From: Allorhizobium pseudoryzae
GTDB lineage: Bacteria > Pseudomonadota > Alphaproteobacteria > Rhizobiales > Rhizobiaceae
Length of the DNA: 64,000 nucleotides
Direction: 5' to 3'
Assembly: GCF_011046245.1 (NCBI RefSeq)
Contig: NZ_CP049241.1
Location: 2,682,001-2,746,000, forward strand
Shown: in pieces, positions 1-64,000 of the stretch
Numbering within the stretch: the stretch's first letter is position 1
Layout of the letters: each line of letters begins with the position of its first letter
Made by a program: the position numbers and the translations under genes
The notes under the pieces: model-generated
Database searches by the model: none
Told to the model about the DNA's origin: nothing
The model's input: only the letters and a program-made list of their open reading frames with translations

Positions 1-674
1 TCGCGGTTGTCTGTCAGCGATTGAGGGTCCTCGTAGCCCGTCAGTCCGACATCCGCAGCGCGCATCAGCACCATGGGTATGGCGCAGTCGATAGCCGTCA
101 CCTCGATGCCGTCGATCACGTCAACCGGTTTTCCCGTCGGCAGCAGCTTGCCGGTCTTCGCGCCGGCTGCATCCACAAAGGTGAGGGCGATCGGGGCGGC
201 AAGCCCCGGCACGCCGTCGATCGAGGAATCGCCGAGATAGATCACGTCCCTGCCGCTCGTCGGCACCTTGGCCTCGATCAGCTTGCCGGTGTTGACGTTA
301 TGGATGCGGACGAGCGTGTTTCGGCCCTTCGCCTCGATCAGGCCGGCCTCGATGGCAAACGGACCGACGGCTGCCAGCATGTTGCCGCAGTTGGGCGAAT
401 AATCGACGTACTGGCGGTCCGTCCGGACCTGCGCAAAGAGATAATCGACGTCGGCGCCTTTGATCGTGGACGGGCCGATGATCGCCACTTTTGAGGTGAC
501 GGGATTGCCGCCACCGATTCCGTCGATCTGCAGCGGGTGCCCGGAGCCCATGATGGACAACAGGGCGGCGTCACGCTGCGCCTGATCACGCGGAAGGTCG
601 GATGCCAGGAAAAACGGCCCGCGGGACGTTCCGCCGCGCATCAGCACACAGGGGATCCTCAGGAGATCATTCAT
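1..674 (-). CDS. PrpF/GalD-family isomerase (4-oxalomesaconate tautomerase-like), 3' end beyond window
   Basis: The reverse strand reads open from an ATG at 674 to the left edge (about 224 codons), so the C-terminal part is missing. The visible protein starts MNDLLRIPCVLMRGGTSRGP, and MRGGTSRGPFF is a hallmark of the PrpF family, which has the diaminopimelate-epimerase fold. Cys96 in SPNCGNM matches the family's catalytic cysteine position. Known relatives isomerise 2-methylaconitate or tautomerise 4-oxalomesaconate in gallate/protocatechuate breakdown. The divergent LysR gene at 779 suggests an aromatic or tricarboxylate catabolic operon. The exact substrate cannot be decided from this fragment. 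Confidence 0.8.
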   Translation of the reverse strand, partial: MNDLLRIPCVLMRGGTSRGPFFLASDLPRDQAQRDAALLSIMGSGHPLQIDGIGGGNPVTSKVAIIGPSTIKGADVDYLFAQVRTDRQYVDYSPNCGNMLAAVGPFAIEAGLIEAKGRNTLVRIHNVNTGKLIEAKVPTSGRDVIYLGDSSIDGVPGLAAPIALTFVDAAGAKTGKLLPTGKPVDVIDGIEVTAIDCAIPMVLMRAADVGLTGYEDPQSLTDNR

Positions 675-695
675 TTTCGCCTCAATTTTGCACGG

Positions 696-711
696 GATGG
701 ATCAATCCATC
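696..711. promoter_or_regulatory. Dyad in the intergenic region between the isomerase and LysR genes
   Basis: GATGGAT and ATCCATC form a perfect 7-bp inverted repeat separated by CA, in the middle of the 104-bp divergent region. LysR-type regulators usually bind dyads in exactly this position, so it is a candidate operator for the neighbouring LysR protein. Binding is an inference. Confidence 0.35.
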
Positions 712-778
712 GCGTTGTTGCAGTATGGGCAACAAAGGCGTATCTGTTAAATGCAATTTTCGGGAGTTTTATTGCGCA

Positions 779-1675
779 ATGAGCATCAATTGCGAAATTC
801 TGGATCTCCGGGCGTTTCAATCGGTGGTGGAATTCGGAAGCTTCCATCGAGCAGCGGAAGCGCTTCACATTTCCCAGCCCGCGCTGACGCGGCGCATTCA
901 GAAGCTCGAGCAGTCGATTGGAGCGCCGCTTCTGGAACGCACGACGCGCCATGTCGCCCCCACCGCGATGGGCCAGGAGGTGATGCCGCTCGTGCGGCGG
1001 ATGCTGGAGGAGTTCGACGGCTCGCTGTTTGCCGTCCGCGATGGCGCGCAGCGCCGCGGATTGATCACCATGGCTTGCGTGCCGACGGCGGCCTTCTACT
1101 TCCTGCCCACCGTCATCAAGACGTTTAGCGAGCAATATCCGCATATTCGCTTGCGCATCCGCGACCTGACCGCCAATGAAGGCCTGCAGGCGGTGGCACG
1201 GGGCGAGGTGGAATTCGGCATCAATCTGATGGGCAATTCGGACCCGGATCTGTCATTCGAACCTCTGATCGATGACCCATTCGTGCTGGCCATGCGCAAG
1301 GATCATCCGCTGGCGCAGTACGAGACGATCGAGTGGGGCCAGCTCGAACCCTATCCTTTGGTGGTCGTGGATCGGTCGAGCGGGAACCGGACGCTGCTCG
1401 ACGGCGCGCTCGCGCGACACAATCTGAAATTGAATTGGTTCTACGAGGTGACGCACCTCAACACGTCGCTGGGGCTGGTGGAAGCAGGGCTGGGGATTTC
1501 GGTGCTGCCCCGGCTTGCGACGCCACAGGAGGAACACCCCTTTCTCATTGCCAAGCCGATCGTCAATCCGGTCGTCTCACGAACGATCGGCATTGTTCAG
1601 CGTCGCAGCAGCGCCCTGTCGCCCGCAGCAGAGAAATTCGTCAAACTGCTGCTGAAAGTCTGGAAGACGCCATAA
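779..1675 (+). CDS. LysR-family transcriptional regulator
   Basis: A 298-residue protein of standard LysR length. The N-terminus has the winged helix-turn-helix: LDLRAFQSVVEFGSFHRAAE, then SQPALTRRIQKLE and LLERTTR. The rest fits the periplasmic-binding-protein-like effector domain, with VLPRLA near the end. An upstream in-frame ATG at 602 exists, but ATG 779 puts the HTH at the usual distance from the N-terminus. It is divergent from the PrpF/GalD-like gene, the classic layout for a LysR protein that controls its neighbour. The effector is unknown. Confidence 0.9.
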   Translation: MSINCEILDLRAFQSVVEFGSFHRAAEALHISQPALTRRIQKLEQSIGAPLLERTTRHVAPTAMGQEVMPLVRRMLEEFDGSLFAVRDGAQRRGLITMACVPTAAFYFLPTVIKTFSEQYPHIRLRIRDLTANEGLQAVARGEVEFGINLMGNSDPDLSFEPLIDDPFVLAMRKDHPLAQYETIEWGQLEPYPLVVVDRSSGNRTLLDGALARHNLKLNWFYEVTHLNTSLGLVEAGLGISVLPRLATPQEEHPFLIAKPIVNPVVSRTIGIVQRRSSALSPAAEKFVKLLLKVWKTP

Positions 1676-1840
1676 GACGGGACGTCATCGTGTGCGGCCG
1701 TCTTCTGCCGCCAGCAGTGTCTGCATCAGGCGTGCAACAGGAGGATTTCGCCCACGGGACTTCGTTTGATCGGCTTTCCAGATTGGCATCCCGCTTTGCC
1801 GAACGACGTCCAGGACCTGGAATGACAGCAACTTTTCCTG

Positions 1841-2602
1841 TCACCGCACGAAATGGATGTGCGGTTTTCCATCATAGGGGGAGGGAGACACATGCGCGTC
1901 CACAGAGAACACGTCGTTGAGCAGTTCGCGGGTCAGAACATCGTCAGGGGTGCCCGACGCAACGACCTTTCCTGCCTGCAGAACGAGCAGGCGATCACAA
2001 AACATTGCCGCATGGTTCAGGTCATGCAGCGCGATGATGCTGGTGATCCGAAGGTCCGAGACGAGCCGCAAAAGGCTGATCTGATGATGAACGTCGAGAT
2101 GGTTGGTCGGCTCGTCGAGAATGAGTTCCTTCGGGGATTGGGCAAGCGCGCGGGCCAAGTGGGCGCGCTGCTTTTCTCCCCCTGACAAGCTCTGCCAGGC
2201 GTCGTTCCGCTTGGCAGTCAGTTCCGTTCGATCAAGAGCATAGTTGACCGCAGCATCGTCCTCGGTGGTCCACCCGGAAAACATGGACCGATGCGGAAAA
2301 CGGCCAAGCTTGACGACATCTACGACCTTGAGATGCGCATTGGTGGTCGCGTGCTGTTCGATGAACGCGACACGCTGTGCAATCGTTCGCCGGCGCACCC
2401 GGCTGATGTCTTGTCCATCGAGGGTGATCTGCCCCGCATGGGGTCGCTTCAGCCCTGCCAGCAGCCGCAGCAGCGAGGTCTTTCCAGATCCATTCGGCCC
2501 GAGCAGTCCCAGCATTTCGCCAGGCTTGGCGGTCAGACACACCTCCTCGAGGATTGTCTTCGAGCCGACCTTCCAGCCAAGATTTTCCGCCCGTATGCTC
2601 AT
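1841..2602 (-). CDS. ABC transporter ATP-binding protein, iron-siderophore type (FecE/FhuC-like)
   Basis: A 253-residue ATPase with Walker A GPNGSGKT at 35-42, signature LSGGE at 139-143 and Walker B LILDEP at 160-165. It would energise import through the FecCD-type permease encoded just upstream. The ATG at 2602 overlaps the permease stop as ATGA, so a longer in-frame start at 2752 inside the permease gene is rejected. It is the last gene of the binding protein, permease, ATPase operon and converges on the LysR gene. The ligand (ferric siderophore, haem or cobalamin) cannot be told from sequence; iron is the most common for this set. Confidence 0.9.
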   Translation of the reverse strand: MSIRAENLGWKVGSKTILEEVCLTAKPGEMLGLLGPNGSGKTSLLRLLAGLKRPHAGQITLDGQDISRVRRRTIAQRVAFIEQHATTNAHLKVVDVVKLGRFPHRSMFSGWTTEDDAAVNYALDRTELTAKRNDAWQSLSGGEKQRAHLARALAQSPKELILDEPTNHLDVHHQISLLRLVSDLRITSIIALHDLNHAAMFCDRLLVLQAGKVVASGTPDDVLTRELLNDVFSVDAHVSPSPYDGKPHIHFVR

Positions 2603-3657
2603 GATGTGCGCTGAAGTTTGTAAAGGATGATGGAGAAGAAGGGAACGCCGACCAATGCGGTGACAACCCCGATGGGCAGTACCTGCTGTGGGATCAGCGT
2701 GCGCGAGGCGATATCCGCCAGCACCATGAACACCGCGCCGACAACCGCGCATGCGGGCAGGAGGCGCGCGTGGAGGGGGCCCACCACGAAGCGGGTGGCG
2801 TGTGGAACGACAAGCCCGACGAAGCCGATGGTGCCGACCATGCTCACGATCGTCGCGGTCATGATGGCAGTCAGGGCAAACAGAATGACCCGCGCTCGAC
2901 CGACATCGACCCCAAGGGATGAGGCCGCCTCATCGCCGAAGGCGAAGGCGTCAAGCACGCGCGAATAGAAGAGACAGACGATCAACCCGAGGCCGACGAT
3001 CACGGACACGAGCCCAAACTCCGGCCAGCGAACGCCGCCAAAGCTGCCGAGCAGCCAGAACATCACATCGCGCGCCTGCTGAGCATTGCCGGACGTGGTG
3101 ACGATATAGGAGGTCGCCGCGTTGAACAGTTGCGATGTCGCAACGCCGGCGAGGATCGTTCTGTCGGCGCCGCCGCGTGCACCGCTGGACAGAAGCGCCA
3201 CCAACAGAAACGCTGCGAATGCCCCGGCGAAAGCGCCGGCCGAAAGAGACACCGCGCCCGCACCAATTCCCAGGATGACGACCGCAACGGCCCCGGTCGA
3301 TGCGCCGGCTGAAATGCCGAGCACGTAGGGTTCTGCCAAAGGGTTCCGCAGCAGCGCCTGCATGATCGCCCCGCACAGGGCAAGGCCAGCGCCGCAAAAG
3401 ACCGCGACCAGTGCACGGCTCAGCCGGTACTCCCAGATCACGGTTTCGTGGATGCGGTTGAGCTGAACATCCGTCCAGCCCAGCTTGTTGGTGATCGCGG
3501 TATAGGTTGTTGACAACGGGATCGGCATGTCACCGATCCCCACGCTGATGGCAACGACCAGCGAGATGGCGACAAGCGAGACGAACGCGATGCCTGCAAT
3601 GGCAGCAACGCGTCGTGATGGCCGGCTTGACGTCCCGCGGAAGGTGACGGCCGTCAC
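2599..3657 (-). CDS. ABC transporter permease, FecCD family
   Basis: About 352 residues with many hydrophobic segments and the FecCD signatures RLSRALVAVFCGAGLALCG, QALLRNPLAEPYVLGISAGA and GTIGFVGLVVPHATR. It forms the membrane channel of the importer. The chosen start is GTG 3657, which overlaps the stop of the binding-protein gene as GTGA; the upstream extension to 3840 lies inside that gene and looks like a shadow. The C-terminus overlaps the ATPase start. FecCD permeases normally work as dimers, consistent with only one permease gene here. Confidence 0.9.
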   Translation of the reverse strand: MTAVTFRGTSSRPSRRVAAIAGIAFVSLVAISLVVAISVGIGDMPIPLSTTYTAITNKLGWTDVQLNRIHETVIWEYRLSRALVAVFCGAGLALCGAIMQALLRNPLAEPYVLGISAGASTGAVAVVILGIGAGAVSLSAGAFAGAFAAFLLVALLSSGARGGADRTILAGVATSQLFNAATSYIVTTSGNAQQARDVMFWLLGSFGGVRWPEFGLVSVIVGLGLIVCLFYSRVLDAFAFGDEAASSLGVDVGRARVILFALTAIMTATIVSMVGTIGFVGLVVPHATRFVVGPLHARLLPACAVVGAVFMVLADIASRTLIPQQVLPIGVVTALVGVPFFSIILYKLQRTS

Positions 3658-4676
3658 TTCAGGCCAAGCCTTTTCAGCTGTTCGGCCACCTGTTCGGCGC
3701 CGTAGATCGTTCGCACCGTCGGATTCATGGCCTGGCCGTCCATGACCACGATTGCCTTGTTCTTGACCGCGGGCATCTGCATCGTCGCGGGATCCGTGGT
3801 CAGGAACTTGATCTTGGCCTCCGACTTGTCGAGGTCCCATCGGTTGCGGTCGACCTGCGCGACGACAATGACATCGGGATTGCTGGCGATGATGCTTTCC
3901 CAGCCGATGGCGGGAGCCTCGGCCTCGGAGGAGATGGCGTTCGTTCCACCCAGCACATCGGCGATAAAGCCGGACGCAGTGTACTTACCGCCCACATACG
4001 CATCGGCAGACGGAGAGGGGCTGGAAAACCAGAAAACGTAGGAGAGCTTCTTTCCGTCCTTGGGCGCCTCGGCGCGCAACGCCGCCTCCCGCTTCTTCAG
4101 GTCGGCAATCAAGGCGTCGCCCCGGTCGCGGACATCGAAGATCTCGGCGAGTTCATCGATTTCCTGGTAAAGGGTGTCCATGTTCCAGAGCTTCGATCTG
4201 TCGCCGTAGCCAAACTTGTCCTTGGCCTGGCCTTCGGCGACGCACGTGCTCGGGGAGATGTAGCTTGGTACGCCAACCTTCTCGAAGTCCTCGCGCTTGG
4301 CAACCTTGCTCGAGGGGCCAAGCAGGCTTGGCAGCGCGGCTGCGACGAAATCCGGGTTCTGTGCCAGAATGGCTTCGAAGGTCGGGAATTCAACCGTCAG
4401 AACTTTGACTTTCGCATTGGCTTCGGCGAGTTGCGGAAGCACCTTGTTCGGCCAGAAGGCGGTGCCCGCCATCCGGTCTTCGAGCCCGAGGAGCAGCATG
4501 ATCTCCGCGCTGTTCTGGCCAAGGCCGATGGCGCGCTCCGGCGCCTTGTCAAACGTCACTTTCGCGCCGCAGTTCTCGATGGTCAGCGGATATGTCGTCG
4601 AGGCCGCCAGGGCCGGCATGGCGAGCAGGCCGGTGATTGCGCTCATACCTGCCCGTACAACTAACCTGTTGATCAT
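3654..4676 (-). CDS. Periplasmic iron-siderophore-type binding protein (TroA/FecB fold)
   Basis: A 340-residue exported protein. After a hydrophobic leader ending near MPALAA, the mature part begins YPLTIENCGAKVTFDKAPER, typical of the periplasmic binding domain PF01497, and continues with SAEIMLLLGLEDRMAG. The start MINRLVV (ATG 4676) has an AAGGACG Shine-Dalgarno about 8 nt upstream; an in-frame non-ATG start at 4697 is less likely. It is the first clear gene of the importer operon. No TonB receptor gene lies nearby, so the outer-membrane partner is encoded elsewhere. Confidence 0.88.
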   Translation of the reverse strand: MINRLVVRAGMSAITGLLAMPALAASTTYPLTIENCGAKVTFDKAPERAIGLGQNSAEIMLLLGLEDRMAGTAFWPNKVLPQLAEANAKVKVLTVEFPTFEAILAQNPDFVAAALPSLLGPSSKVAKREDFEKVGVPSYISPSTCVAEGQAKDKFGYGDRSKLWNMDTLYQEIDELAEIFDVRDRGDALIADLKKREAALRAEAPKDGKKLSYVFWFSSPSPSADAYVGGKYTASGFIADVLGGTNAISSEAEAPAIGWESIIASNPDVIVVAQVDRNRWDLDKSEAKIKFLTTDPATMQMPAVKNKAIVVMDGQAMNPTVRTIYGAEQVAEQLKRLGLK

Positions 4677-4891
4677 TACGTTCGTCCTTGTTTCCACTGT
4701 CCACCAGAGATGCGCTTCCTGTAATCATCATCGGCATGGAAAACAAGACTGTTTATGTCACCTTTCGTCGCAAATGAGAGGGGCGATGTTGCCTCTGATG
4801 CGATGACCTTCGCTGACACGGCAGATCGCAGCGTCAAGCGGAAGCCATCGCCGACAGGAGCCATTAAGTCCGTCAAGGCAATGGTCGGCAT
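4676..4891 (-). CDS. Possible 71-residue leader ORF coupled to the iron-binding-protein gene
   Basis: An ATG-started frame whose TAA stop overlaps the ATG of the binding-protein gene (TAATG), which would allow translational coupling. Its C-terminal half (SLVFHADDDYRKRIS) faintly recalls small haemin-uptake proteins of the HemP type, but the conserved KLILTK ending is absent. The start has no strong ribosome binding site. It may be a real small gene, a leader peptide, or chance. Confidence 0.25.
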   Translation of the reverse strand: MPTIALTDLMAPVGDGFRLTLRSAVSAKVIASEATSPLSFATKGDINSLVFHADDDYRKRISGGQWKQGRT

Positions 4892-4946
4892 CCAGGCTCA
4901 CGGGGTGACGCACCGGCCTCTGTCTCAGGCTTTGCGGCCCGTGCGG

Positions 4947-5561
4947 CTAGGCCCGACGATACTTTTCGATGAAGGCGTCGATCGTAAGCCCGCGGATGTC
5001 GGGAAGTGCGTGGCTCAGCGCCTCGTGTGACCAGTCCCACCAGGCGATTGCCAACAGGGCTTCGGCCTCAGCCTCGGTGAAGCGCCGCTTGATGAACTTG
5101 GCCGGAACGCCGCCGACGATGGTGTAGGGTTCGACATCCCTGGAGACGACCGCGCCGGCGCCGATCACCGCCCCCGTGCCGATCGTCACGCCGGCGAGCA
5201 CCGTGACGCCATGGCCGATCCACACATCGTGGCCGATGGTCACCCAGTGATCCTTGCGCCATTGGAAGAAGTCGGCGTCATCCTCGCCCAGACCATACTG
5301 CTGGGCGCGGTAGGTGAAATGGTGCTGGCTGGCGCGCCAGGTGGCGTGATTGCCCGGATTGATCCGCGCGCCTTCGGCGATCGAGCAGAACTTGCCGATC
5401 GTCGACCAGACGACATTGCCGCCCTTGACGATATAGGAATAGTCGCCGAACTGGCTGTCGCGCATCGTCACATGCGCCTGGATCTCCGTCCAGCGGCCGA
5501 GATCGCAACCGATGACGCTGGCGGTTTCATGGATGGTCGGCTCTTCGCGGAGCATCTTCAT
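4947..5561 (-). CDS. Hexapeptide-repeat acetyltransferase of phosphonate clusters
   Basis: A 204-residue left-handed beta-helix acyltransferase. Isoleucine-patch repeats run through [33 protein letters not shown] and [15 protein letters not shown], like xenobiotic/chloramphenicol acetyltransferases (CatB type). The ATG at 5561 overlaps the stop of phnE2 as ATGA, so it is the last gene of the phnCDE transport operon. A transferase of this kind is a recurrent member of phosphonate loci (TIGR03308-like). Acetylation of an aminophosphonate is a reasonable guess by analogy with PhnO, which is unrelated in fold, but is not shown. Confidence 0.85.
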
Positions 5562-6421
5562 CGTGTGGTCCCCATGGTGCCGATGAAACGGGTGCGGATG
5601 ACGGCGGACAGGGCATCGATCACGTAGACCATCACGATGATCAAAAGGATGATCGACCAGGCCTCGTCCCAGCGGTAGGCGCCGATGCGGTCGGAGAGCA
5701 GGAAGCCGATGCCGCCGGCGCCGACGATGCCGAGAATGGTGCCGGAGCGAACGTTGGATTCGAAATTGTAGAGCGTGATCGACAGAAGCACCGGCATGAC
5801 CTGCGGCATCATGGCGAAACGGATCGCCTGCAGGCGAGAGCCGCCGGATGCGACCACCCCTTCCACCGGCTTGTTGGAAATGTTCTCGATGGCTTCGGCG
5901 TAGAGTTTCGCCAGCACGCCGACCTCGCTGACGGCAATCGCCATGACACCGGCGAGTGGCCCGAGCCCGAAGGCGCGGATGAAGACCAGCGCCAGGATCA
6001 GCGTTTCGAAGGCGCGGATGATATCGAAGCCGCGGCGCACGCCGAACCGCAGCAGCGCCAACCGGTTGATCGTCTTGGCGCCCAGGAAGGACTGCGGGAA
6101 GGCTGCGATGGCACCGAGGACGGTGCCGAGGAAAGCCATGGAAAGCGTCTCGCCCAAGCCCTCCAGGATCGCGGCGATTTCGTCCCATTCGGTCCAGACA
6201 TGCGGCGGCAACATGAAGGACAGCACGCGGCCCAGTCGTGCCAGTCCGTTGACGATGCGCTCCGGCGAAAAGCCGAAGTCGTAGAGGCACCAGGCAAACA
6301 GCGCGGCAAAGCAAGCGAACAGCGCCCATCGGCGCAGCCGAACGGCGAGCGGTTGGCGGAATGCCTGCGGCATCCTTTGACGCCAGTCGGCAATTTCAAT
6401 GGGAGAGATCGTGGTCTGCAT
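5558..6421 (-). CDS. phnE2: Phosphonate ABC transporter permease PhnE (second copy)
   Basis: A 287-residue inner-membrane permease starting [13 protein letters not shown] at ATG 6421, 2 bp after the phnE1 stop, with AAGGACC as ribosome binding site. The EAA loop reads [16 protein letters not shown] and is followed by further hydrophobic segments. It pairs with PhnE1 to form the channel for phosphonates delivered by PhnD. Upstream in-frame sequence to 6697 lies inside phnE1 and is a shadow. Confidence 0.92.
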
Positions 6422-6423
6422 CG

Positions 6424-7350
6424 TCAGGTCCTTTCCAGGCCGATCAGCCTGTGGCGCAGCTTTTCCGAGCCCCAGTCGATGACGAAGACCGAAACGAAGA
6501 TGATGATGAAGAGCGCCGAGAGATCGGTGTATTCCTGCAGCGAGACGGCTGTGCGCAGTTCTTGGCCAAGACCGCCGGCGCCGACATAGCCGATGATCGA
6601 GGAGGAGCGCACATTGATCTCGAAGCGCAGCAGCGTGTAGCTGATGATGTTCGGCAGCACTTGTGGCACCGCGCCATAGCGGATCTGGTCCGCCCAACTG
6701 CCCCCGGAAGACTTGACGCCCTCCAGCGGCCGCATGTCGAGGTTCTCGTTGGCCTCCGAATACAGCTTGCCGAGCGAGCCGCAGGTGTGAAGCGCAATGG
6801 CCAGCACTCCGGCCATCGGGCCGACCCCGAAACAGAAAACGAAGATCAGCGCGAAGACGAGTTCCGGAACGGTCCGGGCAATCTCGAGACAGCGCCGGGT
6901 GATCGTCAGCACCCAGCGGTTGGGCGACAGGTTGCGCGAGGCCGGAAACGACAGCAGGAAGCCGCCCGCAACACCGAGCACCGTCGCCATGAAGGCGATG
7001 AGAACCGTCTCCAGCAGCAGCCAGGTCCAGATCTTCCAGCGCCAGAACCAGGTCGCAAGGTCACTGCCGAGCGTCCCCCAGGATAGAGCTGGAATGGTCT
7101 TGGCCAGATATTCCCCCAGACGCGGCAGGCCGGCGAGCAGGATCCAGCGTTCGGCGCGCGAGCCATCCGCAGCGGTGACCTGTGTCACCTTGAAGAAGTT
7201 GGCGAAATCGGCCGTCATCAGGAAAAGTGTGACAAACACCATCGCCACCAGCGCGATCCGCAGTCGTGCGCGATTGCGGTGGGCGGCAAACGCGCGTTCA
7301 AAATCAGCGATGGCGGATGACGTCGGAGGATCGGCAAAAGCGGCTGTCAT
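6424..7350 (-). CDS. phnE1: Phosphonate ABC transporter permease PhnE (first copy)
   Basis: About 308 residues. A long first hydrophobic helix (LRIALVAMVFVTLFLMTADF) is followed by a periplasmic-looking loop and the permease core with EAA-like loop EGVKSSGGSWADQIRYG. The in-frame ATG at 7389 lies inside an inverted repeat downstream of phnD, so MTAAFADP at 7350 is preferred; its ribosome binding site is weak. It sits between phnD and phnE2. Paired phnE genes are usual in rhizobial phosphonate importers. Confidence 0.9.
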   Translation of the reverse strand: MTAAFADPPTSSAIADFERAFAAHRNRARLRIALVAMVFVTLFLMTADFANFFKVTQVTAADGSRAERWILLAGLPRLGEYLAKTIPALSWGTLGSDLATWFWRWKIWTWLLLETVLIAFMATVLGVAGGFLLSFPASRNLSPNRWVLTITRRCLEIARTVPELVFALIFVFCFGVGPMAGVLAIALHTCGSLGKLYSEANENLDMRPLEGVKSSGGSWADQIRYGAVPQVLPNIISYTLLRFEINVRSSSIIGYVGAGGLGQELRTAVSLQEYTDLSALFIIIFVSVFVIDWGSEKLRHRLIGLERT

Positions 7351-7377
7351 GGCTGCGGTGTCCCAGGAAAAAGGAGA

Positions 7378-7400
7378 GGGCAGGCGCATCGCACCTGCCC
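7378..7400 (-). terminator. Intercistronic hairpin after phnD
   Basis: On the transcribed strand GGGCAGG and CCTGCCC pair across a 9-nt loop, followed by a pyrimidine run TCTCCTTTTTCC. It lies between the binding-protein gene and the first permease gene, where partial termination or 3'-end protection would raise PhnD output over the permeases. That role is inferred. Confidence 0.5.
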
Positions 7401-7410
7401 TTGGGTCTGG

Positions 7411-8313
7411 TCAGCTCTTGCGCTGGGCCTTCAGCCAGGCGCGCATGTCGACGATCCACTGGTACCGGTCGTGGTTGACATCGACATAGCCCTTGGCGGT
7501 GGAGCTTTCCGCGCCGCTCATTTCCTTGAAGGCCGCCGGATCGGCGGTCGGCACGTTCTTCACGGCGTCCTTCATGGCGCTGATCAGTTCCGGCGGCAGG
7601 TTCTTGCGCGCGGTGAAGGGGCCGGAGGTGATTTCGGGCGATTTCCAGATCCAGCAGATTTCGCCGGCCTTGATCATGCCCTTGGAGACCATGCGCTGCG
7701 GAATGCCGCTCTTTTCGTTGTTGATATAGGTCGCGGCGGCATCGAACTGGCCGTTCACCACGCCCTGCACGCCTGCCTCATGACTGCCAGAGAAGGGGAT
7801 GGCGGAGAAGTAGGTCGCGGGCTCAAAGCCCTGCTTCACCAGGTTATAGTTCGGAACCGCGTAGCCGCTGGTGGAATCCGGATCGGCAAAGGCCAGAACC
7901 TTGCCCTTCAGGTCTTCGATCTTCTTGTAGGGGCTGTCGCAGCGCACGGCGACAATCGAATAGTAACCGGTCGAACCGTCTTCCTGCTGGGCCGTCAACA
8001 GCGGTTCGACGCCGCCCTTGGTTTCGGTATAGGCCGCGGCATAGGCGGACGAACCGAGGAAGGCGAATTCGATCTGGTTTGCGGCCAGCGCCTGGATGAC
8101 GCCGTCATAGCTGCCGGCAGTGAAGATCTCGACATCGACGCCGAGCGTGCGCTTCAGATAATCCTTGAACGGCTGATAGCGGGCGAGACGGTCCTTTTCG
8201 TTCTCGGCCGAAGTAATGCCGAAACGAACGACCTTGTAGTCGGTCTTCCAGTCGGCGGCCATCGCGGGGACGGATACGAGGGCGAGAAGCGCGGTCGCGG
8301 CAAGAAATCGCAT
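7411..8313 (-). CDS. phnD: Phosphonate-binding periplasmic protein PhnD
   Basis: A 300-residue exported binding protein. A signal peptide ends at VPAMA-AD (about residue 20), followed by VVRFGITSAENEKDRLARYQ, the N-terminal strand typical of PhnD-type proteins. The phosphonate pocket region appears as FLGSSAYAAAY and DPDSTSGYAVP. It captures phosphonates and hands them to PhnE1/E2. It follows phnC by 24 bp in the phnCDE operon. The specific phosphonate bound is unknown. Confidence 0.93.
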   Translation of the reverse strand: MRFLAATALLALVSVPAMAADWKTDYKVVRFGITSAENEKDRLARYQPFKDYLKRTLGVDVEIFTAGSYDGVIQALAANQIEFAFLGSSAYAAAYTETKGGVEPLLTAQQEDGSTGYYSIVAVRCDSPYKKIEDLKGKVLAFADPDSTSGYAVPNYNLVKQGFEPATYFSAIPFSGSHEAGVQGVVNGQFDAAATYINNEKSGIPQRMVSKGMIKAGEICWIWKSPEITSGPFTARKNLPPELISAMKDAVKNVPTADPAAFKEMSGAESSTAKGYVDVNHDRYQWIVDMRAWLKAQRKS

Positions 8314-8337
8314 GGGTTTCTCCTTTGGGCTGAAGGG

Positions 8338-9144
8338 TCAGGCGTGAACCGCCGGGCGGATCGCCGTCGACGTCACGGATTCATTGAATTCACTGAGATC
8401 GTCGCTGCCATAGATGTCGCGCACGACATCGCCGGTGAGCTGGTGGGCGCCGCCGTCGAAGATGACGCGACCGGCGCGCATGCCGATGATGCGGTCGCAA
8501 TAGGCCCGCGCCGTATCCAGCGTGTGCAGGTTGACGAGTACGGTGATGCCGTCCTCGTTGTTGATCGACCGCAGCGCATCCATGACGCGGGTTGCATTGC
8601 CGGGGTCGAGGCTGGCGATCGGTTCGTCGGCCAGGAGAATGCGAGGGTTCTGGACGAGCGCGCGGGCAATCGCCACACGTTGCTGCTGCCCGCCGGAGAG
8701 CGTGCCGGCCTTTTGGAGCGCCTGGGGCGCGAGGTCCAGGCGATCCAGCGCCCGGATCGCCAGCGCCCGCTCCGCATCGGTGAAGCGCATGGCCATCGAG
8801 CTCGCAAAGCCATGCGCGGCAAGCCGGCCGACCAGCACGTTGGTCAGGACATCCAGGCGGTCGATGAGGTTGAACTGCTGAAAGATCATCGCGCACTGGC
8901 GCCGCCACTCACGCAACGACCGCCCCTTCAGCGCCGTGATCTCCTGGCCCCCGAAGGTGATGCGGCCATCGGTCGGTTCGACCAGCCGGTTCACCAGCCT
9001 CAGCAGGGTGGATTTGCCCGCACCGGAGCGGCCGATGATCCCGACGAATTCGCCGGGACCGATGTCGAGGCTGACGCCGTCCACCGCGCGGGTGGATCCG
9101 AAGCTGCGGCCAAGGCCGCTTAAGGTGAGATTGTGCTTTTCCAT
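8338..9144 (-). CDS. phnC: Phosphonate ABC transporter ATP-binding protein PhnC
   Basis: A 268-residue ATPase with Walker [10 protein letters not shown] near 39-47, [15 protein letters not shown] and Walker B ILLADEP, matching PhnC. The start MEKHNLTL (ATG 9144) is chosen over an in-frame upstream start at 9174. The upstream region carries a PHO-box-like repeat and the TCATTCGAATGA palindrome, so this is the first gene of the phnCDE1E2-acetyltransferase operon. Confidence 0.93.
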
Positions 9145-9180
9145 GGGGCCAATCCTGGCCCTCGTCTGTGACACGCCGAT

Positions 9181-9195
9181 ATCATTCGAATGAAT
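9181..9195. promoter_or_regulatory. PhnF-operator-like palindrome before phnC
   Basis: The 12-bp perfect palindrome TCATTCGAATGA (9182-9193) lies 38 bp upstream of the phnC start. The same 12-mer is the core of an 18-bp palindrome 12 bp upstream of phnF. Its presence at both phn promoters makes it the likely binding site of the GntR-type repressor PhnF; the assignment is inferred. Confidence 0.7.
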
Positions 9196-9210
9196 TTATT
9201 CTTGCGGTTT

Positions 9211-9229
9211 TGTGACGCGGCAATGACGC
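9211..9229 (-). promoter_or_regulatory. PHO-box-like element of the phnC promoter
   Basis: On the transcribed strand GCGTCATTGCCGCGTCACA has two CGTCAY units spaced 11 bp apart, as in PhoB boxes of the TGTCA-N6-TGTCA kind. It lies 15 bp upstream of the palindrome, with AT-rich -10-like sequence between. Phosphate-starvation control by PhoB is inferred. Confidence 0.6.
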
Positions 9230-9281
9230 AGATTAGCCCGGCTCTGCCGAGGGTCCGAGGGTGCATTCGTGGGCAATCAAC

Positions 9282-9320
9282 GGCCAAAAACAGAAAGGCC
9301 GGCAGCTCTCGCCACCGGCC
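9282..9320 (-). terminator. Intrinsic terminator after phnM
   Basis: On the minus strand a near-perfect stem GGCCGGTGGC / GCTGCCGGCC with a GAGA loop is followed by TTTCTGTTTTT. It lies just downstream of phnM and upstream of the phnC promoter, which separates the phnF-M and phnC-E transcription units. Confidence 0.75.
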
Positions 9321-9343
9321 CGACAATGAAGGATGAGGGATGC

Positions 9344-10513
9344 TCACGCCGCGCGGCGGCGGGTGATCGATCCATCGGAATAGATCTTGCCGCCGTTGCG
9401 GAGCGTCGCGCGGACATGGCCGATCCCGCTGTCGTCGGCGATGACGAAATCCGCCTGCTTGCCGAGCGCGATCTCGCCGCGATCGGAAAGGCCGAGTGCC
9501 TTTGCGGGGTTGTGCGTCGCAAGGCGTGTCGCACCCGCCAGGCCCAACGGATCGGTTTTGGCCAGTTCCAGGATCGCCGGCAGGATGGCGGACGGATGAT
9601 AGTCCGACGCGAGAATGTCGAGCACACCCTCGGCATGGGCTTCCCGCGCGGAAAGATTGCCGGAATAGGACTGGCCGCGAAGCGCATTCGGCGCGCCCAT
9701 GGCCGTCGCAAGCCCGCGGTTTCTTGCTTCCTGTGCGGCTTCGAGCGTCACCGGAAACTCGCTGATCGCGGCGCCGAGATCCTGCATCAGCGCTACCTTT
9801 GCCGGCGTGTCATCGTCATGGCTCGCGAGCGCCACGCCGTGCGCACGGCAGGTGGCGGAAATTGCATTCAGCGTCTGCGCCATGATCTCGGCCGGCTGGC
9901 TGCGTTCCTCGATGCGCTTGGCGACCGACTGTGCAGCCTCGTCACGGCTCAGGCCCCTTTCGCGCACCATCTTGTCGACATGCCGCTCGATATCGCGGTA
10001 CTGCCCCTGGCCCGGCGTATGGTCCGTCAGCGAGATCAGGTCCACCGCCCCTTCGGCGATGAGCGCCTCGATGACGCTGAGCGCCTTTGGAAAGGTGATC
10101 TCGAAGCGGGCGTGGACGCGGTGATCGACGAGCAATTGTGGTCCCATGGATTTCAGCGCCCGGATGATGGCGCTGGTGTGCTCGTAGCTGCGCAGATGGC
10201 CATAGGTGGAAGAGGGGCTGAAGGACACGGCCGCGTAGGCCGTCGTGATGCCGGCCACGGCCAGCCGCCGGTCGAGGTCGCGCAGGCCGAGTTCGAGCGG
10301 CATCGGCACGTTCGGCCGCGGTTCCACCTCGCGCTCCACCATGTCGCCGTGCATATCGACGAAACCGGGCAGCAGCAGAAGACCGTCGCCCGAGAGTTCG
10401 GCACCCACCACCGGCGTATCGGCAATCTCCGCGATTGTGCCGGCTTCGATCCGGACGGAGCCGCGCTCGATGACGCGGTCTGGCAATACGACGCGAAAAT
10501 CAGAAATCCACAT
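9344..10513 (-). CDS. phnM: PhnM, alpha-D-ribose 1-methylphosphonate 5-triphosphate diphosphatase
   Basis: A 389-residue amidohydrolase-fold enzyme. The metal site motif PGFVDMHGDMVEREVEPRP (His55, Asp57) and later ASHDDDTPAK and DYHPSAILPA are typical of PhnM. It removes pyrophosphate from the triphosphate intermediate to give the substrate of C-P lyase. Its ATG at 10513 overlaps the end of phnL by 14 nt. It is the last gene before an intrinsic terminator. No phnN or phnP was found nearby, so the later steps are encoded elsewhere or differ. Confidence 0.92.
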   Translation of the reverse strand: MWISDFRVVLPDRVIERGSVRIEAGTIAEIADTPVVGAELSGDGLLLLPGFVDMHGDMVEREVEPRPNVPMPLELGLRDLDRRLAVAGITTAYAAVSFSPSSTYGHLRSYEHTSAIIRALKSMGPQLLVDHRVHARFEITFPKALSVIEALIAEGAVDLISLTDHTPGQGQYRDIERHVDKMVRERGLSRDEAAQSVAKRIEERSQPAEIMAQTLNAISATCRAHGVALASHDDDTPAKVALMQDLGAAISEFPVTLEAAQEARNRGLATAMGAPNALRGQSYSGNLSAREAHAEGVLDILASDYHPSAILPAILELAKTDPLGLAGATRLATHNPAKALGLSDRGEIALGKQADFVIADDSGIGHVRATLRNGGKIYSDGSITRRRAA

Positions 10514-11207
10514 GGCCGTCTATCTCCTCGGCTTTCAGTTCGATGTCGCGGTCGACGAGGCCTGCCACGTCGCCGGGGTGATGGAAGACGCCGATCATGG
10601 CAACGCCTTGTTCCTTGAGGCTTTCCAGCCGGCGCACAAGGGCGGCGCGGGCATGGACGTCGAGCGAAGCGGTCGGCTCATCCAGCAGCAGCAGGCGTTG
10701 CGGCAGGATCAAGGCCCGCGCCAGATTGACCTTCTGCTGCTCACCGCCGGAAAAGGTGGTGGGGTAGGCGCGCCAGAGATCGCGCTTGACGCCGAATTCC
10801 TCCAGCCAGCGGCGGGCCTCGACTAGTGCATCCGCATGCGAAACACCTGCTTGGCGCAGCGGTTCCGCAACGATCTCTTCTGCCGCCACCCGTGGGCGGG
10901 CAATCAGGAACTGTGTGACGAAGCCGATCTCCCGACGTCGGAGCAGGGCGATATCCACATCGGCGGCGCGGGCGAGATCGATCCGGCCCTCTGCCGTATG
11001 GTACCAGACATGGCCGGCCCGCGGCAGGTAGCTGCGATATAGCGTGCGCAGCAGCGTCGATTTGCCGACGCCGTTTGCCCCTTTGAGGAGCAGGAATTCC
11101 CCTGCATGGAGCGTGAAGCCGATGCCGGAAAAGGCATGCAGGCGCTGCTCCAGATGGTGCATGTGAAAGGTCTTGGCGAGACCTTCGACGTGAAGAACGG
11201 GCTGCAT
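10500..11207 (-). CDS. phnL: PhnL, C-P lyase system ATP-binding protein
   Basis: A 235-residue ABC-type ATPase with Walker A GANGVGKST at 43-51, FSGGEQQKVNLARAL and LLLDEPTASLD. PhnL takes part with PhnG, PhnH and PhnI in transferring the phosphonate onto the ribose of a nucleoside triphosphate. The start MQPVLHVEGL (ATG 11207) lies 7 bp after the phnK stop; the in-frame extension to 11252 overlaps phnK and is less likely. Order and spacing match phnKLM operons. Confidence 0.92.
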   Translation of the reverse strand: MQPVLHVEGLAKTFHMHHLEQRLHAFSGIGFTLHAGEFLLLKGANGVGKSTLLRTLYRSYLPRAGHVWYHTAEGRIDLARAADVDIALLRRREIGFVTQFLIARPRVAAEEIVAEPLRQAGVSHADALVEARRWLEEFGVKRDLWRAYPTTFSGGEQQKVNLARALILPQRLLLLDEPTASLDVHARAALVRRLESLKEQGVAMIGVFHHPGDVAGLVDRDIELKAEEIDGHVDF

Positions 11208-11214
11208 CACAACC

Positions 11215-12042
11215 TCACAGTTTCGCGTGGACGAGTTGCTGGGTATAGGCATGCTGCGGATCCTGAAAAATCTGGTCGACCAGCCCTTCCTCCACCACCA
11301 GACCGCGGCGCATGACCATAACCCGGTCCGCCATCGTTCGTATGACGCCGAGATCGTGGCTGACGATCACCATGGTGATCGCCCGGTCGCGCTGCAGCCG
11401 TTTCAGGGTGTCGAGCACCAGCGCCTGGACGCTGACGTCGAGACCCGTCGTCGGCTCGTCGAGCAGCAACAGTGCCGGCTCCAGCGCAATCGCCTTGGCA
11501 AGCTGCACACGCTGCTGCATGCCGCCGGACAATTCCGTAGGCCTTGCGTCCATCCGGGCAAGCGGGAATTCCGAGGCATCAAGAGCGTCACGCGCCCTTT
11601 CCCTCAGTGCCTCGAAACTGCGCTCGCCGGCAATCAGCAGCCGTTCGGCCACATTGCCGGAACTCGTGTGGTTCATCAGCAGGCCGAGATGCGGGTTCTG
11701 GTAGACGATGCCGATCCGGCGGGCGCAGAGCATGCGGCGTTCGAAACGGTCGAGATCAAAGAGGTTGCCGCCGAGCCCGGGAAGATCGAGCCTGTAGTCG
11801 CCGGCATCCGGGCTATCTTCCAGGTTCATCATTCTGAGCAGCGTGGATTTTCCCGAACCGCTTTCGCCGACGATGCCGAGCACCTCGCCCGGATAGACCC
11901 TGGCCGCGACATCCTGCAGTGCCACGACGTCGCCGTAGCGTTTGCTGATGCCGGTCATCGAGAGAAGCGGCGGTGTCGTCATCAATTGCGGCGGCAGTTG
12001 CTGCAGGGCGGCCGCCGTGATGTGTGTCTGCTGGAGCGTCAT
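11215..12042 (-). CDS. phnK: PhnK, C-P lyase system ATP-binding protein
   Basis: A 275-residue ABC-type ATPase with [24 protein letters not shown] and LLLDEPTTGLDVSVQ, close in type to the oligopeptide-transporter ATPases that PhnK resembles. In E. coli PhnK binds the PhnGHIJ core through PhnJ. The ATG at 12042 overlaps the phnJ stop as ATGA; a second possible start is MTTPPLL 20 codons later. The PhnJ partner here has an unusual C-terminus, which makes the PhnK contact surface worth comparing. Confidence 0.92.
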   Translation of the reverse strand: MTLQQTHITAAALQQLPPQLMTTPPLLSMTGISKRYGDVVALQDVAARVYPGEVLGIVGESGSGKSTLLRMMNLEDSPDAGDYRLDLPGLGGNLFDLDRFERRMLCARRIGIVYQNPHLGLLMNHTSSGNVAERLLIAGERSFEALRERARDALDASEFPLARMDARPTELSGGMQQRVQLAKAIALEPALLLLDEPTTGLDVSVQALVLDTLKRLQRDRAITMVIVSHDLGVIRTMADRVMVMRRGLVVEEGLVDQIFQDPQHAYTQQLVHAKL

Positions 12043-12953
12043 GGGGTGAGTGTCCCGTTCTTGTACCAGGTATCGCCGATGGCCACCGTCTCGCCTTCGC
12101 TGCGGCGGATTGCCTTGACGCCGAACTGGCTGTCGGAGAGTTCATGCGTCGAAGTTCCGTCGTCCTGCGGGATCTCGTTCATGAAGTATCCCGTCACGCC
12201 GGAGCGGTGGCAGCTGAGGCCGGCATGGTCTTCCACCTTGTAGGGCACGTCGGAGAAGACCAGCGGCTCCACGCGGGTGAAGGGGGGCACGGCGAACAGC
12301 CGCTTCTCGCGTCCGGCGGAGAGAAAGGTCAGGTGCCGCGCCATGTGGAGCTTCGGCACGTCCCAGCGCGGGATCGGCGAGGGTGTCATCACATGCCGGC
12401 CATTGACCAGCGCCGGATAGGCGGCGCCCTGCATGATGCGGCCCGAGCGGACGATCTGTTCGTACAGCGTCAGCCACAGCCGGCTGTAGTCGGCATCCGC
12501 GTGCATTTCCCGGGCGATCGACATGTTGGGCTCGACCGGGCGCAGCGGTTCCGGATTGGGAACCTGCAGCACCAGGATCTGGTCATCCTTCAGCGTCTCC
12601 TCCGGAATGCGGTGTCGGCTCTGGAGAATGGAGGCCTCCAGCGTATCCATGGTTTCCGAGGCGCCGGAGACACGCGACAGGAAACGGCGGATGGAGGCGG
12701 CATTCACGCCGTCATCGGCACCCTGGTCGATGACCTTGATCGAGGCGGATGGCTTGATCAAGGTCAGGGTGACCTGCAATCCGCCGGTTCCCCAGCCGCG
12801 GGCAATCGGCACTTCGCGGCTGGCATAGGGCATCTGGCAGCCGGGAACGGCAATGGCCTTCAGCATCTTGCGACGCATCTCGCGCTTGGCGGACGCATCA
12901 AGGAAACCGTAGCTGAAGGCTTCCCAGGGTTTGGTGAGGGACGAGAGGCTCAT
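12039..12953 (-). CDS. phnJ: PhnJ homologue lacking the usual iron-sulphur cysteines
   Basis: A 304-residue protein that follows E. coli PhnJ closely through most of its length: VIDQGADD, LQSRHRIPEETL, QVPNPEPLRPVEP, SPIPRWDVPK, GAGREKR-like SAGREKRLFAVPPFTRVE. Gly38 in AVPGCQMP matches the glycyl-radical Gly32. Family knowledge places four cysteines near the C-terminus (CX2CX21CX5C; Cys241, 244, 266, 272 in E. coli) for the 4Fe-4S cluster and thiyl radical. Here that region reads LSCHRSGVTGYFMNEIPQDD and then ELSDSQFGVKAIRR. Only Cys39 and Cys248 exist in the whole protein. No other frame in the region supplies the motif. It is translationally coupled to phnI and phnK (ATGA overlaps). Whether it is a catalytic C-P lyase, a variant with other chemistry, or degenerate is open. 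Confidence 0.85.
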   Translation of the reverse strand: MSLSSLTKPWEAFSYGFLDASAKREMRRKMLKAIAVPGCQMPYASREVPIARGWGTGGLQVTLTLIKPSASIKVIDQGADDGVNAASIRRFLSRVSGASETMDTLEASILQSRHRIPEETLKDDQILVLQVPNPEPLRPVEPNMSIAREMHADADYSRLWLTLYEQIVRSGRIMQGAAYPALVNGRHVMTPSPIPRWDVPKLHMARHLTFLSAGREKRLFAVPPFTRVEPLVFSDVPYKVEDHAGLSCHRSGVTGYFMNEIPQDDGTSTHELSDSQFGVKAIRRSEGETVAIGDTWYKNGTLTP

Positions 12954-14032
12954 GCCGGTTCCTCCTGGCGCTGGAGCACGGCAGGTGCTGCCGGTGCGGC
13001 CTGCTTGGCTTTTGCGTCCCGCAGCGCGTCCAACGAGGACTGGAAGGTCACGTAATGCGGCAACTTGAAGTGGATGCAGAAGCCGGAGGCCTCGACGGGT
13101 TCGGTGTGGTAGAGGAAGAACTCTTCGTTGACAGCTGAGTTCTTCGGTGCCCCCGGCGCGTTGAGATCGAGCGTTGCGCCGGCAATCACCTTCACCTCGT
13201 TCCAGCCGAGCGTGGCGCAGAAGCCGAGGTCGAGCTTGCCGGACTTGCCCTTGTTGGTGACTTCAGCCTGGGAAACTTTGACACGACCGCCGGAGAAAAT
13301 CGTTCCACGCGGGTGGCGCACCTTGAGCTCCGCCTCGGCAAGACGCAATTCGTTGACGGTCGGATGGGCGTTGCCATACCCGCGCATCGCCGAATAACCG
13401 AGCGCCAGCACGCCGCCGGTATCGGCACGCGCGAGGCTTTGCAGCGTGTGCGCCCGTTTGGCGGGGAAGAGCAGCGGTTCGCGTGTCAGGTCCGGAATGT
13501 CGTCCGGGGCAACGGGCGCGGCAGGAACATCGGCTACCAGTCCGACGGACTTCTGCCAGGCAGCAAGTGACGGCTGACGGGCCGGCGCGGGGCGGGCCGC
13601 CGGTTCCACCGGGGTTGGAACGAATGGCTGGCCCTCCAGCACGCCGGTTGCCAGCAGGCGGTGCGAATAGTCAAGCGTGGGCCCCAGGATCTGTCCGCCC
13701 GGAATATCCTTGAAGGCGGCGGAGATGCGCCGCACCGTGAACAGGTCCTCCTGTCTCACCGGCTCCGCGATCGCAAGGCGCGGCTGGGTGGTGCGCCAGG
13801 CGCGCAGCAGAAGGACGGCTTCGTAGAGGTCGCCACCGGACTGCGCCAGCGCCAGCGCCGCCAGATCCGGCTCATACAGCGAGGCTTCGCCCATCACCCG
13901 GTCGATCAGCCAGGGCAGCGACTGGCGGATCGCCGTCACGCGCTGTGCGTCGATCTCGCCGAGATCGGCCCGGTAAAGCCTCTCGGACTGGTCTATGGCG
14001 CGTTCGCCGCCACGGGTTGCCACATAGGCCAT
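12950..14032 (-). CDS. phnI: PhnI, C-P lyase core subunit (nucleosidase/ribosyl-phosphonate formation)
   Basis: A 360-residue protein with PhnI hallmarks: DRVMGEASLYEPDLAALAL, RRISAAFKDIPGGQILGPT, DYSHRLLATG and the C-terminal HFKLPHYVTFQ, whose two histidines match the zinc-site histidines known at the PhnI-PhnJ interface. A Pro/Ala-rich linker around residues 140-190 is longer than in E. coli. The ATG at 14032 overlaps the phnH stop as TGATG; an in-frame GTG at 14035 precedes it. In E. coli PhnI cleaves adenine from ATP and, with PhnGHL, forms ribose 1-phosphonate 5-triphosphate. Confidence 0.92.
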   Translation of the reverse strand: MAYVATRGGERAIDQSERLYRADLGEIDAQRVTAIRQSLPWLIDRVMGEASLYEPDLAALALAQSGGDLYEAVLLLRAWRTTQPRLAIAEPVRQEDLFTVRRISAAFKDIPGGQILGPTLDYSHRLLATGVLEGQPFVPTPVEPAARPAPARQPSLAAWQKSVGLVADVPAAPVAPDDIPDLTREPLLFPAKRAHTLQSLARADTGGVLALGYSAMRGYGNAHPTVNELRLAEAELKVRHPRGTIFSGGRVKVSQAEVTNKGKSGKLDLGFCATLGWNEVKVIAGATLDLNAPGAPKNSAVNEEFFLYHTEPVEASGFCIHFKLPHYVTFQSSLDALRDAKAKQAAPAAPAVLQRQEEPA

Positions 14033-14601
14033 CACAGCACCTCAATCATTGTGGATCGCGGCAGGCCGAGCACTTGGTCGCCGTCGATCAGGAAGAGTTC
14101 GAAGCCGGTCGGATACAGGCAGCGGTCGCTCCGGATCGCCCAGACATCGTCCGGGATGCCTCCGATCCGGATCTCCACTTTGCCGTCGATGCCGGGACCC
14201 GACAGGCGAAGACCGCGACCGTGGCCAATCGTGGCTGAGGCAAAAACGGTTGCCCCTTCGTCCGGATACAGGTGGGAGCCTGTCGGCACATCGTCGAGAG
14301 CGGCAAGGCCGGCAGGTGTATCGAGCGCGAGGAAGGCGTGATCTGCCTGCGCCGCCGATGCGAGGCAGGCGCCGGTTGCGGCGATCCTTTCGGCAAGACC
14401 GGCATCGCTCGCAAAAACCCGGCATTCCCGGTCCACAAGGGCTTCTGCAACGGCAAAAGGATCGTTTTCCGGCAGCTGCCGGATGGTGCCTGGCCGCGCG
14501 AGCGCCCACATCAGCGCGTCATAGGTGGCGTTTGCGCGTGTCTCTGCGGCATTGCGAACCGGCACGACAGGGGCCGAGCGTTGGTTGAGGCTTTGGGTCA
14601 C
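14032..14601 (-). CDS. phnH: PhnH, C-P lyase core subunit
   Basis: A 189-residue protein with ANATYDALMWALARPGTI, the conserved N-terminal region of PhnH, then HLYPDEGATVF and LSGPGIDGK and a C-terminal YPTGFELFLIDG. PhnH is a dimeric scaffold subunit of the PhnGHIJ complex, with a fold related to PLP transferases but no cofactor. It is 2 bp from phnG and overlaps phnI, consistent with stoichiometric synthesis. Confidence 0.92.
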   Translation of the reverse strand: MTQSLNQRSAPVVPVRNAAETRANATYDALMWALARPGTIRQLPENDPFAVAEALVDRECRVFASDAGLAERIAATGACLASAAQADHAFLALDTPAGLAALDDVPTGSHLYPDEGATVFASATIGHGRGLRLSGPGIDGKVEIRIGGIPDDVWAIRSDRCLYPTGFELFLIDGDQVLGLPRSTMIEVL

Positions 14602-14603
14602 GA

Positions 14604-15062
14604 TCAGAAGGTCTCCATCTCGACGCGCGTCGCCTCGACGGCACGCAGACGCTCTTCGTCTGCTGCCCGAATGCGCGTGGCTTGCGTCGCAATGAAATGG
14701 CCGAGACGCTCTTCGTCCGTTCCCGCCATCGCGGCGGCGTCGATCACGGCCATGGCCATGGCGCGCTCGAGATCGCGGCCGATCACCATGCCGTAGCCTT
14801 CGATCGGCCTATCCTTCAGGCGGATATGCGCTTCTGCGACAAGCACCTCACCCAGATGAAAATCGGTGGAGGCAACGGTGTCGCGCAGGGGGAGCATGAC
14901 GAGGCCGGTGCGGCTTTGAACCACCTCGATCTCGCCGAGGAGGGGAAGCACACCCTCTGCAAAACCCTTCAGCAGGCCATCATCGGCCCGCGCCAGAGTA
15001 TTCAAGAGATGGGCATGGGGAGGCATTCCGGCGCTGATGACGCCGGTCATTTCATCACTCAT
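14604..15062 (-). CDS. phnG: PhnG, C-P lyase core subunit
   Basis: A 152-residue protein, the usual PhnG size. It shows the order QSRTGLVMLPLRDTVA, FHLGEVLVAEAHIRL and GYGMVIGRDLERAMAMAVID, matching the family's ETGLVQ ... FFAGDATLTRAAVRL ... GRDKQHAERCALIDAL pattern. It is the first structural gene of the C-P lyase operon, 24 bp behind phnF. It functions only within the PhnGHIJ complex in the cytoplasm. Confidence 0.9.
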   Translation of the reverse strand: MSDEMTGVISAGMPPHAHLLNTLARADDGLLKGFAEGVLPLLGEIEVVQSRTGLVMLPLRDTVASTDFHLGEVLVAEAHIRLKDRPIEGYGMVIGRDLERAMAMAVIDAAAMAGTDEERLGHFIATQATRIRAADEERLRAVEATRVEMETF

Positions 15063-15086
15063 CGTTCGTCCTTTCGCGGGCCGACC

Positions 15087-15830
15087 CTAGCCTTGGGAGG
15101 AGGGGGAGGGATCGGGGTCGTCGAGGGTATCAATACTGAACTGCACGCGGTCTCCGGCCCAGACGGCTTCCGAATAGCCGATTGCCCGCCCGTCGGCGGT
15201 CACGTCGGTCTTGGTCAGCACCATGACGGGATGATCGACATGCTGGCTGAGCAGTCGCGCCTCGTCCGGTTCCGGCCGCCGCGTGAAGATGGTCGTGCGT
15301 TTGCGGAAATAGTCCGTGATGCCGTGGTCGCGGTAGATTTCGGTGACGGAGGTGCCCGTTGCGCGCCGGGCGCCGAGATCCGGAAAGAGTGCCGCTTCGT
15401 GGAAGGCCATGCCGAGATTGATCGGCACGCCATCGGCAAAACTGCGGCGCAGGATGCGGTGAACGAGCGTTTCTTCGGCGAGGCCAAGCGCCTGCGCCAC
15501 CCGTGCCGGGGCCGGGATGATTTTCGCCGAGAGATGCTCGCCGGTCGGCGCTATGCCCTGCTCCAGAAGGTTTTGCCGAAACCGCGTGCGCCGCCCGATC
15601 TGGTAGGTGATGAGCGGCGCGGCCTCGACAAAGGTGCCGCGGCCCTGTTCGACCCTGAGCTTGCCCTCGACCGCCAGCGCCGAAACCGCGCGCCGCACCG
15701 AGTGGCGCCCTGCGCCGAATGCGGCGCAGAGTTCCGGCTCCGTCGGCAGGCGCGCGCCGGGCGCAAGCTTGCCCGAGGCGATATCGCCGGCGAGGCGGTC
15801 TCTGATGATCTGCCAACTGTCTCTTTGCAT
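15087..15830 (-). CDS. phnF: PhnF, GntR/HutC-family repressor of phosphonate genes
   Basis: A 247-residue regulator: an N-terminal winged helix with RLAGDIASGKLAPGARLPTE and RHSVRRAVSALAVEGKLRVE, then a UTRA-type ligand domain. The start MQRDSWQ (ATG 15830) leaves the 18-bp palindrome at 15842-15859 just upstream as an untranslated operator; longer frames to 15947 would run through it. It heads the phnFGHIJKLM unit, so it probably represses itself and, through the matching palindrome, phnC. Confidence 0.9.
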   Translation of the reverse strand: MQRDSWQIIRDRLAGDIASGKLAPGARLPTEPELCAAFGAGRHSVRRAVSALAVEGKLRVEQGRGTFVEAAPLITYQIGRRTRFRQNLLEQGIAPTGEHLSAKIIPAPARVAQALGLAEETLVHRILRRSFADGVPINLGMAFHEAALFPDLGARRATGTSVTEIYRDHGITDYFRKRTTIFTRRPEPDEARLLSQHVDHPVMVLTKTDVTADGRAIGYSEAVWAGDRVQFSIDTLDDPDPSPSSQG

Positions 15831-15841
15831 GCACGTCGTCC

Positions 15842-15859
15842 GATTCATTCGAATGAATC
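15842..15859. promoter_or_regulatory. 18-bp palindromic operator before phnF
   Basis: GATTCATTCGAATGAATC is a perfect 18-bp palindrome 12 bp upstream of the phnF start. Its central TCATTCGAATGA recurs upstream of phnC. Position and repetition fit autoregulation by PhnF. Confidence 0.75.
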
Positions 15860-15875
15860 TGGAATAGCGCAATCG

Positions 15876-15894
15876 TATGACGTGGCGATGACGC
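15876..15894 (-). promoter_or_regulatory. PHO-box-like element of the phnF promoter
   Basis: On the transcribed strand GCGTCATCGCCACGTCATA has two CGTCAT units spaced 11 bp apart, 16 bp upstream of the palindrome. The layout is nearly the same as at the phnC promoter, which supports joint PhoB activation and PhnF repression. Confidence 0.62.
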
Positions 15895-16022
15895 CCTCGG
15901 AAAAGGGGACAGCGCAGGAGAGTGGCATTCTGCCGATGCACGCGCACCCAAAGGGTGAACCCTAAGAGGCCATCACGCGTCGGTTGGCAAGACGGCGCGA
16001 CGAGCTGGGGCTGACGGGATTG

Positions 16023-16901
16023 CTAGCCGTCTTCCTTCACGAAGCGGGCGATATCGGCATGGGTGCCGAACCAGACATCGTCATGATCCTGGATATGGCG
16101 GATCAGCTCTTCGAGGATGAAGATCCGCGAGCGGTAGCCGGTCACATGCGGGTGCATGGTGAGCAGAAAGAGGCCGCCCTCCTTGTAGGCGCGGTCGAAT
16201 TCCCGCTTGAAGATGTCGAGCACGGCGGGGGGCGGCGTATAGGGCCGGTGGGCGGTGAACCGGTTCATGTTGAAATAGACCGCATCGTCGCGGATCCATT
16301 CCACCGGCAATTCCACCATGCCGGTCGGTTCGCCATCCTCGACAAGCTCGTAAGGGTCGTCGTCGGCCATCAGCGAGCTGTCGTAAAGCAGGCCGAGTTC
16401 GCGCTCGATCTGCAGCGTCACCGGTGAAAAATCCCAGGACGGGGTTCGCATGCCGACGGCGCGCACGCCGGTGATCTTTTCCAGCGTGTCGGCAGCGCGC
16501 AGATGCAGTTCGCGCTCCTTTTCGGGCGGCACCTTGGTATTGACCTCGTGGATCCAGCCATGCAGGCCGATCTCATGGCCCTCGGCGATCACCTGTCGTT
16601 GTTCATCCGGGTAGAGCAGCGCGGCAACGGCGGGCACGAAGAAGGTGGCCGGAACCTGTGCCGCACGAAGCGTTTCGAGGATGCGCGGCACGCCGACCCG
16701 GTTGCCATACTGCCCTTGCGACAGGCGGCCGATGGATTCGCCGCCGTCGCGCAGTTCATTGGTCTCGTGATCGCTGTCAAAGGAAAGGGCGACAGCGCAG
16801 CGGGCGCCGCCTTTCCAGACCTTCGGTTTCAGCGAGCGTCCGGCGCGCACTTTGTCGACCTTGCCGCGCCACGTTGCTTCGTCCCATTGCCAGGGTTCCA
16901 T
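16023..16901 (-). CDS. NodB-family polysaccharide deacetylase (PuuE/allantoinase-like)
   Basis: A 292-residue cytoplasmic-looking NodB-fold hydrolase without signal peptide. Metal and catalytic motifs are visible: VALSFDSDHE (the two aspartates), GLHGWIHEVN (zinc histidines), MRTPSWDFS and LTMHPHVTG. Proteins of this subgroup include PuuE allantoinase and cyclic imide hydrolases, so a small cyclic amide is as likely a substrate as a glycan. ATG 16901 has GGAAGGACGAG upstream and follows the ABC ATPase gene by 19 bp, making it the last gene of the creatininase-ABC operon. The operon context favours small-molecule amide hydrolysis. Confidence 0.82.
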   Translation of the reverse strand: MEPWQWDEATWRGKVDKVRAGRSLKPKVWKGGARCAVALSFDSDHETNELRDGGESIGRLSQGQYGNRVGVPRILETLRAAQVPATFFVPAVAALLYPDEQRQVIAEGHEIGLHGWIHEVNTKVPPEKERELHLRAADTLEKITGVRAVGMRTPSWDFSPVTLQIERELGLLYDSSLMADDDPYELVEDGEPTGMVELPVEWIRDDAVYFNMNRFTAHRPYTPPPAVLDIFKREFDRAYKEGGLFLLTMHPHVTGYRSRIFILEELIRHIQDHDDVWFGTHADIARFVKEDG

Positions 16902-16920
16902 TGCCACTCGTCCTTCCGGG

Positions 16921-18648
16921 TTATTCTGCAGCCATCGGCAGCACGGGAACGGCTGCCAGCAGGCGCTTGGTGTAGTCGTGCTGCGGATCGGCATAGATTG
17001 CGCCAGCCTCGCCTTCCTCGACGATCCGCCCGCGATACATGATGGCGACGCGATCGCAGAGGTGACGCACGACCGACAGGTCATGGCTGATGAAGATCAG
17101 CGACAGGTCGAGCTCCGATCGCAACCGGATGAGCAGGTTGATGATCTGCGCCTGGATCGACACGTCAAGGGACGCGACCGGCTCGTCGCAGACAACGACA
17201 TCCGGCTGCATGGCAAGCGCGCGGGCAATGGCGATGCGCTGTCTCTGCCCGCCGGAAAACTGATGCGGGAAGCGGTTGGCGAAGGCCGGATCAAGGCCGA
17301 CCGCCGCCAGCCAGTCCGCCACATAGCGCCCGGCTTCGGACCGCGTGACAAGCTTGTGGGCAAGCGGTCCCTCCGCCACGATGTCGCCGATGCGCATGCG
17401 GCCGTTGAGAGAGGCAAAGGGATCCTGGAAGATCGTCTGAACGCGGGTGGTGATCTTCGCAGGGCTGCGGCCGCTGCTCATCACGGGTTGCCCGTTGAGA
17501 CGAACGGTGCCGGCGCTCGGAACGGTGATGCCGGCCGCCATGCGTCCAAGCGTCGATTTGCCGGAGCCGGATTCGCCGACCAGACCCAACACCTCGCCGC
17601 GCTTCAAGACAAGACTGACGCCATCGACCGCCTGCACGCCTGTCACCGGCTGCGCGAGGCCCGACTTGATCGCCAGCCGGCGCACGATGCCGGCAGGTTT
17701 TTCGAACCGCTTCACCGCCTGATCGATCACCAGATAGGGGCTCCCCAGCGGCGGCAGATTGGCGGTCGCGGCCTTTCGCGGCGGTGGTGCCGCATCGGCG
17801 ATCCCGCTGCCGCGCAGGAGCAGCTGCCCGGGCTTCGCCCGCGAGGGCAGCGCGTCCAGCAGCGCGCGCGTGTAGTCGTGCTGCGGTCGGGTCAGTACCC
17901 CGAGTGCCGGACCGATCTCGACGATCTTGCCCGTCTTCATCACCGCAACGCGATCGGCAATCGACGAGACGATGGCGAGGTCATGGCTGATCCAGATCAG
18001 CGCCGTACCGAGTTCGGCGACCAGTTCCTTCATCTCGGCAAGGATTTCCGCCTGGATCGAGACGTCAAGCGCGGTGGTCGGCTCGTCGCAGATGATCAGT
18101 TTCGGGCGGTGCAGAAGGGCGATCGCAATCGCCACACGCTGGCGCATGCCACCGGAGAACTGGTGGGGGAAGAAATCCACCTTGCGCTCCGGTTCCGAGA
18201 TGCGGACCTGTGCCAGCGCCTGGATCGCGCGCTCGCGCGCATCCGCCGCACTGATGGTCTCATGCGCTTCGAGCGCCAGCTTGATCTGGGTGCCGATGCT
18301 GAGAACCGGGTTCAGCGTCATCATCGGGTCCTGGAACACCATGGAGATGGTCTTGCCCCGAATGGCGCGCAGCTCATGCGCGGGCAGGCCGATCAGTTCG
18401 CGCCCTTCCAGCTTGACCGAGCCTTCGACGATGCGGCCCGGTTCGTCGATCAGGCCGATGATCGAGAAACCGGTGATCGATTTGCCCGATCCGGACTCTC
18501 CGACGAGCCCCAGAACCTCGCCCGGCGCGAGGGAAAAGGAAACGCCATCGACGGCCTTGATCTGTCCGCGGCCGGTTGGAAACCAGGTGGCGAGATTGGT
18601 GACGTCCAGCAAGGGGGGCGTGGTGGTGTTTGGCTGAGTGTCGGTCAT
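16921..18648 (-). CDS. Dipeptide/oligopeptide ABC transporter, fused double ATPase (DppD-DppF type)
   Basis: A 575-residue protein with two complete nucleotide-binding domains. Domain one has [28 protein letters not shown] and [12 protein letters not shown]; domain two has [28 protein letters not shown] and VCDEPVASLDVS. A C-terminal DPQHDYTKRLL in each half is typical of oligopeptide transporter ATPases. The ATG at 18648 overlaps the permease stop as ATGA; in-frame sequence out to 19314 is the permease gene in another frame and is rejected. It powers the importer formed by the two permeases upstream. Confidence 0.92.
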   Translation of the reverse strand: MTDTQPNTTTPPLLDVTNLATWFPTGRGQIKAVDGVSFSLAPGEVLGLVGESGSGKSITGFSIIGLIDEPGRIVEGSVKLEGRELIGLPAHELRAIRGKTISMVFQDPMMTLNPVLSIGTQIKLALEAHETISAADARERAIQALAQVRISEPERKVDFFPHQFSGGMRQRVAIAIALLHRPKLIICDEPTTALDVSIQAEILAEMKELVAELGTALIWISHDLAIVSSIADRVAVMKTGKIVEIGPALGVLTRPQHDYTRALLDALPSRAKPGQLLLRGSGIADAAPPPRKAATANLPPLGSPYLVIDQAVKRFEKPAGIVRRLAIKSGLAQPVTGVQAVDGVSLVLKRGEVLGLVGESGSGKSTLGRMAAGITVPSAGTVRLNGQPVMSSGRSPAKITTRVQTIFQDPFASLNGRMRIGDIVAEGPLAHKLVTRSEAGRYVADWLAAVGLDPAFANRFPHQFSGGQRQRIAIARALAMQPDVVVCDEPVASLDVSIQAQIINLLIRLRSELDLSLIFISHDLSVVRHLCDRVAIMYRGRIVEEGEAGAIYADPQHDYTKRLLAAVPVLPMAAE

Positions 18649-19520
18649 CGGCGGAGCCTCGGATTGAGCTGGTCGCGGATCTGGTCCCCCACAAGGTTGA
18701 GGGACACGATGAACAGGATCAGCGCCAGGCCGGGATAGATGGAGATCCAGTAGCGGCCGGAAAGGAGATACTGGAAGCCGTTGGAGATCAGCATGCCGAG
18801 CGAGGGTTCTGTGGGCGGCAGGCCGACGCCGAGGAAGGAGAGGGTGGCTTCCAGCGAAATCGCGCTTGCGACCTGGACCGTCGCCACCACGATCAGCGGC
18901 GGCAGGGAGTTGGGCAGGATGTGTTTCACCACGACGCGCAAAGGCGACAGGGGGATGGACAGTGCCGCCTCGACATAGTCCTTCTGCCGCTCCGCGGAGG
19001 CTGCGCCGTGGGCGGTGCGGGCGAAATAGGCGTACTGCGCGAAAATCAGCGCCATGATCAGCTGGTAGCGGCCCTGTCCCAGAAGTGCGGCAATGACGAA
19101 GGCGAGAAGGATTGCCGGGAAGGACAGCTGCAGGTCGACAATGCGCATCACGAGGCTCTCGTAGCGCCCGCCGATATAGGCGGCCGAGCAGCCGACCATC
19201 GCACCAATCACGAAGGCAATACCGCCGGCGATGACGCCCATCTGCAGCGAGATCCGCAGGCCGTAGATGATCGCCGAGAGCAGGTCGCGCCCTTGAGAAT
19301 CGGTGCCGAGCCAATGGGTATAGCCGCCGGTTCCGACATAGCCCGGCGCCCGGCGTGCATCGCGCAGCACGAGGCTGCCAATGTCGTAAGGGTCCTGCGG
19401 CGTGACGAATGGCGCGATCAAGGCGACGAGAACGATGAGAAAGACGATGATCGCCGCACCGGTCGCGACCTTGTTGCGGGTGTATTCTTCGAGGAAACGG
19501 CCAAACAGAGTGTCGCGCAT
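18645..19520 (-). CDS. Dipeptide-type ABC permease (DppC-like)
   Basis: A 291-residue permease. The N-terminus MRDTLFGRFLEEYTRNKVAT leads into a first helix IIVFLIVLVALIAPF, then HWLGTDSQGRDLLSAIIYGL, the usual DppC signature, and an EAA loop YVEAALSIPLSPLRVVV. It begins 1 nt after the stop of the DppB-like gene (TGACATG). The C-terminal ALILFIVSLNLVGDQIRDQL is typical of DppC. Confidence 0.92.
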   Translation of the reverse strand: MRDTLFGRFLEEYTRNKVATGAAIIVFLIVLVALIAPFVTPQDPYDIGSLVLRDARRAPGYVGTGGYTHWLGTDSQGRDLLSAIIYGLRISLQMGVIAGGIAFVIGAMVGCSAAYIGGRYESLVMRIVDLQLSFPAILLAFVIAALLGQGRYQLIMALIFAQYAYFARTAHGAASAERQKDYVEAALSIPLSPLRVVVKHILPNSLPPLIVVATVQVASAISLEATLSFLGVGLPPTEPSLGMLISNGFQYLLSGRYWISIYPGLALILFIVSLNLVGDQIRDQLNPRLRR

Positions 19521-19521
19521 G

Positions 19522-20493
19522 TCAGGCACGTCCCTTTCTGAGGCGCGGATCGAGCAGCGCATAGGTGAGATCGACCACGAGGTTGATGACGATGAACAGC
19601 AGGGCGACAAGCATCAGGTAGGCCACCATGACCGGTCGATCGAGCGAGGTGATGCTGTCGATGATCAGCTTGCCGAGCCCCGGCCAGGAAAAGATCGTCT
19701 CGGTGACGACGGCAAAGGCGAGCGTCGAGCCCAGTTCCAGCCCGAAGACGGTGACAAGCGGGATCGAGATCAGGCGAAGCACATGGCGGCTGAGAACCGT
19801 GAACTCGGACAGACCGGCGGCGCGGGCGAATTTTACCGTGTCGCTCAGCATCAGTTCGCGGGTACCGGCCCGGGCGAGCCGGATCATCAGCGAGAACTTG
19901 AACAGAGCGAGGTTGAGAGCCGGCAGGACGAGATGCCTCAAGCCATCGCCGGTCAGGAAGGAGAACTCGACGCCGAACAGGCTGACCGTTTCACCCCGCC
20001 CGCCGGCCGGCATGATGCCGAACTGCACGGCAAAGACCATGATCAGCATCAGGCCGAACCAGAAGGTGGGCACCGAGAAGCCGAGGATGGAGATCGCCAT
20101 GATGGCGCGCGAGACCGGGTTGTACGGCTTGTAGCCGGCATACATGCCGATCGGAATGCCGACCAGACTTGCAAAGATGACCGCTGCCAGCGTCAGTTCG
20201 AGCGTGGCGGGCAGCCGGGACAGGATCAGTTCGCTGACCGGCATGTTGTAGACGAGCGATCGACCGAAATCGCCTTCGAAGACACGTCCGACAAACGAAA
20301 AATACTGCCGCCATAAAGGCTGATCGAGGCCATACTGGGCGATGACGGCCGCCCGGATGTCCTGGGTCGCGTCAGGCGAAATCAGCACGTCGATGGGATT
20401 TCCCACCGCATAGACGCCTGTGAAGACCAGCGCCGACATGGCAAAGACAACGATGGCGGCCTGCCACAGGCGCTGCAAGATAAAACCGAACAA
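19522..20493 (-). CDS. Dipeptide-type ABC permease (DppB-like)
   Basis: A 323-residue permease. The N-terminal helix MFGFILQRLWQAAIVVFAMS and the external segment QYGLDQPLWRQYFSFVGRVF, then DFGRSLVYNMPVSELIL, are classic DppB features. The C-terminus VALLFIVINLVVDLTYALLD matches the family's last helix. It lies 71 bp after the creatininase-like gene and directly before the DppC-like gene in one operon. The binding protein is encoded divergently at 22018. Confidence 0.92.
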   Translation of the reverse strand: MFGFILQRLWQAAIVVFAMSALVFTGVYAVGNPIDVLISPDATQDIRAAVIAQYGLDQPLWRQYFSFVGRVFEGDFGRSLVYNMPVSELILSRLPATLELTLAAVIFASLVGIPIGMYAGYKPYNPVSRAIMAISILGFSVPTFWFGLMLIMVFAVQFGIMPAGGRGETVSLFGVEFSFLTGDGLRHLVLPALNLALFKFSLMIRLARAGTRELMLSDTVKFARAAGLSEFTVLSRHVLRLISIPLVTVFGLELGSTLAFAVVTETIFSWPGLGKLIIDSITSLDRPVMVAYLMLVALLFIVINLVVDLTYALLDPRLRKGRA

Positions 20494-20564
20494 TGGATCC
20501 CCGTCCTCATGACTCGTCCCGTCTTGCGCGGGCTTGGTTTGGCATTGGATGTGTCTGGATGAAG

Positions 20565-21266
20565 CTAGTGCCAGTCGCCTTTCAGAAGATCCCGGGTCTC
20601 TGCGACCGCGACCTCCCAGAGCGCCAGCATGTCTTCGTCGGGACGCTGGTAGAGGCCGTGGTAGTTGCCATCCCCCAGCATCTCGCGTTTGCGTGCCGCA
20701 TCGATGCGTGCAAGGCGGGCATAGTCCACCTGCGGCCTCGCGCCGGACGGCTGACGTGGGTCATTCGTGCGCGTCCAGGGGAAGTTTTCCATCCATGAGG
20801 CGTGCGAGGCCGCCGGATCGATGGCCTGAACCTTTGCCAGTGTCCGCGGCGCCCGCCACCAGTCATGGAATTTCACCGAACTGTCCGGATGGGCGTTCAG
20901 CCATTCGGAAATCACCGCCGTTGCCGGCGTGTTCCCGCCGTGACCGTTGACGATCAGGATCCGGCGAAAGCCCGATCGGTGGATGCTGTCCATCAGGTCG
21001 CGAATGATGCCGATATAGCTCGCGAGCGACAGCGTCAGCGTGCCCGGGAAGGTCGCAAAGGAGGATGCCAGTCCATAGGGCAGGACCGGAAACACCGGAA
21101 TGCCGAGCGGTTCGGCGGCATCCACGGACACCTTTTCGGCGAGGATCATGTCGGTCGCGAGGCTGAGATAGGCGTGCTGCTCGACGCTGCCGATCGGAAG
21201 AATGCAGCGGTCGTCCTTCGCGGCGCGCTCTTCAACCTGCATCCAGTTCATCTCGGCAATCTTCAT
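20565..21266 (-). CDS. Creatininase-family amidohydrolase
   Basis: A 233-residue protein with the creatininase metal motifs: LPIGSVEQHAYLSLATD (Glu29, His31, Asp39) and ILIVNGHGGNTPA. Members hydrolyse small amides, for example creatinine or formamide side products. ATG 21266 has AGGAGTTG upstream; a TTG two codons earlier is weaker. As first gene before dppBC-like permeases it probably acts on the imported compound or its first product. Together with the PuuE-like enzyme and the isoaspartyl peptidase this suggests use of cyclic or unusual amides. The substrate is not identifiable. Confidence 0.85.
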   Translation of the reverse strand: MKIAEMNWMQVEERAAKDDRCILPIGSVEQHAYLSLATDMILAEKVSVDAAEPLGIPVFPVLPYGLASSFATFPGTLTLSLASYIGIIRDLMDSIHRSGFRRILIVNGHGGNTPATAVISEWLNAHPDSSVKFHDWWRAPRTLAKVQAIDPAASHASWMENFPWTRTNDPRQPSGARPQVDYARLARIDAARKREMLGDGNYHGLYQRPDEDMLALWEVAVAETRDLLKGDWH

Positions 21267-21364
21267 GCGCAACTCCTGTCCTCATTCGCGCAGCGTCCAT
21301 CATTTTCTTCGCAAGCGCACAAAAATTAGGCCCTGAACGGCTCTGCACCGGTCAGTGATGCAGT

Positions 21365-21438
21365 CCCATACGGAACTAAAAAAAGAGATTGACAGGCAAT
21401 TATCTGACGGTCAAGTTCCATACGGTACAAAAAAGAGA
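21365..21438. repeat. Two direct repeats upstream of the MarR gene
   Basis: CCCATACGGAAC followed by an A-run and GAGA (21365-21388) recurs as TTCCATACGGTAC with an A-run and GAGA (21416-21438). The copies lie in the shared region between the creatininase operon and the MarR-binding-protein operon, about 52 bp apart. They are candidate MarR operators or duplicated promoter elements; binding is inferred. Confidence 0.45.
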
Positions 21439-21454
21439 CGAGGCAGGCGAAGAC

Positions 21455-22021
21455 ATGACGGTGCAGCTGGAACAGGCGTCGCTCGAAACGCTTCTTCGTC
21501 AGGGTGGAAAAACCTTGTCAACGGGAGAGCCGGTCGATGCGCTGGTCGGCGTGAAGCTGTGGGAAAACCCATGCTGGCTGTCGTTTCGCATCAACTTCCT
21601 CGCCCTGCAGTTCAACGTGCCGATCTATCGCTGGACGGAAAAGGAGTTCGGTCTGCCGCGACCGGAGTTCGTCGTGCTCTACTCGCTCGGGCTGGCCGAC
21701 GGGCTGACGGCCAGTGCGATCTGCATGTCCTCGGGCTTTCCCAAGAACACCATCAGCCGGGCCATCCAGAAGCTGATCGACAAGGACATCATTCGCCGCG
21801 AAGTCGATCCGGCGGATCTGCGCAGCTTCGTCCTCTATATCACGGACGAGGGCCGTCGCATCGTTGATGCCGCCATGCAGCCGATGGTCGAGCGCGAAAG
21901 AACCATGCTCTCCGCCCTGACGCCGGCGGAAATGCTGATGCTCTCCGAGCTTCTGGCAAAAGTCGTCGTGAATTCACCTGTCTCGCCACCAATGATAAAC
22001 ATAGAGGAGAACGAAGAATGA
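21455..22021 (+). CDS. MarR-family transcriptional regulator
   Basis: A 188-residue protein with a central winged helix: TASAICMSSGFPKNTISRAI then KLIDKDIIRREVDPADLRS and YITDEGRRIVDAAMQP, the MarR wing and dimer helix. ATG 21455 is preferred over the upstream 21389 frame, which runs through the direct repeats. Its stop overlaps the start of the ABC binding-protein gene (ATGA), so regulator and binding protein are coupled. It probably controls both this operon and the divergent transport operon. Confidence 0.87.
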   Translation: MTVQLEQASLETLLRQGGKTLSTGEPVDALVGVKLWENPCWLSFRINFLALQFNVPIYRWTEKEFGLPRPEFVVLYSLGLADGLTASAICMSSGFPKNTISRAIQKLIDKDIIRREVDPADLRSFVLYITDEGRRIVDAAMQPMVERERTMLSALTPAEMLMLSELLAKVVVNSPVSPPMINIEENEE

Positions 22022-23610
22022 GCATTCACAAGGTGTTGCGCACCGTAGCATTGGCTTCTGTCTTGCTGGGCGGTGTATCGTCGGCGGCGCTTGCCGCGGA
22101 CCTGACTGTCGGAGTGAGAGCCGGTCCGCTGTCGGTCGATCCGCACTTCACGGCCGCCGGCACCCATGCCGAAGCCATGAAGCATATCTACGATTCGCTC
22201 GTGAAATCCGGCAACAATCTCGAGCTGGAGCCGGGGCTTGCGACCAGCTGGACGGCCATCGATGCGACGACCTGGGAATTCAAGCTGCGCCAGGGCGTCA
22301 AGTTCCATGACGGTTCGGATTTCACCGCGGAAGACGTGAAGTTCTCCATCGAACGGATTCCGGCCGTGACGGGCCCCAACCCGACGACGATCTATGTCCG
22401 TCGCGTGCGTGGCATCGAGATCGTCGATCCCTACACGATCCGCATCAAGACAGACGGTCCCGCACCGACCCTGCCCAACGACTTCATTCGCCTGTTCGTG
22501 GTGTCGCACACTGCCGCCAAGGACTTTTCCGCCAGCGCCGACAAGGCTGCGGAAGGCTTCAACTCGGGCAAGGCTGCGATCGGTACCGGTCCGTACAAGT
22601 TCGTGTCCTGGACGCCGAAGGAGCAGCTGGTCGTCGAGAAGTTCGACGGCTACTGGGGCGAGAAGGAGCCCTGGGACAAGGTGATCCGCAAGGAAATCCC
22701 CAATGATGCAGCCCGCGTCGCCCAGCTGAAGGCCGGGCAGGTCGATCTGATCGCCCGTATTCCGTCGTCGGACGTGCCGACGCTCGAACAGGACAGCAAG
22801 CTTTCCATCGTTCGCCAGGAGAGCGTCTACCTCTTCAACATCGCGTTTGATTTCCGCGACAAGCCCCCGCAGGTGAGTGCCAAGGATGGCTCGCCGCTGC
22901 CCAAGAACCCCTTCCAGGACGCCAAGGTCCGCGAAGCCTTCGATCTCGCGATCGATCGGGAAGCCCTGACCGAGATTGCCATGGAAGGCATGGGCGCCGT
23001 CCAGTCGCAGCTTGTCACGCCGAACATCTTCGGCTGGAACCCGGCCGTGAAGCCGACGAAGGCCGATCCTGCCAAGGCCAAGGCATTGCTGGCCGAGGCC
23101 GGCTATCCGAACGGCTTCAAGGTGACCTTCTCATTCACCAATGATCGCCTGCCGGGCGACAAGGATGTCGGCACGACGATCGCACAGATGCTGACGGCAA
23201 TCGGCATCCAGGTGGAAGCGAACGCCCAGCCGGGCGCCGTCTTCTTCCCGGCCAACACGCGTGGCGACTATTCCATGACCATGTCCGGCTGGGGCACGCT
23301 GACGGGCGAGGCGAACTACACGCTGTCATCGCTGACGCATTCGAACGATCCGGCGAAGAAGCTCGGGGCCTTCAACCTGCGTGGCTATGTGAACCCGACG
23401 ATGGACAAGCTGATCGAGGACGCTGCCGTCGAGATGGACACGGCAAAGCGCGAAAAGCTCCTGATGGATGCCAATGCTCTCGTTTCGACCGATCGCCCCT
23501 ATCTGGCGATTGCCTCCACCATTACCGCCTGGGGCATGAAGAAGAACATCACCATCGTTCCGCGCTCGGACGAGGACACGCTGGCGATGAACATCCGCCC
23601 GGCGAAATAG
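22018..23610 (+). CDS. Dipeptide-type ABC substrate-binding protein (SBP family 5)
   Basis: A 530-residue exported protein with signal peptide to about residue 27 (VSSAALA-AD). Family 5 motifs are clear: LEPGLATSWTAIDATTWEFK, LRQGVKFHDGSDFTAEDVKF, GTGPYKFVSWTPKEQLVVEK and FDLAIDREALTEIAMEG. It would deliver its ligand to the permeases at 18645-20493. A strong terminator follows at 23634. Ligands of this family range from peptides to sugars and opines, so it is not named further. Confidence 0.93.
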   Translation: MSIHKVLRTVALASVLLGGVSSAALAADLTVGVRAGPLSVDPHFTAAGTHAEAMKHIYDSLVKSGNNLELEPGLATSWTAIDATTWEFKLRQGVKFHDGSDFTAEDVKFSIERIPAVTGPNPTTIYVRRVRGIEIVDPYTIRIKTDGPAPTLPNDFIRLFVVSHTAAKDFSASADKAAEGFNSGKAAIGTGPYKFVSWTPKEQLVVEKFDGYWGEKEPWDKVIRKEIPNDAARVAQLKAGQVDLIARIPSSDVPTLEQDSKLSIVRQESVYLFNIAFDFRDKPPQVSAKDGSPLPKNPFQDAKVREAFDLAIDREALTEIAMEGMGAVQSQLVTPNIFGWNPAVKPTKADPAKAKALLAEAGYPNGFKVTFSFTNDRLPGDKDVGTTIAQMLTAIGIQVEANAQPGAVFFPANTRGDYSMTMSGWGTLTGEANYTLSSLTHSNDPAKKLGAFNLRGYVNPTMDKLIEDAAVEMDTAKREKLLMDANALVSTDRPYLAIASTITAWGMKKNITIVPRSDEDTLAMNIRPAK

Positions 23611-23633
23611 GCATAGCCTTCAATGAAACGACT

Positions 23634-23664
23634 GGCCGGGCGCCTTGCCCGGCCTTTTCTGCTT
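23634..23664 (+). terminator. Hairpin terminator after the binding-protein gene
   Basis: GGCCGGGC and GCCCGGCC form a perfect 8-bp stem with a 5-nt loop (23634-23654), followed by TTTTCTGCTTTT. It separates the abundant binding-protein message from the isoaspartyl peptidase gene and would give partial or full termination. Confidence 0.8.
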
Positions 23665-23694
23665 TTACTGACGAAATTCAATCGGGAGATACGG

Positions 23695-24648
23695 ATGGGA
23701 ACTCTTGCTCTGGCCATTCATGGCGGCTGCGGCGTGATGGCAAAGCTCGACCTCAGCGAGGAGGAGTGGGCGGCTGCGCGGGTCGATCTGGGACGTGCGC
23801 TGAAGGCCGGCTGGCATGTGCTGACCGCGGGCGGTTCAGCGCTCGACGCGGTCGAAGCGGCGGTGGTCGTCATGGAGGACAGCCCGCACTTCAACGCCGG
23901 CTACGGCGCTGCGCTCAACACGGAAGGGCGGCACGAGCTTGATGCGTCGATCATGGATGGCAGGACGCTGGAGGCTGGTGCTGTGACCCTCGTGCAGCGT
24001 ATCCGCAACCCGGTGAAGGCCGCGCGCAAGGTCATGGAGCATGGCGACGCGGTTCTCCTCGGCGGGCCCGCAGCGGATGCCTTTGCCGCACAGGCCGGGC
24101 TCGCCATGGTCGAGCCTGACTACTTTACCACCGAACGGCGGACAAAGGCGCTGGCCGCGATGAAGGCGCATGCGGCGGCGGGCACCGCCGCAAAGGCAAG
24201 CGAAGCGGAAAAGCACGGCACCGTGGGGGCGGTGGCGCTCGACGGGCAGGGGCACCTTGCGGCCGCCACCTCCACCGGTGGCTACAACAACAAGCCGGAT
24301 GGCCGCATCGGCGATACGCCGATCATCGGCGCGGGCACCTATGCGCGGGATGGCGCCTGCGCCGTCTCGGGAACGGGCAAGGGCGAATATTTCATGCGCT
24401 ATGCCGTCGGTCACGAGATCGCCAGCCGCGTCGCTTATCTCGGCGAAAGCCTGGAGGTTGCGGCCGCCAAGGTGGTCCAGCAGGACCTGAAGCAACACGC
24501 GATCGGCGCAGGCCTCGTCGCCGTCGGAGCCGACGGATCGATCACCGCACCCTACAATACCGACGGCATGTTCCGTGGCTGGGTGACGCCCGAGGGCGAG
24601 TTCTATGTCGGCACCCATTCGGAGGTCTTCCGGATCCAGCCCGACTGA
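23695..24648 (+). CDS. Isoaspartyl peptidase/L-asparaginase, Ntn-hydrolase family
   Basis: A 317-residue plant-type asparaginase. The N-terminus is LAIHGGCG; the autocleavage site is KHGTVGAVALD with Thr176 as expected nucleophile of the beta chain. SSTGGYNNK-like STGGYNNKPDGRIGD and SGTGKGEYFMR complete the active site pattern. ATG 23695 has GGGAGAT upstream and avoids the terminator stem, which a longer frame from 23623 would cross. It hydrolyses asparagine or isoaspartyl dipeptides after self-processing in the cytoplasm. It may act on the peptide brought in by the neighbouring transporter. Confidence 0.9.
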   Translation: MGTLALAIHGGCGVMAKLDLSEEEWAAARVDLGRALKAGWHVLTAGGSALDAVEAAVVVMEDSPHFNAGYGAALNTEGRHELDASIMDGRTLEAGAVTLVQRIRNPVKAARKVMEHGDAVLLGGPAADAFAAQAGLAMVEPDYFTTERRTKALAAMKAHAAAGTAAKASEAEKHGTVGAVALDGQGHLAAATSTGGYNNKPDGRIGDTPIIGAGTYARDGACAVSGTGKGEYFMRYAVGHEIASRVAYLGESLEVAAAKVVQQDLKQHAIGAGLVAVGADGSITAPYNTDGMFRGWVTPEGEFYVGTHSEVFRIQPD

Positions 24649-24700
24649 CGGCTTCGGATATCTACACCGAGGTCACCGGGTTCGGGCGGCCTCGGTGGTT

Positions 24701-25447
24701 TCATTTGCCGCCATCGACGCTGATGATCTGGCCGGAGATCCAGCTTGCGTGTTCGCTCGCGAAGAACATCACCATGGCGGCGATGTCCTCGGCGCTGCCG
24801 AGGCGCTTCAGCGCAATGTTGTTCAACAGCCGCTGTTGTCCGTCTTCGCCCATCGCCTCCCACTGCCGTTCCGTCGCGGGGTTGGATCGCACGAAGCCCG
24901 GAGCCACGTTGTTGACGGTGATGTTCCAGGGCCCGAGTTCATGGGCGAGCTGGCGGGTGAGGCCGATCTGGCCCGCCTTGGCGCTGGCATAGGACTGGAT
25001 GCCGGTGAGCGAGATGCCAAGCCCTGCGCCGCTGGAGATGTTGATGATGCGGCCGGACCGTTTCGTCTTCATGGCAGGCGCAACGGCCTGCGCCATGAAG
25101 AAAGCCCCTGACAGGTTGACGTCGAGAATGGCCTGCCAGTCACTCTCGCTGATCTCCTCGATCGGGCGTCCGATCTGGCCGCGCACGCCACCGGCATTGT
25201 TGACGAGAATATCGACGGCGCCGAAGGAGGGGACCAGGGCCTGGACCTCGGCACGATTGCCGACATCGAGATAATGGGCGCTGGCATGCGCGCCGCAGAG
25301 CGCAATCGTCGCTTCGAGCCCGGCTTCGTTCACGTCGCATGCGTGGACGCGGGCGCCCCGGCTTGCAAATCCGTGGGCGATCGCCCGCCCGAAGCCGTGT
25401 GCCGCCCCGGTCACCACGACGATCTTTTCCTCGAACGAAATGTTCAT
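24701..25447 (-). CDS. Short-chain dehydrogenase/reductase
   Basis: A 248-residue classical SDR: cofactor motif VVTGAAHGFGRA at 11-22, NNAGG, the catalytic Ser region INISSGAG, and YASAK (Tyr-x-x-x-Lys). The acidic CDVNE after the second strand favours NAD. Its ATG overlaps the stop of the ketopantoate-reductase-like gene (ATGA), so the two oxidoreductases are co-produced. It is the last gene of the GntR-led operon. Substrate unknown. Confidence 0.9.
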   Translation of the reverse strand: MNISFEEKIVVVTGAAHGFGRAIAHGFASRGARVHACDVNEAGLEATIALCGAHASAHYLDVGNRAEVQALVPSFGAVDILVNNAGGVRGQIGRPIEEISESDWQAILDVNLSGAFFMAQAVAPAMKTKRSGRIINISSGAGLGISLTGIQSYASAKAGQIGLTRQLAHELGPWNITVNNVAPGFVRSNPATERQWEAMGEDGQQRLLNNIALKRLGSAEDIAAMVMFFASEHASWISGQIISVDGGK

Positions 25448-26463
25448 GCGCCGGCCTTTCCGAGCTCTTCCAGGTTTGCCAGATCGAGCGGACGCCGCCC
25501 CTCTTCGATCTCGTGGATCATCTCGACCAGCCTTGCCACCATAGGGGTCGGAACCCTGGAATCCTGACCGATCGACACAACGGGCAGCACTTGGGCATCC
25601 ACTTCCGTCTTGCGCTTGCGCACCGCCAGATCTCGCCAGATGCCGGAATGGGATTTCAGCGAGCGACGGTTATGCGCGACCATGTCGTCAAAGGAACGAT
25701 CGGTCTGCTGTTGCTGCGCAAGCGGGCCGAAGGCGGACGGATCAAAGCCGTCAAAGGCTTCCGTCTTGATGTTGTTGATGGCCGCGACGGTTGCGACTTC
25801 CAGGGCAAGCTTTCGCAGGATCGGACGCGCGGTCGGATTGTCGAGTACGTCGGCAATGCTGTCATTGGTGAGTGCCGTGCCGAACAGCAGCGCGCCATAG
25901 ATCATCTTGCCCCAGAGGAAGCCCCAGATGTTGTTGGTGATCAACGCCTTCGGCTCGAACTGCTTGAGGAGCGCGTAGATCTCCTCGGCGCGGTCGCTGA
26001 AGCGCCCGTCCAGTTCGCCGATGACGACCGCTCCGTGGCCGCTATAGTGGACGAGGCCCGGCTCCAGATAATCGGCGCCGAAATTGACGAAGCAGCCGAT
26101 CGTACGCTGTTCGCCGACGATGCGCGCGATGACCTGCTCGTTCAGCCCGTTCTGGGCCGAGACGACGTAACCATCCGATGCGAGATGCACGACGAGCGCC
26201 TGCGTTGCCGCTTCGGTGTGATGCGCCTTCACGCAGAGGTAGATCCGCTCGTATTGCCCTTCCAGTTCGCTCGGCAGGCAGGCTTTCGCCTGGAATGTGC
26301 CCTCGAAAATAGGCCCGGCAATGCGCAGGCCCTCGGCGTTGATGGCATCCACGTGATCCTTTGCGGTATCGACGAACAGGACATCCTCACCGGACTGCAG
26401 GAAGGATGCCCCCAGTGTGCCGCCGATGGCGCCGGCTCCCCAGATGACGATCGGCTGGCTCAT
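25444..26463 (-). CDS. Ketopantoate reductase-like protein (PanE/ApbA family)
   Basis: A 339-residue protein with N-terminal Rossmann motif IVIWGAGAIGGTLGASF, the family KAHHTEAA and SAQNGLNE segments, and a C-terminal helical domain with LWGKMIYGALLFG and AHNRRSLKSHSGIWRDLAVRKRKTEVD. Genes of this type outside pan loci often act on other 2-oxo or 3-hydroxy acids, so a role in pantothenate synthesis should not be assumed. It lies between the GntR regulator and the SDR with ATGA overlaps on both sides. Confidence 0.85.
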   Translation of the reverse strand: MSQPIVIWGAGAIGGTLGASFLQSGEDVLFVDTAKDHVDAINAEGLRIAGPIFEGTFQAKACLPSELEGQYERIYLCVKAHHTEAATQALVVHLASDGYVVSAQNGLNEQVIARIVGEQRTIGCFVNFGADYLEPGLVHYSGHGAVVIGELDGRFSDRAEEIYALLKQFEPKALITNNIWGFLWGKMIYGALLFGTALTNDSIADVLDNPTARPILRKLALEVATVAAINNIKTEAFDGFDPSAFGPLAQQQQTDRSFDDMVAHNRRSLKSHSGIWRDLAVRKRKTEVDAQVLPVVSIGQDSRVPTPMVARLVEMIHEIEEGRRPLDLANLEELGKAGA

Positions 26464-27524
26464 CGCATGTTTTCCTTCAGTGAGAGATTGGTCTGTGTCG
26501 GATGGGATTGGTGGGGCGAAAACCCGGCGGCGTCATCGATCTCGTTTGCCGGTCTCGTTGGCGCATCGTTGGGGGAGGCGAGCGCGGGTGCGATGATCCG
26601 TTCGATGTCCGCAATATCCGGCGCGTGGCGGTATTCGATCCTCGGCATGTCCGGTGCAACCTCAGCCAGAATGCTCTCGGCGCCTGTCGCAAACACCAGT
26701 ACCGTTGCCTGGGAGACCGTGGTCATCAGGCTCGGATTGTCGATTGTTTCCGCAAAGACCTCGGCGACGTGCGGTGCAAAACGCATGACGCCGCTTTTCA
26801 GGATTGGCAGGAATTCGGGAAAGCGCGACACGGCTGCAATGCGGGCCAGCGAATCCAGCGCGGCGAGGGCCTGGCGTGTCTCCTGCGACGGGGTAAACCG
26901 GATCGAGACCACGCGGGTCTGCGGCAGGAGCGCTTCGACCTGTTGCTGTCGGCTCATGATCGTCACGGCGAGATCCGCAGTGGCCGCCCGCGCCCTCAGG
27001 GCCGCGTCGTTCTCCAGGGTGGCAATCGTCAGCGGTTCAACGGTCACCCCCGGCCCCAACCGGTCGGCGATGAAGCCGGCGTAGCTCCCCGTCGCTTCCG
27101 CAAACAGGCCGATCATCAGGATGTGCTGCTGCCGGCTGGTCGGCTCGGGACTGCGGGAACTGCGCGCACTCACCAGCGCCATCAGGTCGGCCTTGCGCAT
27201 GCCAATCTTTCGGCTCTGATCGAGGAGGGCGTCGATCTGCCGGTAAAGCTCGGACATGTCGCCCGTAGGCTGAGTCGGGGTCGGCTGTCGGTTGCTCACG
27301 AAGGTGCCGGCACCAGGCCGCGTCTCGACGAGGCCGGCGGCCTTCAGTGCGTTATAGACCTGAGCCACCGTCATCGGCGCGACGCCCAGCCGGTCTGCCA
27401 GGTCGCGCACCGAGGGCAGTGTCTCGCCGGGTGCGAGGTCGCCGCAGCTGATGCCGTATTCGATCAGGCCGTGAAGCTGGCTGCGCAGGGACACCGGCAA
27501 TGTTCGGTCGAGGACGAGTTTCAT
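26460..27524 (-). CDS. GntR-family regulator with large C-terminal domain
   Basis: A 354-residue protein. Residues 1-75 are a GntR winged helix (EYGISCGDLAPGETLPSVRD and VAPMTVAQVYNALKAAGLVE). After a short Pro/Thr linker, residues 130-330 form an alpha/beta region that is not MocR aminotransferase-like; it could bind a small ligand in a periplasmic-binding or racemase-type fold, but I do not recognise it. It heads an operon with the PanE-like and SDR genes and probably autoregulates through the dyad at 27553. Confidence 0.82.
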   Translation of the reverse strand: MKLVLDRTLPVSLRSQLHGLIEYGISCGDLAPGETLPSVRDLADRLGVAPMTVAQVYNALKAAGLVETRPGAGTFVSNRQPTPTQPTGDMSELYRQIDALLDQSRKIGMRKADLMALVSARSSRSPEPTSRQQHILMIGLFAEATGSYAGFIADRLGPGVTVEPLTIATLENDAALRARAATADLAVTIMSRQQQVEALLPQTRVVSIRFTPSQETRQALAALDSLARIAAVSRFPEFLPILKSGVMRFAPHVAEVFAETIDNPSLMTTVSQATVLVFATGAESILAEVAPDMPRIEYRHAPDIADIERIIAPALASPNDAPTRPANEIDDAAGFSPHQSHPTQTNLSLKENMR

Positions 27525-27552
27525 AGCGTTCGCGTGCGGGTGTTCTATCCGA

Positions 27553-27573
27553 GTAATACACTTATTCCATTAC
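27553..27573. promoter_or_regulatory. Dyad upstream of the GntR operon
   Basis: GTAAT and ATTAC form an inverted repeat with 11 bp between, 29 bp upstream of the GntR start, in an AT-rich stretch. It is a candidate autoregulatory operator. Confidence 0.35.
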
Positions 27574-27761
27574 GCTGCAGTTTCGTCAATTTGGGCAGTG
27601 GCGAATTAATTGACATCGATCAGCGGGCGTGGAAACGTAATATGTGAATAGGACAGTGTGCCTGCCTTCAGGAGAAGCCAGTGATCTGACGGACAGGAAA
27701 TTGTCGAGGCGGTCACGATACCGGGCACCGTGCCGGGCACGGTCAACAGGATAGGTCGATC

Positions 27762-29276
27762 ATGGGTTTCCACGCATTCGAAGAGCAGGTCGCAAGGCTC
27801 AATGATGTCCTGTGTGCCGTAAACCTCCTGACCTGGGACAGCCGGACCATGATGCCTCCGGGCGGGTTGGAGGCGCGCAGCAAGCAGATCGCCACGCTGG
27901 TTGGAATTGCACGCGACATGGCGACGGGTGATGCCTTGCAGCGTTCGATCGAGGATGCGAGAGCCGAACTGGCCGGGGCCGGTCCTGGCGATCGGCGTCT
28001 TGCAAGCGTGGAGCAGGCCGCCGCGGCGACGGCCGTTCTGGCACGGATACCTGCTTCGCTTGTCCGCGCGTCGGCGGAGCTGAAAACGGTGGCGCAGGGC
28101 GCCTGGACCGCGGCGCGGGCGGCCGATGATTTTGCCGCCTTCGCGCCCTATCTGGAGCGGACACTCGAGATGCAGCGTGAGATCGCTGCGGCCATCGGTT
28201 ACGCCGATCATCCGTATGATGCGCTGATCGGCACCTACGAGCCGGGGATGACCTGGGCACGGCTGCGCACCCTTTATGGCGATCTGAAAACCGCGCTCAT
28301 CCCGCTTTTGGAACGCGCGAGACAGGCGGATGTCCGCCAGGATATTCTTCAGCGCGCCTTTCCGGTTGAGCGACAGCGGGCGTTTTCAAGCCGGATTGCC
28401 TCGCGCTTCGGTTATGACTTCGACCGTGGTCGGCTTGATGATGCCGTGCACCCCTTCGAGATTTCCTTCACGAGTTCCGACGTGCGCATCACCGGCCGGT
28501 TCCGCGAGACATGGCTGCCGGGCGGCTTGTTCGCGGTCTGGCATGAGGCCGGCCATGGCATGTACGAGCAGGGCGTGTCGCCGTCCCTCTCACGCTCCAC
28601 CTTCACCACCGACTTCATCAACCTTTATGCCGTGGGCGGCGCGAGCTTTGGGGTCCACGAATCTCAGTCGCGGCTGTGGGAAAACCGCGTCGGACGCTCG
28701 CGGCAGTTCTGGGATCTGCATTTTTCGGCGCTGCAGGCAGAGTTTCCCGAGCAGTTGTCCGACGTGACGACGGACGCGTTCTGGCGTGCGGTCAATGCGG
28801 CGCAGCCGGGCCTGATCCGCGTCGAGGCGGACGAACTGACCTATGACCTGCACATCATGCTGCGCTCACAGATCGAGGCGGACATGGTCGCGGGCGCGAT
28901 CCGCGTCGCGGACCTGCCGGCGATCTGGCGTGATCACATGAAGGCGTCCCTTGGCCTCGACGTGCCGAGCGACCGACTGGGTGTTCTGCAGGACGTTCAC
29001 TGGTCATCCGGCATGATCGGATCCTTCCCGACCTACACGCTCGGCAACATCATGTCCTCGCAGTTCTATGCGGCCGCATGCCGGGAGCCTGGTGTGACAA
29101 AGGGACTGGAGACCGGCGACTACCTGCCGCTGAAAACCTGGCTGACCGACAATGTCCATCGCTTCGGACGGTCGAAATCCGCCACCCAGTTGCTGGTCGA
29201 TGCGACCGGCTCGGATCTCTCCATCGATCCCTATGTCAGCGACCTTTCGCGCAAGGTGGATGATCTGGTGGCGTAA
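27762..29276 (+). CDS. M32-family metallocarboxypeptidase (Taq type)
   Basis: A 504-residue carboxypeptidase. The zinc motif HEAGH lies at 261-265, with the third ligand in FGVHESQSRLWEN (Glu300), and the family DxRxT-like element DVRITGRF is just before it. Further M32 motifs are TYEPGMTW and the C-terminal YTLGNIMSSQFY. Length is normal. It removes single C-terminal amino acids from peptides in the cytoplasm, which fits the two peptide-type importers on either side. It is divergent from the GntR operon. Confidence 0.95.
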   Translation: MGFHAFEEQVARLNDVLCAVNLLTWDSRTMMPPGGLEARSKQIATLVGIARDMATGDALQRSIEDARAELAGAGPGDRRLASVEQAAAATAVLARIPASLVRASAELKTVAQGAWTAARAADDFAAFAPYLERTLEMQREIAAAIGYADHPYDALIGTYEPGMTWARLRTLYGDLKTALIPLLERARQADVRQDILQRAFPVERQRAFSSRIASRFGYDFDRGRLDDAVHPFEISFTSSDVRITGRFRETWLPGGLFAVWHEAGHGMYEQGVSPSLSRSTFTTDFINLYAVGGASFGVHESQSRLWENRVGRSRQFWDLHFSALQAEFPEQLSDVTTDAFWRAVNAAQPGLIRVEADELTYDLHIMLRSQIEADMVAGAIRVADLPAIWRDHMKASLGLDVPSDRLGVLQDVHWSSGMIGSFPTYTLGNIMSSQFYAAACREPGVTKGLETGDYLPLKTWLTDNVHRFGRSKSATQLLVDATGSDLSIDPYVSDLSRKVDDLVA

Positions 29277-29504
29277 ATCAATACGATCGACCAAACGGCA
29301 AAAATGCGCTCCCTGGACGCAGCGCTTTGGGTGCGCGGGAATGGCCAATGCCTATGATCGTGCCATGTGGAGAGGCTGCGGCCCAAGTGTTATGATCGCC
29401 GACCTGCATCATGCCGTGCGACACGCATTTTCTGGCAGGCATATATTTGTATCTTAAATTTGAAATTTTCTTGCAAACTGTACCGAAGCAGCTAGGGAGT
29501 GCCG

Positions 29505-29519
29505 CGATATATCGGTATA
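29505..29519. promoter_or_regulatory. Operator-like sequence upstream of the FCD-GntR gene
   Basis: CGATATATCGGTATA, containing the perfect palindrome CGATATATCG, lies 38 bp before the GntR start. The identical 15-mer occurs at 31441 upstream of the transport operon, so it is a likely site for this GntR protein. Confidence 0.65.
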
Positions 29520-29557
29520 ACTGATCAGTGGCTGAACGGCAGGGAGGCGGTACGAAG

Positions 29558-30328
29558 ATGAACAACAGTGTACGATGGTCTGACTTTTTGCCGGATAAGG
29601 GTAACCCGAATGGCGCCGGCCAGCCCAAGGCTCTCGCCGCCTATAATTTCATCCGTCACGCCATCATCACCATGCGCATGTCGCCGGGTGCCGCAATCAG
29701 CGAGAAGGAAACCTGTGCACAACTCGGTGTGTCGCGCACGCCGATGCGCGAGGCCGTGCTGCGGCTGGCGCAGGAAGGCTTGGTCACGGTGGTGCCGAGC
29801 GGCGGCACCTTCGTCAACAGTATTTCCCTGCGCGGCGTGATCGAGGGACACCTCATTCGCTCCAGCCTGGAGTTGCGGATGGTGCGGCTTGCTGCGCGCG
29901 CCTACGATCCGGTCCACGATCGTGATTTCGATCTTCTGATGTACCTGCAGGCCGATGCGGCCAAGCGGCAGGACTACGATCATTTTCTCGCTGTCGACAA
30001 TGATTTTCACCGTCTCATCTGCCGCATGGGGGGATTTCCGGACATCTGGCAGACCATTCATAACGCGACGGGCCAGCTCGACAGAGTGAGGCGCACCGCC
30101 ATTCCGCGGTCGGGTTATTTTGATGAGGTCGAGCAGGAGCATCGCGCTATCTATGAGGCGATCAGAGTGGGAGATGCGAACCATGCTCACGATCTCCTGC
30201 GCCAGCATCTCGATGATATCGCGGCCGTCGTGGAATATGTCATTGCCGACCAGCCGGGCCTGATCGTGCAGGAACCGGGCTTCGACCTGTCTAAGCTGGA
30301 TCTGATGCTGGCGCCCGCGTCTCAGTAA
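29558..30328 (+). CDS. GntR-family regulator, FCD (FadR-like) type
   Basis: A 256-residue regulator. The winged helix reads IRHAIITMRMSPGAAISEKE, VSRTPMREAVLRLAQEGLV; the helical FCD domain carries the metal-binding pattern with DNDFHRLICRMGG and EHRAIYEAIRVGD. ATG 29558 has GGGAGGCGG upstream and is preferred to the 29528 start. Its 3' end overlaps the convergent dehydrogenase gene by 7 bp. Sharing of the CGATATATCGGTATA site suggests it controls itself and the 31522-43301 operon. Confidence 0.9.
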   Translation: MNNSVRWSDFLPDKGNPNGAGQPKALAAYNFIRHAIITMRMSPGAAISEKETCAQLGVSRTPMREAVLRLAQEGLVTVVPSGGTFVNSISLRGVIEGHLIRSSLELRMVRLAARAYDPVHDRDFDLLMYLQADAAKRQDYDHFLAVDNDFHRLICRMGGFPDIWQTIHNATGQLDRVRRTAIPRSGYFDEVEQEHRAIYEAIRVGDANHAHDLLRQHLDDIAAVVEYVIADQPGLIVQEPGFDLSKLDLMLAPASQ

Positions 30329-31278
30329 CCACTGTCTCGGCTACCGGTATTCAACGGATCCCTGCCGGTCAGAACCCGCGTGGCATTCTCGAAGATCTGT
30401 ACCACCACTTCGTGCACGCTGGGCATGGAGGCGATATGCGGCGTTTTGAAGATCTTCGGATGGCTCCATAACGGACTGTCTTGTGGAAGCGGTTCCTGCA
30501 GGAAAACGTCCAGCACCGCACCGCGCAAATGTCCGCTCTCGATCGCAGCCAGTAGGTCGGCTTCCATCAAATGCTCGCCGCGGCCCATGTTGATGACGGC
30601 GGCACCCCGCGGCAGGGAGGCGAAGAGGTCCGCATTCAGGATGCCGCGCGTCGCATCCGTCAGAGGAAGAAGGCAGATCAGCGCGTCGCAGCCGGACAGG
30701 AAGTCAGGCAGTTGATCGTCGCCGTGAAAACTGGCAATGCCGGCTTCCTGCTTGGGTGAGCGTGCCCAGGCGCGTACATTGTAATCGAGAGCATGCAGGC
30801 GACGTCCCACCGTGCGTCCGATCGCACCAAAGCCCAAAATGCCGACTGTGTAGTCCCTTGCGGCGATCTGTTCGGGGCGTTCCCACAGCCTGAGGGCTGC
30901 ATTTTGCAGATGCAGATCCATCATCCGGTGAAACAGTAGGACGGACCATATCGCATATTCCGCCATGCCGAGCGCATGTTGACTGTCGACAACACGGCAT
31001 ACCGGAACGCGGGGCAGATGCGGATCGGCAAAGATGTTGTCCAGGCCGGCGGCAATGCTGTGGATGAGCTTCAGGTTCGGCATGGTCGCCAGCAGGCCGT
31101 GCGGAGGGTTCCAGGCCACGGCCACATCGGCGGCATCGAAACCGTCTTCCGGATAAAGGCTGAGATGGACATTCAGACCGCTCGTCTCGAACGCGTTCTT
31201 CAAGAAGTTGAGATCAAGCGTGCTGCTGACCAGCGCGATGTGAGGGGGCTTGGCCTCCAAAACAGTCGTCAATGTCAT
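30322..31278 (-). CDS. D-2-hydroxyacid dehydrogenase, GhrA (glyoxylate/hydroxypyruvate reductase A) type
   Basis: A 318-residue NAD(P)-dependent dehydrogenase. The cofactor motif is VGILGFGAIGRTVGRRL; the catalytic pattern includes NMGRGEHLMEADL and the histidine in KTPHIASMPS, with the short GhrA-like overall length. GhrA proteins reduce glyoxylate or hydroxypyruvate. It is divergent from the transport/amidase operon and may handle a 2-oxo acid released by the aminotransferases encoded there. Confidence 0.88.
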   Translation of the reverse strand: MTLTTVLEAKPPHIALVSSTLDLNFLKNAFETSGLNVHLSLYPEDGFDAADVAVAWNPPHGLLATMPNLKLIHSIAAGLDNIFADPHLPRVPVCRVVDSQHALGMAEYAIWSVLLFHRMMDLHLQNAALRLWERPEQIAARDYTVGILGFGAIGRTVGRRLHALDYNVRAWARSPKQEAGIASFHGDDQLPDFLSGCDALICLLPLTDATRGILNADLFASLPRGAAVINMGRGEHLMEADLLAAIESGHLRGAVLDVFLQEPLPQDSPLWSHPKIFKTPHIASMPSVHEVVVQIFENATRVLTGRDPLNTGSRDSGY

Positions 31279-31403
31279 TCTTGGCAGGGCCTTTCCTGAT
31301 TGGCTGCTTTTCCGTGGCGGCGGTTCCTGATGAAGCCGCGTGACGTTTTTTTGTGCGGCCGCTCACCCAGTCCAAGCTTTATGCAAAAAATCATGGGCCT
31401 TGC

Positions 31404-31455
31404 TTGACAGCCGCGTGTGGCAAGAGTCAAGATGATGTATCGATATATCGGTATA
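31404..31455 (+). promoter_or_regulatory. Promoter and operator of the transport/amidohydrolase operon
   Basis: TTGACA at 31404-31409 is a good -35 box on the plus strand. About 30 bp further, 31441-31455 is CGATATATCGGTATA, identical to the sequence upstream of the FCD-GntR gene, and it is extended by imperfect dyad symmetry. It sits where a bound repressor would block the promoter. Confidence 0.6.
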
Positions 31456-31521
31456 TTGTTTGTGCCGGTGTCATCGCAAAGAGAAGTCTGCACGCACACG
31501 AAAATCCATAAGGGGAACATC

Positions 31522-33069
31522 ATGCGACGACTGCTTACTGCATCCCTAGCCTTGCTTTCGACAACGACAGCCGCCTTTGCTGAGGCCGTTCCCGGCGGCA
31601 AGCTGAACCTGATCGTTCAGCCGGAGCCTCCGAGTATCATGATCGGCACCACCACGAACGGCCCGGCGCTGCTCGTCGGCGGCAATATCTATGAGGGGTT
31701 GCTGCGCTACGACGAGACCCTGAAGCCGATGCCGTCGCTCGCCAAGTCGTGGACGGTTTCTGACGATGGCCTGATCTACACTTTTCAGTTGCAGGAAGGC
31801 GTGAAATGGCATGACGGCAAGCCGATGACCTCGGCGGACGTGCTGTTTTCCGCCAATGACTACCTCTTGAAGATGCAGCCGCGTCATCGCAACCTGATGA
31901 GCCACGTCGAAAGCGTCACCGCGCCGGACGACAAGACGGTGGTGTTCAAGCTGAAGGAACCCTTCGAAGCCTTCATGCGCGGGTTGTCGTTCTACACCAT
32001 GCCGATCATCCCGAAACACATCTACGAAGGCACCGACTACGCCACCAATCCGGCCAATGACAAGCCGATCGGAACCGGTCCGTTCAAGTTCGACGAATGG
32101 AAGCGCGGCAGCTACATCCATCTCGTCAAGAACCCGGACTACTATGTGAATGGCAAGCCCTATCTGGATGAACTCTATTACCAGGTCATCCCGGACGGCG
32201 CCTCGCGCTCCGTCGCATTCGAGACCGGCAAGGTCGATATTCTTCCGGGCGGTTCGGTGGAAAACTTCGACATTCCGCGGCTGAAGGATCTGCCCAATAC
32301 CTGCACGACGGAAAAGGGCTGGGAATATTTCGCACCGCTCTCCTGGCTGTGGCTCAACAATCGCAAGGCGCCAATGGACAATGTGAAGTTCCGCCAGGCG
32401 GTGATGTATGCACTGGATCGCGAATTCGCCAAGGACGTCTTGTGGAACGGCTATGGCAAGGTGGCAACCGGCGCCCTGTCGTCAAAGCTTCCCTTCTACA
32501 AGGATGTCGATCCGCATTATCCCCATGATCCCGCCAAGGCCAAGGCGCTTCTGAAAGAAATGGGCTATGACGGCAAGGCGTTGAAGCTCCTGCCGCTGCC
32601 TTATGGTGAAACCTGGCAGCGCTGGGCGGAAGCCGTTAAGCAGAATCTCGAAGAGGTCGGCATCCCGATCGAGATCGAATCGGCCGATGTTGCCGGCTGG
32701 AACCAGCGCACGTCCAACTGGGACTATGACATCGCCTTCACCTATCTCTACCAGAATGGCGACCCGGCCATCGGCGTCGATCGCAACTACAAGACGTCGC
32801 AGATTGCCAAGGGCAATCCGTTCAACAATGTCGAGGGCTATTCCAACCCTGAACTCGACAAGCTGTTCGACGAGGCTGCTGTCGCCTATCCGGCGACGAA
32901 ACGCCAGGAACTTTATGACAAGGCACAGAAGACGCTGCAGCAAGACGTTCCGGTTGCCTGGCTGCTCGAACTCGGCTTCCCGACGGTCTACAACTGCAAG
33001 GTTCAGGACATCGTGACGACCGCCTCCGGCCTGCCGGAATCCATGCGTGACGCCTGGATCAAGAAATAA
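31522..33069 (+). CDS. Dipeptide-type ABC substrate-binding protein (SBP family 5), second system
   Basis: A 515-residue exported protein starting MRRLLTASLALLS with signal peptide ending near AFA-EA. Motifs LKPMPSLAKSWTVSDDGLIY, QLQEGVKWHDGKPMTSADVL and GTGPFKFDEWKRGSYIHLVK identify family 5. ATG 31522 has AGGGGAAC upstream; the longer frame from 31417 runs through the operator and is rejected. First gene of the operon ending at 43301. A hairpin follows the stop codon. Confidence 0.93.
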   Translation: MRRLLTASLALLSTTTAAFAEAVPGGKLNLIVQPEPPSIMIGTTTNGPALLVGGNIYEGLLRYDETLKPMPSLAKSWTVSDDGLIYTFQLQEGVKWHDGKPMTSADVLFSANDYLLKMQPRHRNLMSHVESVTAPDDKTVVFKLKEPFEAFMRGLSFYTMPIIPKHIYEGTDYATNPANDKPIGTGPFKFDEWKRGSYIHLVKNPDYYVNGKPYLDELYYQVIPDGASRSVAFETGKVDILPGGSVENFDIPRLKDLPNTCTTEKGWEYFAPLSWLWLNNRKAPMDNVKFRQAVMYALDREFAKDVLWNGYGKVATGALSSKLPFYKDVDPHYPHDPAKAKALLKEMGYDGKALKLLPLPYGETWQRWAEAVKQNLEEVGIPIEIESADVAGWNQRTSNWDYDIAFTYLYQNGDPAIGVDRNYKTSQIAKGNPFNNVEGYSNPELDKLFDEAAVAYPATKRQELYDKAQKTLQQDVPVAWLLELGFPTVYNCKVQDIVTTASGLPESMRDAWIKK

Positions 33070-33078
33070 GCTGTTTCC

Positions 33079-33110
33079 AGGCGGGGATCCGTCCCCGCCT
33101 GCCTTGTTTT
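33079..33110 (+). terminator. Hairpin between binding-protein and permease genes
   Basis: AGGCGGGGA and TCCCCGCCT make a perfect 9-bp stem with a TCCG loop (33079-33100), followed by GCCTTGTTTT. In the middle of an operon it would act as a leaky terminator or stabilise the upstream message, raising the binding protein relative to the permeases. Confidence 0.65.
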
Positions 33111-33141
33111 GAGATCTGAGACATCGGGTTGGAGTCCTGCC

Positions 33142-34113
33142 ATGCTGAGATTCATCTCGGGGCGGCTGCTGAAAGCAGTCGTCATCCTGATCTGCATCAC
33201 CGTGCTCAATTTTTTCCTGATCCATGCGGCGCCGGGCGATCCGGCCGCCGTGATGGCAGGGGAGGCCGGCGATGCAGACCCTGCCTTTCTGCAACAGCTG
33301 AGAGAACGCTTCGGCCTCGACCAGCCCCTCTATGTCCAGTTGTGGATCTACGTTTCCTCTGTCGTCCAGCTCGATCTCGGCTATTCCTATCGCCAGCAGT
33401 TGCCGGTGCTGCAACTGATCGGGGAACGCCTGCCAGCGACACTGTTGCTGTCGCTCTCGGCCTTTGTCATCTCGCTGGGTCTTGGCGTGACGGCGGGTGC
33501 ACTTGCCTCAGCCCGGCAGGGAAAATGGGCAGACACCATCATCTCCCTGGTTGCGCTGATCTTCTACGCAACGCCATTGTTCTGGTTGGCGTTGATGGGC
33601 GTGCTTTTGTTTTCCGTGCAACTCGGCTGGCTGCCGGGCTTCGGTTACGAAACGGTCGGGGCCAACTATACCGGCCTCGGCCGCTCCCTCGATATCCTCC
33701 TGCATCTCATCTTGCCGGCCATGACGCTCGGTTTGTTCTTCATGGCGGTCTATGCCCGCATGACCCGCGCTGCCATGCTGGAAGTCGGCAAGCTTGATTT
33801 CGTCAAGACGGCCAAGGCCAAGGGCTTGCGCTCCGGTCTGATCCAGCGCCGCCATGTGCTGCGCAATGCGTTGCTGCCGGTCGTAACACTGGCCGGTCTG
33901 CAGGCGGGGCAACTCGTCGGCGGTGCTGTGCTGATCGAGACCGTCTTTGCCTGGCCGGGCATCGGCCGATTGATGTTCGATGCCCTGTCGCAGCGTGACT
34001 ACAATCTGCTGCTCGGCGTCTTCGTCGTCTCGGCCGCCATGGTCCTGTTCTTCAACCTCATTACCGACGTGCTCTACCGCCTCGTCGATCCGCGCATCAG
34101 GGTGGCGTCATGA
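33142..34113 (+). CDS. Dipeptide-type ABC permease (DppB-like), second system
   Basis: A 323-residue permease: MLRFISGRLLKAVVILICI helix, RFGLDQPLYVQLWIYVSSVV, DLGYSYRQQLPVLQLIGERL, the EAA loop DFVKTAKAKGLRSGLIQRRH and a final helix before DVLYRLVDPRIR. ATG 33142 has GGAG 8 nt upstream. The stop overlaps the next permease start (ATGA). It works with the DppC-like protein at 34110. Confidence 0.93.
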   Translation: MLRFISGRLLKAVVILICITVLNFFLIHAAPGDPAAVMAGEAGDADPAFLQQLRERFGLDQPLYVQLWIYVSSVVQLDLGYSYRQQLPVLQLIGERLPATLLLSLSAFVISLGLGVTAGALASARQGKWADTIISLVALIFYATPLFWLALMGVLLFSVQLGWLPGFGYETVGANYTGLGRSLDILLHLILPAMTLGLFFMAVYARMTRAAMLEVGKLDFVKTAKAKGLRSGLIQRRHVLRNALLPVVTLAGLQAGQLVGGAVLIETVFAWPGIGRLMFDALSQRDYNLLLGVFVVSAAMVLFFNLITDVLYRLVDPRIRVAS

Positions 34114-34949
34114 AGGATTTCTGGAAACGCTTTTCGCGGAACCGCGGCGCGGTGATCGGGCTCGTCATCCTGCTGCTCGTGGTCGTTCTGTCCGTCATTG
34201 CACCCTTCGTGTTCACCAAGTCGCCCTGGGCCATGGTGCAGCGGCCGTTCATTCCACCCTTCACCATGGATGCCTTCGTGCTCGGCACCGATCCGATGGG
34301 CCGTGACCTTGCAGCGGGCCTTGCCCATGGCGCACGGGTGTCTCTGTTGGTCGGCCTGGTCTCGACGGTAGTGTCGCTTCTCATCGGCATCCCGATTGGT
34401 GCGATTGCCGGCTATTTCGGCGGCTGGGTGGACGATGTGCTGATGCGCTTCACCGAATTCTTCCAAAGCGTACCAAGTTTCGCGCTGGCGGTGGTTCTGG
34501 TGGCAATCTTCCAACCCAGTATCTACTCCATCATCCTATCGATCGCTGTGGTCTCCTGGCCGCCCGTCGCGCGCCTGCTGCGCGGCGAGGTGATGTCGCT
34601 TCGCTCGCGGGAATTCGTCGAGGCCGCCGTCCTCTCGGGCCAGACGCATGCGACGATCATTTGGCGGCAGATCCTGCCCAACACGCTATCACCGATCATC
34701 GTTCTGGCGTCGATGATGGTGGCGGCGGCGATCCTGATCGAAAGCTCGCTGTCCTTCCTTGGTCTCGGCGACCGCAACATCATGTCCTGGGGTTACATCA
34801 TCGGCGCGGGCCGCACCGTCATTCGCCAGGCCTGGTGGGTCAGCTTCTTCCCCGGCCTTGCGATCCTGTTGACCGTGCTGGCGCTCAATCTCGTCGGAGA
34901 AGGGCTGAACGATGCCCTCAACCCGCGCCTTGCGCGCAAGGGACGGTAA
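34110..34949 (+). CDS. Dipeptide-type ABC permease (DppC-like), second system
   Basis: A 279-residue permease: MKDFWKRFSRNRGAVIGLVI, then FVLGTDPMGRDLAAGLAHGA, the DppC signature, EAA loop EFVEAAVLSGQTHATIIWRQ and C-terminal LNLVGEGLNDALNPRL. Translationally coupled to the DppB-like gene and directly before the double ATPase gene. Slightly short but within the family range. Confidence 0.93.
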   Translation: MKDFWKRFSRNRGAVIGLVILLLVVVLSVIAPFVFTKSPWAMVQRPFIPPFTMDAFVLGTDPMGRDLAAGLAHGARVSLLVGLVSTVVSLLIGIPIGAIAGYFGGWVDDVLMRFTEFFQSVPSFALAVVLVAIFQPSIYSIILSIAVVSWPPVARLLRGEVMSLRSREFVEAAVLSGQTHATIIWRQILPNTLSPIIVLASMMVAAAILIESSLSFLGLGDRNIMSWGYIIGAGRTVIRQAWWVSFFPGLAILLTVLALNLVGEGLNDALNPRLARKGR

Positions 34950-34951
34950 TC

Positions 34952-36658
34952 ATGGCAGACACGCTCGCAACACATCTCGCCATGCCAGACGAAAGCGTCG
35001 CTCCCGCCGTCATCCATCCGGGCGCGTTGAAAGAGGAGGGGCGCGGAAAGCCGGTCGTCTTCATCGACAAGCTCAGCATCGCGCTGCCCGACGGTGCCGA
35101 CCGGGCCTTCGCCGTGGATCGTGTGAGCTTCAAGCTCTTTCCCGGTGAAATGCTGTGTGTGGTCGGGGAAAGCGGCTCGGGCAAGTCGATGTCAGCCAAT
35201 GCGCTGATGGGGCTTTTGCCCGATACAGTGCGGATAGCGCAAGGCCGTATCCTGCTGCATGGCGATGACCTTGTGACGATGCCGCCGGAAGCACTTTACG
35301 CCATTCGGGGGCGCCGTGTGGCGATGGTTTTCCAGGAGCCGATGTCGGCGCTCAACCCGCTGATGAAGGTGCAGGCACAGATCGAGGAAGTGTTCGAAGC
35401 GCATGGCCTTCTGACCCCACGCGAGCGCAGGCAAAAGGCCCTTTCTCTCCTCACCGAAGTCGGCCTGCCGGATCCGGCGCGGGCGGCTGAAAGCTATCCG
35501 TTCCAGCTCTCCGGTGGTCAGCGCCAGCGCGTGATGATTGCCATGGCGCTGGCACTCGAGCCGGAAGTGCTGGTCGCCGACGAACCGACGACCGCGCTCG
35601 ACGTGACGACGCAGGCACAGATCCTCCAACTCATCGCAAACCTGCAGAAGCAGCGCAACATGGCGGTGATGTTCATTACCCATGATTTCGGGGTCGTGGC
35701 CGAGATTGCCGATTACGTGACGGTGATGCAGTTCGGCCGGATCGTGGAGCAGGGAACCGCAGAGGAGGTATTGTTCTCGCCGCAGCATCCCTACACGAAG
35801 AAGTTGATTGCTGCGATCCCGCGCCCTGGCGACAGGGCGGCAAAGGTTGAGACACGTGCGCCCCTGCTTGCGGTGGAGAAGCTTTGCAAAACCTATCACA
35901 TGGGCGGCGGGCTTTTCTCTAAGGCGCGAGATGTCCACGCCGTGAAGGATGTTTCCTTCACTTTGGGGCGTGGCGAGACGCTCGGCATCGTCGGTGAAAG
36001 TGGTTCGGGCAAGTCCTCGGTCGGGCGCTGCCTCGTGCGGCTGCAGGATCCCACCAGCGGTCGTGTGCTGCTGGGCGGTCAGGACATGGCGCATCTGAAG
36101 GGGGCGGCGCTTCGGGCCATGCGCCGGCGCATGCAGATGATCTTCCAGGACCCCTATTCGTCACTTAATCCGCGTGAGAAAGTGGGGCGCATCATTGCCT
36201 CTGGCCCGATCGCGTATGGGGAGGACACGAAAAAGGCGCTCGTACGCGCCGCCGAGCTGATGGACATGGTGGGGCTCGATCCACGCGCGACCGACCGCTT
36301 CCCGCATGAGTTTTCCGGCGGTCAGCGGCAGCGCATCGGGATCGCCCGGGCCTTGGCGCTTGAACCGGAGATCATCATTGCCGACGAGGCAGTCTCCGCG
36401 CTCGATGTATCGATCCAGGCCCAGGTTCTCGAACTCCTGGGGCAGCTGAAAAAGGATCTCAACCTTTCCCTCGTCTTCATCACGCACGATCTTCGCGTCG
36501 CCGCCAAGATCTGCGACCGGGTGATGGTGATGCAGAAGGGCGAGGTCGTCGAACTCGGGACGGGGAGCGAGATCTTCGAGACCCCCCGGCACCCTTATAC
36601 GCAGAGCCTGATCGAGGCCATTCCCGGTCGGGCAAAGGAAGCGCTGATGACGGCCTGA
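34952..36658 (+). CDS. Dipeptide-type ABC double ATPase (DppD-DppF fusion), second system
   Basis: A 568-residue protein with two ATPase domains: [31 protein letters not shown] and [11 protein letters not shown] in the first; [28 protein letters not shown] and [12 protein letters not shown] in the second. Walker B of the second half has DEA instead of the usual DEP. ATG 34952 lies 3 nt after the permease stop with GGGACGG as ribosome binding site; the frame back to 34661 is a shadow. Confidence 0.93.
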
Positions 36659-36724
36659 GGCCGTCCGAAGTCACCCATCATTAGGGGCCGTGACACGCCC
36701 GAACCGCTCAATGGAGAAAACCCG

Positions 36725-38077
36725 ATGACGATCATGCCGAATTCGATGGAAGGCCGCGACATGGCCTATCAGATGCACCCGAACGTGAACCTACGCAAAT
36801 ACGAGAAGTCGGGCGGTCTGGTGATCGAGAGCGGTGACGGAATCTACGTGTTTGACAGTCACGGCAAGCGCTATATCGAGGGTATGGCCGGCCTGTGGTC
36901 GGTGGCGCTCGGCTTCGGCGAAAAGCGGCTGGCGGAGGTTGCCAAGGCGCAGATGGAGAAGCTGCCTTACTATCACACCTTCTCCTACAAGACCCATGGC
37001 CCCTCGATCGATCTGGCCGAGATGCTGATCAAAATCGCGCCGGTGCCGATGTCGAAGGTGCACTTCACCTCCTCCGGTTCGGAGGCCAACGATCTTGCCG
37101 TCAAGATGGTCTGGTACCGCTCCAATGCGCTGGGCAAGAAGGACAAGAAGAAGATCATCAGCCGCATCAAGGGCTATCATGGCGTGACCATCGCATCCGG
37201 ATCGCTGACCGGCCTGCCGCGCAACCACGAAAGCTTCGACCTGCCGCTCGACCGGATGCTGCATACATCCTGCCCGTCCTACGTCCATTTCGGTCTTGAG
37301 GGCGAAAACGAAGCGGACTTCACCAAGCGCATCCTTCAGGACCTCGAGGATCTGATCCTCAAGGAAGGTCCGGACACGATCGCTGCGTTCTGGGGGGAGC
37401 CCGTCATTGGTGCGGGTGGTGTTCTCGTGCCCCCGGACGGCTATTGGGCAGGCGTTCAGGAGATCCTGAAGAAATACGACATCCTGCTGGTGGCCGACGA
37501 GGTCATCTGCGGCTTCGGTCGCACCGGCAAGATGTTCGCCTGTGAGACGCTTGGCATTGCGCCGGATGTGCTCGTCGTGTCGAAGCAGATCTCGTCGTCC
37601 TACATGCCGCTGTCCGCGATCCTGATGAACGACCGATTCTACCAGCCGATAGCCGATGAGTCGGACCGGATCGGCGTGTTCGGCCATGGTTACACGGCCT
37701 CCGGCCATCCCGTCGCCACTGCGGTCGGGCTGGAGAACCTGAAGATCATTGAGGAGCGTGATCTCGTCGGCAATGTCGCGAGGCTGGAAGCACAGTTCCT
37801 CGCCGGTCTGGAGGAACTGGCGAAGCATCCGCTGTCGCATTCCTCGCGCGGCATCGGTCTGCTCGGCGCGCTCGAGATCAAGCCCTTCGCCGATGGCAAG
37901 GCTGGTGATGCGGCAGCCGCCGTGTCCGCCGCCTGCGAGGAGGAAGGCCTGATCGTGCGCAACATCGCCGAGGCCATCTGCTTCTGCCCGCCGATGATCA
38001 TCACGGCCGAGCAGATCGACGACATGTTTGGCGCTGTCCGCCGCGCGCTCGACAAGGTCCAGGCTGCGCGCGCCTAA
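36725..38077 (+). CDS. Class III (omega-amino acid type) PLP aminotransferase
   Basis: A 450-residue aminotransferase. GMAGLWSVALGFGEKRLAEV, TSSGSEANDLAVKMVWY and the PLP site with ADEV (Asp258) and SKQISSSYMP (Lys287) define class III. Such enzymes move terminal or beta amino groups to pyruvate or 2-oxoglutarate. ATG 36725 has GGAGAAAA upstream. It follows the ABC ATPase gene and precedes the amidase, so it probably acts on an amine released by hydrolysis. Confidence 0.9.
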   Translation: MTIMPNSMEGRDMAYQMHPNVNLRKYEKSGGLVIESGDGIYVFDSHGKRYIEGMAGLWSVALGFGEKRLAEVAKAQMEKLPYYHTFSYKTHGPSIDLAEMLIKIAPVPMSKVHFTSSGSEANDLAVKMVWYRSNALGKKDKKKIISRIKGYHGVTIASGSLTGLPRNHESFDLPLDRMLHTSCPSYVHFGLEGENEADFTKRILQDLEDLILKEGPDTIAAFWGEPVIGAGGVLVPPDGYWAGVQEILKKYDILLVADEVICGFGRTGKMFACETLGIAPDVLVVSKQISSSYMPLSAILMNDRFYQPIADESDRIGVFGHGYTASGHPVATAVGLENLKIIEERDLVGNVARLEAQFLAGLEELAKHPLSHSSRGIGLLGALEIKPFADGKAGDAAAAVSAACEEEGLIVRNIAEAICFCPPMIITAEQIDDMFGAVRRALDKVQAARA

Positions 38078-38097
38078 CAATTTCGGGGAATGACGAG

Positions 38098-39525
38098 ATG
38101 AGCATGATGGAAAAGACGGACCTCGGCGAGATGACCGCAGCGGAACTCTCCGCGCTGTTTGCCTCGGGCAAGGCGTCGCCGGTCGAAGCGGCCAAGGCGT
38201 CGCTTGCGCGGATCGAGGAGTTCAATCCCAGCGTCAACGCCTTTGCCTATGTGGTGCCGGAACTGGCGCTCGCCGAGGCAGAGGCCTCCGAGGCGCGCTG
38301 GAAGAAGGGCGAACCGCTGTCGCCCATCGACGGTGCACCGACGACGATCAAGGAACTGACGCCGGTTAAGGGCATCCCGTGGCGACGCGGTTCGGCGCTG
38401 GGTGCCACCACCCCGTCGGACAAGGAGTTCCTGATCATGGAACGCCTGCGGGCGGCGGGCCTCACCATTCTCGGTACCACGACATCGCCCGAGTTCGGCT
38501 GGAAGGGTGTCACGCATGGTCCGGCCTTTGGCAATACGCTGAACCCGTGGCGCACCGACCGGGCATCCGGCGGCTCGTCCGGCGGGGCGGCTGTTGCGGC
38601 AGCCCTCAACATGGGCGTGCTGCACGAGGGTTCCGACGGCGCAGGCTCGATCCGGATTCCGGCGTCCTTCTCCGGCACGTTCGGGATCAAGCCCACCTAT
38701 GGCTGGATACCGTCCGACACGCCGACGGCGCTCTTCGAACTGGCCCATCGCGGTCCGCTCACCCGCACCGTCGAGGACGCCACCCTGTTCATGAACGCTA
38801 CGACCGGGCCGACGCCGAAGGCGATGTACGGCTATTGCCCGACACCGGTGCCGGATTGGCACAAGGCGATCGGCGGTCTGAGCGTCGAGGGCCTGAAGAT
38901 CGGCTATAGCCGCAATCTCGGTTATGCCAAGGTTCAGCCGGATGTTGCCGCCGCTGTCGAGCGCGCCGCTGCACGGCTTGCCGAAATGGGGGCGATCATC
39001 GAAGAGGTCGATCCGGGCTTTTCCAATCCGCAGGATGCCTTGCTCGCCCTCTGGTACGCGGCGGAGGCTCGTACGGTCGAGATGGTCAATCCGACGGACG
39101 AGCAGAAGAGGCTGATGGATCCCGGCCTGATCCGCATCTACGAGAAGGGCAAGACCTATTCGGCGATCGATTATGTCTTGGCCGAACAGGTGCGCGCCGA
39201 TCTCAAGGTGACGATGGCGCTGTTCCACGAAAAATATGATGCCCTGATGCTGCCGACCATGCCGGTGACGGCGATCGAGGCGGGCGTCGATTTTCCGGGC
39301 GGCATCGAGGGCAAGGACTGGTCCGACTGGTCGCCCTTCACCTATCCGTTCAACATGACGGGGCAGCCGGCGGTATCCGTTCCCTGCGGCTTCGATGCCG
39401 GCGGCCTGCCGATCGGTCTGCAATTCGTCGGGCCGCGTTATCGTGACGATATCGTGCTCAAACTGGCAGCCGCCTATCAGGCCGCCTACCCGGAAGAGGT
39501 TCTCGGCGCGCCGCGGATCGTCTGA
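38098..39525 (+). CDS. Amidase signature family amidase
   Basis: A 475-residue amidase with the Ser-cisSer-Lys triad: Lys85 in PTTIKELTPVKG, Ser160 in ASGGSSGGAAVAAAL and Ser184 in GSDGAGSIRIPAS, 24 residues after Ser160 as expected. The cytoplasmic enzyme cleaves a carboxamide of unknown kind. The gene starts 20 bp after the aminotransferase stop. Together with the M20 amidohydrolase and peptide-type importer it suggests use of N-acylated or amide-linked amines. Confidence 0.92.
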   Translation: MSMMEKTDLGEMTAAELSALFASGKASPVEAAKASLARIEEFNPSVNAFAYVVPELALAEAEASEARWKKGEPLSPIDGAPTTIKELTPVKGIPWRRGSALGATTPSDKEFLIMERLRAAGLTILGTTTSPEFGWKGVTHGPAFGNTLNPWRTDRASGGSSGGAAVAAALNMGVLHEGSDGAGSIRIPASFSGTFGIKPTYGWIPSDTPTALFELAHRGPLTRTVEDATLFMNATTGPTPKAMYGYCPTPVPDWHKAIGGLSVEGLKIGYSRNLGYAKVQPDVAAAVERAAARLAEMGAIIEEVDPGFSNPQDALLALWYAAEARTVEMVNPTDEQKRLMDPGLIRIYEKGKTYSAIDYVLAEQVRADLKVTMALFHEKYDALMLPTMPVTAIEAGVDFPGGIEGKDWSDWSPFTYPFNMTGQPAVSVPCGFDAGGLPIGLQFVGPRYRDDIVLKLAAAYQAAYPEEVLGAPRIV

Positions 39526-39586
39526 ACTGAGACTGGATGCGGAGGCTTGTCGCTTTCGCATCCCCATCATCAAAAGCAGTATCGGG

Positions 39587-40663
39587 ATGGAAGATATGGC
39601 CGTAATGGCAAGCCAAGCGGTGGCTAACGGGCTTGGCGCAGAGCTAAAGACAGGTGTGACGGCCGTGCCGCCTGACCAGGCCGAGCGGATCGCACGGGAA
39701 AAGTACGGTCTCATCGGCAAGGCAGAATGGCTGTGGGGAGAGAAGGACAGCAATTACCGGCTGACGCTCGACGACGGCACGCAGTATCTCTTCAAGGTAC
39801 TCAACCCGGCGGAGCCGCCGGCGATGACAAGCATGCACAGCAAGGCGCTTCTGCATGTGGAGGCCGCAGATCCCGGCATTCCGGTCCAGAGGATCATCCG
39901 CACATTGGATGGCGAGGCGGACTTCCGCATGACCGACGACAACGGCGGGACGCGCGGTGTGCGCATGGTCACCTTTGTTCCCGGTGTGGCGCAGAAATCG
40001 CAGCCGCAGTCGGCGCTCCAGCGCCGTCGCGTCGGGGTGCTGTTGGGACGTCTGCAGAAGGCACTGGAAGGATTTTCTCACGAGGCGGCCAGTCATCGCA
40101 TCACCTGGGACATGAAACATGCTGCAGGCATCCGCGACCTCTTCGGAGCTTTTGGCGATGCGGCCCAGCGTGCGCGGCTCGAACGCGGCATGGACGATTT
40201 CGAGCGTCTGATCTTGCCGCGCATGGCGGACCTGCCGGCGCAGGTCATTCACAATGATTTCAATATGGAAAACATCCTCGTCAGCGCGGAGGATCCGGAC
40301 ACGATCAGTGGCATCATCGATTTCGGCGACATGGTTCATGCTCCGCTTCTGTTCGACGTTGCCGTGGCGGCTGCCTACCAGATGGGGGACGCGGAGCATC
40401 CGGTCGAGGCGATGTGCGATTTTCTGCGCGGTTACCGCACGGAAAAGACGCTGTCCGACGAAGAGATCTCGCTTCTTTATCCGGCAATCGTCACGCGCAT
40501 GCTGATGCGGCTTGCGATACCAGAATGGCGCAGCACGCTATTTCCGGATCACCGGGCACTCTACACCCGCAACAGCCCGACGGTCTGGGCGCAGTTCGCC
40601 CGACTCGATGCCATATCGAGAGATGAGGCAATGGCGCGCCTGGCGGCTGCTTGCCGCAGATAA
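39587..40663 (+). CDS. APH/hydroxylysine-kinase-like phosphotransferase
   Basis: About 358 residues with the aminoglycoside/choline kinase fold: a nucleotide lobe with DSNYRLTLDDGTQYLFKVLN, the catalytic loop VIHNDFNMENILV and the metal-binding IIDFGDMVHAPLLFDVAVAA. It is closest in pattern to hydroxylysine kinase (AGPHD1) and related small-amino-alcohol kinases, not antibiotic-resistance enzymes. ATGs at 39587, 39596 and 39605 are all possible starts. The next gene encodes a phospho-lyase-like PLP enzyme, the same pairing as in hydroxylysine catabolism, so the product is probably an O-phospho amino compound. Confidence 0.82.
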   Translation: MEDMAVMASQAVANGLGAELKTGVTAVPPDQAERIAREKYGLIGKAEWLWGEKDSNYRLTLDDGTQYLFKVLNPAEPPAMTSMHSKALLHVEAADPGIPVQRIIRTLDGEADFRMTDDNGGTRGVRMVTFVPGVAQKSQPQSALQRRRVGVLLGRLQKALEGFSHEAASHRITWDMKHAAGIRDLFGAFGDAAQRARLERGMDDFERLILPRMADLPAQVIHNDFNMENILVSAEDPDTISGIIDFGDMVHAPLLFDVAVAAAYQMGDAEHPVEAMCDFLRGYRTEKTLSDEEISLLYPAIVTRMLMRLAIPEWRSTLFPDHRALYTRNSPTVWAQFARLDAISRDEAMARLAAACRR

Positions 40664-40683
40664 CATTCGATCAGGAAACGACC

Positions 40684-42018
40684 ATGAACAAGCCAGCCAC
40701 CACGATGATCAACGGCTTCGACGCCGCGCGTCTCGGCAGCCTACCAGAGCGAGAGCGTTCGATGATCGAGCGGCGCCAGGCGATGCTTGGACCCTCCTAC
40801 CGTCTATTTTACGAGAACCCGCTGCATCTGGTGCGAGGCGAAGGCGTCTGGCTCTACGATCCGGACGGCAATGCTTATCTCGATGCCTATAACAACGTGC
40901 CCTCGGTCGGCCATTGCCATCCGCGTGTCGTGGCGGCGATGGCGGAGCAGGCGGCAGTGCTGAACACCCACACACGCTATCTCGATGAAAAGATCCTCGA
41001 TTATTCCGAAAAGCTGCTGGCAACCTTTCCAGATCAATTGAACCGGGTGATGTATTGCTGCACCGGCAGCGAGGCGGTGGATCTCGCAATCCGGCTCGCC
41101 TGCTATTATACGGGCGGAACCGGCATCATCATCACCGAGAACGCCTATCACGGTACCACAAGCGTCACCGCGTCGCTCTCGCCGTCGCTCGGGCCGAACA
41201 TGCCGCTCGGTATGCACGTCATCACCGTGCCGGCACCGGATGCCTATCGTGCCGAGGGCAGAGACGTCGCTGAGGCCTTCGCCGAGGAGGTGTCCAAGGC
41301 GATCGCCTTCATGGTGCGTCGTGGCATCAAACCCGCCGCCTTCATTGCCGATAGCATTTTTTCGACCGATGGCATTTTCTCCGAGCCGGCCGGCTTTTTG
41401 AAGCAGACCCTGGAAGTCGTGCATCAGGCCGGTGCGCTCTATATCGCCGACGAAGTGCAGCCGGGTTTCGGCCGCACGGGATCGCATATGTGGGGCTTCA
41501 TGCGCCACGGCATCGTTCCGGATATTGCCGTGATGGGCAAGCCGATGGGCAATGGCCTGCCGATTGCCGCTGCGGTGATGAAGGACGAGGTGCAGGACCG
41601 TTTCGGTCGAGATATCCGCTATTTCAACACCTTCGGCGCGAACCACGTGTCGATTGCCGCCGCCAGTGCCGTGCTCGACGTCATCCGCGACGAGGACCTG
41701 ATGCGCAATGCGGCATTGACCGGTGCTTATATGCTGGAGGGTATGCACAAGCTGCAGCAGTCATTCGACGCGATCGGTAACGTGCGCGGTGCAGGCCTCT
41801 TCCTCGGCCTCGAATTCGTCAAGGACCGTGAAAGCCGCGCGCCCGACGGAGCGCTGTCGCTTGCCGTCGTCAACCGCATGCGCGAGCGACGCGTGCTGAT
41901 CAGCGCCGCCGGCATTCACGGCAACACGTTGAAGATCCGCCCGCCGCTGCCGTTCGGCAAACAGCATGCCGACATCTTCCTGGAGACACTCGAAGAGGTG
42001 CTGCACGAGGCGACCTGA
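40684..42018 (+). CDS. Class III PLP enzyme resembling ethanolamine-phosphate/phosphohydroxylysine phospho-lyase
   Basis: A 444-residue class III PLP protein. YLDAYNNVPSVGHCHPRVV recalls the YNNV.HVGH.HP segment of the AGXT2L1/AGXT2L2 phospho-lyases rather than ordinary aminotransferases; CTGSEAVDLA, ADEVQPGFGRTG (Asp256) and MGKPMGNGLP (Lys286) form the cofactor site. Phospho-lyases remove phosphate and ammonia from O-phospho amino alcohols to give an aldehyde. ATG 40684 has AGGAAACG upstream and follows the kinase gene closely. A plain aminotransferase is the alternative. Confidence 0.82.
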   Translation: MNKPATTMINGFDAARLGSLPERERSMIERRQAMLGPSYRLFYENPLHLVRGEGVWLYDPDGNAYLDAYNNVPSVGHCHPRVVAAMAEQAAVLNTHTRYLDEKILDYSEKLLATFPDQLNRVMYCCTGSEAVDLAIRLACYYTGGTGIIITENAYHGTTSVTASLSPSLGPNMPLGMHVITVPAPDAYRAEGRDVAEAFAEEVSKAIAFMVRRGIKPAAFIADSIFSTDGIFSEPAGFLKQTLEVVHQAGALYIADEVQPGFGRTGSHMWGFMRHGIVPDIAVMGKPMGNGLPIAAAVMKDEVQDRFGRDIRYFNTFGANHVSIAAASAVLDVIRDEDLMRNAALTGAYMLEGMHKLQQSFDAIGNVRGAGLFLGLEFVKDRESRAPDGALSLAVVNRMRERRVLISAAGIHGNTLKIRPPLPFGKQHADIFLETLEEVLHEAT

Positions 42019-42062
42019 TCTCACCCGCCACCGCCTATCCGTATCGCCAAAGGACAAGACGC

Positions 42063-43301
42063 ATGACTGCTTTGCCCAAGATTGACGCTAACCGCCTGTG
42101 GGTCGATATCATGACCATGGGCGCGATCGGCGAAACGCCGGGCGGCGGCAGCTTTCGTCCGGCGCTGTCCGATGCGGATCGCGAGGCACGGAACCTGTTT
42201 CGCCATTGGGCACACGAGGCGGGGCTGACCGTCACCGTCGATGCGATCGGCAACATGTTCGCACGGCGGGAAGGGAGCGACCCATCTTTGCCGCCGCTGA
42301 TGATCGGCAGCCATCTCGACACGCAGATGCCGGGCGGCAAGTTCGACGGTGTCCTGGGCGTGCTCGCCGGGATCGCCACGGTTCGCGCCTTGAACGAAGC
42401 CAACGTCACGACGAAGCGGGCAATCGAGATCGCGAACTTCACCAATGAGGAGGGCGCACGTTTCCAGCCAGGCGTCATGGGCTCGGGTGTGTTCGCCGGG
42501 CTTCTGCCTCTCGACCAGGCCTTGAAGTGCCGGGACGATGCCGGAACGGTGCTGGGCGATGAACTGGCGCGCATCGGTTATGCGGGGTCGTTGCCGGTCG
42601 GCGGTCGCCCTGTGCACACCTATCTCGAACTGCATATCGAGCAGGGACCGGAACTGGAGAAGGCGGGCGCAATGATTGCTGCTGTCTCCAACAGTTCCTG
42701 GGGATGCAGCGGCTTCATCGATATCCATGGCGAGAACGGTCACTCGCAGACGGCAGCCATGTCAAAGCGCAGAAATTCACTCGTGGCCGCCGCCAGGCTC
42801 ATCCTTGAAATCGAGGCGATTGGTGCGGATAACGAACCGGAGGGGATGGTCAGCGCGACGGTGATCCGCAACTGGCCGAACAACCGCGTCAACATTCCGC
42901 ATCTCAGCAAGCTCTCTTATGTGGCTGTCCATACGACGGAAGAGGGTCGTGCGAGGATCATCGAGCGCATCGAAGCTGCAAGCCAGCGGATTGCCGAGGA
43001 GACCGGGCTCACCATTGATGCGACGACCTCCCACTATCGCCAGCGCGTCGATCTTTCTCCGGAACTGTCGGGCCAGGTGATGCAGGTTGCCAGTCAGCTC
43101 GGTTACGCGTCTATGCTCCTGCCGACACTGACCTCGCATGATGCCTTGTCGATGCACCACCTTTGCCAGACGGCAATCATCTTCGTGCCCTGCCGGGACG
43201 GCATTTCCCATAGCGAAAAGGAATGGTGCGACCCGGAACAGGTGACGGCGGGTGCAAGGGTTCTTCTCGATATGGCCGTGATGATCGCCAATGACAGCTG
43301 A
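42063..43301 (+). CDS. M20-family amidohydrolase (N-carbamoyl-L-amino-acid hydrolase/allantoate amidohydrolase type)
   Basis: A 412-residue binuclear-metal hydrolase: IGSHLDTQMPGGKFDGVLGV (His84, Asp95), FTNEEGARF, ELHIEQGPELE and the C-terminal PCRDGISHSEKEWC. The gap NEEGARFQPGVMGSGVF and the dimerisation HSQTAAM region are characteristic of hydantoin-utilisation carbamoylases and allantoate amidohydrolases. It cleaves ureido or related amide bonds. Last gene of the operon, ending 48 bp from the convergent coxG. Confidence 0.92.
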   Translation: MTALPKIDANRLWVDIMTMGAIGETPGGGSFRPALSDADREARNLFRHWAHEAGLTVTVDAIGNMFARREGSDPSLPPLMIGSHLDTQMPGGKFDGVLGVLAGIATVRALNEANVTTKRAIEIANFTNEEGARFQPGVMGSGVFAGLLPLDQALKCRDDAGTVLGDELARIGYAGSLPVGGRPVHTYLELHIEQGPELEKAGAMIAAVSNSSWGCSGFIDIHGENGHSQTAAMSKRRNSLVAAARLILEIEAIGADNEPEGMVSATVIRNWPNNRVNIPHLSKLSYVAVHTTEEGRARIIERIEAASQRIAEETGLTIDATTSHYRQRVDLSPELSGQVMQVASQLGYASMLLPTLTSHDALSMHHLCQTAIIFVPCRDGISHSEKEWCDPEQVTAGARVLLDMAVMIANDS

Positions 43302-43349
43302 TGGCACCATACAACTCGGCTCTGGCACTGGCCGACCAAGACCGTCTCC

Positions 43350-43808
43350 TCACGCCGCCTGCGCTGCACCCGACACTTTCTCGCCGAAACTGGTGAAGAA
43401 CTGTGCCGCCAGTTTCTTGGCGGTGGAGTCGATGAGGCGGGCGCCGAGTTGGGCGATCTTGCCGCCGACGTCGGCTTTGACCGTGTAGGTCAACAGGGTG
43501 GTTCCGTCGGCTTGCGCGGTCAGCGTCACGTCGGCGCCGCCTTTGGCGAAGCCAACCATGCCGCCCTTGCCTTCGCCCGAGATCGTGTAGGACGTGGGCG
43601 GATTGAGATTGGAAAGCTGCACCGCGCCTTCGAAGCGCGCTTTCACCGGACCGATCTTCAATACGACCGTTGCGGTCATCTCTGTGTCGGAGCTCTTCTC
43701 CAGCGCCTCGCAGCCCGGAATGCACGCCCGCAGGATGTCTGGATCGTTCAGCCCTTGCCAGACCGTATCGACGGGTGCTGCGATGATTTCGCTGCCGTTC
43801 ATATCCAT
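43350..43808 (-). CDS. coxG: CoxG, carbon monoxide dehydrogenase subunit G family
   Basis: A 152-residue START-like lipid/hydrophobic-pocket protein, MDMNGSEIIAAPVDTVWQGL then CIPGCEALEKSSDTEMTATV and YTISGEGKGG, typical of CoxG. In Oligotropha it anchors CO dehydrogenase to the cytoplasmic membrane; the C-terminal membrane segment of some CoxG proteins is absent here. ATG 43808 has GGAAGGAA upstream and follows coxF by 2 bp. Last gene of the cox operon. Confidence 0.9.
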   Translation of the reverse strand: MDMNGSEIIAAPVDTVWQGLNDPDILRACIPGCEALEKSSDTEMTATVVLKIGPVKARFEGAVQLSNLNPPTSYTISGEGKGGMVGFAKGGADVTLTAQADGTTLLTYTVKADVGGKIAQLGARLIDSTAKKLAAQFFTSFGEKVSGAAQAA

Positions 43809-43810
43809 GT

Positions 43811-44680
43811 CTATTCCTTCCGTTTAGCGTTCTGTGTGTGACTGTCGAGTTCCGCCCGCTGGCGCGCGCGCCTGACCGCGACGATTTCAGCGAGAATGGA
43901 GAGCGCAATCTCGTCCGGGGCGATGGCGCCGATGTCGAGCCCGGCGGGCGCCTTGATCTTGCTGAGCCGCCGGGCTTCTTCGTCGCTGATCGCAGGTTCC
44001 GCCTGACGGATCGCCTCTGTCAGGGTTGCAAATTTCCGGCGGCTGCCGACGAAGCCGCAATATTCCGCCTCGCATCCGAGCGCCGTTTCCAGCGCCGCAC
44101 GGTCTCCCCGGCCTTGCGTTGACACCACGATATAGCGTTTGCCCTGCTCAAGCCCGGGCAGCGAAAAGCCGTCGGTCACGCGGTCGGCGTCCGGAACGGA
44201 CGTCAGGTCGGCGCGCGGCACCGCCAGATCGACGTGATAGCCGAACTGGCGACCAAGGGCTGCGAGCGCCAGTGCCACAGGGCTTGCGCCGAGGATGACC
44301 AGAGCCGGCTTCGGCAGCACCGGCTCGATGAAGATGTCCATCGTGCCCTGGCTGGGGCAGCCATTGACGAAAAAGGTTGCGCCGTCGCGCTCCTCACCGC
44401 CCTTCAGGCCCTGATGCGTGAGCAGATCCTCGGGCTGGATGGACACGAGGCGCGGCTGGCCATCGGCCAGCGCCTGTCGCGCCGCTCTCAGCACCGCGGC
44501 GCGGGCGCAGCCGCCGCCGATCCAGCCGGCGACGATGGTCCCGTCCGGGCGGATCACCCCCTTGGCACCCGCCTTGGCCGCGGTGACGGAAACGGTGCGC
44601 ACCACGGTCGCGACCGCGAAACTCTCCTCGGCGGCCCTCAATTTCGACATGATATCCAAGACATCGACGTGTACGGTCAT
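43811..44680 (-). CDS. coxF: CoxF, XdhC/CoxI-family maturation protein
   Basis: A 289-residue XdhC-type protein: VVRTVSVTAAKAGAKGVIRP, GWIGGGCARAAVL in the N-terminal domain and a Rossmann-like C-terminal domain with LVILGASPVALALAALGRQF and CGFVGSRRKFATL. Family members bind or sulphurate the molybdenum cofactor before insertion into the hydroxylase. The position between coxE and coxG matches coxF of Oligotropha. No second XdhC-like gene (coxI) is in the window. Confidence 0.85.
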   Translation of the reverse strand: MTVHVDVLDIMSKLRAAEESFAVATVVRTVSVTAAKAGAKGVIRPDGTIVAGWIGGGCARAAVLRAARQALADGQPRLVSIQPEDLLTHQGLKGGEERDGATFFVNGCPSQGTMDIFIEPVLPKPALVILGASPVALALAALGRQFGYHVDLAVPRADLTSVPDADRVTDGFSLPGLEQGKRYIVVSTQGRGDRAALETALGCEAEYCGFVGSRRKFATLTEAIRQAEPAISDEEARRLSKIKAPAGLDIGAIAPDEIALSILAEIVAVRRARQRAELDSHTQNAKRKE

Positions 44681-44690
44681 TGTTTTAACC

Positions 44691-45896
44691 TCACAGGCGG
44701 GCGAGATAGGGTTCGAGGTCTGCGAGAGAGGCCAGCGTATGGGCCGGCGCGTGCAGCTGGACGTAAGGCAACGCGGCGCGAATGCCGGCGGCGCGGGGCT
44801 CATATCCATCCCAACCCAGCATCGGATTGAGCCAAACAATGCGGCGGCAGCGGCGTGCCAGTGCTGCCATCTCCTGCCCGAGCGCTGCGGCGTCGCCGGT
44901 CTCGTAGCCATCGGATACGATCATCACGCAGGTGCGGGAATGGATGACGCGGGACGCATGCCAGCGGTTAAAGGCGCCCAGGCTTTCGGCGATGCGCGTG
45001 CCGCCGCCCGCGCCGCGTGCCATCAGGCCGAGGCGATCAAGCGCGCGGGCGGGGTCGCGTTCGCGCATCGCCGAAGAGACATGGGCGAGGCGGGTGTCGA
45101 ACAGAAAGGCTTCGGCCTCGCGGAACTCGTCGAGCATGCCATGAATAAAGCGCAGGAAGACGCCGGTGTAGGCCTGCATGGATGCCGATGCATCCAGCAA
45201 CACCACAAGCCGGAGCGGCTTGGTCTTGCGCCGGCGCCAGACGAGATCGATCGGCGCCCCGCCATGGCTGATATTGGCGTGAATGGTGCCGCGGAGATCG
45301 AGCCGCCGGCCCTTGGCTCGCATCTCGTCGCGCCGCGTCAGCCGCGTGCGCATCACCCGGGCGAGGCGGGCGGCGATGGCATGGGCGCGGGCGATGTCAT
45401 CGGGGTCTGAGAGTTTGCGAAAATCGGTGCGGTCGAGCGTCTCGATCGCCGACGCGCCCTCCATGCGACCGGTTGCGCCACCCTCGGCTTCGGTTTCGCT
45501 CACGGCTGGCACCTGATCGGCACCGCCCGCCTGCGAGGTGCTGGCAGCGCGGTCGGCGAGCGATTTCATGGCCGGATTGGCCTCGGGGCCAGCGCTCGAC
45601 GAAACCAGGCTTCGGCGTTTGACGCGCTTGCCGAGCCAGAAGGCATCGAAGAGACCGTCGAAACGTTGCCACTCCTCGCGCTTGCTGGTCAGCAGATGCT
45701 TGAGCGCGGAGCGGAGTTGCGCCGGTGCGGAGCTGAAGCCGTTCGCCATCAACAGTGCCGCATCTTGCGCCTCTTTGAGGCCGATCGCGAAGGCGTTGTC
45801 GCGCAGGGTGGCGAGGAAGGCTGCGAGACGTTCGGCGAGCAGTCGATTGACGTGATCGGATTCGTCTGGCGTGAGGGGCGTTCCGCAGCAGGTCAT
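44691..45896 (-). CDS. coxE: CoxE, von Willebrand factor A domain protein
   Basis: A 401-residue protein: N-terminal helical region, an acidic/Ala-rich linker near 110-145, then a VWA domain with MIDAS motif LLDASASMQAY and later IVSDGYETGD. It ends in the CoxE-like WLNPMLGWDGYEPRAAGI. CoxE works with the MoxR ATPase CoxD to build the copper-sulphido-molybdenum active site of CoxL. Start ATG overlaps the coxD stop (ATGA). Confidence 0.92.
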   Translation of the reverse strand: MTCCGTPLTPDESDHVNRLLAERLAAFLATLRDNAFAIGLKEAQDAALLMANGFSSAPAQLRSALKHLLTSKREEWQRFDGLFDAFWLGKRVKRRSLVSSSAGPEANPAMKSLADRAASTSQAGGADQVPAVSETEAEGGATGRMEGASAIETLDRTDFRKLSDPDDIARAHAIAARLARVMRTRLTRRDEMRAKGRRLDLRGTIHANISHGGAPIDLVWRRRKTKPLRLVVLLDASASMQAYTGVFLRFIHGMLDEFREAEAFLFDTRLAHVSSAMRERDPARALDRLGLMARGAGGGTRIAESLGAFNRWHASRVIHSRTCVMIVSDGYETGDAAALGQEMAALARRCRRIVWLNPMLGWDGYEPRAAGIRAALPYVQLHAPAHTLASLADLEPYLARL

Positions 45897-46771
45897 GCGA
45901 CCCTCCCGAGCAGACGCGTGGTCACTTCAGCCGTGATCCGAGACCGGTCCTCGCGGGTTTTGAGCAGACACATCAGCGTCTCATGGACAATCTCCGGATT
46001 GTCGCCGAGGGTCTCGACGCCAAGGCCGGTCAGCGCGACAGCCCAATCCAGCGTTTCGGCGACGCCTGGAACCTTGCGCAGATCCTCCTTGCGGATCGCT
46101 TCGACCATCCGGGCGATGGCAAGCGCCAGTGACGCTCCGGCGGAGTTCACCCGGGCGAGGATGATCCGCGCCTCGCGATCAACGTCGGGATAATCGACAT
46201 AATGATAGAGACAGCGGCGGCGAAGGGCATCGGAAAGTTCGCGCGTTCCGTTGGATGTCAGCACGACGAGGGGGATCGACGTGGCCCGGATCGTGCCGAG
46301 TTCGGGGATTGTCACCTGATAATCGGACAGCAGTTCGAGGAGAAAGGCTTCGAATTCCTCGTCTGCGCGGTCAATCTCGTCGATCAGCAGCACCGGCGGC
46401 GAGGGCATGCGGATGGCCTTCAGCAGCGGCCGCTCCAAGAGGTACTTTTCGGAGAACACGTCGTCGGCAAGCGCATCGGCATCGCGGCCGCGACCGGCCT
46501 CAATCGCCAGTAACTGACGCTGATAGTTCCATTCATACAGCGCTGCAGCCTGATCCAGACCTTCATAGCATTGCAGCCGAATGAGTTTCGCACCGTGAAC
46601 CTCGGCGAGTGCAGTCGCCACCGACGTCTTGCCGACGCCGGCCTCGCCTTCGAGCAGCAGCGGCCGGTCCAGCATCCGCATCAGTTGGATGGCGGTGGTC
46701 AGGTCGGTGTCGGGGATATAGCCCGCGGCGACGAGGCGAGAGGCGATGTCTGAGCGGCTGAGAGGAGTCAT
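45893..46771 (-). CDS. coxD: CoxD, MoxR-type AAA+ ATPase
   Basis: A 292-residue AAA+ chaperone: LLLEGEAGVGKTSVATALAE (Walker A), PPVLLIDEIDRADEEFEAFL (Walker B), sensor LTSNGTRELSDALRRRCLYH. In Oligotropha CoxD is needed for sulphuration and copper insertion in CoxL. ATG 46771 is chosen because the longer frame to 46888 runs into the palindromic repeat in the coxL-coxD gap. Confidence 0.93.
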   Translation of the reverse strand: MTPLSRSDIASRLVAAGYIPDTDLTTAIQLMRMLDRPLLLEGEAGVGKTSVATALAEVHGAKLIRLQCYEGLDQAAALYEWNYQRQLLAIEAGRGRDADALADDVFSEKYLLERPLLKAIRMPSPPVLLIDEIDRADEEFEAFLLELLSDYQVTIPELGTIRATSIPLVVLTSNGTRELSDALRRRCLYHYVDYPDVDREARIILARVNSAGASLALAIARMVEAIRKEDLRKVPGVAETLDWAVALTGLGVETLGDNPEIVHETLMCLLKTREDRSRITAEVTTRLLGRVA

Positions 46772-46811
46772 GGCGCGCGCCTTCCAGAGGCAAGCGGTAC
46801 CGTACGCTCTT

Positions 46812-46862
46812 TGCCGCCAGCCATCTCCCCGCATGAGGCGAAGATGGCCGGTAGGGCAGAGC
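46812..46862. repeat. Palindromic repeat in the coxL-coxD gap
   Basis: An imperfect hairpin around CCATCTCCCC / AGATGG continues into GGCCGGTAGGGCAGAGCGGGG. The same pattern (ATCTCCCC ... GGGGGAGAT ... CCCGGCAGGGCAGAGGGG) occurs at 55092-55148, so it is a dispersed repeat. It fills most of the 141-bp gap between coxL and coxD. Confidence 0.6.
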
Positions 46863-46912
46863 GGGGACACCCAAGGAGGAACGTGCAACGAGCAGGCACG
46901 ACCCTGGCCTCC

Positions 46913-49333
46913 CTATGCCGCCACGCCAAGATCGCGCGCGGCCTTCCAGTTGCGCCAGTGATCATGCGGCATCTGGATATGGGTTGCGCCGAGGAAGGAA
47001 AAGGCGTCGTTGACGGCGTTCGAGAAGGCCGGTACGCCGCCGACATTCGGGCTTTCGCCGACGCCCTTCGCGCCGATCGGATGATGCGGCGAGGGCGTGA
47101 CGGTGAAATCCGTTTCCCAATGCGGGGTTTCGACGGCGGTGGGAATGAAGAAGTCCATGAAGGAGCCGCCCATCACATTGCCCATCTCGTCGTAGCGGAT
47201 CTCCTGGCCCATGGCGATGGCGAAGGCTTCCGTGAGGCCGCCATGCACCTGACCCTCGATGATCATCGGGTTGATGCGCGTGCCACAGTCATCGAGTGCA
47301 TAGAAGCGCCTGACCTTGTAAACACCGGTGTCGACATCAATGTCCATTACGCAGAAGTAGGCGCCGAAAGGATAGGTCATGTTGGGCGGATCGTAATAGC
47401 TGACCGCCTCCAGCCCCGGCTCCATGCCGGGCGGCACGGAATTATAGGCTGCCCAGCAGATTTCCTTCATCGACCTGAATTTTTCCGGCAGACCTTTCAC
47501 CCGGAAGCCGTCGATGTCGAATTCGAGATCGTCCTCATGCACTTCGAGCAGATAGGCGGCGATCATCTGCGCCTTGGCCTTGATCTTGCGGGCCGCCATG
47601 GCGATGGCCGCGCCGGCTACTGGCGTGGAACGGGAGCCATAGGTGCCGAGCCCGTAGGGTGCGGTGTCGGTGTTGCCTTCCTCGACCATGATGTCGTCGG
47701 CGGGAATGCCGATCTCGGTGGCGATGATCTGCGCCCAGGTCGTTTCATGGCCCTGGCCCTGACTCTTGGTGCCCATGCGGGCGATGCCGGCGCCGGTTGG
47801 ATGTAAGCGGATCTCGCAGCTGTCGAACATCGCAATGCCGAGAATATCGCAATTCTTCGACGGACCAGCGCCGACGATTTCGGTGAAGAAGGAGACGCCG
47901 ATGCCCATGATTTCACGCGTTTCGCCGCGCTTGAAGGCCTCGCGCTTTTCTGCCTGTTCGCGTCGCAGTCCGGCGTAGTCGATCGTTTCCATCGCCTTGG
48001 CCATGGCGGTATGATAGTCGCCCGAGTCATATTCCCAGCCGAGCGCAGAATGGTAGGGGAATTGCTCGGGCCTGATGAAGTTCTTCATCCTGAGCTCGGC
48101 TGGGTCCATGCCGAGTTTCTGTGCGAGAATGTCCATGCCGCGCTCTATGCAATAGGCGGCTTCCGTGACGCGGAAGGAACAGCGATAGGCGACGCCGCCC
48201 GGCGCCTTGTTGGTGTAGACGCCATCGACGGCGAGATGTGCCACCGGGAAGTCATAGGAACCCGTGACGATGTTGAAAAAGCCGGCCGGCCATTTGGACG
48301 GGTCGGCGCAGGCATCAAAGGCTCCGTGATCGGCAAGGACATGCACGCGAAGCGCCGTTACTTTGCCCTCCTTGGTGGCGGCGATCTCCGTAGTCATGTG
48401 GTAGTCGCGGGCAAAGGATGTGGTGGTGAGGTTTTCCATCCGGTCCTCGACCCATTTTACCGGCTTGCCGGTCACGATGGTGGCGACCGCTGCGCAGATA
48501 TAACCGGGATAGGCGCCGACCTTGTTGCCGAAGCCGCCGCCGATATCCGGGGCGATGACATGGATCTTGTGTTCCGGGATCTTGGAAATCAGCGCGACGA
48601 CGGTGCGGATCACATGCGGCGCCTGGAACGTGCCCCAGATGGTCAGCTCGCCCTTGATCTTGTCGAAGGAGCAGACGCACTGGCACGTTTCGAGCGGCGA
48701 GGGATGGGTGCGGTGATAGGAAATCATCTCTTTCACTGTCACATCCGCCTTGCGGAAGGCGGCGTCGGTCAGATCCTTGTCGCCAACCGCCCATTCGAAG
48801 ATGTGGTTGTGATGCTTACGGGGGCCGTGTGCGCCCACGGTCTTGCCGGCGAGATCCTCGCGCAGCACGATGGCATCGTCCGCCATGGCCTGGAAGGGAT
48901 CGACCAGCACGTCGAGCGGCTCATAGTCCACTTCGACCGCAGCGATACCGTCATCGGCGGCATAGCGGTCGGTGGCAACGACGAAGGCGACTTCCTGGTT
49001 CTGGAACAACACCTTGCCGTCGGCCAACACCATCTGCACGTCGCCGGCGAGCGTCGGCATCCAGGCGAGGTTGACTGTCTTCAGCGTCTCGGCGGTCAGC
49101 ACCGCCAGCACGCCCGGCACTTTCAGCGCCGCTTCGGTATTGATCGACTTGATGCGGGCGTGCGCATGCGGCGAGCGGACAAAATCGCCGTGCAGCATGC
49201 CGGGCAGCTTCACATCATCAACATAATTCCCCTTGCCCTGGGTGAAGCGGACGTCTTCGACCCGCTTGCGTTTGCAGCCCATGCCTTCAAGACGGGCTTC
49301 GCGCTGTTCGCGTGTTGGTGTCAGGTCGTTCAT
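46913..49333 (-). CDS. coxL: CoxL, form I carbon monoxide dehydrogenase large subunit
   Basis: An 806-residue molybdenum hydroxylase large subunit. The form I active-site loop VAYRCSFR is present with Cys385, corresponding to Cys388 of the 809-residue Oligotropha CoxL that binds the copper; form II proteins have AYRGAGR instead. The catalytic glutamate region [13 protein letters not shown] and the cofactor stretch [16 protein letters not shown] are intact. It oxidises CO to CO2 with electrons passed to CoxS. The ATG at 49333 overlaps the coxS stop (ATGA), which rules out the longer frame to 49528. Confidence 0.97.
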
Positions 49334-49830
49334 TCCGCAGCCTCCTGGAAATCGGCGCCGTTCAGCTTGGCGGCCGCGTATTGGATCGCTTTGACGATGT
49401 TCTGATAGCCGGTGCAGCGACAGAGATTGCCGGCGATGCCGAAGCGGATTTCTTCCTCCGTCGGGTTCGGATTTTCCTGCAGCAACCGATGGGCGCGCAT
49501 GATCATGCCCGGCGTGCAATAGCCGCATTGCAGGCCATGCATCATGCGGAAGCCTTCCTGCAGCGCCGAGAGCGTTCCGTCGGGATTCGCCATGCCCTCG
49601 ATCGTGGTGATGTCTGCGCCATTGGCCTGCACGGCAAAAACGGTGCAGCTCTTGACCGAGCGTCCGTCGATGTCGACGGTGCAGGCGCCGCAGTGCGATG
49701 TTTCGCAGCCGATATGGGCGCCTGTGAGCGACAGTGTCTCACGGATGAAATGGATGAGAAGCATGCGCGGCTCCGCCAGTCCCTCGACCTCGGCGCCATT
49801 GACTGTCATCCTGATATGCGTCTTCGCCAT
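49330..49830 (-). CDS. coxS: CoxS, carbon monoxide dehydrogenase iron-sulphur subunit
   Basis: A 166-residue subunit with two [2Fe-2S] sites: the plant-ferredoxin type [11 protein letters not shown] plus the later KSC, and the C-terminal QCGYCTPGM with NLCRCTGYQ. Length equals that of known CoxS. It relays electrons from the CoxL molybdenum centre to FAD in CoxM. ATG 49830 has GAGGAGAGCAAG upstream, 10 nt from the coxM stop. Confidence 0.97.
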
Positions 49831-49840
49831 CTTGCTCTCC

Positions 49841-50704
49841 TCAGGCTGCGCGAGCGGCGGCGCGCTTGATCGCGCGGGCGACCATGATGCCGCCGACATG
49901 GATCTTGTATTCGGCCGGGCCGCGACCATCGGCCGCCGGTGCCATGATCGACCGGGCGAGGTCTACGGCGTAGGCGATCGATGTCTCATCAAGGCGGGTG
50001 CCGATCAGCGAGGCCGCGGCATCGTCGGCCAGAAGCGGTGTATTGGCGAGATTGGTAAGGCCGATCGCGCAGGACGCGACCTTGTCGCGCTCCATCGTCA
50101 GCACCACGGCGGCGGCGGCAGTGGCGTAGTCGCCCACCTTCCGTTTCAGCTTTTCGTAGGCGTAGCCATGGCCATGCGTCTTCGACGGGATTGACACCGA
50201 AGTCAGGATCTCGCCCGGTTCGAGTGCGGTAAAATAGGCAGCCTCGTAGAAGTCGCGGGCAAAGACGTCACGGGCCCCGTTCGGACCTTCGAGCTGGTAC
50301 GTGGCTCCGAGCGTCACCATCAGCGCCGGCATGTCGTTGCCGGGATCGCCATTGGCGACATTGCCACCGATCGTGCCGCAGTAGCGCACCTGCGGATCAG
50401 CGATCAGCTTGGCCGCTTCATGCAGGATCGGCAACGATTGCGCGATGTCAGCAGATTGCAAAAGGTCGTGCTGGGTCGTCATGGCACCAATGACGATCTC
50501 GCCATCGACATAACGGACACCCTTCAGTGCCTCGATCCCGTCCAGATCGATAAGGTGTTCCGGCGAGGCCATGCGCAGCTTCATCATGGGGATGAGGCTG
50601 TGGCCGCCTGCAAGTGGTCGCGCCTCCTCGCCGAGGTCGGCCAATAGCTTGATCGCATCCGCCACGCTTGACGGGCGATGATAGTCGAAAGAACCCGGGA
50701 TCAT
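49841..50704 (-). CDS. coxM: CoxM, carbon monoxide dehydrogenase FAD subunit
   Basis: A 287-residue flavoprotein: [20 protein letters not shown], the FAD motifs [14 protein letters not shown] and [17 protein letters not shown]. Size and order (coxM-coxS-coxL) match other CO dehydrogenase operons. Start ATG 50704 has GGAGGAGAAG upstream. The 182 bp before it, after coxC, may hold a separate promoter; I see no clear -35/-10 pair. Confidence 0.96.
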
Positions 50705-50886
50705 CTTCTCCTCCAGATGATGGGCACGCCGCGCTCCCGACGCGGGTGTTGGAGGAGCCTGTGGCGCATCCCTGTTTTCAGCAAGACAGACGGGGCACCG
50801 ACATCACGAACCGCGGCTTTTCGCACGAACGGCGGTGAGCGACGCACCAACTGCGTCAGTCTCTTTTACCTATCTGCAGATCTGGA

Positions 50887-52059
50887 TTAGACGGCGCTGC
50901 TGCGGGTTAGTCCCAGCCGCGCTTTGACCTCCGCGACCCGTGCGCGGCTCACCGGCGCCTGATGCGGATTGGCTCCGTCGAGCTCCACGACGGCAGCGTC
51001 GCCTTCCTTGCGCACCAGCGTCACATGCGGCAGGGCGACGATGTGGCTGCGATGCACGCGAATGAAAATGGTGGGGTCGAGCGCTGCCTCTGCCCCCGAG
51101 ATCGACCAGCCGCACATGCGTTCGCGGTGGCCGTCGTGTACCCAGGTGTAATGCGCGTCCGCCCTTATCGACCGCACGTCACCCACCGGGATGAATTGTG
51201 TCGCTCCGCCGCTCTCCACCGGAATGCGCTCAATCCTGCCGGGTTGCGGCTGCATAGGTGACGCTTCGCGCTCCATCGCACGAGGCACGGCAATTTCGGC
51301 CCCTTCGGTAGAGTTCAGTGCGGGCGGACTGTCGGCGCGGCCCCATTGGTCGGGCAGCAGAAACAGCAGGAAACCCGCCGTGACAAGAAAACAGAGACAG
51401 GCGACGACGAGCGAGACCAATTGCGAAGACATCTGCAAACTCGCCGCCATCATTGCCATGTCATGGCCTGCGCTGGCGGGGACCACGTGCATGCCCCACA
51501 TGGCCGTGTAATGCATGCCCGATACGGCAAGCCCGAAGGCGACGGCCGAGATGGCCAACCGTAGGCCTACTTGCGGATCAAGAAAAATACGCAGCGCGCC
51601 ATAGGCCGTGGCAATCGCGATCACCACCGACAGCAGCACTTTCCAGGGATCATGCTCGATGGTGAAAGGGCCCGCCAGCCCATGGATGCCGACATAATGC
51701 ATCGAACAAATGCCGACGCCGAGCAGAAGCGCTGCAAGTGCGGTACCCAACGTCCCGGGCCGACTGCCGACGACGAAAAAGATCGACATCCCGACCACCA
51801 GCGCACAAATCAGAAATGAGACAATGGTGGGCAGGACGAGGTAGGCGGTATCGGCGGGCAAGGGGGCCGCCAGCATGCCGATGAAGTGCATCGTCCAGAT
51901 GCCGGTCGACAAAACGACGGTCGCCCCCACCAGAAGTGCGCGGCGTTGCAGATCGGTCTTGCCCAGGATGCGACCCGCGAGCCCAAGACCGGTATACCCG
52001 CCCAGAACCGCGATCGCGAGGGAAAGCGCCACGAGATAGAGATTGTGGCCTGAAAGCAT
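50887..52059 (-). CDS. coxC: CoxC-like MHYT-LytTR membrane regulator
   Basis: A 390-residue protein. Seven or so hydrophobic helices carry three MHYT motifs (TMHFIGM, SMHYVGI, GMHYTAM), proposed to bind metal and sense diatomic gases such as CO, O2 or NO. After a Pro-rich linker (about 250-285) a LytTR DNA-binding domain follows (DAHYTWVHDGHRERM, FIRVHRSHIVALPHV). In Oligotropha coxC and coxH have this design. Placed directly upstream of coxMSL in the same direction, it is the likely CO-responsive activator. Start ATG 52059 precedes the first helix. Confidence 0.9.
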   Translation of the reverse strand: MLSGHNLYLVALSLAIAVLGGYTGLGLAGRILGKTDLQRRALLVGATVVLSTGIWTMHFIGMLAAPLPADTAYLVLPTIVSFLICALVVGMSIFFVVGSRPGTLGTALAALLLGVGICSMHYVGIHGLAGPFTIEHDPWKVLLSVVIAIATAYGALRIFLDPQVGLRLAISAVAFGLAVSGMHYTAMWGMHVVPASAGHDMAMMAASLQMSSQLVSLVVACLCFLVTAGFLLFLLPDQWGRADSPPALNSTEGAEIAVPRAMEREASPMQPQPGRIERIPVESGGATQFIPVGDVRSIRADAHYTWVHDGHRERMCGWSISGAEAALDPTIFIRVHRSHIVALPHVTLVRKEGDAAVVELDGANPHQAPVSRARVAEVKARLGLTRSSAV

Positions 52060-52149
52060 AGAACGTTTCGCGCCCGACCTCCCCGTCGCGCGCTTCCTCC
52101 CGCTGAGAAGGATACAAGCGAACACGCGCAACAGGCAAGTTTGACTACC

Positions 52150-52430
52150 GGTTGAACCCTGTCGCTGATACGATCAATCGAATAAATGGCCTCAACGATA
52201 GAGAGACAGCCTTGAGCGCCGCCATCCGGGGCAAAGGCTCGCTGCTCGTCGGTAACCCCGGCTGCCTCGGCGATGTCGTTGGCCCCGGTCCGCGTGCTGA
52301 AATCCAGGCCGCAGCCGCAGGGCGGCTGTCAAAGGTCTCGGTCTCGTGATAAGTCACGCCATCCTGCCTCCATGCTTCAATCGGCGGACATAGCCCCGAA
52401 CCAGAGGAAGCGAGACGATGAAGAAAGCGC
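52150..52430 (-). pseudogene. Possible N-terminal remnant of a tyrosine integrase beside dusA
   Basis: In the 376 bp between coxC and dusA the minus strand encodes RQDGVTYHETETFDSRPAAA then AWIS, which resembles the N-terminal arm-binding region of phage integrases. It has no proper start and then continues into unrelated sequence up to a stop near 52145. dusA is a well-known phage integration site, which makes a degraded integrase here plausible. Nothing else was recognised in this gap. Confidence 0.3.
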
Positions 52431-52435
52431 CGTAA

Positions 52436-53524
52436 GTGACTGTTGAAAAACAAAACATCAAACATCTCAATGCTCCCGTTTTTGCCGTCGCACCGATGAT
52501 CGACTGGACGGATCGGCATTGTCGGTATTTTCACCGGCAGCTGTCGGGGCGGGCGGTGCTGTTTACCGAGATGGTGGTGGCGGATGCGATCATCCATGGG
52601 CCGCGCGCGCGGCTTCTGGGGCATGATGCGGCGGAGCATCCGGTCGTGCTGCAGCTGGGCGGGTCGGATCCGGCAAAGCTTGCCGAGGCGGTGCGGATTG
52701 CGGCAGAGTTTGCCTATGACGAGATCAACCTGAATGTCGGCTGTCCGTCGGACCGGGTGCAGAGCGGCACGTTCGGCGCTTGCCTGATGAAGACGCCGGC
52801 GCTGGTGGCGGAGTGCGTTTCGGCGATGAAACGGGTGACGGCGCTGCCGGTCACCGTCAAATGCCGCATCGGGGTGGATGATCAGCAGCCGGAGCAGGTG
52901 CTGCCGGAGTTCCTGGCACGGGTGATCGACGCCGGCAGCGACGCGGTCTGGATCCATGCGCGAAAAGCCTGGCTGCAGGGGCTGTCGCCGAAGGAAAACC
53001 GGGAAATCCCGCCGCTCGATTACGCGCTCGTCCATGCGATGAAGCGGGAATTTTCGGGCACCTTCATCGGCATCAATGGCGGAATTGCCGATCTCGACGC
53101 GGCGGTGGCGCAGCTTTCGCATGTGGATGGGGTGATGCTGGGGCGCGCCGCCTATCAGAATGCCGGGTTGCTCACTGGCGTCGATGCGGCGATCTATGGC
53201 GAAAAACCCCTCCCTGATCCCTCCCCGCAGGAGGGAGGGACACCCTCGTTCGACTGGCTCATGCTGCGCGACACGATGATGGCCTATGCGGAGCGGGTGA
53301 TGGCGGGCGGCGGGCGGCTGCACCATGTCACGCGCCACATGGTCGGCCTGTTCCAGGGTTTTGCCGGCGCCCGGCGCTATCGGCAGATCCTGTCCTCGGA
53401 GGCGACGAAAGCGGGCGTCGGGCCGGCGCTGATCGCAGAAGCCTTTGCCGCGGTCGATCTCGCCGCCGGGCCGAAAGCGGCGGCGGGCGGGGCGGCGGCG
53501 GACGCGGCCCGGCTGGCGGGCTGA
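52436..53524 (+). CDS. dusA: tRNA-dihydrouridine synthase A
   Basis: A 362-residue FMN enzyme that reduces uridines at positions 20/20a of tRNA. DusA motifs: FAVAPMIDWTDRHCRYFHRQ, EINLNVGCPSDRVQSGTFGA with the catalytic cysteine, VTVKCRIGVDD, WIHARKAWLQGLSPKENR, and GINGGI. The start is GTG 52436, since no ATG is in frame before it. Residues near 258-272 (KPLPDPSPQEGGTPS) are encoded by a short palindromic repeat and are not a family feature. The C-terminus has an Ala-rich tail. Confidence 0.93.
   Translation: MTVEKQNIKHLNAPVFAVAPMIDWTDRHCRYFHRQLSGRAVLFTEMVVADAIIHGPRARLLGHDAAEHPVVLQLGGSDPAKLAEAVRIAAEFAYDEINLNVGCPSDRVQSGTFGACLMKTPALVAECVSAMKRVTALPVTVKCRIGVDDQQPEQVLPEFLARVIDAGSDAVWIHARKAWLQGLSPKENREIPPLDYALVHAMKREFSGTFIGINGGIADLDAAVAQLSHVDGVMLGRAAYQNAGLLTGVDAAIYGEKPLPDPSPQEGGTPSFDWLMLRDTMMAYAERVMAGGGRLHHVTRHMVGLFQGFAGARRYRQILSSEATKAGVGPALIAEAFAAVDLAAGPKAAAGGAAADAARLAG
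53209..53252. repeat. Palindromic repeat inside dusA
   Basis: CCCTCCCTGATCCCTCCCC followed by GCAGGAGGGAGGGA forms a hairpin. It is read in frame within dusA, adding about 15 residues between conserved segments. The sequence type matches GC-rich dispersed repeats elsewhere in this window. Confidence 0.6.
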
Positions 53525-53565
53525 ACCGCTTCCCGGCTGGCGTGCTGAGCGCCTTGCGGCCCCCG

Positions 53566-53763
53566 TCAGGCGGCGGCGCGGCTGACCAGGCGTGCCTGCA
53601 CCTCGTCGACGCTGCCGCGCACATAGATGGAGACCGGTTTGCCGGAGCCGCCCATCACCGCCAGCGCGATGATCGAGACCTCGGCCTCGTAGACGGTGAC
53701 ATAGAGCACCTGGGCCGGGTTGACGTAGACGGGCTGGTTGTGCGTGTTGATAAAGCCGATCAT
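53566..53763 (-). CDS. Small hypothetical protein
   Basis: A 65-residue protein, MIGFINTHNQPVYVNPAQVL, then a hydrophobic core strand and SIYVRGSVDEVQARLV. The pattern of short strands plus a final helix recalls small FlbD-type proteins, but the similarity is weak and no function is claimed. It converges on dusA. Even strand/helix composition and high codon regularity favour a real gene. Confidence 0.55.
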   Translation of the reverse strand: MIGFINTHNQPVYVNPAQVLYVTVYEAEVSIIALAVMGGSGKPVSIYVRGSVDEVQARLVSRAAA

Positions 53764-53828
53764 CGTATTCCTGCAGTTTCAACTATGCTTGCAAACACCC
53801 GTTCTGGCATGGCCGGGTTGACGGGGGT

Positions 53829-54263
53829 TTAACGCACGGCGTTTTTGTGTCGCTTCGGATTCGGCTTGCGCATCGACGGCAAGGGCGAGGCAATGCCGGC
53901 GCTCGCGAGCGCACGCCGCAACCGGCGCCAGCGGGATTTCGGAAACATGCGGAGAATGAGGGTAACGGCCATGGCGACCGCGTGGGGATCGGCCGCCTGC
54001 AGCGGATCGATCGACTGGCCTTTGAGGAGATGGTCCGTAATGACGGATTGCAGGTCGTCGTTCGCGACGATGTGGTCGAGGACGGCGCGGGGCGCGCGCC
54101 TGTGACAGGGATAGTCCGCCGCCTGCGGTCCGCTGCCGGTGCAGCGGCGATGGCGGCGGCAGGATCGTTGCCCGCAGGCCAGCGCCGGGGCCGCCAGGGC
54201 CTCCATCGTCCGGCGCATGACGAACTGGAAATCGATATCCGTGTCAATCTTCTCGCGCGTCAT
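53829..54263 (-). CDS. Hypothetical protein
   Basis: A 144-residue basic protein: MTREKIDTDIDFQFVMRRTM at the start, an Arg/Cys-rich middle and a C-terminal half with LLKGQSIDPLQAADPHAVAM and many arginines. No known domain was recognised. It is upstream of, and in the same direction as, the small gene at 53566. It could instead be a chance frame in GC-rich DNA; the AAA/GAT-rich N-terminal codons support a gene start. Confidence 0.45.
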   Translation of the reverse strand: MTREKIDTDIDFQFVMRRTMEALAAPALACGQRSCRRHRRCTGSGPQAADYPCHRRAPRAVLDHIVANDDLQSVITDHLLKGQSIDPLQAADPHAVAMAVTLILRMFPKSRWRRLRRALASAGIASPLPSMRKPNPKRHKNAVR

Positions 54264-54344
54264 CCGTCATCCCTCCGCCGGCTGTTGCGCAGCCGCTCCC
54301 GTTCACGCGACCCTTCGGCCCGTGGCGTGATCCTCGTTTGTTTC

Positions 54345-54429
54345 TCCATCTCCCTTCGGAGATGGCATCGGCCGGGGCGCTGAAAGCTGCCTCGTAAGGT
54401 ATTTTATATGTGGCACCTCTCAGCGCCCC
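54345..54429. repeat. Two adjacent hairpins, one long
   Basis: CATCTCC/GGAGATG form a short stem at 54347-54364. Directly after it, GGGGCGCTGA (54374-54383) pairs with TCAGCGCCCC (54420-54429), and the interior is AT-rich (AAGGTATTTTATATG) with further partial pairing through TGCC/GGCA. The AT-rich loop in GC-rich DNA makes it look like a structured RNA or miniature mobile element. Confidence 0.5.
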
Positions 54430-54827
54430 GTTCGGCATTTTTATCCGCCGGTTTGGTCCCTCTGACTGGATGGATGGACGGGTGACGTTTGCCATCGCCG
54501 TTCCCGGCGTCATTCCTCATCGGACGACGCGGGCGGACAACGGGCGATGCGCCCTTCGACCTCCATCCCCTTGTGTGCCACATGAGGCACGTCCGGCGCG
54601 CTGCGCTGGGAACTCTGGAGACGGTGCGCTGACGTCCGACGCGCACTGCCTCCACCCGGTCGCCGGAGGGGGACCCTGTTGGCGGACTCAGGTCATGAGG
54701 CTTTGCGTCTTTTCCCCATGACCCGAACCGGCCCCGCATCGCCGGCACGCCTGCCGGTGTATCCGCTGCGGGACGAGGGGATTGTAGGCATGGGTGTTGG
54801 GGGTGGGGATGAACTTTTTTGTCGTCA

Positions 54828-54858
54828 TCCTCGGGCTTGACCCGAGGATCTGCAGAAA
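54828..54858. repeat. Short palindrome of rhizobial type
   Basis: GTCATCCTCGGG and CCCGAGGATC pair across a CTTGA loop. Repeats of this form are widely dispersed between genes of alphaproteobacteria. Confidence 0.55.
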
Positions 54859-55091
54859 ATCGTTTTGGAACAGTGGGTTGTCGGTCTGATGGCGAGCGCG
54901 TTGGGGTGGCGCACCCCCCTCTGTCCTGCCCGCGTTCGTCGCTGCAATCGATTCACTGGATCGATTGCTTCGCTTCGCGAACCGCTCCTCACCCCACCAC
55001 ACGGGGTGAGATCGGCAGAGTGGTTGGGCGCTCGGTCTATAGAGAGGTCGGGGCGGTGTCTTCGATTGCGACGGTCATGGGGCGGGAAAGC

Positions 55092-55148
55092 GGCGCCGCG
55101 ATGCGATCTCCCCACCTGTGGGGGAGATGCCCGGCAGGGCAGAGGGGG
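55092..55148. repeat. Dispersed palindromic repeat
   Basis: GATCTCCCCACC pairs with GGGGGAGAT, then GCCCGGCAGGGCAGAGGGG follows. The element at 46812-46862 in the cox operon is a diverged copy. Confidence 0.55.
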
Positions 55149-55286
55149 GCTGACGGGGGAAGCGGATCTACACAACGGAAGCGAAGGAGTAATCGAATAG
55201 GCGTTAAAGCGTGTCGCGCCAAACCAGATTCGGTATTCCGGTTTGTTTGGATTTATGATTCATTTGCCCATGGAAGGAGAAGCGCC

Positions 55287-55679
55287 ATGGGTAAGCCGCA
55301 TCCGATAGAGTTGCGTGAGCGTGTCGTTGCGTTTGTGAACGAAGGCAATAGCAATCGGGAAGCCGCCCGGCATTTCCGGGTTTCGCCCCGGTTCGTCAAC
55401 AACATGATGATCCTGCATCGTTCCTCTGGTTCTCTTCGCCCCGCCAGACAGGGCCATCCGCCTGGCAGTAAACTTTCGCCTCATGGGGAATGGATCAGAG
55501 AACGCGTTGCTCTGCATGGCGAAGTGACCCTGGACGAACTGTGTCTCGAACTGGCCGAGCGCGGCATCGACGTCCACCGCGCCACCGTCGGGCGGTTTCT
55601 ACACCAGCTTGGGCTCAGCAATAAAAAAAAGCCTCAAGGCAAGCGAGCAGCGCAGACCGGAGATCGCCAAGGCGCGTGA
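55287..55679 (+). CDS. IS630 transposase N-terminal frame (orfA)
   Basis: 130 residues starting MGKPHPIELRERVVAFVNEG with AAGGAGA upstream. It has helix-turn-helix DNA-binding motifs (NSNREAARHFRVSPRFVNNM; ELAERGIDVHRATVGRFLHQ). The run of eight A at 55623-55630 lies where this frame meets orfB, so ribosomal frameshifting (+1, or -2) or transcriptional slippage would fuse the two into full transposase. Confidence 0.85.
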   Translation: MGKPHPIELRERVVAFVNEGNSNREAARHFRVSPRFVNNMMILHRSSGSLRPARQGHPPGSKLSPHGEWIRERVALHGEVTLDELCLELAERGIDVHRATVGRFLHQLGLSNKKKPQGKRAAQTGDRQGA

Positions 55680-56238
55680 CCTTTGGATCAACCGCCGAAA
55701 GCGGTTCTTCAACAAGGCGTTGTCCCGTCTCATCTTTATCGATGAGACGTCCACGAATACCCGTCTGACAAAGCGCACCGGATGGTGTGCCAAAGGCAGC
55801 CGCTTTGCGGCTTACGCTCCCTTCGGCCACTGGAAGACGCAGACATTCATCGCCGGACTGCGCTGCCATGGCCTGACCGCGCCGTGGATCGTCGAGGGGC
55901 CCATGAACGGCCGCATCTTCGAAACATGGATCGAAACACAGCTTGCGCCGACACTGTCGCCCGGCGATGTTGTCATCCTCGACAATGTCGGCTTCCACAA
56001 AAGCGAGAAAGCCGAGCAGCTGGTCAAGGCGAAGGGCGCCTGGCTGCTCTTCCTGCCGCCCTATTCACCGGACCTGAACCCCATCGAAATGGCGTTCTCA
56101 AAGCTCAAGGCGCTCTTACGAAAGCGAGCCGCCAGAAGCTTCGATGCGATTGCCCAAGCCCTCGGCGACATCATCAGCCTCTTCTCCGTCACTGAATGCA
56201 GAAACTTTTTCCGCGCAGCAGGATATGAGGCAGAATAA
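55609..56238 (+). CDS. IS630 transposase catalytic frame (orfB)
   Basis: The catalytic part, with IFIDETSTNTRL (first Asp), DVVILDNVGFHKSEKAEQL (second Asp) and LPPYSPDLNPIEMAFSKLKA (Glu), the IS630/Tc1-mariner DDE pattern. It lies one frame forward of orfA and overlaps it from 55609. The nominal independent start has no convincing ribosome binding site, so production as an OrfAB fusion through the A8 run is likely. Confidence 0.85.
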   Translation: MGSAIKKSLKASEQRRPEIAKARDLWINRRKRFFNKALSRLIFIDETSTNTRLTKRTGWCAKGSRFAAYAPFGHWKTQTFIAGLRCHGLTAPWIVEGPMNGRIFETWIETQLAPTLSPGDVVILDNVGFHKSEKAEQLVKAKGAWLLFLPPYSPDLNPIEMAFSKLKALLRKRAARSFDAIAQALGDIISLFSVTECRNFFRAAGYEAE

Positions 56239-56305
56239 ATGCGACACGCTTTAGTCTCAAGCGCCCTCAGCGACGTGCATAGCTCGCTTAATTGCGTATC
56301 ATCGC

Positions 56306-56409
56306 TGTTGAACTAGCCAAATCAACCCACTGTTGAAGTTTTCGATTGGGGGGTGCGCTCAGGTAGAGTTATCTTAACGATGTTCAACTTAACATCTATC
56401 TGTTCAACT
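56306..56409. promoter_or_regulatory. Four TGTTSAA boxes upstream of the NTPase-TIR gene
   Basis: TGTTGAACT (56306), TGTTGAAGT (56331), TGTTCAACTTAACA (56381, itself dyad-like) and TGTTCAACT (56401) recur in the 120 bp before the start codon, within AT-rich DNA. They look like repeated operator half-sites. No regulator gene is adjacent. Confidence 0.4.
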
Positions 56410-56678
56410 GTCGCGAATATGGATGGAAATGGCTAATTTAGAAGACGTCTACCGCTTGTCCGGGGTTCCTACGGTTACGTTCGTTCACCCGGAGAAATAT
56501 AACGAAATCAAAGTTTCGGTCAGGACGCCCGGGAGATGCTTGGTCCTCGAAGGTCCTTCAGGCATCGGAAAAACCACAACTGTGACGAAGGTTCTTTCGG
56601 AGTTGGGGCTGGATCAGGTTGTCTTATCTCTGAGCGCACGAAAACCTGATGATGTCGAGTTGATTGCTGAGCTACCTA

Positions 56679-57527
56679 GGTCCTGTTGACAAAGTGGATT
56701 CCCAAATCAGCGGAAGCATGATTCAAGACTGCTTTTTAGGAGGCAGCTTTGGCTCGTGGCGACCTGACGGATATGGAGTGGCGGATCATTGAGGGTCTGT
56801 TACCCACCGAACGTGGTAGGAAATCCCGGCCCTCGCACGATAATCGACGATACCTGAACGGTATGCTGCATGTTCTTCGGGTCGGCTGCCCCTGGCGCGA
56901 TATGCATGAGCGCTACGGAAAGTGGAACTCGGTCTATGTACGCTTTCGCCGTTGGGCCGAACAGGGCGTGTGGGACGCTCTTCTTGAGACCTTGGTCGAA
57001 CTTGGGCTAACGGATGACTGGCAGCACATGATCGACAGCACCACGGTTCGCGGCCATTCGCAGGCTGCGGGCGCTAAAGGGGGACTTATCAGGAGGCTTT
57101 TGGTCGATCACGCGGCGGCTTTACGACGAAAATCCACGCCCGAGCAGACGGTCAGGGACGCCCTCTTGGCTTCATCCTGACGGGCGGAGAGGTTTCGGAC
57201 TACAACGCCGTTCCGGACCTGCTGGCGATACCGGTCGGCAAACCGAGGCTGTTCCTTGCCGATAAAGGCTATGACGGCGATTTCCTGCGTGAAGAACTCC
57301 TGATCCACGGGATCAGGCCCGTCATTCCGCCGAAGGCCAACCGGAAGAACCCGCCTGCCTGCGACTTCCGGGCATACAAGGATCGAAACCGCATAGAGCG
57401 GATGTTCAACCGCCTCAAGCAGTTCCGTCGCATCGCGACCCGATACGACAAGACCCGAAAATCCTTCGCAGCATTCCTTGCCCTGGCCGCCGCAAAGATA
57501 TGGCTGCCATACTTTGTCAACAGAACC
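56679..57527 (+). mobile_element. IS5-family (IS427-type) insertion sequence
   Basis: An 849-bp element with ends GGTCCTGTTGACAAAGT and, reverse-complemented at the right, GGTTCTGTTGACAAAGT (one mismatch). TA is duplicated at 56677-56678 and 57528-57529. Size, ends, TA/CTAG target and a two-frame transposase fit the IS427 group. Near-identical ends and an undamaged transposase suggest a recent insertion. Confidence 0.93.
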
Positions 57528-57530
57528 TAG
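56749..57530 (+). CDS. IS5-family transposase, made by -1 frameshift
   Basis: The first frame (56749-57180) starts MARGDLTDMEWRIIEGLLPT and includes MIDSTTVRGHSQAAGAKGG. At AAAGGGGGA (57076-57084) a -1 shift leads into TYQEAFGRSRGGFTTKIHAR, then LADKGYDGDFLREELL and RIERMFNRLKQFRRIATRYD, completing the DDE triad. The stop TAG uses the duplicated TA and the next base of the host gene. Without the shift the first frame ends early at 57180. Programmed frameshifting is typical of this IS group. Confidence 0.88.
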
Positions 57531-58869
57531 TATGTCAGACATCGGAACGGTGATAGTTGACGACTTCCATAGGTTGAATGACGACTTAAAGTCTCATCTT
57601 TCCGATTTTATGAAGGTTTTAGCCGATACTGAAAATAGTAAGTCTAAGCTCATATTGATCGGCATCAATAAGGCAGGAAACCAGCTCGTAAAATTCGCGC
57701 ATGACCTTGGATTGAGGCTTGATGTTTTTCGACTTGAGGCGAATCCAGATGAGCTTCTAATGGAGGTGATACGTAAAGGCGAGCTTGAGCTTAATGTCCG
57801 CATAGCTGATCCTAAAGAATTGGCTAGGCGTTCCCAAGGAAGTTTTCAACTTGTTCAGCTGCTTTGCCACAAAATGTGCATTTTGGACAAGATCACGGAA
57901 ACGGTAGCTGGAGCTTCGCCTTACGCCATAAAGACTTCTTTGAATGTCGCCATTGAGGACGTCATGACGGACCTGAATAGACAGTTCAAAGATGCCGCGA
58001 TAGCTTTTGCTCGCGGGTCCAAGCTACGGCGAGAGGGGCGAGCTCCATATTTGCACATTTTAAGATGGCTGTCCGAGTCTGACGATTGGTCGCTAGACTT
58101 GTCTGATGCAATGATCGCGTATCCGAGAATGAAGGGAAGTATTAGCCAGGTCATAGACAAGGGATGGCTTCGTGTTCTAATTGACGATCCCGAAAAAAGA
58201 GATCTTCTTACACCATATTTTCACTTCGAGCAGTCTACAACTGTCCTCAGCGTGGAAGATCCGAAGCTAATATTTTATCTTAGGAATATAATCTGGAGAG
58301 TTTTCACGAGGCAGGTTGGTTATAAGGCAGATTACTTCGATTCCCGCTTTGATTTCGCCCTATCATTCGCTGGATCAGATCGTCATCTAGCGAAGAAAAT
58401 ATTTGATAAGTTGAGCGATAATGAGGTTTCTTGTTTTTATGATGAAGATGAGCAGCATAGAATAATATCACAGAATGTAGAAGATTATTTGGCTCCAATA
58501 TACAGAAGTGAGGCAAAATACGTCGTGGCTCTTCTCTCTTCAAGCTACCCGACGCGGATCTGGACGAAGTTTGAGAGTGAACATTTCAAAGAACGATTTG
58601 GGAAAAATGAAGTGATACCAATTCGTTTTTCTGATGTGTCTGTTGGATATTTTTCAGAAGACTCTAAGTATGGAGGTATTCCTTACGACCCTGCTGGTGA
58701 CTTGGAATCTCAAGCTTCCTACATAGTCGAGATTCTCTGCAAACGCCTTGTGGAGGATCGCTCGATAAGTAAAGACGCTGAAATCGCCGAGTCAATTTCG
58801 ACGTAGCTATGTGTTGCGCTTCCCTGCAATTCCAAATTCAATGCAAAATGTTGCTATCGATCTGAAACG

Positions 58870-58921
58870 GGATCATGCCCCTCATCCGCCCTGCCGGGCA
58901 CCTTCTCCCCAAGGGGAGAAG
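58870..58921. repeat. Palindromic repeat between the TIR gene and uvrB
   Basis: CCCCTCATCCGCCCTGCCGG, a short GCCC/GGGC stem, then CTTCTCCCC pairing with GGGGAGAAG. The same unit appears twice more inside uvrB (59053, 59256). It sits at the convergent ends of two genes and may help termination. Confidence 0.7.
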
Positions 58922-58931
58922 GGACTCGTGG

Positions 58932-62117
<3,186 letters not shown>

Positions 62118-62289
62118 GGCCGGAATATGGAGGGAGTCCGGCGGAAATGGAAGGGTGCGCCGAAACAAATTGGGAACAGAGCCGGCATCCAGTGACGGAT
62201 TGTTGAACGCTGCGGTGCAGCATCGGCTCTGGCCAAGCCCGGTTTCGACGCTAGGTGAGGGGCGGTCTGAAACGGAGTGACCCGGACCG

Positions 62290-62895
62290 ATGTTATCGCT
62301 TGAAAAGCGGCAGGCGCTGAAAATGAGTACGCCGCGCACCATGCTGTCCCTGCACCATACGGAAAACTGCCGGGTGCTGCCGAACCGCAGCGAGCTGCTG
62401 CACCGCCTGCCGCATGGCGGGGTGGCGGCGGAAATCGGCGTCGCGTTTGGCGACTATACGGCCGAGATCCTCGCCCATAACCGGCCGGCTACGCTGCATC
62501 TCATCGACGCCTGGGACCTCAGCCGCTACAACGAGGGCTATGAGCGGGTGACCAGCCGGTTCGCCGACGCAATCGACGCCGGGCAGGTGCAGCTGCATGT
62601 GGGCGGTTCGACCGAAAGACTGGCCGACTTCGCGGATGACACGTTCGACTGGGTGTATATCGACACCGACCATTCCTATGCCAACAGCTGGAACGAGCTG
62701 GTGCTGTGCGATGCGAAGGTGAAGCGCAACGGGCGGATCTGCGGCCATGATTTCTGCAGCGGCAATGTGGTGAAGCCGGTCGTCTACGGCGTGGTGCAGG
62801 CGGTCAACCGGTTCTGCGTCGAGTATGGCTGGCAGTTCGAATTCCTGACGCTCGAACCGGGCACGCATTTTTCCTATGGGCTGAAGCGGCTGTAG
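62290..62895 (+). CDS. Class I SAM-dependent methyltransferase (small, Methyltransf_24 type)
   Basis: A 201-residue protein with a SAM-binding motif [31 protein letters not shown] (acidic end of strand 2), and [19 protein letters not shown]. The last element is typical of the family that includes CmcI-like and macrocin-type methyltransferases. Substrate unknown. It is divergent from uvrB; starts at 62290 and 62323 are both possible. Confidence 0.75.
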
Positions 62896-62910
62896 GGCAG
62901 GCGGTGGCTG

Positions 62911-64000
62911 TCAGCCCGTCAGGCGCGTGCGCGTCTTTTTCTCCTGCCGTTCGGCGACCCAGCCGGCAATCCGCTCAAACGGCATCGGCCGGGCGAACAG
63001 ATACCCCTGGCCGAGCGCGCAGCCGAGCGTGCGCAAGGCTTCGGCATCGGCTTCCGTCTCCACCCCTTCGGCCAGCATCTCCATCGACAAGGCGTCGCCC
63101 AGGCGAATGAGGGCGGAGACGATGGCCTGGTTGCGTTGCGAACTGGCGATGTGGGTAATGATGCCGCGGTCGATCTTCAGCCGGTCGACCTTCAGATCGA
63201 TCAGCCGGGTGAGCGAGGAGTGCCCAGCGCCGAAATCATCGACGGCGAGCGCGAAGCCCGATTGTTCGAGGCGCTTCAGCTGTTCGCCGGCGATCACCGT
63301 GTCGAGCAGCGCCTCCTCGGTGATCTCCACCTCCAGCAGTTTTGGATCGATGGCGTGGCGGGCGACGGTGGCATCCAGCAGGTCGGCGACCGAATAGAGG
63401 GCGAATTCCCGCGGCGAGACGTTGACGGCAACGGTTGCTTCCGGCAGGCCAAGGCCAGGCAGGTCGAGCAGCAGACGGCAGCTGGCATCGGCGATTGCGG
63501 CCGTCAGCCGCTCCGATTGATGCACCGCATGCGCGGCCGCCACGATTTCCGGCGGTGCGATGAAACCGAGCGTCGGGTGGTGCCAGCGCACGAGCGCCTC
63601 GAAGCCGGTGACGCGCTGGGTGTCGAGGCTGACCTGCGGCTGGAACCATGCTTCCACCTGGCCGCGTTCGATCGCCGGCAGCACGTCCGCCTCGATCTGC
63701 CGCTGGCGTTCGGCGGCGGCGCGCAGCTTCGGGTCGAACTTGCGCCAGCGGCCGCGGCCCTGATCCTTCGAGCGGTAGAGGGCCATGTCGGCAGAGACGA
63801 ACAGCTCGTCGGCGCTGGCCGCATGGTCGGGATAGATCGCCAGTCCGACGGAGGTGCCGACCATGCAGGTCTGGCCGTTCAGCACGAAGGGCTTGCGGCC
63901 CTGCCGGAGCACCGCCTCGGCCATCCGCGGTCCTTCCGCTGCCGGATCGCGGCCCGAGACGATGATGGCAAATTCGTCGCCGCCGAGGCGGGCAACCATC
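62911..64000 (-). CDS. GGDEF-EAL domain protein (cyclic-di-GMP turnover), 5' end beyond window
   Basis: The frame enters from the right edge and ends at 62911; the visible part has 363 codons. It begins inside a GGDEF domain (ARLGGDEFAIIV, intact active motif) and continues through a complete EAL domain: QPQVSLDTQRVTGFEALVRW, NVSPREF, EVEITEEAL, DDFGAGHSSLTRL, LKIDRGII, AEGVET and GYLFARPMP. Both catalytic motifs look intact, so it could make or break c-di-GMP. Any sensor or membrane part lies outside the window. Confidence 0.93.
   Translation of the reverse strand, partial: MVARLGGDEFAIIVSGRDPAAEGPRMAEAVLRQGRKPFVLNGQTCMVGTSVGLAIYPDHAASADELFVSADMALYRSKDQGRGRWRKFDPKLRAAAERQRQIEADVLPAIERGQVEAWFQPQVSLDTQRVTGFEALVRWHHPTLGFIAPPEIVAAAHAVHQSERLTAAIADASCRLLLDLPGLGLPEATVAVNVSPREFALYSVADLLDATVARHAIDPKLLEVEITEEALLDTVIAGEQLKRLEQSGFALAVDDFGAGHSSLTRLIDLKVDRLKIDRGIITHIASSQRNQAIVSALIRLGDALSMEMLAEGVETEADAEALRTLGCALGQGYLFARPMPFERIAGWVAERQEKKTRTRLTG

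Follow-up and report, generated by a model that had tools for sequence, protein, structure and literature searches.

A lineage of PhnJ proteins lacking the iron-sulfur and thiyl cysteines in otherwise complete C–P lyase operons, with a conserved PhnI–PhnJ zinc site as a possible seat of non-radical cleavage

The window analyzed here, a stretch of 64,000 nucleotides, carries a phn operon on the minus strand that runs from 15830 down to 4947 in the order phnF-G-H-I-J-K-L-M, followed by phnC-D-E1-E2 and a transferase gene (Table 1). The core genes phnG, H, I, J, K, and L lie in one operon together with phnM, in agreement with the initial annotation, which had described the neighbors of phnJ as intact. 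Residues K65, D195-E196, and H229 of PhnK and K64 and D191-E192 of PhnL, which we take to be Walker A/B and H-loop residues, were among the invariants shared by operons of the two PhnJ types defined below (J1 and J2; the 45 J2 rows compared include some duplicate genes and the PhnI of the contig-end fragment L152), and the motif residues of PhnM were kept in the J2 loci. Unlike their counterparts in the E. coli C–P lyase, PhnK and PhnL of the window score below the NCBIfam equivalog cut-offs. The same gene order was found in most of the J2 loci listed, save at contig ends and for genes missed by simple ORF picking.

Table 1. Coordinates of the phn genes, operator candidates, and PhnJ positions in the window
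Feature	Position	Strand	Evidence and remarks
PhnF operator candidate ATTCATTCGAATGAAT	15843..15858		Perfect palindrome before phnF-GHIJKLM; same place in many J2 loci
phnF, GntR/UTRA regulator	15087..15830	-	TIGR02325 184.3 bits (cut-off 156.8); start placed at ATG 15830
phnG	14604..15062	-	PF06754; TIGR03293 86.2 bits, below cut-off 89
phnH	14032..14601	-	PF05845; TIGR03292 102.2 bits (cut-off 91.5)
phnI	12950..14035	-	PF05861 348 bits; Zn ligands H224, H322, H327 kept; C320 beside H322
phnJ2	12039..12953	-	304 aa, PhnJ family, without [4Fe-4S]/thiyl cysteines
Gly38 codon (E. coli glycyl-radical Gly32)	12840..12842	-	Gly in 154/154 J2 and 82/82 other PhnJ
PhnJ2 C-terminal domain, residues 242-304	12042..12230	-	0/154 J2 with Cys at 244/266/272; own conserved letters
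C248 codon	12210-12212	-	In PhnJ2 C-terminal domain
S251 codon	12201-12203	-	In PhnJ2 C-terminal domain
L272 codon	12138-12140	-	In PhnJ2 C-terminal domain
G278 codon	12120-12122	-	In PhnJ2 C-terminal domain
phnK, ABC ATPase	11215..12042	-	Best NCBIfam TIGR02323 218.3 bits, below cut-off 302.85; motif residues kept
phnL, ABC ATPase	10500..11252	-	Best NCBIfam TIGR02324 234.3 bits, below cut-off 256.3
phnM, triphosphate diphosphatase	9344..10513	-	NF011988 547.5 bits (cut-off 369); TIGR02318 432.4 (cut-off 390.55)
Second operator candidate TATCATTCGAATGAAT	9180..9195		Before phnC; matching sites before phnC in J2 loci
phnC, transporter ATPase	8338..9174	-	ORF, recurs in J2 loci; named by position and similarity
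phnD, binding protein	7411..8313	-	TIGR03431 289.9 bits (cut-off 261.1)
phnE1, permease	6424..7389	-	ORF, recurs in J2 loci; named by position
phnE2, permease	5558..6697 (start approximate)	-	ORF, recurs in J2 loci; named by position
Hexapeptide-repeat transferase of phosphonate operons	4947..5561	-	TIGR03308 288.9 bits (cut-off 201.65)

The PhnJ protein of the window matched PF06007 with 381.2 bits (cut-off 25) over residues 12–280, corresponding to positions 2–271 of the 275-position profile. Alignment with E. coli PhnJ placed Cys, Ser, Leu, and Gly at the positions of C241, C244, C266, and C272, which confirmed the initial observation that the CX2CX21CX5C motif of the canonical [4Fe-4S] cluster is lacking; the thiyl-forming Cys272 was replaced by Gly278. 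The counts of two cysteines (Cys39 and Cys248) and the assignment of Gly38 to the glycyl-radical position, both made from the sequence beforehand, proved correct as far as the residues themselves are concerned. The further claim that the C-terminal domain had diverged rather than been lost by frameshift also held: the domain was colinear, its predicted structure showed pLDDT values of 91–96 over residues 241–300 when a 76-row alignment was used (an earlier alignment of J2 sequences alone had given 58.5), and the change was common to 154 distinct sequences. On these grounds, sequencing error or frameshift was rejected, and the PhnJ alignments likewise rejected a placement of the cluster cysteines at shifted positions.

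Alignment of PhnJ across PF06007 proteins demonstrated that the lack of cysteines characterizes a whole lineage. Among 236 distinct sequences, 82 contained all four cysteines (J1) and 154 contained at most one (J2), with none intermediate; the number of J2 sequences is not a census, because the sample comprised 120 proteins that were the best of 7312 matches and relatives that were the best 80 of 585, and one contig-end fragment (L152) was excluded from the counts. J2 proteins kept at most the first cluster cysteine (E. coli position 241), and none of the 154 had a cysteine at position 244, 266, or 272, the last being occupied by Gly (134), Ala (8), Met (4), Val (4), Ile (2), Trp (1), or Arg (1). 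The cysteine adjoining the radical glycine (Cys39 in the window) was present in 133 J2 sequences and missing in 21. Because two J2 proteins (L026 and L029) contained no cysteine in the entire protein, no PhnJ cysteine can be essential throughout the lineage. E271 and K280 were invariant in J2 and not in J1, and the J2 C-terminus was longer than that of E. coli PhnJ, with a TWY..G stretch. Because the motif had served to define the two types, an independent test was sought in a tree from which the C-terminal cysteine domain had been removed (quick search, midpoint root); it showed the same split, with J2 on one side of one branch. A separate PhnJ lineage, one of the options raised by the initial annotation, was thus supported.

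J2 was found in Alphaproteobacteria, in Chloroflexota, in a single Bacteroidetes-labelled MAG, and on Thermus plasmids, in most cases within complete phn operons. The median dN/dS within J2 was 0.13 for the core and 0.27 for the C-terminal domain, which evolves about twice as fast, these ratios being rough and obtained from 186 pairs picked for a core pS of 0.05–0.66, most at 0.4–0.65. Values for the C-terminal domain reached 0.97 in a few of the most distant, saturated pairs. Judged by these substitution ratios, J2 is under purifying selection.

We then compared J2 with four-cysteine PhnJ in the same genomes. The source genome contained a second, cysteine-bearing phnJ with its own G–L genes on contig C4 (L156), as the initial annotation had suggested checking. 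Like the operon in the window, this normal C–P lyase has phnF, G, H, I, J, K, and L and a hexapeptide transferase in one cluster, but its PhnJ keeps the four cysteines. The GTDB J2 loci came from 29 genomes, of which 20 encoded another PhnJ of lower identity and 9 did not. All 20 were alphaproteobacterial (20 of the 23 alphaproteobacterial J2 genomes), and their second PhnJ was of the four-cysteine type in 19, of which 18 were typed directly and one was G029 (L038); G013 yielded fragments only. The nine J2-only genomes were Haematobacter massiliensis CCUG 47968, two alphaproteobacterial MAGs, and six other MAGs labelled Anaerolineae (four), Bacteroidetes (one), or unassigned (one). Because MAGs may be incomplete, a better J2-only case is G739, a member of the same family as the window strain (99% complete, four contigs), in which the sole PF06007 match was J2. 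For Thermus, the search for PhnJ covered the plasmid record.

The distribution of J2 was patchy. In the class of G022 (298 genomes), 10 genomes had a PhnJ match, of which nine were J2-like and the tenth was weak (27%); one of the nine also had a PhnJ fragment too partial to type. In the family of the window (393 genomes), 299 genomes had PhnJ and seven had J2 among the matches listed, in a list ordered by E-value with J2 at its top, and five of these seven (G778, G751, G1007, G1018, and G907) were typed as J2 by identity (72–82%) only. Among 389 genomes drawn from the window's class, 77 had PhnJ and two had J2, and nine other members of the window's genus among the matches listed had one J1-like match each. 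This patchiness, together with the carriage of J2 also on plasmids, suggests horizontal transfer of J2.

Next, we focused on the metal site between PhnI and PhnJ. According to the E. coli structural study (PMC9947105), a Zn2+ ion between the two subunits is held by PhnI His328 and His333, joined by His219 in the open state. The ligand at this site was modelled as 5-phosphoribosyl-1,2-cyclic phosphate, which contacts PhnJ Arg107, His108, Gln124, and loop 47–50 and was found though the protein had been produced without phosphonates (PMC9947105). The site and manner of bond cleavage are debated; in E. coli, the Fe-S site lies 30 Å and the Zn site about 30–31 Å from the radical glycine, Gly32 (PMC9947105). 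In our alignments, the ligand-contact residues R107, H108, Q124, G47, G49, and T50 (E. coli numbering) were invariant in all 236 PhnJ sequences; position 48 was Trp in all 154 J2 sequences and Trp or Phe in J1. Alignment to 4xb6_C matched H224, H322, and H327 of the window PhnI with E. coli 219, 328, and 333, and these three histidines were kept in 80 of 80 J1-type and 40 of 40 J2-type distinct PhnI (120 sequences, counted without the contig-end fragment L152 and without duplicate genes). Both the Zn/His site and the ligand contacts were thus found in the PhnI/PhnJ pair, and by its conserved residues, J2 is a lineage in which the cluster site was lost and the Zn site retained.

PhnI Cys320 stands two positions away from a Zn ligand and was present in 38 of the 40 distinct J2-type PhnI versus 3 of the 80 others, and the partner PhnJ of these three J1-type proteins lay near J2 in the tree. 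It was missing in both Thermus. A relocation of the catalytic cysteine to PhnJ Cys39 or PhnI Cys320 was considered and retained as a lead only, both residues being common in J2 and not universal.

The genes surrounding J2 also bear on its product. PhnN is the enzyme that makes PRPP. DUF1045 has been proposed as a hydrolase of the cyclic ribose phosphate produced by C–P lyase (PMC8235418). In the G739 cluster, the palindrome ATTCATTCGAATGAAT separates two oppositely oriented gene series, phnF-G-H-I-J2-K-L and phnC-D-E-DUF1045-phnM-phnN; its DUF1045 scored 228.2 against TIGR03223, below the cut-off of 248.95, and its PhnN 182.6 (cut-off 156). On a Mesorhizobium plasmid, DUF1045 and PhnN likewise come after the phnM of the J2 operon, and Phyllobacterium (L020) encodes the two as well. 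Because G739 keeps DUF1045 and PhnN without another PhnJ, its gene content indicates that such a J2-only system most likely still makes the cyclic product, and the combination with PhnM argues for a working system. PhnP (TIGR03307) exceeded its cut-off in none of the 14 genomes or records searched, the source genome included, with weak matches in 12 of the 14 and likewise in most control genomes. The phosphonatase gene phnX followed the operon in two of three Chloroflexota/Bacteroidetes loci tested (L024 and L027, not L029), and L024 additionally encoded a TIGR03364 oxidoreductase; these neighbors would suggest aminoethylphosphonate-like phosphonates together with their oxidized forms.

The operator candidates in Table 1 recurred across J2 loci. 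With up to three mismatches, the pattern gave 43 matches in 684,267 bases of J2 loci versus 2 in 922,743 bases of J1 loci, a contrast that is not a probability because the pattern was picked on J2 loci, which are themselves related and include two that overlap. The predicted PhnF operator was found in 23 of 36 J2 loci, all alphaproteobacterial, with no match in L020, L022, L038, L169/L175, six Chloroflexota/Bacteroidetes-type loci, or two Thermus loci. The source genome contained three copies (up to two mismatches): those before phnF and phnC and one on contig C4 (781579-781594), whose 16-mer is identical to the phnC copy. About 350 bases past the C4 copy begins a series of dppD-F-B-C, GDPD, dppA, metallophosphoesterase, and PF01663 phosphodiesterase genes. 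In L175 and L020 (Mesorhizobium AR07 and Phyllobacterium KW56), the J2 operon is bordered by Dpp genes and a PF01663 relative, and Dpp-type genes were found near J2 also in L022 (Dpp only), L005, and the window. These associations hint at a phosphodiester or phosphonate ester, imported intact, as the source of the natural substrate, which we treat as a lead only because Dpp transporters are common. No Pho box was found at the J2 promoters of the window, whereas a Pho-box-like site with two mismatches precedes phnG of the normal operon L156, no more than chance expects.

In canonical C–P lyase, PhnI, aided by PhnG, H, and L, attaches the phosphonate to ribose, and adenine is released. PhnM then splits off pyrophosphate, and PhnJ cleaves the P–C bond by means of SAM, Gly32, and Cys272. 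The role of Cys272 is treated in PMC11978286, which also mentions two major PhnJ clades and a check of the authors' own proteins for the four cysteines. A literature search, for which supplements and most subscription journals were out of reach, returned no report of a cysteine-less PhnJ. Compared with the E. coli Phn(GHIJKL)/PhnJ structures (PDB 4xb6 and 7z15-7z19; PMC9947105), J2 lacks both CX2CX21CX5C and Cys272. At the sequence level, J2 is a C–P lyase by family and operon and, by these two defining PhnJ features, not the known enzyme; it probably uses a different way of breaking the bond or serves another function.

Our preferred reading, to which we assign a probability of slightly less than one half (about 0.48), is that J2 represents a distinct functional lineage of the C–P lyase core that dispenses with the radical-SAM half and acts by polar cleavage at the Zn site. 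PhnI, G, H, and L would join R-PO3 to C1 of the ribose of ATP, and PhnM would trim the triphosphate. The group R would then be expelled at the Zn2+ site of the PhnI–PhnJ interface, without the [4Fe-4S]/thiyl route of PhnJ, as the ribose 2'-OH attacks phosphorus to give 5-phosphoribosyl-1,2-cyclic phosphate, the same as the canonical product, which DUF1045 or another phosphodiesterase and then PhnN may carry on to PRPP. For such cleavage, a simple alkyl would be too poor a leaving group. Since it is chemically implausible that an unactivated phosphonate would undergo polar P–C cleavage, the J2 substrate must be special on this reading: candidates are an activated phosphonate yielding a stabilized carbanion, which the neighboring phosphonate genes lead us to favor, and an O- or N-linked phosphoryl compound. 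The Zn-site reading, if right, excludes methylphosphonate and other plain alkylphosphonates as the substrate.

The lack of any lineage-wide PhnJ cysteine, the invariant Zn-site contacts, the ligand modelled at that site in E. coli, the 30 Å between Gly32 and the Fe-S site of the E. coli enzyme, the J2-only genomes, the DUF1045 and PhnN genes, phnX after the operon in L024 and L027, the purifying selection, and the common operator count in favor of polar cleavage at the Zn site. Gly32 kept in 154 of 154 J2 sequences counts against it, being needless in a purely non-radical enzyme unless structural, as do the additional PhnJ in 20 of the 23 alphaproteobacterial J2 genomes and the faster evolution of the C-terminal domain, with ratios up to 0.97; the J2-linked phosphodiesterase and Dpp genes could point to phosphodiesters instead of phosphonates. 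A wider formulation, that C–P lyase contains two separable engines and that J2 is a natural C–P (or P–X) lyase working on the Zn/His site alone by an RNase-like 2'-OH attack, without iron-sulfur, SAM, or radical, is offered more tentatively.

The loss of the catalytic cysteines could also mean that J2 is a non-catalytic structural subunit in a complex that only ribosylates its substrate through PhnI/G/H/L and PhnM. The purpose would be to detoxify or store the substrate or to pass it on to another C–P cleaving enzyme, such as PhnX or the normal C–P lyase encoded elsewhere in the genome. Another PhnJ in 20 of the 29 J2 genomes, four-cysteine where typed, and PhnX adjoining J2 in L024 and L027 would fit such a half-pathway; however, the tested PhnJ ligand-contact residues are still invariant, and the J2-only G739 keeps DUF1045 and PhnN, which would be useful only if cyclic ribose phosphate or ribose bisphosphate is made, so that we regard this alternative as rather doubtful. 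A reaction on phosphate esters or phosphodiester-derived compounds, in which the 2'-OH of a ribosyl phosphodiester displaces an alcohol, as in RNase, without any C–P bond taking part, would by general chemistry be easy without a radical, and the C4 operator copy before the Dpp operon with its GDPD, metallophosphoesterase, and PF01663 genes, as well as the flanking genes in L175, L020, and L022 (Dpp only), are consistent with it. We consider it improbable: phosphatases do the same without the cost of ATP, the conserved neighbors are genes of phosphonate metabolism, among them PhnX (L024 and L027) and the TIGR03364 oxidoreductase (L024), and the link to Dpp-type transporters, which are common, occurs in few loci.

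J2 might alternatively remain a radical enzyme, with the Gly38 radical set in trans by the normal PhnJ or another radical-SAM activase, in the manner of pyruvate formate-lyase, and a thiyl formed on, for instance, PhnJ Cys39 or PhnI Cys320. The glycine present in all J2 sequences, its adjoining cysteine in 133 of 154, and the enrichment of PhnI Cys320 (38/40 versus 3/80) would suit this route, and a search with a single activase model, TIGR02494, passed its cut-off in 3 of the 14 genomes or records searched (G022, G024, and G026, all of them J2-only MAGs). However, 21 of 154 sequences lack Cys39, both Thermus lack PhnI Cys320, two J2 PhnJ are free of cysteine, and some J2 genomes encode no other PhnJ. 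Because no PhnJ cysteine extends lineage-wide and TIGR02494 gave no match in the source genome and only sub-threshold ones in G739 and G012, we consider it unlikely that the J2 lineage relies on a radical set in trans. A decaying gene, another option of the initial annotation, or an artefact would account for the loss of known catalytic residues in the window PhnJ, but open frames in several phyla, 154 distinct sequences with their own conserved C-terminal letters, median dN/dS values well below 1, and an intact operon and operator led us to reject decay.

J2 would represent a natural separation of the cluster site from the Zn site, which makes the debated question of the cleavage site testable, also in culturable bacteria such as Thermus. 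The phn cluster on plasmid pVV8 of Thermus thermophilus HB8 (L153) resembles the window in its J2 type, with Cys, Thr, Val, and Met at the four positions, and in its GHIJKLM and CDE genes; it differs in a LacI-type regulator at its head, no operator match, and Ala in place of PhnI Cys320. If J2 indeed works on the Zn/His site alone, it would be a cluster-free and probably oxygen-insensitive member of the C–P lyase machinery, and the interface Zn site would be a true active site. In public annotation, J2 proteins are named 'alpha-D-ribose 1-methylphosphonate 5-phosphate C-P-lyase PhnJ', and phnJ surveys for methane estimates may therefore count J2 genes, for which the known route to methane is closed; checking the cysteines clade by clade would correct this.

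In the PhnI encoded in the window, residue 320 is a Cys located two residues ahead of the Zn ligand His322. This Cys was found in 38 of 40 distinct PhnI proteins associated with J2, the PhnJ lineage without the [4Fe-4S]/thiyl cysteines, versus 3 of 80 associated with the four-cysteine PhnJ. On one MAG contig (L038), J2 and a four-cysteine phnJ each occurred in a cluster of their own, with approximately 8 kb between the two clusters.

In G739, a 99%-complete genome from the window's family (loci L176 and L179), the J2 core F-G-H-I-J-K-L adjoins a PhnM gene whose best-fitting NCBIfam model is NF011983, versus NF011988 for the window PhnM; this cluster looks like a J2 core served by accessory genes from a different kind of operon. 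In loci L012 and L006, J2 is adjoined by a second, oppositely oriented cluster with PhnD/C/E-like and PhnM-like genes and, in L012, additionally a methyltransferase-like protein and a TIM-barrel protein. On Thermus thermophilus HB8 plasmid pVV8, a metallophosphoesterase of the TIGR00282 type lies downstream of the J2 operon; it scores 188.9 bits, short of the 254.15 cut-off, and might hydrolyze the cyclic product 5-phosphoribosyl-1,2-cyclic phosphate.

The third copy of the putative PhnF operator in the window's genome precedes an operon that encodes a Dpp transporter together with GDPD, a metallophosphoesterase, and a phosphodiesterase of PF01663.

Coordinates of the features described
Feature	Sequence	Positions
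PhnI	window	12950-14035
J2 and four-cysteine phnJ clusters	L038	1874-2791 and 10694-12067
Second cluster beside J2	L012	13634-18944
J2 operon and metallophosphoesterase	L153 (pVV8)	10869-15840
Third putative PhnF operator	contig C4	781579-781594
Locus of third operator	L174	947-9466
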